From NCBI GenBank assembly GCA_009773315.1, contig WRPE01000034.1, forward strand, positions 1-34,054: a stretch of DNA of 34,054 nt, in the 5' to 3' direction. Source of the DNA: Syntrophaceae bacterium (lineage in GTDB: Bacteria > Desulfobacterota > Syntrophia > Syntrophales > Smithellaceae). Below the pieces are notes generated by a model. The model was given only the letters and a program-made list of their open reading frames with translations, had not been told where the DNA came from and searched no databases. This document shows positions 1 to 34,054 of this stretch, piece by piece. The first letter of the stretch is position 1. Every line of letters begins with the position of its first letter. The translations under genes were made by a program, and so were the position numbers.

Positions 1-39
1 ATTTTGTTCACGCCCCTACATCTTGTGCCTAAAATCTGC

Positions 40-68
40 TTGACACACAAGACCCCGCTTAATATACT
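40..68 (+). promoter_or_regulatory. Sigma-70 type promoter upstream of the pycB remnant
   Basis: A perfect -35 hexamer TTGACA (40-45) and a near-consensus -10 TATACT (63-68) are separated by exactly 17 bp. An AAGGAAG purine stretch follows at about 82-88, but no open gene starts there; the DNA runs into short repeats and then a broken 3' gene fragment. The promoter is seen directly; its present target is unknown and it may be a leftover of a deleted gene. Confidence 0.6.
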
Positions 69-90
69 GCGTCCAACAAAAAGGAAGTTC

Positions 91-122
91 TTATCAATTC
101 AATTATCAATTTATCAATTCAA
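91..122 (+). repeat. Short direct-repeat cluster (TTATCAAT x3)
   Basis: TTATCAATTCAA occurs exactly at 91-102 and again at 111-122, with a further TTATCAAT at 103-110 between them. The cluster lies between the promoter and the start of recognisable pycB sequence, so it may mark the deletion junction. It is too short to assign to a known repeat family. Confidence 0.6.
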
Positions 123-137
123 TCAATCCAGTTCAGC

Positions 138-443
138 GATTTGATATACGGCCTCTACGGCCGGACCCCGACGGCGATCAATCCGGAGGTGCAGAAGGTC
201 GTCCTGAAGCGCAACAAGCGAGGCCAGACGCCAATCACCGGGAGGCCCGCCGATTGCCTCGAACTAGAGCTTGTGGAAAACAAGAAGAAGATCGGCGAGC
301 TGGCCAAGACGTAAGAGGATATGCTCACCTACAGCCTCTTCCCGGCAACAGGCGAGCAGTTTCTGAAGTGGAAATACGGCGTTGAACCGATTCCCGAGAG
401 CGTCAAACCTCCGCCCGCGGCGGCGGAGGCCGAGGCGAAGTGA
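138..443 (+). pseudogene. Pyruvate carboxylase subunit B / oxaloacetate decarboxylase alpha-type, 3' fragment with internal stop
   Basis: Reading from 138 in one frame gives DLIYGLYGRTPTAINPEV, then a PITGRPADCLELEL stretch, an in-frame TAA at 312-314, then EDMLTYSLFPATGEQFLKWK and a Pro/Ala/Glu-rich tail ending at TGA 441-443. The order YGLYGR, then RPAD, then LTY-LFP, is that of the C-terminal part of PycB/OadA-type carboxyltransferase subunits, just before the biotin domain or linker. The catalytic TIM barrel is absent, there is no start codon, and one stop interrupts the frame (a GAA to TAA change would explain it). It is a dead remnant. The 444-561 stretch after it holds only a weak hairpin (about 495-515) and no gene. 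Confidence 0.75.
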
Positions 444-561
444 AATGAAATTGAGATTAATTCCATGAATCCGGAAATATCTGGTACTGAAGATTACCCG
501 GCTTCGGTAACATCTTTTATGAGGCAATAGGGCAGAATATTTTGACCACAAGAAAATTTCA

Positions 562-1530
562 TTACTCAATATGACATGCTACCAGATGGCCACTGGATAC
601 TTCTCTGAGGGGAGGGGATTCTTGAGCGCAAATCGGCCTGGCCTTAAAACAACGCGGATGAAACTTGCAGGCCGACGGCGGGTTGAAAGGTGTTGGCACT
701 TCCCCAGGAAGGATGATCTCCTCGCGTTGATCGGCCGGATGAAGTGGCAGAGAGGCCGACAGAAGCGCCTTCGTATAAGGATGCACCGACCTGAAGTAAA
801 GTTCCTCGCTTTCGGCTATCTCGACGATATTTCCCAAATACATCACGCCGATCTTCGTGCTCATATGTTGCACGACAGCAAGATCATGGGCGATCAGCAT
901 ATACGTTACGGCAAGGCGCTTTTGGATATCGCAAAGGAGGTTAATGATCTGAGCCCTGATGGATACATCCAAGGCGGATACCGGTTCATCAAGAATGATC
1001 AGGTCGGGCTGGGAAGACAGAGCCCTGGCAATGGCTATTCTCTGCCTTTGGCCGCCGCTGAATTCATGGGGGTACAAGTCAGCCCCGTCGCGCCTCAGAC
1101 CGACCAGATAGAGAAGTTCGGCAATGCGCTCCTTAATCTCCTTCCGTGAAAGGATATTATTCACCGTCATCGGTTCGGCGAGGATGCTGCCTACCTTCAT
1201 CCTTGGGCTCAAAGAGCTGAAGGGGTCCTGAAAAACAGCCTGGACGGATGTCCGATGCTTCTTGAGCTCCGACCCTGACAGAGCGGTGATATCTTTGCCT
1301 TTATACAGGATAGAGCCGCTTGTCGCCTTCTCCAGGAGCAGGATAAGCTTCGATGTCGTGGTCTTGCCGCATCCCGATTCTCCGACCAGACCGAACGTCT
1401 CGCCCTTGTTTATCCGAAAGTCCACCCCGTCAACGGCCTTTATCGCCCCCACCTGTTTCATCAGGACAATTCCTTTGGTTACGGGGAAGTGTTTTTTGAG
1501 GTTTATTGCCTCAACCAGTACGTCAGCCAT
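562..1530 (-). CDS. Dipeptide/oligopeptide ABC transporter ATP-binding protein (DppF/OppF type)
   Basis: This 322-aa protein is the second of two ATPases that power the importer encoded upstream. It has Walker A GESGCGKT at residues 50-57, the ABC signature SGGQRQR near residue 158, Walker B LIILDEP just after, and the C-terminal oligopeptide-transporter extension with a CKFHPRC motif near residue 292. Presence of the extension separates it from general ABC ATPases. It is the last gene of the minus-strand operon, starting 3 bp after the stop of the preceding ATPase gene, with AAAAGGG as ribosome-binding site inside that gene's end. Length is normal. The substrate cannot be read from the ATPase; dipeptides, oligopeptides or nickel-type ligands are possible for the family. 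Confidence 0.93.
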   Translation of the reverse strand: MADVLVEAINLKKHFPVTKGIVLMKQVGAIKAVDGVDFRINKGETFGLVGESGCGKTTTSKLILLLEKATSGSILYKGKDITALSGSELKKHRTSVQAVFQDPFSSLSPRMKVGSILAEPMTVNNILSRKEIKERIAELLYLVGLRRDGADLYPHEFSGGQRQRIAIARALSSQPDLIILDEPVSALDVSIRAQIINLLCDIQKRLAVTYMLIAHDLAVVQHMSTKIGVMYLGNIVEIAESEELYFRSVHPYTKALLSASLPLHPADQREEIILPGEVPTPFNPPSACKFHPRCFKARPICAQESPPLREVSSGHLVACHIE

Positions 1531-1533
1531 TAT

Positions 1534-2526
1534 TTATCCCTTTTCCTGATGGAGCCAGCAGTTCATAAAGTGCCCCTCCCTGATAATCCGCTCCGGCGGA
1601 TATTCCTTAAGGCAAATATCGAGCGCTTGAGGACAGCGTGGCGCGAAACTGCATCCCGCAGACAATGTGCGAAGATCCGGGGGCTGCCCATCTATGGAGA
1701 AGAGCTTATCCTTCTTCTTTCCCATTTTGGGGAGGGAATTCATCAGGGCGATTGTGTATGGATGGGTCGGTTTATCGAAAAGTTCGGCGGTGCCAGCTGT
1801 TTCCACGATCTTTCCCGCATACATAACGGCCACGCGGTCACAGGCCCGGGCTACAATGCCGAAATCGTGCGTTACGATGATCATGGAAAGATTGGATTGC
1901 TGCTGAATCTCCTTGAGCAGTTTCAAAAATTGCGCCTGAATGGTGACATCGAGCGATGTCGTCGGCTCATCGGCGATGAGGATTTTAGGCTGGCAGGAAA
2001 TGGCCATTGCCCCGACGATCCGCTGCCGCATGCCGCCACTCATCTGGTGTGGGTATTCTTTCGCCCTCACCTCAGGGGAGGGAATTGCTACCTTCTTCAG
2101 CATTTCCAAGACCTTTTCCATGAGCGCCAACCTCTTGAGCTTCTGATGGATACTGATCGGCTCCGCCACCTGATAGCCGACAGTAAAAACCGGATTCATC
2201 GACGTCATCGGATCCTGTAAGATCATGGAAATTTTCTCACCGCGAATCTGTCTCATCTCCTTTTCTGATTTGCGCAACAGATCTTCGCCTTCAAAAAGGA
2301 TCTCACCTCCGACAATGCGTCCGGCTGGCTGCGCCACCAGTTGGATCACGGAAAAACAGGCGACGCTCTTGCCACACCCGGACTCGCCGACCAGCCCAAG
2401 CGTTTCTCCTTCCTGCAGACAGAAACTCACGCCGTCAACGGCCTTTACCAAGCCTCTGCGGGTGAAGAAGTATGTTTTGAGATCTTTCACTACCAGGATA
2501 TTTTTTGAATTCATCATAGCACACAT
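1534..2526 (-). CDS. Dipeptide/oligopeptide ABC transporter ATP-binding protein (DppD/OppD type)
   Basis: A 330-aa ATPase with Walker A GESGCGKS at residues 47-54, signature MSGGMRQR near residue 165, Walker B ILIADEPTTSLD, a switch histidine in IVTHDFG and a C-terminal CSFAPRC segment of the oligo/HPY domain. It pairs with the downstream ATPase as the usual heterodimer of peptide importers. The start is ambiguous: Met1, Met4 or Met5 could be used, and none has a clear Shine-Dalgarno. The stop of the upstream permease gene is only 4 bp away, so translational coupling is likely. No missing catalytic residue was seen. Confidence 0.93.
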   Translation of the reverse strand: MCAMMNSKNILVVKDLKTYFFTRRGLVKAVDGVSFCLQEGETLGLVGESGCGKSVACFSVIQLVAQPAGRIVGGEILFEGEDLLRKSEKEMRQIRGEKISMILQDPMTSMNPVFTVGYQVAEPISIHQKLKRLALMEKVLEMLKKVAIPSPEVRAKEYPHQMSGGMRQRIVGAMAISCQPKILIADEPTTSLDVTIQAQFLKLLKEIQQQSNLSMIIVTHDFGIVARACDRVAVMYAGKIVETAGTAELFDKPTHPYTIALMNSLPKMGKKKDKLFSIDGQPPDLRTLSAGCSFAPRCPQALDICLKEYPPERIIREGHFMNCWLHQEKG

Positions 2527-2530
2527 AATC

Positions 2531-3439
2531 TTACAATTGGCGGAATTTGGGGTCCAGGTGAACGCGCAGCCAGTCTCCCAGCAGGTTGCAGCTCAATACC
2601 ACTAACATGATCGCCAAGCCGGGCCAGACACAGAGCCACCAGGATTCAAAAATGTAGTTTCTGCCCTCAGCGGCCATGGATCCCCATGCCGGATAGGGAG
2701 GAGGCACTCCTAGGCCCAGAAAACTCAGGCTGGCTTCGGCGATAATGACATTGCCGAGCTGAAGGGTTGCCATAATGATAAAGGGGTTAACAATATTGGG
2801 GAAGATGTGCCGCAACATGATTCTGGTCTTGCTGCATCCAGCCAGGACCGCCAGTTGGATAAAATCTCCTTGCTTGATACGCAAAACCTCGCCCCGCAGT
2901 ATCCGGGCATACCCGGCCCAACCCAAAACGACGAGGGTAATAATGATGTTAGTGCGGCTTGGTCCCAGCACGGCAACCAGGACGATCGCCACAATCAGAT
3001 AGGGCATGGACATGAAGATGTCGCAGATTCTCATCAGGAGGGCATCGACCCATCCCCCGAGGTATCCCGAGAGGAGGGCGGCGGCGATGCCGATGATTCC
3101 GGCCAGGGCGACGACGATAAACGCTACCTCGAGGGAGATGGTGGCGCCGCCAATAAGTCGGCTCAAGATATCCCTTCCCAGATGGTCCGTTCCCAGGAGA
3201 TACGCGCTTGTTCCCCCTTCCATCCAGAAGGGAGGAAGCAAGGCATGCTTAAGTTGATTAAAGAGTGGATCATGCGGCGCGATCCACTTCGCAAAGATGG
3301 CGCAGATGACAAATGCCAGGAGCAGGAGCCCCGGAATGACCGGAACCTGCCCCGTGGCTTCAATGATTTTATGGACGCCTGCCTTTCGGAGAAGCCCGCC
3401 TATGCCTATCTTGCCTGCTAGATCCTTCAGATTCATCAT
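2531..3439 (-). CDS. Peptide-type ABC transporter permease (DppC/OppC type)
   Basis: A 302-aa inner-membrane permease. It has one N-terminal membrane segment (about residues 35-52) preceding a periplasmic stretch with HDPLFNQL and LLGTDHLGRDILSRL, a hallmark of DppC-type subunits, then five further hydrophobic segments. The EAA-type loop for ATPase contact is present around EVLRIKQGDFIQLA. The C-terminus GDWLRVHLDPKFRQL is typical of the family. It follows the DppB-type gene by 27 bp in the same operon. Confidence 0.93.
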   Translation of the reverse strand: MMNLKDLAGKIGIGGLLRKAGVHKIIEATGQVPVIPGLLLLAFVICAIFAKWIAPHDPLFNQLKHALLPPFWMEGGTSAYLLGTDHLGRDILSRLIGGATISLEVAFIVVALAGIIGIAAALLSGYLGGWVDALLMRICDIFMSMPYLIVAIVLVAVLGPSRTNIIITLVVLGWAGYARILRGEVLRIKQGDFIQLAVLAGCSKTRIMLRHIFPNIVNPFIIMATLQLGNVIIAEASLSFLGLGVPPPYPAWGSMAAEGRNYIFESWWLCVWPGLAIMLVVLSCNLLGDWLRVHLDPKFRQL

Positions 3440-3466
3440 CCCTTTTCCTTATCTCCGGCAATGGTT

Positions 3467-4384
3467 TTAACTGTATCTTATTCGTGGATCTATGTAGGCA
3501 TACAGAATATCGACAAAGAGATTCACAAAGATAAAAAAGAAGGCGCCGATCAATACGCAACACTGGACCAGAGGAAAATCCCGGGCAAAGATGGCTTCCA
3601 CCACCAACCGGCCTATCCCTGGCCAGTTGAATACCGTTTCGGTAATAACCGTGCCATTCAGCATAAAGACAAAGTTCAATGCCCCCATGGTTATAATTGG
3701 AATCAGGGCGTTCTTGAAGGCATGCTTCATGACGACACCATACTTGGAGACTCCTTTGATCCTGGCCATCTTGATGTAATCATGATCCAATGCATCGAGC
3801 ATGGAAGATCGGGTGAGGCGGGTAATGGCCGCCATAAAGGCCCACCCCAGGGTGAAGGCCGGCATCAGCAGATGCTTCCAACTCCCCATCCCGGAGGTGG
3901 GCAGCCAACCCAGAAAAACGGCAAAGATGATCATCAGCATGAGACCGACCCAGAAGACGGGCAACGACTGACCCATGAGAGCGAATATCTTGCCGAATCG
4001 GTCAAACCAGCTGTCGACCTTGACCGCCGACAGGATCCCTACGGGAAGGCCGATGAGAAGTGTAAAGAACATCGCCGCCCCCGCCAGGAGCATGGTGTTG
4101 GGAAACCGTTCCATCCAGACATCCAGACAGGGTTTGTCCCACTTAAAGGACTGACCGAAGTTGCCCCTGGCGATATCGGCGATAAAATTTCCGTACTGAA
4201 TGTAAATCGGTTTGGTGAGGCCCATCTTCACCCGCATCTCCTGAATCTCAGCCGGCGCGGCGTCGGGCGGCGCCATGAGGACAGCCGGATCCCCACTGAG
4301 CCGCACCAGCATGAAGACGATAACCGTCACGGCAAGAAGGGAAAGTGCAGATTGCACCAGGCGTTTCAGGATATATCTTTGCAT
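3467..4384 (-). CDS. Peptide-type ABC transporter permease (DppB/OppB type)
   Basis: A 305-aa permease starting MQRYILKRLVQSALSLLAVTV, the standard N-terminus of DppB-type subunits, with GDPAVLMAPPDA in the first periplasmic loop and about six membrane segments. The EAA-like cytoplasmic loop lies at DYIKMARIKGVSKYGVVMKH, and the C-terminus DILYAYIDPRIRYS matches the family. The gene begins 9 bp after the solute-binding-protein gene, with GAGGGAAGTGAGA serving as ribosome-binding site across that stop. With the DppC-type subunit it would form the heterodimeric channel. Confidence 0.93.
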   Translation of the reverse strand: MQRYILKRLVQSALSLLAVTVIVFMLVRLSGDPAVLMAPPDAAPAEIQEMRVKMGLTKPIYIQYGNFIADIARGNFGQSFKWDKPCLDVWMERFPNTMLLAGAAMFFTLLIGLPVGILSAVKVDSWFDRFGKIFALMGQSLPVFWVGLMLMIIFAVFLGWLPTSGMGSWKHLLMPAFTLGWAFMAAITRLTRSSMLDALDHDYIKMARIKGVSKYGVVMKHAFKNALIPIITMGALNFVFMLNGTVITETVFNWPGIGRLVVEAIFARDFPLVQCCVLIGAFFFIFVNLFVDILYAYIDPRIRYS

Positions 4385-4393
4385 GAATTTATC

Positions 4394-5977
4394 TCACTTC
4401 CCTCGCAACTTCAGGGACTCAAAGCCCATGGGAAAGATAAAACCGGGCATGGGGGTGTAAGACTCTATGGTCTTCCTCATGGCAAAAGGCACGTGTATGC
4501 TCCAGAGGGGGAGCCGAATGTTCGCTTCAATGATGGTTTCATCGAGCTTCTTTGCCGCTGCGGCAATCTCTTTGTTGCCGATCGCACGTTCTGTATCCTC
4601 CATGGCCTTGATAATGGCCGGGGTGGCCAGCTTATGACTCCAGATTCCGGTGATATGGCTTTGCAGGGCGCCGGCGGGATGACTCCTGCCGCTCCACCAG
4701 GGGCCGGAGCCAAAGCCGATGCCGCGAAGCCTTCCCGCCACAAAAGACGCAGACCAGGTGCCGCCCTCGAGCATGTCCATCTTGCAGCGGATGCCCACAT
4801 CCCGAAGCTGTTGCGCGATCGCCTCAAACCGCTCTTTCTGTGTCGACGTATAGGTCAGGACCGTATCGAAACCATTAGGATATCCTGCCTGGGTGAGAAG
4901 CTTCTTGGCCTCGGCCGGGTTATAGGGATCCGGTTTGTTGCGTTTGGTGTCGAATCCCAAATGGTAGGGAGCGAGAAAACTTCCCCAGGGCTCCATCGTG
5001 CCATTCCCGATCACATCTGCTATGCCCTTGCGGTCAATCGCCAGACTTGTTGCCTTGCGAACCAATGGATTTTTGAACGGACTGTCTTCAGGGTGAGCTA
5101 AATCATGGAAGACCAGAGTCACGCAATAGGTATCCCTGCTCCAGACAATTTTTATATCGGGATCTTTCAGGAGAAGAGGAATATGGGTCAGATAAAGTGC
5201 GATAAAGTCGGCCTCGCCCGTCTTGAGCATGGCCAGCCGCGTCGAATGCTCGGGCACGAATTTATAGCGAAGCGTCTTTACATCGGGGGTTTTGCGGTGG
5301 TGATTTTCAACGGCCTCCACGTCAAAGGAGACATCCCGCTCAAATTTAAGGATCCGGAAGGGGCCGGCGCCAATGGGTTTGGCAGCAAAGCCGTCGTCTC
5401 CCACCTTTTCGACATAATCCTTGGGGACAATGGCCAGAAATTCAAAGCACCGTTCGAGGAAAGTGGCGAAGAAAGCCGGGTTAGGCTCTTTCAAGAGGAC
5501 ATTGACGTTGAAGTCATCGACAATTTCTACCTTTGAGATGTTTTTCCTCAAGTCAAAGCCGATGCTATTCTTCATGTCCTCCCGCATCATCCGTTCGATG
5601 CTGAACTTCACATCCTTGGCCGTCAAAGGGTCCCCGTTATGAAACTTCACGCCTTTGCGAAGTTTGAAGCTGATGGATGACCAATCCTTGGCAATATTCC
5701 AAGATTCGGCCAGGGATGGTTGAAATGCCCCGGTAGCAGCATCTTTCACGACCAGACCATCGAAGACCATACTGTTCAGGGTTGTGGATGTCGCACCGAA
5801 GGCCGTGTGGGGGTCAAAGGCCTTCCGCATCTCAAAGGTACTCTGTTGGGAAACCATGACAACCTCGCCGGCGGGTTTTTTTGCCTTTTCCTTCCCTATC
5901 GCCGGGGTAAAAGGCGCGATAACAAAAGGCAACGCCATCATACAACCGGCCAGAATGAAAACAGACTGTTTCTTCAT
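4394..5977 (-). CDS. ABC transporter substrate-binding protein, family 5 (peptide/nickel type)
   Basis: A 527-aa periplasmic binding protein and first gene of the importer operon. Residues 1-28 form a hydrophobic export signal after MKKQ. An L-A-G-C string at residues 9-12 resembles a lipobox but lies very early, so Sec cleavage near residue 28 is at least as likely. The mature part has the family 5 hallmarks: LAESWNIAKDWSSISFKLRKGVKF near residues 88-112, then HNGDPLTAKDVKFS, and a late NPLVRKATSLAIDR segment near 307. A GAGGAG ribosome-binding site sits 6-7 bp before ATG. It sets the importer's specificity, which I cannot determine. The operon looks richer in G+C than the genes to its right by eye (not computed). 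Confidence 0.92.
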   Translation of the reverse strand: MKKQSVFILAGCMMALPFVIAPFTPAIGKEKAKKPAGEVVMVSQQSTFEMRKAFDPHTAFGATSTTLNSMVFDGLVVKDAATGAFQPSLAESWNIAKDWSSISFKLRKGVKFHNGDPLTAKDVKFSIERMMREDMKNSIGFDLRKNISKVEIVDDFNVNVLLKEPNPAFFATFLERCFEFLAIVPKDYVEKVGDDGFAAKPIGAGPFRILKFERDVSFDVEAVENHHRKTPDVKTLRYKFVPEHSTRLAMLKTGEADFIALYLTHIPLLLKDPDIKIVWSRDTYCVTLVFHDLAHPEDSPFKNPLVRKATSLAIDRKGIADVIGNGTMEPWGSFLAPYHLGFDTKRNKPDPYNPAEAKKLLTQAGYPNGFDTVLTYTSTQKERFEAIAQQLRDVGIRCKMDMLEGGTWSASFVAGRLRGIGFGSGPWWSGRSHPAGALQSHITGIWSHKLATPAIIKAMEDTERAIGNKEIAAAAKKLDETIIEANIRLPLWSIHVPFAMRKTIESYTPMPGFIFPMGFESLKLRGK

Positions 5978-6308
5978 TTTCTTCTCTCCTCGCTAAAATG
6001 TTAAATAGCTGTTTGTGAGTTTGCCCTTCTTAAACCTTTATAAATTTATCAGCTCTGTTATATTCCCCCTTTCGCTATATAATTCTAGATGTCAACATCA
6101 TCGTCACTGACCTATTATTATTATTATTACTATATATTCCACGCCTTGTCAACCAAAATCCAAAAAAGGGCAATACAGCCGATCGCTACGCTCCTACTGA
6201 TTTGGCGTTAAGCAAACATTTCAAAAATCATCAAAATATTTTATCCACCATGATCGCTGCTCTGTGGGAACTCGTTGAATGAGGCGAGACACATCATCTC
6301 GTTTTTCT
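5978..6308. other. Intergenic region between rpiB and the importer operon
   Basis: This 331-bp gap holds the minus-strand importer promoter (6123-6152), an AT-rich stretch with a TTA trinucleotide run (about 6115-6129), and a small hairpin CGAGA/TCTCG (6285-6301) followed by TTTTT on the plus strand, although no plus-strand gene precedes it. On the minus strand a weak GGC-TGTATT-GCC hairpin (about 6166-6179) is followed by six Ts and could end rpiB transcription before the importer promoter. No gene-like frame was recognised. Confidence 0.5.
6123..6152 (-). promoter_or_regulatory. Candidate sigma-70 promoter of the peptide-type importer operon
   Basis: On the minus strand, TTGACA (6147-6152) is followed after 18 bp by AATAAT (6123-6128), five of six matches to the -10 consensus. 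It points toward the substrate-binding-protein gene about 145 bp downstream, giving a long AU-rich leader. Confidence 0.5.
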
Positions 6309-6755
6309 TCAGCATTCGTCTTCCATCGCCATCATCTTGGCGATTCTTTGTTCATGGCGGTCGCCGGCGAATTTTGTGTTTAGAAATTTCTCGATCATGT
6401 CGAGTACCGGCAAACTGTACTTTATCCTGCCGCCAAAGGCGATGAAGTTGGCGTTGTTGTGGGCTTTAGCCATTTCGGCGCTGAACAGGTCGAAAGGAAG
6501 AGCGCAGCGGATACCGTTGACTTTGTTGGCGGCAATCGAAACGCCGATGCCCGTGCCGCAAAGCAGGATGCCGAATTCATAACCGCCTTTTTTGAATTCA
6601 TTGCAGGCGGCCAGCGCCATGTCCGGGTAATCGACGGCGGCGCTGCCATGGGTTCCCAGGTCTGTGACCTCAAAATTCTTCTTTTTTAAAAAGGCAACGA
6701 TTTGGGTTTTCAGTTCAACCGCTCCATGATCGGAGGCTATGACGATTCTTTTCAT
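6309..6755 (-). CDS. rpiB: Ribose-5-phosphate isomerase B
   Basis: A 148-aa RpiB/LacAB-family sugar-phosphate isomerase interconverting ribose 5-phosphate and ribulose 5-phosphate in the pentose phosphate pathway. Visible family features are the N-terminal SDHGAVELK (Asp9, His10 bind substrate), the active-site Cys66 in LLCGTGIG, and the HNNANFIAFGGR segment near residue 98. Length matches the family. The ribosome-binding site GGAGA lies 8 bp before ATG. The gene is alone on the minus strand, divergent from xerD across 123 bp. RpiB also supplies pentose phosphate, the origin of the arabinose 5-phosphate used by the KDO genes to its right, but proximity is not proof of a link. Confidence 0.95.
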   Translation of the reverse strand: MKRIVIASDHGAVELKTQIVAFLKKKNFEVTDLGTHGSAAVDYPDMALAACNEFKKGGYEFGILLCGTGIGVSIAANKVNGIRCALPFDLFSAEMAKAHNNANFIAFGGRIKYSLPVLDMIEKFLNTKFAGDRHEQRIAKMMAMEDEC

Positions 6756-6878
6756 TTTTAATTCTCCAGATGTTGAGGTGCAAGTCCATTTATTGCTTCA
6801 GAAATAGCTTGCCGGAAGTCTCCCCCTGATGTCAACAAAAAAACTTTACATAAACGGCATATTTGCGTAAAAACGACC

Positions 6879-7766
6879 ATGCGGAACTTGTTAAATCAAT
6901 ACTTCGATCATCTCCTGATCGAAAAAGGAGTGGCCGGTAATACGCTGGAGGCTTATGGACGCGATTTGAAACGCTATGTTTCCTTTCTCGAGCAGAGAGG
7001 ATTGTCGGATGCGCGGTCTGTTATCCCTCAAAACGTGATTGATTTTCTTGTGCAAATCAAGTCGGAAGGGTTATCGGCTAATTCGATGAACCGATCGCTT
7101 GCGGCGCTGAGGGGCTTTTATAAGTTTTTATTGCAGGAAAAAGTGCTGGACGAATCGCCGCTTGCCAATGTTGAACTGGCCAAAGTCTGGATGCGTCTGC
7201 CCGACACGGTGAGCAGGGAGGAGATGAATTTGATTTTATCTCAACCGGGAGATCAGACGCCGTCCGCGTTACGCGACAGCGCGATGCTGGAGCTTCTCTA
7301 TGCCACGGGGTTGCGCGTTTCGGAATTAATTTCTCTGACGATGAACAGCATCAACTGGCAGGTCGGTTTTTTGATTGTCATGGGGAAGGGCAGTAAGGAA
7401 CGGGTCGTGCCTATCGGCAAAGCGGCTTATGACTGTGTACGGCGTTACGTGGATGAGGCCAGGCCCAGATTATTGAAATCAAAAACGACGGATGTTTTAT
7501 TTCTGAACCGATTCGGCAGGGCGTTTAGCCGGCAGGGGCTCTGGAAAATTATTGTTCATTACGCCCAAAAAGCGGGCTTGCAAAAAAATGTGCATCCGCA
7601 TACATTCCGCCATTCCTTCGCGTCTCATCTGTTGGAGGGAGGGGCGGATTTGCGTGCGGTGCAGGTGATGCTGGGGCACGCGGATATTTCGACAACACAA
7701 ATTTATACCCATGTCACCAAAGACCGGTTAAAAGAGATCCATCGGAAATATCATCCAAGAGGTTAA
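6879..7766 (+). CDS. xerD: Site-specific tyrosine recombinase XerD
   Basis: A 295-aa tyrosine recombinase, expected to resolve chromosome dimers at dif with XerC. All catalytic residues are present: Arg146 (TGLRVSEL), Lys170 (MGKGSKERVVP), His241 and Arg244 (HPHTFRHSFA), His267 (MLGHADIS) and the nucleophile Tyr276 (TTQIYTHV). An N-terminal SAM-like core-binding domain occupies about residues 1-90. The C-terminal pattern GADLRAVQ...DISTTQIYTHVT...HPRG is closer to XerD than to XerC. No clear Shine-Dalgarno precedes the ATG. A weak TTTACA-17-TAAAAA promoter (6845-6873) would make the message nearly leaderless. It lies 4 bp from the TPR gene, so the two are probably cotranscribed. Position inside core genes argues against a phage integrase. 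Confidence 0.92.
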   Translation: MRNLLNQYFDHLLIEKGVAGNTLEAYGRDLKRYVSFLEQRGLSDARSVIPQNVIDFLVQIKSEGLSANSMNRSLAALRGFYKFLLQEKVLDESPLANVELAKVWMRLPDTVSREEMNLILSQPGDQTPSALRDSAMLELLYATGLRVSELISLTMNSINWQVGFLIVMGKGSKERVVPIGKAAYDCVRRYVDEARPRLLKSKTTDVLFLNRFGRAFSRQGLWKIIVHYAQKAGLQKNVHPHTFRHSFASHLLEGGADLRAVQVMLGHADISTTQIYTHVTKDRLKEIHRKYHPRG

Positions 7767-7770
7767 AAGC

Positions 7771-9747
7771 ATGTTGAAATTTCTAAGGGATAAAAAGGGA
7801 TTAAATAAGAAGACCATTGCGGGAGTTGTGATCTTTGCAATGGTTATAGTCCTTCTTGCGTCTTTCATATGGATTGGTCCCCGCTTTTTCCCGACAGGTT
7901 TTTTTTACGCGCTCAGAGCAAAAAATACTTTCTCTTATTATGTATTGCGGAACAAACCGCTTTTTTATTATCTGCAAGTGGAAAAAAACGGCAAAGATAT
8001 TCGTGTGGGCGCCGGTGACACATTAGAGATTAATTATCGTGATGAATTTGTCATTAAATCCGTGGTCAGCGATGATTTGAGCGGAAAATATACAACGGCA
8101 ACGGTTGACGGGATAGGCAAGGAAGGGAATCATATCGGCGTGCTGTTGCGCGGCATTGATTTAGTCAATAATATCATGAAAAGCAACGCGAAAGGTACAC
8201 AGGCGGTCAATGTTTATAAAGTCGCCGTTTATTATCAAAAAGAAAAAATAGCCGTGGTGCCAATGCTGGTTGTCATTATGCCTCAAGACTGGCTGAGGTA
8301 TGCGAAAGATTCCAGCAACGTCGGCGTGCAGATTGAATACTTGAAGAGAGCTATCTTCCAAAACAGCGAAGATGTTGGTGTGCGCAAGATTCTTGCGGGC
8401 ATCTATCTCAAGCAAAACCGGACGGATGAGGCCGCTTCGCTTTATGCGGATATTTTACGAATTAAACCTGATGATACCGTGGCCATGAAAGACTTAGCGC
8501 GCTGTTACATTAAAAGGAATCAGAATAATCAGGCTATTGAAACTTTATCTCGCCTTGTAAAAATACAATCACAGGATGCCGAAGTTTTCGCCATGCTGGG
8601 TCTGACATATGGCCATAAAAAATTATGGGACAAAGCGGCTGAATTTTACGGTCAGTCGATCAAAATGGAGCCGGATAATCATGCGGTGAGATTACTGCTG
8701 GCGGAGGCTTATGAGAAGGCGGGCAAAACAAACGCGGCTGTGGAGCAATATCAATACATCACCGGACATTCGCAGGATGCTGCGCCGGCGTGGAGCGCAC
8801 TGGGAAATATTTACCTCAGAAAAAAGGACTATAACAATGCGATCAAGAGCTATACGCAAGTCATACAAAACAGACCTAAAGACGCCGCGGCTTATGCCAA
8901 CCTGGCCATGGCCTATGCCGGGCAAGGTAAATTAAACGAAGAAATGCAAAATTTACAAAAGGCCGTCGCGCTATCACCGGATGAACCTGTTATTCGCTTT
9001 AATCTGGCGGCGGCCTATGAAAGAAGAAAAAAGACGGACGAAGCCGTCAAGGAATACTTGGTTGTTTTGAAAAAGAATCCAGAGGATACCGATGCCCTGG
9101 AGCGCCTGGCGGACCTTACCTTTCAAAGCAAGAAATATGATCAGACTGTTCATTATTACGAAAAATTAGCAAAGAAGTATCCGAATAAATCAAACATATT
9201 TGCCAACCTGGGATTTGCCTATGGCGAAATGAAACAGTACGCCCCGTCGGCTGAGAATTATGAAAAAGCGATCAGGTTGGGCGTGAAAAATCAAACCATG
9301 TATCATAATCTGGCTTACACATACACCAAGTTGGGCAAGGAAAAAGAAGCCGTGGTCTATTATGAAAAGATATCGCCTCAGACCAGACAAACTTTGGGGG
9401 TGATTGCCAACTATTACCTTAAGAATAAGAACTTTGCGCAGGCGATCGGATATTATCAGAGAATTGTGAAGCTTGAGCCCCAAAAAGCTTCATCTTATTT
9501 TAGCCTGGGATATGCCTATGCCTTGAGCAAAGATTGGGATAAGGCTATTGGGAATTATTTAACAGCCCTGAAATACGACCAAGAAGATGATGAAATATAC
9601 GCGCATCTGGGCGATGCCTACGAAAAGAAAGGGCTTTACCCCGAAGCGTTAAAAGCTTATACACACGCCTACGAGATTAATCCTGAAACAAAAGTAGGTG
9701 GAAGAATTCCGAAGATGCGCATTCAGCTTTTACGGGAAAAAGATTAA
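7771..9747 (+). CDS. Membrane-anchored TPR-repeat protein
   Basis: A 658-aa protein with a basic N-terminus, one membrane segment (about residues 16-36), then a roughly 140-residue region of mainly beta character, and from about residue 180 to the end a continuous run of about 13 tetratricopeptide repeats of about 34 residues (for example AEFYGQSIKMEPDNHAVRLL and AIKSYTQVIQNRPKDAAAYA). The topology suggests a periplasmic TPR solenoid tethered to the inner membrane, used as a protein-protein scaffold. Function is not recognised. Its placement between xerD and the kdsA/lpt genes hints at envelope work, but this is inference. It begins 4 bp after xerD and ends 17 bp before kdsA. Confidence 0.88.
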   Translation: MLKFLRDKKGLNKKTIAGVVIFAMVIVLLASFIWIGPRFFPTGFFYALRAKNTFSYYVLRNKPLFYYLQVEKNGKDIRVGAGDTLEINYRDEFVIKSVVSDDLSGKYTTATVDGIGKEGNHIGVLLRGIDLVNNIMKSNAKGTQAVNVYKVAVYYQKEKIAVVPMLVVIMPQDWLRYAKDSSNVGVQIEYLKRAIFQNSEDVGVRKILAGIYLKQNRTDEAASLYADILRIKPDDTVAMKDLARCYIKRNQNNQAIETLSRLVKIQSQDAEVFAMLGLTYGHKKLWDKAAEFYGQSIKMEPDNHAVRLLLAEAYEKAGKTNAAVEQYQYITGHSQDAAPAWSALGNIYLRKKDYNNAIKSYTQVIQNRPKDAAAYANLAMAYAGQGKLNEEMQNLQKAVALSPDEPVIRFNLAAAYERRKKTDEAVKEYLVVLKKNPEDTDALERLADLTFQSKKYDQTVHYYEKLAKKYPNKSNIFANLGFAYGEMKQYAPSAENYEKAIRLGVKNQTMYHNLAYTYTKLGKEKEAVVYYEKISPQTRQTLGVIANYYLKNKNFAQAIGYYQRIVKLEPQKASSYFSLGYAYALSKDWDKAIGNYLTALKYDQEDDEIYAHLGDAYEKKGLYPEALKAYTHAYEINPETKVGGRIPKMRIQLLREKD

Positions 9748-9764
9748 AAAAACAGGGGTACATC

Positions 9765-10631
9765 ATGAAGCAGGTAGAACTAAATAATTTTACAATTGGC
9801 GATCAGACCGGATTTGTTTTCATTGCGGGTCCCTGTGTTCTTGAAAATGAAACGGCGGCCATGGAGATTGCCTCCTATTTAAAGCAACTGACGTTCAAGC
9901 TACAGATTCCTTTCATCTTTAAAGCCTCATATGACAAAGCCAACCGGACATCGATCAAGGCTTACCGCGGACCGGGCATGCAAGATGGCTTGAAAATATT
10001 AAAGAACATTAAAGAAAAAATTGGCGTGCCGATTCTCTCCGATGTACACCGCTTTGAAGAAATTGAAGCGGCGGCCGATATTCTGGATATTATGCAGGTG
10101 CCGGCCTTTCTTTGCCGTCAGACGGACTTTGTTGTGGAAATCGCAAAAAAAGCCCATATCGTCAACATTAAAAAAGGGCAGTTTCTGGCTCCCTGGGATG
10201 TCGTCAATGTCATTGAAAAGATCAAAGCGGCCGGGAATGAGAATATTTTGATTACCGAACGCGGTGCGTCCTTTGGCTATAATAATCTTGTCTTTGATGT
10301 GCGCGCCCTGCCGATTATGCGGGCGATGGGTTATCCGGTGATTTTTGACGCCACGCATTCAGTGCAGCTGCCGGGTGGAGCGGGAGCGGCCTCAAGCGGT
10401 CAACGAGACATGGTGCCCTATCTGGCGCGAGCGGCTGTAGCCGCGGGCGTGGATGGTGTCTTTATGGAAGTCCATCCCGATCCGGAAAAAGCGCTTTGCG
10501 ACGGGGCTAATTCGCTTTATTTGAATTCGCTAGAAGAATTGCTGACGACATTGAAAAAGATTGATGGAATAACAAAGACAGAAGACAGAAGACAGAAGGC
10601 AGAAGACAGAAAACAGAAAACAGAAGGATAA
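9765..10631 (+). CDS. kdsA: 3-deoxy-D-manno-octulosonate 8-phosphate synthase (metal-dependent type)
   Basis: A 288-aa KdsA that condenses phosphoenolpyruvate and arabinose 5-phosphate to KDO 8-phosphate, the first committed step of KDO synthesis. Recognised segments are IAGPCVLE, FKASYDKANRTS, GPGMQDGLKIL, SDVHRFEE, QVPAFLCRQTD, DATHSVQLPGG and MEVHPDPEKALCDGAN. Cys24 in GPCVLE, where E. coli KdsA has Asn, marks the metal-dependent class; the other ligands His, Glu and Asp occur in the DATHS, MEVHP and CDGAN motifs. The last about 18 residues (KTEDRRQ, KAEDRKQ, KTEG) come from a 7-bp tandem repeat and are not part of the enzyme fold. An AGGGG ribosome-binding site precedes ATG. kdsC follows after 4 bp. 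Confidence 0.95.
   Translation: MKQVELNNFTIGDQTGFVFIAGPCVLENETAAMEIASYLKQLTFKLQIPFIFKASYDKANRTSIKAYRGPGMQDGLKILKNIKEKIGVPILSDVHRFEEIEAAADILDIMQVPAFLCRQTDFVVEIAKKAHIVNIKKGQFLAPWDVVNVIEKIKAAGNENILITERGASFGYNNLVFDVRALPIMRAMGYPVIFDATHSVQLPGGAGAASSGQRDMVPYLARAAVAAGVDGVFMEVHPDPEKALCDGANSLYLNSLEELLTTLKKIDGITKTEDRRQKAEDRKQKTEG
10578..10626 (+). repeat. 7-bp tandem repeat (ACAGAAR, 7 units) inside the 3' end of kdsA
   Basis: Seven head-to-tail 7-mers: ACAGAAG x3, GCAGAAG, ACAGAAA x2, ACAGAAG, from 10578 to 10626. Because 7 is not a multiple of 3, three units encode a 7-residue protein period, producing TEDRRQK/AEDRKQK at the KdsA C-terminus. Gain or loss of a unit would shift the frame and change the tail and stop position. 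Confidence 0.92.
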
Positions 10632-10635
10632 GGGT

Positions 10636-11181
10636 ATGTTGAAAGAAGAGATTCAGGGAAAATTGAAAAAGATAAAGATGCTGGTCCTGGATATAGACGG
10701 CGTGATGACGGACGGCAGTATTATCATGGACAGCGACGGACGGGAGATGAAAAATTTTAATGTCAGGGATGGTCATGGTCTGGTCATGATTCAGCGCCAT
10801 GGCATACAGGTTGCCATTCTCACCGGCCGAACATCGACCGTGGTTGATCATCGGGCGCGTGATTTAAAAATAACGGAAGTCTATCAGGGGGCATTGAATA
10901 AGAAGGAAATCTTCGCGCAGATTCTTAAAAAAAACAATCTGACGCCGGACACGATATCTTATATGGGTGACGATATTGTTGATATCCCCGTATTGAAAAT
11001 GGTCGGCTTTTCCGTGGCTGTGGCTGATGCGCTGGATCTGGTGAAAAAAACAGTTGATTATATAACGGTCAACAGAGGTGGGCAAGGCGCGGTCAGGGAG
11101 ATTTGCGAGATGTTGCTTATGGCTCAGGGATACTGGCCTGAAGTCGCTGCCCGCTATGATTTTTCAGAACTTATTCCATGA
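10636..11181 (+). CDS. kdsC: 3-deoxy-D-manno-octulosonate 8-phosphate phosphatase
   Basis: A 181-aa type C0 HAD phosphatase that removes phosphate from KDO 8-phosphate. Motif I is LDIDGVMTDG with nucleophile Asp19 and acid/base Asp21; motif II is the Thr of ILTGRTS; the family segments NVRDGHGLVMIQRHGIQVAI and SYMGDDIVDIPVLKMVG (motif III/IV aspartates) are intact, and NRGGQGAVREICE is the usual C-terminal region. It lacks the cap domain, as expected for KdsC. AAGGATAAGGGT just upstream is a good ribosome-binding site. It directly follows kdsA; the kdsD isomerase found between these genes in many relatives is missing. Confidence 0.95.
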   Translation: MLKEEIQGKLKKIKMLVLDIDGVMTDGSIIMDSDGREMKNFNVRDGHGLVMIQRHGIQVAILTGRTSTVVDHRARDLKITEVYQGALNKKEIFAQILKKNNLTPDTISYMGDDIVDIPVLKMVGFSVAVADALDLVKKTVDYITVNRGGQGAVREICEMLLMAQGYWPEVAARYDFSELIP

Positions 11182-11219
11182 AGAAAACAAACACGGACTA
11201 TTAATCTTAGGGCAGGAAA

Positions 11220-11543
11220 ATGACGCTTGCGTGGATTTATCTGATCATAGCCGGTCTGCTGGAAATCGGCTGGCCGCTGGGTTTCAAATTGTCTCAGACC
11301 ACGTCATACAGAGTTGTCTATATCCTGATGGCCGTGGTGTGCATGGGACTCAGTGGATTTTTTTTGTGGCTGGCGCAAAGAGATATTCCGATTGGAACGG
11401 CTTACGCGGTTTGGACGGGAATCGGTGCATCCGGCACGTTTCTCATCGGTCTGATCGTTTTTCATGATCCCATATCGATGATGCGGATTTTGTCTTTTTT
11501 GCTGATTGTGATGGGCGTGATTGGTTTAAAGATATCTGCCTGA
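11220..11543 (+). CDS. gdx: SMR-family transporter, guanidinium exporter (Gdx/SugE) type
   Basis: A 107-aa small multidrug resistance protein with four membrane helices. The N-terminus WIYLIIAGLLEIGWPLG carries the essential membrane glutamate (Glu15), and the LEIGWP context is typical of SugE/Gdx rather than EmrE/QacE. The later AYAVWTGIGASGTFLIG segment is also family-typical. Characterised Gdx proteins exchange guanidinium for protons across the inner membrane. The 38-bp upstream gap is too short for a guanidine riboswitch and I saw no such motif, so guanidine control is not supported. It sits alone between kdsC and lptC, an unusual intruder in this envelope cluster. Confidence 0.85.
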   Translation: MTLAWIYLIIAGLLEIGWPLGFKLSQTTSYRVVYILMAVVCMGLSGFFLWLAQRDIPIGTAYAVWTGIGASGTFLIGLIVFHDPISMMRILSFLLIVMGVIGLKISA

Positions 11544-11545
11544 TT

Positions 11546-11561
11546 AAAGCCATCCGGCTTT
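11546..11561 (+). terminator. Possible weak terminator hairpin after gdx
   Basis: AAAGCC (11546-11551), loop ATCC, GGCTTT (11556-11561) form a 6-bp stem just after the gdx stop. No T-tract follows, so termination would be weak; it may instead be a processing site between gdx and the lptC promoter. Confidence 0.35.
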
Positions 11562-11607
11562 CGTTATTGCCTTAATCAACCTCAAGGATTTGAAGTGTCC
11601 GAATAGC

Positions 11608-11636
11608 TTTACACGGACGATGGCGAGTGATATAAA
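11608..11636 (+). promoter_or_regulatory. Candidate sigma-70 promoter of lptC
   Basis: TTTACA (11608-11613), 17 bp, TATAAA (11631-11636). The expected start is at or next to the ATG at 11642, so the transcript would be leaderless or nearly so. A GTCCG/CGGAC dyad (11597-11601 and 11614-11618) brackets the -35 box and could be an operator. Confidence 0.5.
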
Positions 11637-11641
11637 GAATC

Positions 11642-12196
11642 ATGAGATTAAATAAAAAAGTAAAAATTATCGCGGCAACACTGATTATTGTTGTGTTTGT
11701 TGCGGCGGCTATTTTTACCATGGTGAGGCTGATTGGCGAAAAAAAGGCGAATATAATAAAAATATTGCCGAATGAAGCGGATGTCCGTATTCAGGATTTT
11801 GTTTATACGGAAGTCGGCCAGGATAATATCCGGTGGGAAGTGAAAGCCAAAAGCGTGCAATATCAAAAGAAACAGAATCTTGCCTTGTTTGATCAAGTTC
11901 ATATAAAATTGACCACGAAGGAAGGCAAAGTATTTACTATGACGGGCGATAAAGGCGAGATGCTAACGGATAAAAAAGATGTTGAAATAAAAGGTCATGT
12001 GGTGATCATCTCCGATACGGGAGACAAATTTACGACCGATTATCTTCGTTACAGCGATGCCCAAAAAAAAATCTATACCAACGCCCCGATCGTGATGGAA
12101 AGTAAACGGATGAAAATACGGGGAGTTGGCTTGTCTATTTTTATAAACAAAGGAGATTTGACTCTGTCTTCCGGAGTTAAAGCCAAAATCAACTGA
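11642..12196 (+). CDS. lptC: LPS export ABC transporter periplasmic protein LptC
   Basis: A 184-aa bitopic protein: short basic N-terminus, one membrane helix (about residues 8-30) and a periplasmic beta-jellyroll domain. Features such as ADVRIQDFVYTEVG, IRWEVKAKSVQY, FTMTGDKGEM and KGHVVIISDTGDKFTTDYLRY fit the LptC/OstA family. It is expected to take LPS from the LptB2FG extractor and hand it to LptA. Its position right before lptA and lptB confirms the call. Length is close to that of E. coli LptC (191 aa). Confidence 0.93.
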   Translation: MRLNKKVKIIAATLIIVVFVAAAIFTMVRLIGEKKANIIKILPNEADVRIQDFVYTEVGQDNIRWEVKAKSVQYQKKQNLALFDQVHIKLTTKEGKVFTMTGDKGEMLTDKKDVEIKGHVVIISDTGDKFTTDYLRYSDAQKKIYTNAPIVMESKRMKIRGVGLSIFINKGDLTLSSGVKAKIN

Positions 12197-12207
12197 TAGG
12201 AAAATTC

Positions 12208-12762
12208 ATGAGAGTAAAAAGTATATATCTTGCCGTTTTTTTTATCCTATTTATAATGAATACTTGTGTGTGGGCTCAGACCGGTTTCGATAAGAAAGAC
12301 ATGTTGCGTAAAACCGGACCGATTGAGATTGTTTCCGACAAGATGGAGGCTTTTCAAGAAAAAAAGATGATTGTTTTTTCCGGCAATGCCGTAGCTCAGC
12401 AAGGCGATATTAAAATGAAAACGGATCGCCTGTCTATTTACTATAAAAAGTCGAATGAAAAGAAAGAAAAAATCGGCAAGCAGGAAATGGAAATGGCGGG
12501 GGATCTTGATAAAATCGAGATGAAAGGTAATGTTAACATAACGCAAAAAGATCTTTCAGCTTCTGGAGATGAAGCTGTTTATTATCAGGAAAACGCGCAA
12601 TTCATCATGACGGGAAATCCCGTATTAAGGCAAGGCAAGAATGTGATCAAAGGGTGCAGAGTTATAATTTTCATTGATGAAAACCGGGGTAAAGTGGAAC
12701 AGTGTGACGCGGAAAATTCAGAAAGGGTTACGGCGATCATCCACCCGCAGGATAAAAAATAA
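12208..12762 (+). CDS. lptA: LPS transport periplasmic protein LptA
   Basis: A 184-aa periplasmic OstA-domain protein. A signal peptide (residues 1 to about 23, ending TCVWAQ) is followed by PIEIVSDKMEAFQEKKMIVFSGNAVAQQGD, the standard LptA entry strand, then repeating beta-strands with DLSASGDEAVYYQ and FIMTGNPVLRQG. LptA oligomers bridge the periplasm between LptC and LptD. It starts 11 bp after lptC. The strand pattern and genomic position make the call firm. Confidence 0.93.
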   Translation: MRVKSIYLAVFFILFIMNTCVWAQTGFDKKDMLRKTGPIEIVSDKMEAFQEKKMIVFSGNAVAQQGDIKMKTDRLSIYYKKSNEKKEKIGKQEMEMAGDLDKIEMKGNVNITQKDLSASGDEAVYYQENAQFIMTGNPVLRQGKNVIKGCRVIIFIDENRGKVEQCDAENSERVTAIIHPQDKK

Positions 12763-12786
12763 ACGATTGAACTATCTCGCGAGCTC

Positions 12787-12823
12787 GCTGCGGAGAATTA
12801 ACGCTCGTCCCGCAGCAGCGGGA
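12787..12823 (+). repeat. Overlapping inverted repeats between lptA and lptB
   Basis: The 95-bp gap 12763-12857 contains two mutually exclusive hairpins. One is GCTGCGG (12787-12793) with CCGCAGC (12810-12816); the other is TCCCGC (12808-12813), loop AGCA, GCGGGA (12818-12823). They share 12810-12813, so only one can form. No T-tract follows. A palindrome CTCGCGAG lies just upstream. It could be an attenuator, an RNA processing site or a small dispersed repeat. Confidence 0.5.
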
Positions 12824-12857
12824 TTGAACGAACTGGCTGACAGCCTTCGGATGTAAA

Positions 12858-13580
12858 ATGAGTCATTTATCGGCAAAAGGACTGCTTAAAATTTATAATA
12901 AAAGAAAAGTGGTCAATCGGATTGATCTCACGATTTCGCCGGGTGAAGTGGTCGGTCTGTTGGGCCCAAACGGCGCCGGAAAGACGACCACTTTTTATAT
13001 GATTGTCGGACTGATCAAGCCGGATGGGGGAGAAATATTTCTGGACGGCGAGGATATCAGCAAGTATCCGATGTACAAACGAGCGCGAAAAGGGTTGAAT
13101 TATCTGCCTCAGGAGCCGTCTATTTTTCGCAAGCTGACCGTCGAGGAAAACATATTGGCTATTCTGGAAACACTCGATATAAGCGACGATGAAAGACAAG
13201 AGAGGCTGAAAGAACTCCTGGGCGAACTGGACCTCACGGCCCTGGCGAAAAACCATGCTTATTCTTTGTCCGGCGGCGAAAGAAGAAGAGTGGAAATAAC
13301 GCGTGCGTTGGTGACTTCACCGAAATATATCCTGTTGGATGAGCCTTTTGCGGGCATTGATCCACTGGCGGTGGCCGATATCCAGAGGATCATTGAAAAA
13401 TTAAAAAATAAAGGGATTGGCATTATCATTTCCGATCATAATGTTCGTGAAACACTTTGTTGTTGCGACCGGGCTTACATTGTTAATGAGGGGGCAATTC
13501 TTGTTCATGGAGAACCGGATGTGATTGCGCAAAGTGAACTGGCTAGAAAATTTTATTTTGGCGAAGATTTTCGTTTATAG
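12858..13580 (+). CDS. lptB: LPS export ABC transporter ATP-binding protein LptB
   Basis: A 240-aa cytoplasmic ATPase of the LptB2FG complex that extracts LPS from the inner membrane. Walker A GPNGAGKT is at residues 36-43, the Q-loop is in YLPQEPSIFRKL, the signature LSGGERRR is near residue 138, Walker B YILLDEPFAGIDP near 158, and the H-loop in IIISDHNVRETL. GERRRVEITRALVTSPKYILLDEPFAG is characteristic of LptB among ABC ATPases. The upstream Shine-Dalgarno is poor. rpoN follows after 27 bp, a conserved proteobacterial arrangement. The partner permeases lptF and lptG are not in this window. Confidence 0.95.
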   Translation: MSHLSAKGLLKIYNKRKVVNRIDLTISPGEVVGLLGPNGAGKTTTFYMIVGLIKPDGGEIFLDGEDISKYPMYKRARKGLNYLPQEPSIFRKLTVEENILAILETLDISDDERQERLKELLGELDLTALAKNHAYSLSGGERRRVEITRALVTSPKYILLDEPFAGIDPLAVADIQRIIEKLKNKGIGIIISDHNVRETLCCCDRAYIVNEGAILVHGEPDVIAQSELARKFYFGEDFRL

Positions 13581-13607
13581 AACCGAATGGATGTGTAACA
13601 GTCGTTT

Positions 13608-15080
13608 ATGGCTTTTGAATTAAAACAGAACTTAAAACTATCTCAGCAACTGATTATGACGCCGCAGCTGCAGCAGGCGATCAAGCTCCTGATATTATCG
13701 CGCCAGGAATTGGTGGAATCGATTAATCAGGAAATGGAAGAAAATCCGTTGCTCGAAGAGGTAGCGCCGGACGAGGCCAGCGCCGAGGAATTGCGCGCCG
13801 GTGTCGAAGACGATGTTCAGTCCATTGAAAAGGAAGACAGTAAGGCCGTCGAACGCACGCAAGAACTGACCGGCGAAGGTGACGGCCGCGAGGAATTTGA
13901 CTGGAATAATTATCTGGAAGATTACGGACCTGTCGGCGTTTCTTATGACAGGCCTGATGCGGATGTTCCAACGATGGATAATGTTTTAACGGAAAGTCCG
14001 TCGCTTGTCGAACACCTGATGTGGCAGATGAAACTGTCGCCCTTTACGGAAAAGGAAGTGCGTGTCGGTTCTCAAATCGTCGGCAACCTTGATCAGAACG
14101 GCTACCTGTGCGCGACCGTGATGGAGATTGCCCAGTTGGAAAATGTCAGTGAAGACAATGTTGAAAGCGTTTTGAAAAAGGTTCAGGAATTTGATCCGCC
14201 AGGCGTGGCAGCCCGCAATCTCCAGGAATGTCTGCTCATTCAAGCCAGGATGTTAACAAAAGAAAATCCTCTTCTGGGAATCATTATACGAGAGCACCTC
14301 AAAGATCTTGAACTGAAAAATTATGTTCATATTGCCCGAAAACTAAAAGTACCGCTTCGCGAAGTGGAAATCGCCGTTCTGTTGATCAGTAAAATGGATC
14401 CCAGGCCGGGGGCCATGTATTCGGAAGAGAAAATTCAATCAATTATTCCCGATGTTTATGTTGTGAAATCGGGAGATGACTATAAGATTATTCTCAACGA
14501 TGATGGTTTGCCGCGCCTGCGGATCAGTAATTTTTATCGTGAACTGATGGGCGGCGTTGGCGGACGGGATCATGTGGAAGAAGAAAACGGCAAAAAATAC
14601 ATCCGCGACAAGGTACAGTCGGCCACCTGGCTGATTAAAAGCATTCAGCAGCGGCAGAAAACGATCTATAAAGTCGCCGAAAGCATCGTTAAACATCAAA
14701 GAGATTTCTTTGATCGCGGTATTGATTATTTAAAACCACTGGTTTTAAGAAATATAGCCGATGATGTGGACATGCATGAATCAACCATCAGCCGTGTTGT
14801 GACGAATAAATATATGCATTCTCATCGCGGTATATTTGAAATGAAATATTTTTTCGGCAGTTCCATCCAGAGAACGTCCGGTGAAAATATTGCCTCGAAA
14901 AGTGTTAAAGAGGAAATAAAGCATCTGGTCGCAACGGAAGACCCTAAAAAGCCCCACAGTGATTGCGAAATCGTTGCTTTACTCAAGGCCAAGGGAATCG
15001 ATATCGCGCGGCGGACGGTTGCCAAGTATCGTGAAATGATTGGAATATTGCCGTCGTCCAAAAGGAAGAAATATTTTTAA
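13608..15080 (+). CDS. rpoN: RNA polymerase sigma-54 factor
   Basis: A 490-aa sigma-54. Region I (residues 1-50) begins MAFELKQNLKLSQQLIMTPQLQQAIKLL and carries the Gln/Leu-rich activator-responsive sequence. An acidic region II spans about 50-120. The core-binding domain follows to about 310, then the DNA-binding region with the helix-turn-helix (DDVDMHESTISRVVTNKY) and the RpoN box ARRTVAKYRE at residues 467-476, which reads the -24 element. All regions are intact and length is normal. It directs promoters that require AAA+ activators. The lptB-rpoN-hpf-ptsN order is widely conserved. I found no convincing -24/-12 promoter in this window. Confidence 0.97.
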   Translation: MAFELKQNLKLSQQLIMTPQLQQAIKLLILSRQELVESINQEMEENPLLEEVAPDEASAEELRAGVEDDVQSIEKEDSKAVERTQELTGEGDGREEFDWNNYLEDYGPVGVSYDRPDADVPTMDNVLTESPSLVEHLMWQMKLSPFTEKEVRVGSQIVGNLDQNGYLCATVMEIAQLENVSEDNVESVLKKVQEFDPPGVAARNLQECLLIQARMLTKENPLLGIIIREHLKDLELKNYVHIARKLKVPLREVEIAVLLISKMDPRPGAMYSEEKIQSIIPDVYVVKSGDDYKIILNDDGLPRLRISNFYRELMGGVGGRDHVEEENGKKYIRDKVQSATWLIKSIQQRQKTIYKVAESIVKHQRDFFDRGIDYLKPLVLRNIADDVDMHESTISRVVTNKYMHSHRGIFEMKYFFGSSIQRTSGENIASKSVKEEIKHLVATEDPKKPHSDCEIVALLKAKGIDIARRTVAKYREMIGILPSSKRKKYF

Positions 15081-15096
15081 AGTTAACGCTTTAAAA
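15075..15096 (+). terminator. AT-rich perfect hairpin across the rpoN stop
   Basis: TTTTAAAG (15075-15082), loop TTAACG, CTTTAAAA (15089-15096) give an 8-bp perfect stem that overlaps the rpoN TAA. It is low in G+C and has no T-tract, so it may be a weak terminator or stability element isolating rpoN from the separate hpf promoter. Confidence 0.35.
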
Positions 15097-15132
15097 TCGT
15101 GATTTAATGAATATATTAAATGAAAATACCGG

Positions 15133-15161
15133 TTGACTTTTGGTTTGGTCGCCACTATAGG
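15133..15161 (+). promoter_or_regulatory. Sigma-70 promoter of hpf
   Basis: TTGACT (15133-15138), 17 bp, TATAGG (15156-15161), pointing to hpf about 70 bp downstream, whose ATG has an AGGGAGGAAAAA ribosome-binding site. An own promoter would uncouple the hibernation factor from the LPS genes. Confidence 0.55.
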
Positions 15162-15237
15162 ACTGACCTTTGTTGTCGGTAGCGGGGGTGCCTTTTAGAG
15201 TAGTTTGGCTGCCTAATTTAATCAGGGAGGAAAAATA

Positions 15238-15771
15238 ATGAACATTTCGGTAACTTTCAGAACAAGCGAAGGTGAAAGCTGGCAAAAAACCTATGTTGAG
15301 GAAAGAATCGTCAAACTGAAGAAATATCTCGATGTGCCTGCCGAAGCCCATATTATTCTTTCAACGGAAAAGTTTCGTAATGTTGTAGAAATCAATCTAA
15401 GCGCCAATGGCTGGAATGTAAACGCTAAAGAAGAAGCCAAGGATATGCATCTGGCCGTGGACAGCTGCATTGATAAAATTGAAAGACAACTTAAAAAGCA
15501 AAGAGAAAAGACCAGAGAGCATAAGGCCCAAAGCATCCGCCATGCGGACGAGAAGACGACGGAAGGTCTTGAAGAGGACGAATATGCGATAGCAAAAGTG
15601 GTGGAGACCCGCAAGATCGTCTTAAAACCCATGTCGCTGGAAGAAGCGGTTCTGGAGCTGGAAGGCGGTAAAGCCCGTTTTCTGATATATCGGGACACCG
15701 CTTCCGAAAAAGTTAGTCTGGTCTATCGACTTGATGATGGTAACTTTGCTCATATCGAAACGAACAGCTAA
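15238..15771 (+). CDS. hpf: Ribosome hibernation promoting factor, long form
   Basis: A 177-aa protein with an N-terminal ribosome-binding domain (about residues 1-95, starting MNISVTFRTSEGES; beta-alpha-beta layout with HIILSTEKFRNVVEINLSANG), a charged linker (about 90-115) and a C-terminal dimerisation domain (about 117-172, with VLKPMSLEEAVLELE, ARFLIYRDTASEKVSLVYRLDDGNFAHIE). The second domain marks the long form, which dimerises 70S ribosomes into inactive 100S particles. Short-form HPF plus RMF, as in enterobacteria, is not seen here. It has its own promoter and a strong ribosome-binding site. Confidence 0.93.
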   Translation: MNISVTFRTSEGESWQKTYVEERIVKLKKYLDVPAEAHIILSTEKFRNVVEINLSANGWNVNAKEEAKDMHLAVDSCIDKIERQLKKQREKTREHKAQSIRHADEKTTEGLEEDEYAIAKVVETRKIVLKPMSLEEAVLELEGGKARFLIYRDTASEKVSLVYRLDDGNFAHIETNS

Positions 15772-15772
15772 C

Positions 15773-15814
15773 CCATGTAATAAATGTATCTCAGGTACAT
15801 GGCATTAAAATGCC
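15773..15814 (+). promoter_or_regulatory. Tandem inverted repeats between hpf and ptsN
   Basis: CCATGTA (15773-15779) pairs with TACATGG (15796-15802), and the overlapping GGCATT (15801-15806), AA, AATGCC (15809-15814) is a second perfect 6-bp stem. They share two G bases, so both cannot be complete at once. They lie right after the hpf stop and about 70 bp before ptsN. No T-tract follows, so an RNA control or stability element is more likely than a classic terminator. Confidence 0.4.
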
Positions 15815-15883
15815 GGTTACCCATCAGGATGATGCGGTGTATGAGATAAACGGAAGCGTATATTTCAAGATCAGGTGTAACAC

Positions 15884-16351
15884 ATGCGACTGGATCAAAT
15901 TTTTAAAATCGAATTTCTTAATGAAAATCTCACGTCCAACACCAAAATAGACGTGCTGGCGGAGTTGATTAGTGTTCTGATTAATAGTGGTCTGAAGATT
16001 GACAGAGCCAAAGCCATCGATGTGTTGCAACAAAGAGAAAAATTGGGGTCAACAGGCATTGGTGACGGCGTTGCCATCCCTCACGGCAAGGTTTCGGATC
16101 TGCATGAACTTATTGTCGCTTTTGGGCGTAGCAAGAAGGGGATTGCATTTGATGCAATTGACGGGAAACCGGTGCATCTTTTTTTTCTGCTGTTGGCTCC
16201 GGAGAATTCAACCGGCCAGCATTTAAAAGCATTGGCTAAGATTTCCAAAATGTTAAAAACGCCCAACTTCCGTAAGAAACTTATCGACGCAAGAACAACA
16301 AGTGATTTATATAAAGCGATCATTGAGCAAGATGAGTCTTGTCCTGTGTAA
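15884..16351 (+). CDS. ptsN: Nitrogen-PTS regulatory protein EIIA(Ntr)
   Basis: A 155-aa EIIA domain of the fructose/mannitol family. The phosphorylatable histidine is His67 in DGVAIPHGKV, equivalent to His73 of E. coli PtsN, and GSTGIGDGVAIPHGK is the family signature. FRKKLIDARTTSDLYKAI closes the domain. PtsN relays phosphorylation state to nitrogen, potassium or envelope targets rather than carrying sugar. The rpoN-hpf-ptsN-hprK-rapZ order is a classic regulatory set. No HPr or enzyme I gene is in the window, so its phosphodonor is encoded elsewhere. Confidence 0.95.
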   Translation: MRLDQIFKIEFLNENLTSNTKIDVLAELISVLINSGLKIDRAKAIDVLQQREKLGSTGIGDGVAIPHGKVSDLHELIVAFGRSKKGIAFDAIDGKPVHLFFLLLAPENSTGQHLKALAKISKMLKTPNFRKKLIDARTTSDLYKAIIEQDESCPV

Positions 16352-16370
16352 GAAAAGTTCGCAAAATAAG

Positions 16371-17216
16371 ATGGTCACTCTGGAAACTATTTTTCGGGAT
16401 CGTCTGCCTTCATTGGGCATCCGGGAAATATTGACGCCGCAGGGCTTGAAGAAGCCATTGTCCAGGCCTTACATTAAAAACTGCCGGAGGATCTTGACCG
16501 CTCAGCATCAAGAAGGCGCGATTATTATTCTTTCATCCGGGGCGCAAGAAAAGCTCATGGCGCTTGCCGATCCGTTACGTCAGAAAATTTTAGCCAATCT
16601 TACCTTCAAAACGCCTTTGCTGATTTTCGCTCAATGCATTGCATGGCGGACTCCCCTGAAAAAATTACTCAAACGGCATCACCTGCCGGCTGCGATTTCC
16701 TCCCTTCATGAAAATCTTCTGGAGAGCCGGATCAAGGCGATCATTCAAGAAAAAATCAAAAATTGTGTCACCGTTCATGGTGTCGTCCTGGAGATTCAGG
16801 GCCGGGGAATTCTGATTACCGGCGCCAGCGGAATAGGCAAGACGACCGCAGCGCTTCAGGTCATGTCCAAAGGTTATGTTTGGATAGCCGATGATCGGGC
16901 CGTGATTAAAAAAAATAAAAGCGGCCAGCTTATTGTTTCCGGCCATAGGGAAATTAAAAATTATGTTCATACCGAGCAGATTGGGATCGTGTCGGTTGAC
17001 CGTATTTTGAATGCGGCACAGATCAAAGCCAAGACGACGCTTACCGCAGTCATTGATGCGATCAGAACCGAGGTGGACGATGTTTTCTCTCAGTTCATCG
17101 AAAAGGATATTCTGGAAACCAGACTGCTGTGCCTGCAAATCGGGATTCCCCGCGCTGGCTATTTGGACAAATATTTGTTAAGACAAGCCGTAAAAAAATT
17201 GAAAGAGGTTGGATAA
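16371..17216 (+). CDS. hprK: Divergent HPr kinase/phosphorylase
   Basis: From the ATG at 16371 the protein has 281 aa. In-frame upstream ATGs at 16332 and 16302 lie inside ptsN and none has a clear ribosome-binding site; 16371 was chosen because VTLETIFRDR fits the family start. The C-terminal half has the HPrK layout: HGVVLEIQGRGILITGASGIGKTT (catalytic-type His, Walker A) and IADDRAVI (metal/catalytic Asp). It differs from typical HprK: GASG replaces G[DE]SG, the EIRGLGI signature is reduced to VHTEQIGIVSV, and the C-terminal R-P-G-R-N-type loop is not recognisable. It would phosphorylate, and perhaps dephosphorylate, Ser46 of HPr. Retention of the kinase core with loss of the signature motif suggests altered activity (inference). 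Confidence 0.8.
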   Translation: MVTLETIFRDRLPSLGIREILTPQGLKKPLSRPYIKNCRRILTAQHQEGAIIILSSGAQEKLMALADPLRQKILANLTFKTPLLIFAQCIAWRTPLKKLLKRHHLPAAISSLHENLLESRIKAIIQEKIKNCVTVHGVVLEIQGRGILITGASGIGKTTAALQVMSKGYVWIADDRAVIKKNKSGQLIVSGHREIKNYVHTEQIGIVSVDRILNAAQIKAKTTLTAVIDAIRTEVDDVFSQFIEKDILETRLLCLQIGIPRAGYLDKYLLRQAVKKLKEVG

Positions 17217-18083
17217 TTGAAAAATATCCATATTGTTATCATCACGGGATTATCCGGTTCCGGCAAAAGCACCGCGCTTCGGGCCATGGAAGACATCGGT
17301 TTCTTTTGTGTGGATAATCTTCCCGTCGTTTTGCTGCCGAAATTCATTTTCATTACCCTCCAGTCCTCCCCAGAGATCAGACAGGTGGCGATGGTCATGG
17401 ATTTACGGGAAAGAAGATTTATCGAAAAATACCGGCGTATCTTTGAACAGCTGAAGGGAAAGGGATACAGAATTGAAATTCTGTTTCTGGAAGCCAGTGG
17501 AGGTTCGCTGTTGCGCCGTTTTAATGAAACAAGGCGCAGTCATCCACTATCCGCGCAAGGTTCGATTCAGGATGGCATCGATCTGGAAATAGAGAAGTTG
17601 TCTCCTTTAAGACAATTGGCGGATAAAATAATTGATACGACGGAGACCAATATTCATCAACTCAAGGATATTGTGCAGAGGCATTTTCTTCCAGTTTCCG
17701 AACAGAAAAAAATGATCATTAACATAACTTCTTTTGGTTACCGGTACGGGTTGCCGGCGGACGCGGATCTGGTGATGGATGTACGATTTTTACCCAATCC
17801 CTATTATGTGGAATCGTTGAAAAAATTTGACGGTCATCAGTGCGCCGTGGAAGCGTATGTTTTGGATAACGCGGAAGGCCAGGAATTTTTGAGGAAATCA
17901 ATCGACATGATGGATTTTCTCATTCCTCTTTATGAAAAAGAAGGAAAAGTCCGCCTTAACATTGCTTTGGGATGCACCGGCGGTCATCATCGATCCGTTG
18001 TGATGGCCAACCAGTTCAGTTCACATTTCCAGGCGATGAAATATATTGTTCATACCTCTCACCGGGATATCAATAAAAGCTGA
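17217..18083 (+). CDS. rapZ: RNase adapter protein RapZ
   Basis: A 288-aa RapZ/YvcJ-family nucleotide-binding protein. It starts with TTG immediately after the hprK TAA, with GAAAGAGG upstream as a ribosome-binding site, so the two are tightly coupled. Walker A is GLSGSGKS (residues 11-18). The family segments [57 protein letters not shown] and [10 protein letters not shown] are all present. In E. coli RapZ senses glucosamine 6-phosphate and guides RNase E to the sRNA GlmZ; outside enterobacteria the RNA partner is unknown, but nucleotide binding is conserved. It ends the plus-strand regulatory run and faces the M23 gene tail to tail. Confidence 0.95.
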
Positions 18084-18090
18084 CTTTAAG

Positions 18091-18165
18091 TGAAGCGTGA
18101 AGCGTGTAAACTATCTTGTTCGCTTCAGGAGATACCACCTAAAGGTGGCAAGACGCTTCAGGAGA
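18091..18165. repeat. Nested inverted repeats between convergent rapZ and M23 genes
   Basis: TGAAGCG is repeated in tandem at 18091-18097 and 18098-18104, and its complement CGCTTCA appears at 18121-18127 and 18154-18160. Between the latter two is a perfect hairpin CCACCT-AA-AGGTGG (18135-18148). The two CGCTTCA copies are part of a 13-bp direct repeat CGCTTCAGGAGAT. Folded, this makes an outer stem, an inner hairpin and a second hairpin, a three-way-junction shape. No T-tract follows on either strand. It may separate the convergent genes or be a dispersed repeat unit. Confidence 0.6.
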
Positions 18166-18170
18166 TGCTT

Positions 18171-19496
18171 TCAAATCGCCATCTTTTTTATCACGTTGTC
18201 TTCAATCCAGTGTGGATCCCACCATTCCTGAGGATTGACAAATTGTCCGCCGACAAGGATGCTGAAATGCAAATGGTCGCCGCCGGCAAGACCGGTTAAT
18301 CCGGAAAGACCGATTTTTTCCTCTTTTTTAACATTTTTACCAACGGTCGTGTTAATAGAGGAGAGATGCCCGTACAAACTGAACAATCCCAGACCATGAT
18401 CTATGATAACCGTATTGCCGTAAATGCCCAAAGGGCCTGCAAAGACGACGATTCCATTGTTGGCTGCTTCAATAGGCGCGTGAGCGGTCGAAGCAAGATC
18501 AACACCAAGGTGAATGGAATTACCAAATGGTTTACCTTCAACCAGAAAGGTCCGTTGATCTCCAAAGAGAGCCATCGGCGAGGCGTTACGCATTCTAAGA
18601 AATGTGCCTTCCCATAGTTTTTTATCGATGGATTTGCTGCAGATATTTTGAATGGTTTTTGTGTTGTCTTCGCGCAGGGTTGTATTCACATAAGCAAATA
18701 CATCAACGGGCGTCTTCCCCTGCAGCTGGGGGGTCGATGCTTGAAACTCCGGCATGATCTGCTGGAGAAATGTATCGCTTAAATTCACTTTATCAGCGCG
18801 GAATTTCTTCGGTTTGATGGTATATGGCATGGAAACTCTGGCTTCATTACCGGCCTCGTCGCGGGCGAAGATGGTGATTTTTGTTTTTATGTTGGTGGCA
18901 TCCGTCGGAAGGGCAAAGTAAGTGACCGACGTGGGCCTGTTATTAACCGAAATCGTGTATCCCGGAGAGAATCGATCGTCCACATAGACGCCGGTTGATA
19001 CGGTTGGCTTGGATGTTCTGTAGGTGATGAATCCGGTGCCGCCCTGGTTGATGTAATTGACCGGATTCAGTACGGCAATTTGCGGCGGCACGGTGTCAAT
19101 CCTGACTTGCACGGCCAGGACGCTTTCATTCTTAAAAAGAGAACAGTCGGCAGCGGTGATATGAATGATTGCCGGGCCGTTCTTCAGTTTGAGTTCTTCT
19201 GTATTCATAGTCAGTTGGATACTCTTCTGTCTGTTGGCTCTGGAAGGGAAAGTCTCCTGGGCTAAAATATGCGTTTTATTGTCCTGAACAATTTCCACCT
19301 TCAGACGGGACAAACCACTTTGAGCATCGGAAAAAGTAATGCCGATGTCTTTTCTCTTGCCGATGGCGATGATATCCTGACTCAATTTAATAACCGGTTT
19401 TTCCCGATCAAGATAATCGGCAAAATAAAGCCAGCCCACTACGCCGACTAATAAAATAATTGCGGCAATCGCTGCATAAGCGCCTGTCTTTTTCAT
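18171..19496 (-). CDS. Membrane-anchored M23 (LytM-type) peptidase
   Basis: A 441-aa protein with an N-terminal membrane segment (about residues 7-26), a long central region of beta-sandwich character (KPVIKLS..., VRIDTVPPQIAVLNP, ITIFARDEAGNEARVSMPY), and a C-terminal M23 domain. The zinc ligands are His329 and Asp333 (HLGVDLAS) and His410 (DHLHF); His377 in LYGHLS and His408 complete the site, so it should be an active endopeptidase rather than a degenerate EnvC/NlpD-type activator. Likely work is cutting peptidoglycan cross-links in the periplasm. GAGGAG precedes the ATG by about 8 bp. It is divergent from coaBC across 171 bp and convergent with rapZ. Confidence 0.9.
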   Translation of the reverse strand: MKKTGAYAAIAAIILLVGVVGWLYFADYLDREKPVIKLSQDIIAIGKRKDIGITFSDAQSGLSRLKVEIVQDNKTHILAQETFPSRANRQKSIQLTMNTEELKLKNGPAIIHITAADCSLFKNESVLAVQVRIDTVPPQIAVLNPVNYINQGGTGFITYRTSKPTVSTGVYVDDRFSPGYTISVNNRPTSVTYFALPTDATNIKTKITIFARDEAGNEARVSMPYTIKPKKFRADKVNLSDTFLQQIMPEFQASTPQLQGKTPVDVFAYVNTTLREDNTKTIQNICSKSIDKKLWEGTFLRMRNASPMALFGDQRTFLVEGKPFGNSIHLGVDLASTAHAPIEAANNGIVVFAGPLGIYGNTVIIDHGLGLFSLYGHLSSINTTVGKNVKKEEKIGLSGLTGLAGGDHLHFSILVGGQFVNPQEWWDPHWIEDNVIKKMAI

Positions 19497-19523
19497 TACG
19501 AAGCTCCTCGATTTATGACGTGA

Positions 19524-19529
19524 ATTATA
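19524..19529 (-). promoter_or_regulatory. -10 element of the M23 peptidase gene
   Basis: A consensus TATAAT on the minus strand lies about 28 bp before the M23 start. No acceptable -35 is found 16-18 bp upstream, so it may need an activator or be fortuitous. Confidence 0.35.
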
Positions 19530-19610
19530 CCGCGGCTTTCATAATGATTTTTGCTGTTGTTTGCAAGAGAAATATCCTTTGGTTTGTATGGAGCCAAACG
19601 ACTTTATGCC

Positions 19611-19639
19611 TTGATCTTGCCGTAAAACGCTGTTATATT
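19611..19639 (+). promoter_or_regulatory. Sigma-70 promoter of coaBC
   Basis: TTGATC (19611-19616), 17 bp, TATATT (19634-19639), about 28 bp before the coaBC ATG. It could also drive the downstream UDG, nfeD and slipin genes, which follow closely. Confidence 0.5.
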
Positions 19640-19667
19640 CCAAAAAAAATAACAAAGTGATAACGCC

Positions 19668-20879
19668 ATGCTGGAAAATAAAAAAATTGTTCTGGGGATT
19701 ACCGGTGGTATTGCCGCTTATAAAGCGGCGGAGTTGACCCGTGCTCTGATTAAGGCCGGCGCAGAGGTGAGGGTGGTCATGACAAAGAGCGCCATGCAGT
19801 TCATTACGCCGTTAACCCTGCAAACCCTTTCACAAGGACAGGTTTATACGGAAATGTTTGCCTCGGCGGATCAATACGATATGGCGCATATCAGCCTGGC
19901 GGATTTTGCCGATGTCTTTGTCGTTGCGCCGGCGACAGGAAACGTAATCGGAAAAATTGCATCCGGCATTGCCGATGATCTGCTGACCACAGCCATTATG
20001 GCGCAGAACAAGCCGACATTAATATGTCCCGCTATGAATGACAAGATGCTGGCCAATCCGGTTGTGCAGGACAACATACGGAAGCTCAGGCAATTCGGTT
20101 ATACCGTGATGGAGAGCGACGTGGGAGAACTGGCCTGTAAAACATCGGGGTCAGGCCGTCTGCCCGAAATTCCGGAGATTGTGGAAGCGGTTGCATCAAT
20201 TTTGACGCCCAAGGATTTTGCCGGCGAAAGAGTGCTGATCACAGCCGGTCCTACGGAAGAACCTCTCGATCCGGTGCGTTTCATCAGCAATCTTTCATCG
20301 GGAAAAATGGGTTACGCGCTGGCTCTTGCCGCTCATCAGCGTGGCGCGCAAGTGACGTTGATCAGCGGACCGACTAAATTATTTCCACCGCCGGTCAAAG
20401 AAATAATTTTTGTGCGCACCGCCCTGGAGATGTATCACGCCGTGATGGATCATTATTCAAAGGCAACGGTGATTATCAAAGCCGCGGCAGTTGCCGACTA
20501 CCGGCCCGTATCGTTGGCCTCGGAAAAAATCAAAAAAGATAAAGGACTGACCGGCATTGAACTGACCCGCAATCCGGATATCATCGCCGAGATCGGCGCC
20601 AAAAAGAAAAAAGGTATTCTGGTGGGGTTTGCCATGGAGACGCAGGATCTGCTTGCCAATGCCCGGCAGAAACTTCTCAAGAAAAATATGGACATGATTG
20701 TCGCCAACAGTTTGCGGGAAGCGGGCGCCGGTTTTCAGACGGATACCAATATCATTACGATCATCGATAGAAACGGGAAAACGGTTGCCCTGGACAAAAT
20801 GACCAAAAGAAATGCCGCGCATCGGATTCTCGATCACATCAGGTCATTAAGCAAAAAGAAAGGTCCCAGCAAAAAATAA
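19668..20879 (+). CDS. coaBC: Bifunctional phosphopantothenoylcysteine decarboxylase / phosphopantothenate-cysteine ligase
   Basis: A 403-aa two-domain coenzyme A enzyme. The N-terminal flavin-dependent CoaC part (to about residue 185) shows GITGGIAAYKAAEL, the active histidine in DMAHISLA, CPAMNDKM with the key Asn, and the catalytic Cys in GELACKTSGSGRLPE. The CoaB part begins at GERVLITAGPTEEPLDPVRFISNLSSGKMG and carries AAVADYRPV and KIKKDKG for cytidyl-type activation and binding. Both active sites look complete. It makes 4'-phosphopantetheine from 4'-phosphopantothenate. Its stop overlaps the next start as TAATG, indicating coupling. Confidence 0.96.
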   Translation: MLENKKIVLGITGGIAAYKAAELTRALIKAGAEVRVVMTKSAMQFITPLTLQTLSQGQVYTEMFASADQYDMAHISLADFADVFVVAPATGNVIGKIASGIADDLLTTAIMAQNKPTLICPAMNDKMLANPVVQDNIRKLRQFGYTVMESDVGELACKTSGSGRLPEIPEIVEAVASILTPKDFAGERVLITAGPTEEPLDPVRFISNLSSGKMGYALALAAHQRGAQVTLISGPTKLFPPPVKEIIFVRTALEMYHAVMDHYSKATVIIKAAAVADYRPVSLASEKIKKDKGLTGIELTRNPDIIAEIGAKKKKGILVGFAMETQDLLANARQKLLKKNMDMIVANSLREAGAGFQTDTNIITIIDRNGKTVALDKMTKRNAAHRILDHIRSLSKKKGPSKK

Positions 20880-21598
20880 TGACGGAATCTTTATCGCCAT
20901 CATCATCGGATCAGATACGAAAAGAATTGCTGTCGTTAGTGAAATCCGTCAAAGGACAAGTTTTGAATTCTAAAAATTTGTATGTTGAATTGGATTGGAA
21001 AAAGCCCTTGCCGGCGCAGAAAAATAATAAGGCAGTAACAGACAATAGTATAGAACCGTTACATGATCTCGGCCGCGAAGTTCTTGGCTGTCAGCGATGT
21101 TCGTTAGCCAGGACCAGAAAAAACATCGTTTTCGGCGACGGCAACGTATCAGCAAAAATTGTCTTTGTGGGAGAAGCGCCGGGTGCGGATGAAGACGAGC
21201 AGGGTTTGCCCTTTGTGGGTCGTGCGGGGCAGCTCTTAACAAACATTATAAAGGCTATGGGACTTGCGCGAAAAGATGTTTATATCTGTAATATCCTCAA
21301 ATGCCGACCGCCCGGAAACCGCAACCCCCTGCCCGATGAAATTCGGTTGTGCGAGCCTTTTTTGAAACAGCAACTGCAACTGATCTCGCCACAAGTCATT
21401 TGCGCGCTGGGATCGTTTGCCGCGAAGACCCTTTTAAAAACCGAGACACCCATTACCGCATTACGCGGCCGTTTTCAAACCTATGAAGGGATCAAGCTAA
21501 TGCCAACGTATCATCCGGCCTATCTTTTACGGAATCCGTCGGCTAAAAAGCAGGTTTGGGAAGATGTCCAGTTGATCATGAAAGAAATAGAACTGTGA
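20879..21598 (+). CDS. Uracil-DNA glycosylase, family 4 (Fe-S)
   Basis: A 239-aa protein that removes uracil from DNA in base excision repair. The 4Fe-4S cysteines are Cys71 and Cys74 (GCQRCSLARTRKN), the Cys of LKCRPPGNRNP and that of RLCEPFLKQ. The active-site motif GEAPGADEDEQGLPFVGRAG and the C-terminal TYHPAYLLRNP are family 4 hallmarks. The first about 60 residues (Ser-rich, then charged) are an extension also seen in bacteriophage SPO1-polymerase-related members. The coaBC-UDG pair occurs in many deltaproteobacteria. It starts in a 1-bp overlap with coaBC. Confidence 0.93.
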   Translation: MTESLSPSSSDQIRKELLSLVKSVKGQVLNSKNLYVELDWKKPLPAQKNNKAVTDNSIEPLHDLGREVLGCQRCSLARTRKNIVFGDGNVSAKIVFVGEAPGADEDEQGLPFVGRAGQLLTNIIKAMGLARKDVYICNILKCRPPGNRNPLPDEIRLCEPFLKQQLQLISPQVICALGSFAAKTLLKTETPITALRGRFQTYEGIKLMPTYHPAYLLRNPSAKKQVWEDVQLIMKEIEL

Positions 21599-21630
21599 GA
21601 AGGATCATAAAGTCAGGAAGAGGTGCAATC

Positions 21631-22944
21631 ATGTTAAAAAGATTATCCTTCGTATTACTGCTGATCCTCATCGTGACAGCCGGTGTCCTCCATGCGCAGG
21701 ATAAGAAACCTTTATTTCATGTGATCAATCTGGAAGGCGTCATTACCTCACCCTCGGCAAAATATGTTGCTGAAAGCCTGGAAGAAGCGCAAAAAGCAGG
21801 TACGGACGGCATGATCATTTTACTCGACACGCCCGGGGGCTTGGACACCGCCATGCGGGATATTGCCAAAAGCATTCTCAACGCGCCACTGCCGGTCATC
21901 GTTTATGTCTATCCGTCAGGCGCGCGAGCCGCTTCGGCGGGAGTGATTATTGCGCAGGCAGCGCATGTTGCCGCCATGGCGCCCGGAACCAACATTGGCG
22001 CCGCCCATCCTGTGGCGATCGGCATCGGGGGCAGCGGCGAAATGGGCAAAACCATGTCCCAGAAAATAGAGAACGACGCAGCGGCTTATGCCCGAAGCAT
22101 AGCCAAAAGTCGAGGTCGCAGCGAGGAATGGGTGGAGAAAGCGGTACGCAAGAGTGAATCAATCACGGCGGATGAGGCTTTGAAATTGAAGGTCATTGAT
22201 GTTGTGGCCGTGGATATTGAAAAACTATTGGCGGCGATTGATCAGAAGGAAGTAACCGTTGCCGGTAGCAAAAGGAAACTATTCACTACCAATGCTGTTT
22301 TGGATACAAAAAAGATTGGCATTCGGCAAGGGATTCTGGCGGCGATTTCCAATCCCAATATCGCCTATATTCTTTTACTGATCGGCCTGGCGGGCCTGTA
22401 TTTCGAGTTTTCCACACCGGGCGCGATTTTACCCGGCGTTATCGGCGGGATATCCCTGCTTTTAGCGTTTTTCGGTCTTGCCACCCTGCCGGTGAATTAT
22501 ACGGGAGTATTGCTGATTCTATTCAGCATTATTTTATTCATTGCGGAGATAAAAATTATGAGTTACGGTATGTTGACAGTGGGCGGCGTGATATCCATGG
22601 CGCTGGGATCATTTTTCCTTTTTGACACGCCGGAACCGGCGTTGAGGGTTTCCTGGCAGGTCTTGATACCGGCTGTTGTTGTAGCTTCCGCTTTCTTTAT
22701 CGTGGTGATCAGGCTGGCGATCAAGGCGCAGACGAGGAAACATTATTCCGGAACAGAAACGATGATCGAAGCACAAGGTGAAGCCGTGACAGACATTGAC
22801 GTTAAAGGACAGGTTTTGTTTCAAGGCGAATACTGGGCAGCTGAGAGCAATTATCTAATACCAAAGGGAGCAAAAGTCCTGATCAAGAAAGTGGAAGGGC
22901 TTAAGCTGACTGTTGAAGAGATAAAAATAATTAGTCAAAAATAA
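21631..22944 (+). CDS. NfeD-family membrane protein with ClpP-like serine protease domain
   Basis: From the ATG at 21631, with GGAAGAGG upstream, the protein has 438 aa; a farther in-frame ATG at 21556 lies inside the UDG gene and would disrupt the signal peptide. Residues 1 to about 19 are a signal peptide (ending VLHAQ). A ClpP/crotonase-like domain follows, with DTPGGLDTAMRDI and the Ser of GARAASAGVIIAQAA, then TNIGAAHPV. After about residue 240 come four to five membrane helices, and a C-terminal OB-fold NfeD domain (GEAVTDIDVKGQVLFQGEYWAAES). Long NfeD proteins are thought to cleave or partner SPFH proteins, and a slipin gene follows after 20 bp. Confidence 0.92.
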   Translation: MLKRLSFVLLLILIVTAGVLHAQDKKPLFHVINLEGVITSPSAKYVAESLEEAQKAGTDGMIILLDTPGGLDTAMRDIAKSILNAPLPVIVYVYPSGARAASAGVIIAQAAHVAAMAPGTNIGAAHPVAIGIGGSGEMGKTMSQKIENDAAAYARSIAKSRGRSEEWVEKAVRKSESITADEALKLKVIDVVAVDIEKLLAAIDQKEVTVAGSKRKLFTTNAVLDTKKIGIRQGILAAISNPNIAYILLLIGLAGLYFEFSTPGAILPGVIGGISLLLAFFGLATLPVNYTGVLLILFSIILFIAEIKIMSYGMLTVGGVISMALGSFFLFDTPEPALRVSWQVLIPAVVVASAFFIVVIRLAIKAQTRKHYSGTETMIEAQGEAVTDIDVKGQVLFQGEYWAAESNYLIPKGAKVLIKKVEGLKLTVEEIKIISQK

Positions 22945-22964
22945 TACTTAAGGAGGAAGATTAA

Positions 22965-23729
22965 ATGATTGGTGAATTACCCGTTCCGTTGATTGTTGCA
23001 ATAGCGTTGGTGGTTATGTTTCTGGCGTCGGCAATTCGTGTTTTAAATGAGTATGAAAGGGCGGTTATTTTCCGTCTAGGCCGCATTCGGGACGTCAAAG
23101 GGCCGGGGTTGATTATTATTATTCCGGTGATCGATAAGATTGTCAAAGTAGATATGCGGACGATTACCCTGGATGTTCCTCCCCAGGACGTCATCACGAA
23201 AGATAACGTGTCGATCAAGGTCAGCGCCGTTGTGTATTTCCGTGTTACAAATGCGAACGCGGCGCTCGTTAATGTCGAAAATTACTTGTACGCCACTTCA
23301 CAGCTAGCCCAGACGACCTTGCGCAGTGTTTGCGGCCAGATGGAACTCGACGAGATTCTCTCCGAGCGCGAAAAGATCAATATGCACCTGCAGGCGATTT
23401 TGGATCGCAGCACGGAGCCCTGGGGAATCAAAATATCGTTGGTTGAAGTAAAGCATATCGATCTGCCCGAAGAGATGAAGCGCGCGATGGCGAAGCAAGC
23501 GGAAGCCGAAAGAGAAAGAAGGGCGAAGATCATCAATGCGGAAGGCGAATTCCAGGCCGCACAGAAACTGATAGATGCCGCCGCCTTGATGGAGACACAG
23601 CCTATGTCGCTTCAGCTGCGCTATTTGCAGACTTTAAACCAGATTGCAGCCGAAAATAATTCTACAATCTTATTTCCCATCCCGATCGATTTGGTTAAAC
23701 CTTTTTTAAAGCTGTCGGAAAAAGCATAA
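22965..23729 (+). CDS. Slipin (SPFH/stomatin-type membrane protein)
   Basis: A 254-aa stomatin-like protein: one N-terminal membrane segment (about residues 5-24), then the SPFH domain from [19 protein letters not shown], with [27 protein letters not shown] and [26 protein letters not shown], and a coiled-coil tail rich in Ala/Glu/Arg ([19 protein letters not shown]). It ends [15 protein letters not shown]. Slipins form membrane-associated oligomers paired with NfeD proteins. The ribosome-binding site AAGGAGGAAG is excellent. It belongs to the same operon as nfeD. Confidence 0.95.
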
Positions 23730-23736
23730 AAAATAT

Positions 23737-23762
23737 GCGGCAGGAGTTTAAACTCCTGCCGC
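23737..23762. repeat. Perfect 26-bp palindrome after the slipin gene
   Basis: The 13-base arm GCGGCAGGAGTTT (23737-23749) is followed immediately by its exact complement (23750-23762). As RNA it gives a 10-11 bp GC-rich stem with a small AU loop. Downstream on the plus strand is AAGATATAAA, not a T-tract; on the minus strand the stem is followed by ATATTTTTT. Thus it is a good terminator shape only for minus-strand transcripts, while the slipin gene is on plus. It may protect the slipin mRNA 3' end or bind a protein. Confidence 0.7.
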
Positions 23763-23796
23763 AAGATATAAAATTATTGTTGGGGGAGAACTATAT

Positions 23797-24108
23797 ATGC
23801 CAAATGAAAAACGCAATATTCTTACCGGTGGACTCATTCTAATTACTTTAGGTGTATTAATTTTTATTGGCAAGACAACCAGTTATAGTTTTGGTCAGAC
23901 TTGGCCGATACTGCTCATTGTCATTGGTATCGGAACACTGATTCAAAGATTCCGGGCTATCGAAGGCTGGATTATAGCCACGGTGGGTGTAATTTTTCTA
24001 ATTATAGAATTCTATGGATTCGACCTGCACAAATATTCTCAATATATATTGCCAGCAGTCCTGGTTTTTCTGGGTATTATTGTGATATTAAAACGCCGCA
24101 AGCATTAA
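23797..24108 (+). CDS. Small membrane protein, LiaF-type transmembrane (DUF5668-like) domain
   Basis: A 103-aa protein with four hydrophobic segments (about residues 9-26, 35-50, 57-72, 80-97) and a basic C-terminus KRRKH. The layout RNILTGGLILITLGVLIFIG, then TWPILLIVIGIGTLIQRF, is typical of the LiaF/LiaI N-terminal membrane domain without the soluble part. In LiaF it takes part in envelope-stress signalling, but stand-alone members have no settled role. A GGGGGAGAA ribosome-binding site precedes ATG. It follows the slipin gene after the palindrome; a role linked to membrane organisation is only inference. Confidence 0.8.
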   Translation: MPNEKRNILTGGLILITLGVLIFIGKTTSYSFGQTWPILLIVIGIGTLIQRFRAIEGWIIATVGVIFLIIEFYGFDLHKYSQYILPAVLVFLGIIVILKRRKH

Positions 24109-24112
24109 TGAC

Positions 24113-24289
24113 AAAATCGTCGGCATAAGAAAATTATTTTATCATTCCGATATCTGCACGTCTCGATGCGCGGACTTGGTTTTTGCCAAAGGATTGCTTT
24201 TAAAGAAGTGCGAGGAAGAGGGAACAACGCCTTATCATCCGTTCCAAGACTTCCGCGTGATTCATGAATATCTGAAAAATAGTTTTTGA
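24113..24289 (+). pseudogene. Remnant of an MtnX-like HAD phosphatase, C-terminal part
   Basis: Read from 24113, the frame gives KIVGIRKLFYHSDICTSR, then CADLVFAKGLLLKKCEEEG, then TTPYHPFQDFRVIHEYLKNSF and a TGA at 24287-24289. The pattern SD-C-x-x-ADLVFAK-L...C-EEG-PF-DF matches the C-terminus of MtnX/phosphoserine-phosphatase-like HAD-IB enzymes, where the sequence should read GDG-SD; here the GDG is lost. There is no start codon and the first about 170 residues are gone. It fills the gap before the aminotransferase gene. Confidence 0.6.
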
Positions 24290-24334
24290 TAGGTGGCATT
24301 CAAACCTTTTAGTTTGTCGACAAGGAATTTTGTT

Positions 24335-25516
24335 ATGAGTATATCAAAAAAAATTAAAGCATCCATTTCACAATCGTCCATGATCCGCAAAATGTTTGAA
24401 GCAGGGATTGCCCTGAAAAAAACACATGGTGCGGATAAGGTCTATGATTTCAGTCTGGGAAATCCCAATGTGGATCATCCCCAGGAGTTTAAAAGAGAAC
24501 TCATTCATGTTGCCAATCAGGAGATTGCGCTTAAGCATGGCTACACGCCTAATGCAGGATATGTGGAAACAAGGCAGGTTATTGCACAAAAAATATGCAA
24601 CGCGACCGGATTGAAGATAACGGCCGACCATGTGGTGATGTCCTGCGGGGCAGGCGGCGCGCTGAACGTTATCTTGAAGTCGCTCCTTGATCCGGGAGAT
24701 GAGGTCATCATCCTCAAACCGTTCTTTGTTGAATATCCTTTTTACATTGAAAATTATGATGGTGTCGTGAAATATGTACCAACCAAATCTGATTTTTCTC
24801 TGGATATTGCCGCTATTTCCAAGGCGATAATGCGAAAGACAAAAGCCATTATCATCAACTCGCCCAACAACCCGACCGGCAAGGTTTACAGCAAAAAAAA
24901 TATAGCCGATCTCGCCAGTTTATTGAAAGAAAAGGGCAGGGCACGCAACAAACCTATCTATTTGATCGCTGATGAACCCTATGCGGAAATCGTATTTGAT
25001 GGCGTTGAGATGCCCAGTATATTAAAAGCTTACCCCAACAGTATCATTGCTTATTCCTATTCCAAAACGCTGTCCCTCCCGGGAGAAAGAATCGGTTACA
25101 TTGCCGTGAATCCGAAGATTCATGAAGCAGGCGATTTAGTGAACGCGCTTATTTTATGCACTCGAATCTCAGGTTTCGTGAATGCGCCGGCGCTGATGCA
25201 ACGGATTGTGGCCAGACTTCAGCATGTAACGGTTGATGTGAAGGTTTATCAGAAAAAACGTGATTTGCTGTGTAAGGGCTTAGCCAAAGCTGGTTATAAA
25301 TTTACCAAACCGCAAGGCGCTTTCTATTTATTTGTGAAAAGTCCGATTCCCGATGACGTGGAATTTGTCCAGTTGCTTTTGAAGAAAAACATTCTGGTTG
25401 TTCCCGGCAGCGGTTTCGGCTGTCCCGGATACTTCCGCATTGCCTTCTGCGTCGATGATCCGACCATCCTTAATTCCATGGATGGATTTGCCGCAGTCAT
25501 CAAAGAATGCCAATAA
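24335..25516 (+). CDS. Pyridoxal-phosphate aminotransferase, class I/II
   Basis: From the ATG at 24335 (AAGGA upstream) the protein has 393 aa; the frame is open from 24293, but that start lies next to the HAD remnant and lacks a ribosome-binding site. The PLP lysine is about Lys244 in AYSYSKTLSLPGERIGY, with the usual NSPNNPTGKVYS and IADEPYAEIVF (Asp that binds the pyridine ring) and the C-terminal substrate-carboxylate Arg in FRIAFCVDDP. It is a fold type I aspartate/alanine/aromatic-type transaminase; the exact amino acid cannot be fixed from sequence. It runs convergently into hrpA, with a small GGCAT/ATGCC hairpin (25518-25533) after its stop. Confidence 0.9.
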   Translation: MSISKKIKASISQSSMIRKMFEAGIALKKTHGADKVYDFSLGNPNVDHPQEFKRELIHVANQEIALKHGYTPNAGYVETRQVIAQKICNATGLKITADHVVMSCGAGGALNVILKSLLDPGDEVIILKPFFVEYPFYIENYDGVVKYVPTKSDFSLDIAAISKAIMRKTKAIIINSPNNPTGKVYSKKNIADLASLLKEKGRARNKPIYLIADEPYAEIVFDGVEMPSILKAYPNSIIAYSYSKTLSLPGERIGYIAVNPKIHEAGDLVNALILCTRISGFVNAPALMQRIVARLQHVTVDVKVYQKKRDLLCKGLAKAGYKFTKPQGAFYLFVKSPIPDDVEFVQLLLKKNILVVPGSGFGCPGYFRIAFCVDDPTILNSMDGFAAVIKECQ

Positions 25517-25544
25517 CGGCATTGAAATATGCCTATGCGATGAA

Positions 25545-28500
25545 TCAATAAATGATATTTTCGATTTCCCGGATCAGTTGATGAAGCCTTTTGGGGGAAA
25601 CGGGGTAGGGGGTTTTCAGCTCCTGGGCGAAAAGCGAAACTTTGTATTCTTCGATCATCCAGCAAAGTTCATCCGTTTTATCCTTTTTTTCCGCCGACGC
25701 ACTGGAGGCCATATTGTTGCGGATTTCCTGAAGATGTTTTGCATAAATTCCGACATCCTGTAATTTGATTTCCGTGGCCGCCAGATTCAGACTGCCGCGG
25801 TCAGCCCGTATCGACAGAGCTTTTATATAGCGCGATAGGTTGCGCAGGCGATCAAAGGCGTATAGTGCTGGAAAATTGACAGGAACAAGGCAATGCAACT
25901 CAGCCAGAGTTGTTTTTAGAAATTTGAGCACGGGATTATTTACGCGGTTTTTTTGCATCAGCTTTTGCAGCAAATCATAAGTATCCGTAAAACTCCTGAG
26001 AACCGGTGTGATGGCGTCAACGATTTGCTGTCCATATTGCAGGATTTTTGTATTGACGGCATTGGCGTGGTTGATAAACTCTTCAGACGTGCGCCAGGGT
26101 TGGTAAAACAAATCTTTTTTAACACGATCCATGATGGACTGTTCCAGATGTTTGGGATTACCGATGTTCACGACCAAACTTTTCAACTCGCCGCTGCAAG
26201 CGATATTTTTTTTAAGTTGTTTGAGCTTATCCGCGAAAAAAATATCGTAAAGCGCGGCGACACCCTGAAGGTGACTTACGGCGGCTTCCTGTGGATTGGG
26301 GAAAAGACGGAGATTGATGACGTCGTCCGTTACTTGCAAAGCGGGATAGGCATAACCTGTCAAACCGTGTTTTCCCACAAGCTCAATGTTTTCGGGTAAC
26401 CGGCCAAAATTCCAACTGGTGACGGCATCCTTTTCCCATTGCCGGCGATAGGCCGTAAGGGAGGTCTGATGGACCTGTTGGGCCAGATCTTTTTGCAGTT
26501 CTCCGATGTCCCGGCTGCTCCTAACTTCGCTGCCCTGATCATCAATCACACTGTAGCGGACATTCAAATGCGGCGGCAATTTATCCAGGGCCCATGAATC
26601 GACCGGCACCGTCAATTTGTATTCATGAAACAAAAACTTGCTTAAAGCCAGGGGCAAAGAGTTTTCCGCAATCGCTGCCCGCTCGCTGAATACTCGGGCA
26701 ATCTGAACCACAGGCGGCAGATTTTGTCTGACGTTTTTGGGCAGAGATTTCAGCATATAAAAAACCTTTTCCTGTAACAGAGAAGGCAGATGCCTTTCAA
26801 TATTTTCCGAGGCGGCTTTGGAAACCAGCCCCAGAGGCACCTTGACGGTCACACCGTCGCCTGCGCGTCCCGGTTCAAAGCGATACCGGCAGGCCAGTGC
26901 GGCATTGCCGATTTTAATTTGATCGGGATATTGCTTCAACTCCTGCGGGTCAGGATCTTCAGCGATGAAGTCTTCTTCCCGGAAACGCAGAAAATCATCA
27001 CCTCCCTTGTCCTTGATTAACTTCTGCAATGACCGGATGTCCGAAATCAGCGGCAATCTCTGCTCATAAAGCCTGGCGATGGCTTCTTCATCAACTGCGA
27101 TACCGCGTTTACGCAGCTTATCTTCCATCGCCTTTGTCTTTTCCCACAAAGACAGATTGTGCGTGAGAAAGGGAAGCTTGCGTCCGACGTCGCCTGTCAC
27201 CAGCGCTTCACGGATGAATATTTGTTTGGCGTCCTCCGGATTGATCCGTTCATACGCCACCGTCCTTTGCTCGATAATGGTCAATCCGAACAGGATCACT
27301 TTTTCCAGCGCCACAACCTGGCCGCGATTCTTTTCCCAATGAGCCGCCCAATAGGTATAACGGCAATGCTCCCTGCCCAGTTCTTCCAGCCAATCGCTTG
27401 CGATATTGGCCGCATTGCGGGCAAAAACCCTGGACGTCAGACTGATTTCCGCTGCCACGATCCATTTCCCGCCCCGGTTAAAAAGACCGGAGCCCGGATA
27501 AAGCATTACCTCCCGGCTTTTGGCAGCCGTATAAAAATTCTTTTCTTTTTTCAGCGCGATGTTGGAAAGATAGCCGCTGAGAATTGAGCGGTGAATCTTA
27601 TCGGAAACCACCTGGTCGATTTCAATCTTCACGGGTTTTCGATTTTTCTGCGCAATATTTTTGCCGCTGATAATATCCAGAATCTGATGATAAATGTCCC
27701 GCCATTCCATCATGCGCCTGTAGGAAAGAAAATGATCGCGGCAGAATTTTCTCAACTTGCTCTGCGATTGCATTTTTTCCAGGATGTCGGAATAGCGATT
27801 CCAGATTTGAAGGTAGGTGAGAAAATCCGATTCCGGATGCTGGAATTGAGCATGCGCGGTCGCCGCCTGATCGGTTTTATCATAGGGGCGTTCACGCGGG
27901 TCCTGAATGCTCAGCGCCGCGGCAATCACGGCTATTTCGTTTACACAGCCTTCTTTCTTTGCTTCAATGATCATCCGTGACACTCTGGGGTCCAGAGGAA
28001 ATTGAGCCATGGTCTGACCGATTTGGGTTAGTTTGTATAGTTCCGCCTCCGTCTCGCTCTCGTCGCGGGTGAGCGCTCCCAGGTCGCGCAGTGTTTCGAT
28101 GCCGTCGCGGATATTTTTAGGATGAGGCCGGTCGATAAACGGAAAGGACGTGACCAAACCCAGATTCAGAGAAAGCATACGCAGAATCACGCCGGCCAGA
28201 TTGGAGCGCAGGATCTCCGGCATCGTATAAAGAGGCCTGTCGGCGAAATCTTCCCGGGAATAGAGGCGGATGCAGATACCGTTCTGAACGCGGCCGCAGC
28301 GTCCTTTCCTTTGCTCGGCGCTGCTCTTCGAAATGGGTTTGATCGGCAGTCCGGTGGTCTGACTGCGGGGATTATACTCCAGAATGCGGGCGAGCCCTGC
28401 GTCAATCACATACTTGATTCCGGGGATGGTCAGGGATGTCTCCGCGATATTCGTAGCCACAATAATTTTCTGCTCACGGGCGGGGGAAAAAACAAGCCTC

Positions 28501-29519
28501 TGATTTCCTGCAGAAAGCCTGGCAAATAAAGGCAGGACAAGACCTGAACATCTTTTGGCCAGGCGCTCGCATGTTTCACGAATGTCCTGCTCCGTGGGCA
28601 GAAAAATCAGAATATCTTCAAAACGTCTTTCTCGTTGTAAATTTTCTACGCAGGTTAGGACTTCATCAACATACGTCGTCTCGCCTTTTTCTTCCTGGAC
28701 GGGATCAATCGGCGAATAGCGCACTTCGACGGGATACATCCGCCCGGATACTTCAATCACCGGGGCCTTATCAAAGGCTTGAGCAAATTTGGCCGTGTCA
28801 ATCGTAGCGGAGGTGATAATCAGCTTCAGGTCTTTTCTTTTCAAAAGCAGAGTTCGCAGATAGCCTAAAATAAAATCAATATTGAGACTGCGCTCATGTG
28901 CTTCATCCACAATGATCGTATCGTAGGCCAGCAAATCGCGGTCCTGGACCGTTTCGGCAAGCAGCATGCCGTCGGTCATGACTTTGATCAGGGGTTCAGC
29001 CGACGTTTTTTCTTCAAAGCGGATTTTATAAGCCACAGATTCCCCGCAGAGCTGACCCAGCTCCGAGGCGATACGCGAGGCGATGCTGACGGCGGCAATC
29101 CGCCGGGGCTGAGTCAGTCCAATCACGCCGCGCAGGCCAAGACCCGCTTCCAGACACATTTTGGGTATCTGTGTCGTCTTGCCCGACCCTGTTTCACCTG
29201 TAATGACGACAACCTGATCTTTCCTGATGGTATCGATGATAAGCTGTTTTTTGGCTGTGATGGGCAGTTCGGGAGAAAATCCAAAAGCGGGAACGCATCG
29301 TTTGCGATTCTGCACACGCTGGCACGAGACGTCAAATCTCTGTTGCAGTCTGGATAAAATATTATGCGTCAGATCCGGTCGTCTGGAACTCCGGACGTTC
29401 GCGGTTTTGAGCGCCTGCAGAAGATGGTGATAATCAGCAATCATGATAACATCTGCGTGACGCTCAATATGCCGTCCCAGACGGCTATATGGATGGTCTT
29501 GGTGCAACGTATTGCTCAC
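25545..29519 (-). CDS. hrpA: ATP-dependent RNA helicase HrpA
   Basis: A 1324-aa DEAH-box helicase, close to the 1300 aa of E. coli HrpA. Walker A is GETGSGKT (residues 108-115), DEAH at 205-208, SAT near 240, and motif VI in QRKGRCGRVQNG. The helicase core is followed by the winged-helix/ratchet region and a long HrpA-specific C-terminal part (DUF3418-like), ending at REIENIIY. It starts with GTG, overlapping the TAG of the DUF4139 gene by one base, so translation is coupled. HrpA acts in mRNA processing and rescue of stalled ribosomes in E. coli. It is the last gene of the minus-strand operon. Confidence 0.94.
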   Translation of the reverse strand: MSNTLHQDHPYSRLGRHIERHADVIMIADYHHLLQALKTANVRSSRRPDLTHNILSRLQQRFDVSCQRVQNRKRCVPAFGFSPELPITAKKQLIIDTIRKDQVVVITGETGSGKTTQIPKMCLEAGLGLRGVIGLTQPRRIAAVSIASRIASELGQLCGESVAYKIRFEEKTSAEPLIKVMTDGMLLAETVQDRDLLAYDTIIVDEAHERSLNIDFILGYLRTLLLKRKDLKLIITSATIDTAKFAQAFDKAPVIEVSGRMYPVEVRYSPIDPVQEEKGETTYVDEVLTCVENLQRERRFEDILIFLPTEQDIRETCERLAKRCSGLVLPLFARLSAGNQRLVFSPAREQKIIVATNIAETSLTIPGIKYVIDAGLARILEYNPRSQTTGLPIKPISKSSAEQRKGRCGRVQNGICIRLYSREDFADRPLYTMPEILRSNLAGVILRMLSLNLGLVTSFPFIDRPHPKNIRDGIETLRDLGALTRDESETEAELYKLTQIGQTMAQFPLDPRVSRMIIEAKKEGCVNEIAVIAAALSIQDPRERPYDKTDQAATAHAQFQHPESDFLTYLQIWNRYSDILEKMQSQSKLRKFCRDHFLSYRRMMEWRDIYHQILDIISGKNIAQKNRKPVKIEIDQVVSDKIHRSILSGYLSNIALKKEKNFYTAAKSREVMLYPGSGLFNRGGKWIVAAEISLTSRVFARNAANIASDWLEELGREHCRYTYWAAHWEKNRGQVVALEKVILFGLTIIEQRTVAYERINPEDAKQIFIREALVTGDVGRKLPFLTHNLSLWEKTKAMEDKLRKRGIAVDEEAIARLYEQRLPLISDIRSLQKLIKDKGGDDFLRFREEDFIAEDPDPQELKQYPDQIKIGNAALACRYRFEPGRAGDGVTVKVPLGLVSKAASENIERHLPSLLQEKVFYMLKSLPKNVRQNLPPVVQIARVFSERAAIAENSLPLALSKFLFHEYKLTVPVDSWALDKLPPHLNVRYSVIDDQGSEVRSSRDIGELQKDLAQQVHQTSLTAYRRQWEKDAVTSWNFGRLPENIELVGKHGLTGYAYPALQVTDDVINLRLFPNPQEAAVSHLQGVAALYDIFFADKLKQLKKNIACSGELKSLVVNIGNPKHLEQSIMDRVKKDLFYQPWRTSEEFINHANAVNTKILQYGQQIVDAITPVLRSFTDTYDLLQKLMQKNRVNNPVLKFLKTTLAELHCLVPVNFPALYAFDRLRNLSRYIKALSIRADRGSLNLAATEIKLQDVGIYAKHLQEIRNNMASSASAEKKDKTDELCWMIEEYKVSLFAQELKTPYPVSPKRLHQLIREIENIIY

Positions 29520-31090
29520 TAACGACGCCAGCCGAAGTCAAGATCCATGTCTTTCGGCGCCGTAAGCTCGACGCCGGTTTCGATGTTTTTCTTTTGCAAA
29601 GCGGGTAAATCCACAAGCCAGACAAATTTAGTGGTATCTTTTTCCGACGGTTCTGGATTGTGCTTGAAGGTTAGTTTTATTCTCTCGTCACGGGGTTCGG
29701 GAACAGGCTCTTCGATGCGCAACTTGATGGGTGTATGGCCTGCATTTTTGGCTTCGATCAGCCATTGCCATTGACGCGTTTGTTCATTTTGAAAAATTCT
29801 GGCGACACCCGATTTATCGGCTGTTGTTGACATGCTGACGGTAATGAAAGGACTGTTGCCGAAATAAATATCCGCCTGGGTTCCGGCGAGGGCGAATTCA
29901 CGCTTGCCGATCATCGCGCCGTCAATGACGAAAGTCGCCTGTCCGGAGGGTATTTCAGCGGGCTTGGGCAGTTTAATCTGCGCCTGAAGAAAGGTTTGCG
30001 GTGAAAGGCTGGGACGAGCCAGAAAAAGGAATTGGGCAGGCCAGGTTTCCTCTTTGATTTTAAAACGCTGTCGGCTGCCCGCCATCATGGTTTTTCTCCC
30101 CAGCGACCAGACCGAATAAGTGGTATTGATTGTTTCCATTGGCGCTGATTCCACGGAAGCCTCGTCTGCTTCCGCTGTTTCGAGCGCAGCCAGCGCGGAC
30201 CTTGCCTTACGCGATGCTTTGTAGATCACGGCCGTTTTCGGCTTGATGATCCACTGGGGCAGTTTCTGAGGCGCGATAGTTCGGACCGGCTGCAGAGTAG
30301 CCAGATTGATCTGGGCCAGTTTCCAGTCTTCCCCCGTGGATTGCCAGATTTCCGCGTCCCAGGAAAAAATAATACTGTTTGAGGAAGGCACGGCTTCCAG
30401 GCGGTAAAGAGGTTTCCAACCGCAGCCGCCCAACGTATAGCTATAGTTAAGGACTGAATCACTCTGTATGAGGCCGGATAGGGTAATAGTGACCTCCCAC
30501 GCTTTTTCAATTTTCCCGGCAGCCTGGTTTAAGTTATCCTGAAGCTCTTTGATTTGCTTGTCGATTTTTTCCAGCTCTGTCTCAATGGCATTTTTTTCAG
30601 AATAGATTTTGCGGCTGTTTCTGCCGATAGCCGAAGCCAGTAAATCGGCTTCGGCAAGCGTTTTGGTTTTTGCTTTGGTTTGAGCCTGCCAGAACTGAAG
30701 TTGAATATCCAATGCCTTCAATTTGGCCTGCATTTCCTTTTTTTCGTTCTGGGATTTTGTTAATTGGGCGCGCAGTTGGGCGATTCTGTTTTCATCGACA
30801 CGTGTTACGGGTTTTATCTGCAGGTCATCCACTCTTACCCGGGTTGCTGAAGGTGGGGAAACAACCAGGGATTCTGGGTCGGCCTGGGGGGGTAAAACAA
30901 CAATCACCTGATTTTTATTTGCGTTTGCGGCTTGCGGATGGACTTTTACCGTTTCTTCAATTTTGGCTGAGTTAGGAAATAGAGTTACCTCTTTAACCGT
31001 GCCCGATGATACACGGGGTGCGATCAATAAACAAATGGAAATGAACGGCAACGCCATTACGAATAAACGCTTCTGCTTGTTTAGCAACAT
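29519..31090 (-). CDS. DUF4139/DUF4140 domain exported protein
   Basis: A 523-aa protein with a signal peptide (about residues 1-29), an N-terminal DUF4140-like segment (VKEVTLFPNSAKIEETVKV), a coiled coil (about residues 100-195, rich in Lys/Gln/Glu with KIDKQIKELQDNLNQA), and a C-terminal DUF4139 region (about 215-520) with LNYSYTLGGCGWKPLYRL, IFSWDAEIWQSTGEDWK and the end segment VWLVDLPALQKKNIETGVEL. The family is widespread but has no known function; members are predicted to lie in the periplasm or outer membrane. It starts 16 bp after the deaminase gene and overlaps hrpA. Confidence 0.9.
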   Translation of the reverse strand: MLLNKQKRLFVMALPFISICLLIAPRVSSGTVKEVTLFPNSAKIEETVKVHPQAANANKNQVIVVLPPQADPESLVVSPPSATRVRVDDLQIKPVTRVDENRIAQLRAQLTKSQNEKKEMQAKLKALDIQLQFWQAQTKAKTKTLAEADLLASAIGRNSRKIYSEKNAIETELEKIDKQIKELQDNLNQAAGKIEKAWEVTITLSGLIQSDSVLNYSYTLGGCGWKPLYRLEAVPSSNSIIFSWDAEIWQSTGEDWKLAQINLATLQPVRTIAPQKLPQWIIKPKTAVIYKASRKARSALAALETAEADEASVESAPMETINTTYSVWSLGRKTMMAGSRQRFKIKEETWPAQFLFLARPSLSPQTFLQAQIKLPKPAEIPSGQATFVIDGAMIGKREFALAGTQADIYFGNSPFITVSMSTTADKSGVARIFQNEQTRQWQWLIEAKNAGHTPIKLRIEEPVPEPRDERIKLTFKHNPEPSEKDTTKFVWLVDLPALQKKNIETGVELTAPKDMDLDFGWRR

Positions 31091-31106
31091 AGTTTAGTCC
31101 TCTCCT

Positions 31107-32432
31107 TCACATATTCATGCTCTTTTTGATTTTGACGGCAATTTTTCGAACTTCATTCATGACGTCACCTTCTTTGATCGTTAACAGCTGGCGGTTTTCC
31201 ATAACCACTTTGCCGTCAATAATGACCGTATCAACATCAGCGCCGTTTGCCGCGTAAACCAGATGGGAGTATTCGCTGTAGATTGGCGTCAAATGAGGCT
31301 TATTAAGGCCTAAAATAATAATGTCCGCTTTTTTGCCGACTTCCAGTGAGCCTGTGAGATGGCCCATACCCAGAGCCTTTGCGCCATGGATTGTTGCCAT
31401 GCGCACGACCGTTTGCGCGTCCATGACGGTCGGATCAAGCCTGGCGACTTTATGAAGTTTGGCCGCCGTGGACATCTCCCTGATCATATCAAGAGTATTG
31501 TTACTGGCGCAGCCATCCGTGCCCAAACCCACAGTAACGCCGGCCTTGAGCATTTCCGGTATCGGAGCCACTCCGCTGGCCAGTTTCATGTTGCTGCCCG
31601 GATTGTGGGAAACGTTACAGCCATTATCTGCAAAAAGCTTTATGTCGTCTTCTGAAAAATCAACACAGTGAAAAGCGATGAGATGTTCATTAAGGTAACC
31701 GATGTCTTTCAGAAAGGATACGGCGCCTTTCCCTAACTTTTTTTCAAGTTGTTTTTTCTCGGCAGCGTTTTCCAGAAGATGAAGTCCAATCGGTAAATGA
31801 TAATCTTCGGTCAGTTTTTTCACCTCTTCCAGCAAAGGTGTGGAACAGGTATAAAGCGCGTGCGGTTCAATAATAATATTGACTAGAGGATCGTCCTTCC
31901 ATTTATCGACAAGCATTTTGGTGTAAGCAATGCCTTCATCCGGGGTTTTGCAACTGGGGGAAGGAAAATCAAAAAGAACTTCGCCAATCAGACAGCGCAA
32001 GCCTGCTTCTTTTGCCGCCCGGGCCGTTTCATCCTCGAAAATATACATATCGCAGAAGGTTGTCGTGCCGGATTTGATCATTTCCGCGCAAGCGAGCAGG
32101 GACCCCCAATAGGCAAGATGGGGATCGACATTTTTAGCTTCGGCCGGGAAAATGTAGTTGTTAAGCCAGTCCATCAGGTCCATATCATCCGCTAGTCCGC
32201 GAAAACAGGTCATCGCCGCGTGCGTATGGCAGTTGACAAAACCCGGCATAATCAGGGAGTTCCCGGCGTCAATTGTTTTTTTTGCGGTATATTTTGTGAG
32301 AATGCCTTGGGTTTTGCCAATCTCCAGGATGGAAGATGCATTGATCGCGATAGCAGCGTTTTCCAGGCAGGTGTTATCATTATCCATGAGCAGGGTTTTT
32401 CCGCCACAAATGATGAGATCAATGTCTTGCAT
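31107..32432 (-). CDS. mtaD: 5-methylthioadenosine/S-adenosylhomocysteine deaminase (MtaD-type amidohydrolase)
   Basis: A 441-aa metal-dependent amidohydrolase. The HxH motif is His69/His71 in GFVNCHTHAAM; GLHLLENAAEKK holds the next His and Glu, FHCVDF another His, and GTDGCASNN the catalytic Asp. The FRGLADDMDLMDWLNNYIFPAEA and SHNPGSNMKLASGVAPI stretches are typical of the MTA/SAH/guanine/cytosine deaminase group, closest to MtaD. Deamination of S-adenosylhomocysteine to the inosyl form is an alternative methyl-cycle clean-up route to SAH hydrolase. AAAAGGAT precedes ATG. It heads the minus-strand operon with the DUF4139 gene and hrpA. Substrate preference is not certain. Confidence 0.9.
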   Translation of the reverse strand: MQDIDLIICGGKTLLMDNDNTCLENAAIAINASSILEIGKTQGILTKYTAKKTIDAGNSLIMPGFVNCHTHAAMTCFRGLADDMDLMDWLNNYIFPAEAKNVDPHLAYWGSLLACAEMIKSGTTTFCDMYIFEDETARAAKEAGLRCLIGEVLFDFPSPSCKTPDEGIAYTKMLVDKWKDDPLVNIIIEPHALYTCSTPLLEEVKKLTEDYHLPIGLHLLENAAEKKQLEKKLGKGAVSFLKDIGYLNEHLIAFHCVDFSEDDIKLFADNGCNVSHNPGSNMKLASGVAPIPEMLKAGVTVGLGTDGCASNNTLDMIREMSTAAKLHKVARLDPTVMDAQTVVRMATIHGAKALGMGHLTGSLEVGKKADIIILGLNKPHLTPIYSEYSHLVYAANGADVDTVIIDGKVVMENRQLLTIKEGDVMNEVRKIAVKIKKSMNM

Positions 32433-32507
32433 GTGCTTATCCTTTTGGTAAGATGCTGATGCTTATCACAAAACAGAGATGCGCTTCAAGACACAAAAAC
32501 GGATATT

Positions 32508-32536
32508 AGTTTAGCGATAATAAAGCAGGTTATCAA
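32508..32536 (-). promoter_or_regulatory. Sigma-70 promoter of the mtaD operon
   Basis: On the minus strand TTGATA (32531-32536), 17 bp, TAAACT (32508-32513), with a leader of about 70 nt to the mtaD ATG. It stands back to back with the tRNA promoter, only 4 bp between the two -35 boxes. Confidence 0.5.
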
Positions 32537-32540
32537 ATCC

Positions 32541-32569
32541 TTGACACGTCAAATTAAAAATAATATAAG
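32541..32569 (+). promoter_or_regulatory. Sigma-70 promoter of tRNA-Leu
   Basis: TTGACA (32541-32546), exactly 17 bp, TATAAG (32564-32569), ending about 32 bp before the mature tRNA 5' end. Confidence 0.65.
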
Positions 32570-32600
32570 CCGCACAGTTTCTTCCATGATTGAACATTGG

Positions 32601-32688
32601 GCCTGGGTGGCGGAACTGGTAGACGCAAGGGACTTAAAATCCCTCGACCCTTGTGGTTGTGAGAGTTCAATTCTCTCCCCAGGTACCA
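32601..32688 (+). tRNA. tRNA-Leu (UAA)
   Basis: Acceptor stem GCCTGGG (32601-32607) pairs with CCCAGGT (32678-32684), allowing G-U at the first pair. The anticodon stem AGGGA/TCCCT encloses loop CTTAAAA with anticodon TAA at 32635-32637. A long variable arm (class II tRNA) follows, and the T arm is GAGAG-TTCAATT-CTCTC (32661-32677). Discriminator A and an encoded CCA (32686-32688) complete it. It reads UUA and, by wobble, UUG. Spacing and pairing are complete, so it should be functional. Confidence 0.97.
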
Positions 32689-32740
32689 TAATAAAAACAA
32701 GCTGTTATGAGTTCTCCTCTGACCGCTTTTTTATTTTGCC

Positions 32741-32761
32741 GGCTACGATTTGGCTACGATT
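32741..32761. repeat. Direct repeat GGCTACGATT x2 downstream of tRNA-Leu
   Basis: GGCTACGATT is present at 32741-32750 and 32752-32761, one base apart, about 55 bp after the tRNA. On the minus strand the region stays open as a short tail (KHNRSQIVAGKIKKRSEENS then stop). Repeats and short gene tails next to tRNA genes are typical of past integration, but no integrase is recognised here. Confidence 0.4.
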
Positions 32762-32811
32762 ATGTTTTTAACAGTTTTTCTTTAGCCAGATTATGGCCAG
32801 AAAAATGAATA

Positions 32812-33069
32812 TTACGGATTTTTTAAAGTGTCATGGGTGCCTACTCTACGCAGAACGTAGGTATCACTTTCCATGTGGAAAGTAAAACGGTGTGAAGCTG
32901 TTACCCTGCCTTCCCAAATATTCCTGGGATCGTTCATTTTCTTGACATTCAGGGAAGGGTGCCTGGAATTGGATAATAGCAAGTCCAATTGCTTGTCCAC
33001 GGCTTCCTGCATCTCTCGGGTCAGCTTACGGTAATCCCGAACAAAGGTTTTAGTAAAAAATATTTTCAT
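32812..33069 (-). CDS. RelE/YafQ-type toxin of a toxin-antitoxin pair
   Basis: An 85-aa protein with the RelE/ParE fold pattern: FFTKTFVRDYRKLTREMQEAVDKQLDLLL (two helices), then NIWEGRVTASHRFTFHMESDTYVLRRVGTHDTLKNP, where the late Arg and His in RVGTHD correspond to catalytic positions of mRNA-cleaving members. It would cut mRNA on the ribosome. It overlaps the upstream antitoxin gene by 4 bp (ATGA), the usual arrangement. Nothing appears truncated. Confidence 0.8.
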   Translation of the reverse strand: MKIFFTKTFVRDYRKLTREMQEAVDKQLDLLLSNSRHPSLNVKKMNDPRNIWEGRVTASHRFTFHMESDTYVLRRVGTHDTLKNP

Positions 33070-33350
33070 ATTTTGGCAGTTTTCAGGGCTTTCAGGCCGT
33101 CTTTCAGGTTATCAAAAGGACCCAGCACATCACCGTTGGTAATGTCGTTGTCTGCGTCAGCTTCGCCCTGCTGCCATTCTTTAGTATAAAAATAAGCTTG
33201 TTCCGGGTGGACCATCTTAACCGGCTTTAAAATAATCTGACCCTCCTTTTTTTCCATTTCCATATAGTCGCCAATGGCAATATGAAAATTTTTTCGTAAG
33301 CTGTTTGGGATCGTGATCTGGTAATTTTCTCTTATTTTGACCAAAGACAT
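33066..33350 (-). CDS. AbrB/MazE-type antitoxin
   Basis: The start at 33350 is preferred: AAGGAGGGGGAA lies immediately upstream, whereas the farther ATG (33377) has none. The 94-aa protein begins MSLVKIRENYQITIPNSLRKNFHIAIGDYMEMEKKEGQIILKPV, a SpoVT/AbrB swapped-hairpin DNA-binding domain (about residues 1-44). The C-terminal half (WQQGEADADNDITNGDVLGPFDNLKDGLKALK) is acidic and likely wraps the toxin. AbrB-type antitoxins with RelE-fold toxins are a less usual pairing than MazE/MazF or RelB/RelE. It likely represses the operon by binding the dyad upstream. Confidence 0.82.
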   Translation of the reverse strand: MSLVKIRENYQITIPNSLRKNFHIAIGDYMEMEKKEGQIILKPVKMVHPEQAYFYTKEWQQGEADADNDITNGDVLGPFDNLKDGLKALKTAKI

Positions 33351-33389
33351 TTCCCCCTCCTTTTTTTTCTTGCGCATATTGTATATTTA

Positions 33390-33464
33390 TGATATTCTCA
33401 ATTTAACAAATTACGAAAATATCAATTTATGATTTAATCGTATCATACTCGTTAATTTTGTCAA
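33390..33464 (-). promoter_or_regulatory. Toxin-antitoxin promoter and dyad operator
   Basis: On the minus strand TTGACA (33459-33464), 16 bp, TACGAT (33437-33442) form a promoter. Just downstream is a dyad centred near 33406: outer arms TGATATT (33390-33396) and AATATCA (33418-33424), and inner arms AATTT (33400-33404) and AAATT (33408-33412). It is a good candidate for autorepression by the AbrB-type antitoxin. Confidence 0.55.
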
Positions 33465-33530
33465 GAAGTTACGGATAATAAACATCAGAATCAACTTTAT
33501 GTAGAATTTGTGAACCGGCATGCAATAATA

Positions 33531-33694
33531 ACCCACCTATAGGCAAAATCGGCATTCAAAATTGACCCGCCCCTATAAGCCTTCTATGCTGTCATCAATA
33601 CGGCAGAAGGAGGCAGAAAGGGATGCTCACAGTGGAAACTATATTGTCTCGCAACGGCATAACAAAGATAACATATTGTAAATATTGTCAATAG
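33531..33694 (+). mobile_element. Decayed left end of an IS21-family element
   Basis: The repeated ACCCACCTAT (33531-33540) and ACCCGCCCCTATA (33565-33577) resemble the multiple terminal binding sites of IS21-type left ends. They are followed by a GAAGGAGG ribosome-binding site and an ATG at 33623 whose product starts MLTVETI, the usual IstA start. The frame then departs from IstA and stops at 33692-33694 after 23 codons. No helix-turn-helix or integrase core is left, and no istB. It is a fragment only. Confidence 0.5.
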
Positions 33695-33973
33695 CTCCTA
33701 GAGTATCGCCTCGAATCCCGCGTCAATGTTGGTGAAAGATTTCACCGTTTGCGTCGGGAAAAACACACCTACTAGGGGTGCCAGGATGACCAAAACGAGA
33801 ATAATTGCATAAAAGACGTACAGAATGCCGCGCCTCGCAGAATAGCTGACTACCCCATCCTCAATACTCTAGGATAATTGATCCCCACCGGGTTGCCGCT
33901 CGGCGCGCTGCCGCCCGAGCTGCGCGCAGGACGCGAGAGTTATTTCCTTCAATAATGATGAACCTGTAAAAAG
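33695..33973. other. Unassigned accessory DNA after the IS fragment
   Basis: No intact gene is recognised. On the minus strand 33698-33868 is open for 57 codons and encodes a hydrophobic stretch (RRGILYVFYAIILVLVILAP then LVGVFFP) without any usable start codon; it could be a broken small membrane protein or chance. The G+C-rich stretch 33888-33935 contrasts with the AT-rich DNA left of it, suggesting a patchwork of short segments. Confidence 0.3.
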
Positions 33974-34054
33974 TCACCCCGCGATTTTCGCTTCGTGCTC
34001 ATGATAGCCATGCGGGAAAGCATAAAACTGTTCCAGCAGCGAAAAAATTGCTGC
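33974..34054 (-). CDS. Possible 3' end of a gene entering from outside the window
   Basis: The minus strand is open from the window edge to a TGA at 33974-33976, giving 26 residues AAIFSLLEQFYAFPHGYHEH then EAKIAG. The stretch is too short to assign, and it may be chance. If real, the gene continues to the right. Confidence 0.2.
   Translation of the reverse strand, partial: AAIFSLLEQFYAFPHGYHEHEAKIAG

Follow-up and report, generated by a model that had tools for sequence, protein, structure and literature searches.

The gene between ptsN and rapZ in the window (the whole stretch of 34,054 nucleotides analysed here) is, by its fold, its locus and its core residues, an orthologue of the HPr kinase HprK. 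We hold with moderate confidence that its product phosphorylates Ser46 of the bacterium's own HPr at the expense of ATP, its P-Ser-HPr phosphorylase activity being weak or absent; by analogy, it most likely resembles the HprK of alphaproteobacteria in function. The gene and its cluster comprise:

13608–15080, plus strand: rpoN (sigma-54), member of the hprK cluster, with three sigma-54 Pfam domains
15238–15771, plus strand: hpf (ribosome hibernation factor), member of the hprK cluster (PF02482, PF16321)
15884–16351, plus strand: ptsN (EIIA-Ntr), upstream neighbour of hprK (PF00359, 128.7 bits)
16371–17216, plus strand: hprK-like gene for a divergent HPr kinase of 281 amino acids (ATG start, open reading frame calls, Pfam/NCBIfam, phmmer)
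17217–18083, plus strand: rapZ, downstream neighbour of hprK (PF03668 and PF22740)

The frame opens with the ATG at 16371 and its stop codon ends at 17216; a GTG at 16302, giving the longest open reading frame, and an in-frame ATG at 16332 are alternative starts. The order rpoN-hpf-ptsN-hprK-rapZ puts the gene at the orthologous locus of the HprK family. The arrangement ptsN-hprK-rapZ recurs in relatives, canonical and divergent, wherever the flanks are long enough, and replacement by a paralogue was rejected because canonical and divergent Syntrophales copies share this position. That the source genome (G000) has a further HprK, of canonical form, at another site was rejected as well: PF07475 and the HprK profile A1 have a single match each there, and the window gene is the sole HprK orthologue found in that genome. 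A Smithellaceae MAG and a 'Deltaproteobacteria' MAG supply its two closest full-length named relatives (94% and 91% identity), in a search that reached four distinct loci, only of close relatives. On the basis of these names the source genome is assigned to Smithellaceae (Syntrophales), and 'Smithellaceae' in the counts below means family f1. In the LPS-export/rpoN cluster, a gene for an SMR (small multidrug resistance) family transporter (11220–11543, plus strand) is flanked by a KdsC-like phosphatase gene and lptC.

The protein matches the Pfam profile PF07475 (Hpr_kinase_C) at 76.6 bits, the cut-off being 33.3, over profile positions 5–115 of 171 only, and scores 104.5 bits against the NCBIfam HprK/P equivalog TIGR00679, for which the cut-off is 240. 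The annotation 'kinase/phosphorylase' is unsuitable, because the defining features of this bifunctional equivalog are missing. An AlphaFold2 model computed from an alignment of 35 orthologues has a mean pLDDT of 93.1 and a pTM of 0.83, and the predicted fold is that of HprK. With Foldseek and 1000 preselected chains, the best seven entries were all HprK (Z 18.8–19.7), the next row following at Z 9.7; five catalytic-domain entries superimpose with an rmsd of 2.4–2.8 over 142–150 residues. The full-length HprK proteins of S. xylosus and M. pneumoniae align over 267 and 270 residues across model residues 1–281 with an rmsd of ≈ 15 Å, which is read as a different orientation of the domains. As these alignments span residues 1–281, both domains are present; a profile alignment to 1ko7 begins at profile position 8, and no separate N-domain Pfam match was obtained at E 0.001. 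The two-domain organisation and the P-loop kinase fold are shared with the bifunctional HprK/P of Firmicutes and mycoplasmas (L. casei, S. xylosus, M. pneumoniae; 1KKL, 2QMH, 1KO7, 1KNX). The following elements were located within the gene:

16371–16760, plus strand: N-terminal domain (residues 1–130), from structural alignments to full-length HprK and the profile alignment to 1ko7
16776–16781, plus strand: His136-Gly137 of the HGV motif, kept (His140 in the numbering of PMC9399212), from the alignment
16821–16844, plus strand: P-loop 151-GASGIGKT-158, with Lys157 kept and the Mg-coordinating Ser replaced by Thr158, from the alignment
16890–16895, plus strand: Asp174-Asp175, kept (equivalent to Asp178-Asp179), from the alignment
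16968–16988, plus strand: signature counterpart HTEQIGI (residues 200–206), with Glu204 replaced by His200, Arg206 by Glu202 and Gly207 by Gln203, and Gly205 kept, from phmmer and the alignment
17070–17084, plus strand: short hairpin turn (residues 234–238) in place of the flexible Arg245 loop, Arg245 being absent, from the model secondary structure and the alignment
17151–17168, plus strand: K3-loop counterpart RAGYLD (residues 261–266), leading from the last strand to the C-terminal helix, without the RPGRN motif, from the model and the alignment

The His of HGV, the Walker A motif and the Asp pair, all noted in the preliminary description for the gene between ptsN and rapZ, are confirmed as His136, residues 151–158 (with Lys157) and Asp174-Asp175. 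Its contrast of GASGIGKTT with the usual G[DE]SG-GKS stands for the Ser-to-Thr exchange at the Mg position; the residue after the first Gly carries little weight because it varies, being commonly Asp or Glu in other Syntrophales and mostly Lys or Arg in 30 canonical copies from the rest of the phylum. Two further changes are Glu to Thr159 in the P-loop and Leu to Trp171 before the Asp pair. The signature had been described as unrecognisable, and this is borne out by phmmer, which pairs HTEQIGI with EIRGLGI and retains only the final Gly-Ile, Gly205 being the last Gly of the signature; the protein reads VHTEQIGIV where the consensus given in PMC2937029 is (ILM)E(IV)RG(ILMV)G(IV)(ILM). The C-terminal RPGRN-type loop had likewise been called lost, which is right for the motif and wrong for the structure, since the model places a different loop at the same site (strand 250–260, short loop 261–266, helix 267–280). 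Overlooked at that time was the loss of Arg245 and the shortening of its loop, modelled as a short hairpin.

The distribution of these changes was followed in a census of 100 aligned HprK copies, 23 from Smithellaceae, 47 from other Syntrophales and 30 from other Desulfobacterota, the latter being the best-scoring of 52 strong matches and hence biased to the canonical form; one copy split over contigs (G015) and two fragments (G002, G011) were left out. The P-loop Lys and the Asp pair are kept in all 100. Among the 23 Smithellaceae copies, Thr158 and Gly209 are invariant, His140 is found in 22 and Arg or Lys at position 206 in four, and not one has Glu204, Gly207, Arg245 or Asn272 of the K3-loop. 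The 41 other divergent Syntrophales copies have Thr in 38, His140 in 31, Gly209 in 40, Arg/Lys206 in 36, Glu204 in 14, Gly207 in 23, Arg245 in two and Asn272 in three. Six Syntrophales copies (G085, G092, G093, G109–G111) are canonical, having Ser162 and every motif except for His140 (two of six) and Asn272 (five of six). Glu204, Arg206, Gly209, Arg245 and His140 are present in each of the 30 best copies from other Desulfobacterota, Gly207 in 29 and Asn272 in 24. With PF07475, scores of at least 183 bits were reached by 52 of the 55 orthologues from outside Syntrophales in the phylum sample, the copies of G207, G165 and G129 being divergent. The second residue of the P-loop varies, G[DE]SG being common in other Syntrophales and GKSG or GRSG prevailing in the 30 phylum copies; judged from the alignment, the group-specific change in the P-loop is that from Ser to Thr at the Mg position.

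The canonical copies of the other Desulfobacterota and of the six Syntrophales are orthologous to the window protein and occur, as it does, alongside an HPr with Ser46 and Gly49; the six also share its position between ptsN and rapZ. Unlike the window protein, they keep the signature, the Arg245 loop and the K3-loop, the latter being PGRN-type in most of the 30 aligned from the phylum and SGGN or SGGS in Syntrophales. Compared with the Firmicutes and mycoplasma enzymes, the window protein has a matching His, Lys, Asp pair and last signature Gly, and presumably the same HPr site, but lacks Glu204-Arg206-Gly207, the Arg245 loop and the RPGRN, VGRN or PGRK of the K3-loop, and has Thr for the P-loop Ser. 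The form is common to the Smithellaceae and so cannot be put down to chance in a single member; sequencing error or decay in a single genome was rejected, as the form recurs in 23 copies and the AlphaFold2 model is confident. Among open-access titles and abstract openings, those on HprK in Syntrophales and other Gram-negatives included, we found no earlier report of this form.

A tree was calculated from 107 columns, without those of the signature, Arg245, the K3-loop and Ser162 and with those of Thr159 and Trp171 left in. The 23 Smithellaceae copies form one clade on a long stem (SH-aLRT 100). All 64 loop-less copies group together at SH-aLRT 92, below the 95 mark and with few columns and unresolved forks, and the six canonical Syntrophales copies stand apart (SH-aLRT 82). 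The simplest account, which is not firm, is that the loop was probably lost once within Syntrophales and the signature subsequently on the Smithellaceae stem. Loop loss probably came with the Ser-to-Thr exchange in the P-loop and with Leu to Trp before the Asp pair in most copies.

Neither ptsH nor ptsI lies in the window, as the preliminary description had stated, yet both are present in the source genome. The search for ptsH returned one HPr (G000:C57:48388-48627; L034:8377-8646) with the equivalents of His15 and Ser46, the latter within NGKSILG; EIID precedes it and EI follows. Together with the mannose-class EIIA, which is encoded elsewhere beside open reading frames that look on visual inspection like EIIB and EIIC, these are the PTS parts found. 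Absence of the substrate was accordingly rejected.

HPr was compared with HprK occurrence in two sets of genomes. In the first, made up of relatives and class samples, HPr was read in 113 of the 115 genomes that had an HPr match (G016 and G017 were left out), and three with a partial or broken HprK (G002, G030, G102), all Gly49, were set apart. Residue 49 is Gly in 59 and Ser in nine of the 68 HprK-bearing genomes (22 Smithellaceae, 40 divergent, 6 canonical) and acidic in none; among the 42 genomes without HprK it is Asp or Glu in 31, Gly in nine and Ser in two. Counted by genus, an acidic residue occurs in 0 of 31 with versus 13 of 20 without HprK (Fisher p 1.6e-7, relatedness ignored). In the second, non-Syntrophales set, HPr was read in 110 of the 130 genomes that had an HPr match, the 20 left out being 2 with and 18 without HprK; a lower-scoring stand-alone HPr was used for G195 and G210, and HprK status was taken from PF07475 alone (present at 82.5 bits and above, all other matches reaching at most 33.5 bits). 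All 51 HprK-bearing genomes have Ser46 and Gly49. In the 59 without, residue 49 is acidic in 40, Ser in ten, Gly in five, Asn in two, Ala in one and Gln in one; two of the five with Gly49 have Gly at position 46 too. Over both sets, relatedness again being ignored, residue 49 is Gly in 110 and Ser in nine of the 119 HprK-bearing genomes and acidic in none of them, as against 71 of 101 without HprK; Ser46 is found in 119/119 and 90/101, respectively. Every Smithellaceae genome with an HprK orthologue and a readable HPr has Ser46 and Gly49 (22/22, including G006, G024 and the contig-split G015, with the broken G030 and the fragment G002 counted apart).

According to PMC9399212, Glu204 and Ser162 are Mg ligands, Asp179 is the proton acceptor/donor and Arg245 is important in stabilising HPr binding; residues 203–212 matter for both phosphorylation and dephosphorylation, and residues 266–271 for dephosphorylation. 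The link between the signature and phosphorolysis drawn in the preliminary description is therefore too narrow. Because residues 203–212 matter in both reactions, full kinase activity too becomes less likely with the signature lost, and with Glu204, the signature and Arg245 gone the kinase may be crippled; as far as the sequence tells, either the metal would be held otherwise or the kinase would be impaired. His140, for its part, is not strict even in the canonical Syntrophales. The M. pneumoniae HPrK residues at which mutations affect kinase activity (Gly154, Ser156, Gly159, Lys160, Ser161 and Gly207; PMC11204831) all have counterparts in the window protein, Ser161 as Thr.

A natural precedent is described in PMC2937029: the HprK of B. 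melitensis, without the C-terminal region, phosphorylates NPr and barely dephosphorylates it. Like this short alphaproteobacterial enzyme the window protein is without the C-terminal phosphorylase region; unlike alphaproteobacterial HprK, which has no N-domain, it keeps that domain, and the signature, which a figure legend of the same paper marks with a box in the aligned proteins, is lost in the Smithellaceae form. The C-terminal region is stated there to occur in most deltaproteobacteria, to which the aligned Syntrophales copies are mostly an exception. Motifs do not fully predict activity, since the M. pneumoniae enzyme is cited as a weak phosphorylase (PMC2937029) despite keeping the signature and a PGRK loop.

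By analogy, a kinase-only form is plausible and precedented. It had been one of two suggestions made at the outset and is now the best-supported reading, indirectly, through the universally kept Lys and Asp pair, the missing dephosphorylation loop and the B. melitensis case (PMC2937029). The window enzyme would phosphorylate Ser46 of HPr, phosphorolysis would have been abolished when the K3- and Arg245 loops were lost, and P-Ser-HPr would be reset by another phosphatase or by turnover. A PP2C gene (L268:1387-2169) is encoded in the source genome and its product could be a candidate for the reversal, as PP2C reversal of HPr phosphorylation is cited for M. pneumoniae (PMC2937029).

Alternatively, the gene may be dead or dying. 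Having lost the Mg ligand and the HPr-contacting Arg loop, its product would be a pseudokinase that no longer phosphorylates and lingers for some time by binding HPr or ATP, or else the gene would be disappearing in the manner of genera g2 and g3. We regard this as unlikely, if less so than the other alternatives below. It would fit the absence of Glu204 and Arg245 from all Smithellaceae copies and the Tyr which the window copy has in place of the family's Asn268. Selection can be read both ways. The dN/dS of hprK against seven same-genus relatives is 0.26–0.53; the five more distant pairs have 0.28–0.38, compared with 0.02–0.13 for ptsN and hpf and 0.07–0.14 for rapZ, and in the two nearest pairs, where numbers are small, rapZ is also high (0.26–0.31). 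Being below 1 yet above those of its neighbours, the values indicate purifying but relaxed selection.

Damaged relatives also fit decay. The copy of G030 in genus g3 (L204, C95:39681-40217) has three stop codons just 5' of the kinase domain, that of G024 (L041, C57:33399-34433) is a stop-free frame of 363 amino acids with an insert directly after the P-loop, no N-domain was found in that of G023, and that of G006 has Pro in place of His. By profile search no orthologue was found in 13 of 13 g2 and 4 of 5 g3 genomes, at most 23 candidates per genome having been scored in one search and 42 in another, so that some of these calls may be wrong. With its one broken copy and four other sampled members without an orthologue, genus g3 gives the appearance of hprK loss in progress. 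A dead gene is harder to reconcile with Lys157, Thr158, Asp174, Asp175 and Gly205, which are kept in all 23 Smithellaceae copies, and with HPr, which has Ser46 and Gly49 in all 22 HprK-bearing Smithellaceae but Asp49 in all 13 HprK-less g2 genomes.

A decidedly less likely alternative is that the enzyme is still bifunctional, a family loop (Gly263, Asn268-Leu-Leu) and an HT-x-x-x-G-I motif replacing the K3-loop and the signature; the metal ligand might then be a His or some other residue. The loop does lie in the corresponding place, between strand 250–260 and helix 267–280, and is fairly conserved in Smithellaceae (Gly263 in 19, Asn268 in 22, Leu269 in 21 and Leu270 in 21 of 23); His192 is found in 22 and Thr201 in 21 of the 23 copies. 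Yet the window copy, unlike its near relatives, has Tyr for the consensus Asn, Tyr, Thr or Trp can take the place of His at position 200, none of the dephosphorylation-associated residues has been retained, and the natural HprK without the C-terminal region reported in PMC2937029 is a poor phosphorylase.

That the protein is a serine kinase for another protein or a small molecule, e.g. the neighbouring EIIA-Ntr or RapZ, is very unlikely: the HPr-contacting Arg245 loop is lost, ptsN and rapZ adjoin hprK, and PEPCKs, small-molecule enzymes of related fold, appear in the structural table at Z 8.3–9.1, but an HPr with Ser46 and Gly49 is encoded and co-conserved with hprK, the same locus holds canonical HprK in six other Syntrophales, and the earlier suggestion of a target other than HPr is not supported, every HprK-bearing genome counted having Ser46 with Gly or Ser at position 49.

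Should the kinase-only reading be correct, one orthologous locus would provide a natural series of canonical, loop-less, loop-less and signature-less, and absent HprK, with which experiments could separate the kinase from the phosphorylase determinants of HprK/P; it would also mean that the kinase can persist without its canonical metal ligand.

The association of HPr residue 49 with HprK presence is clear in direction. An independent-pairs test on the EI tree was borderline, with eight supported pairs, of which a mean of 4.7 changed the same way and none the opposite way (median p 0.0625, at low power). Residue 45 is Lys or Arg in all 68 HprK-bearing genomes of the first set and gave no signal in the same test (mean 1.2 of eight the same way, median p 1). 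Gly49 is kept in all four g3 genomes without an orthologue, as expected if the loss is recent, since G030 of this genus still has its broken copy. The Ser46-x-x-Asp/Glu arrangement resembles a helix N-capping box.

Tentatively, as a possibility rather than the expected case, we propose that in Syntrophales the bifunctional HprK/P was dismantled stepwise to a dedicated kinase and then lost. HPr would keep Ser46-x-x-Gly49 (in a few cases Ser49) for as long as HprK is present and usually acquire Asp or Glu at position 49 afterwards, and the capping box might engage the hydroxyl of Ser46 or imitate P-Ser46. In that case Ser46 kinase activity could be read from residue 49 in a genome, and the Smithellaceae enzyme would be active as a kinase without the Glu204 metal ligand. 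Part of the residue-49 pattern could stem from contact with EI, because a docking model places the residue at the interface with that protein (PMC3724859). Among open-access titles and abstract openings no earlier report of a link between HPr residue 49 and HprK was recognised, which is weak evidence of novelty. If real, the tie would offer a simple sequence test for serine-kinase control of HPr in Gram-negatives; such control is hard to test in syntrophs, which are difficult to grow and manipulate.

Two minor observations concern other HprK-related frames. Recurring Smithellaceae proteins of ~307–322 amino acids (L045, L046, L053, L054) give weak matches to the HprK profiles. In other Syntrophales, HprK frames of 173–247 amino acids apparently lack the N-domain (L196, L130 and L131 in genus g49 of family f10; L109 and L110 in G092 and G093). 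The copies of G092 and G093 (in the latter the match runs through a stop codon) keep the signature and the K3-loop, and loss of the N-domain and loss of the loop therefore look independent.
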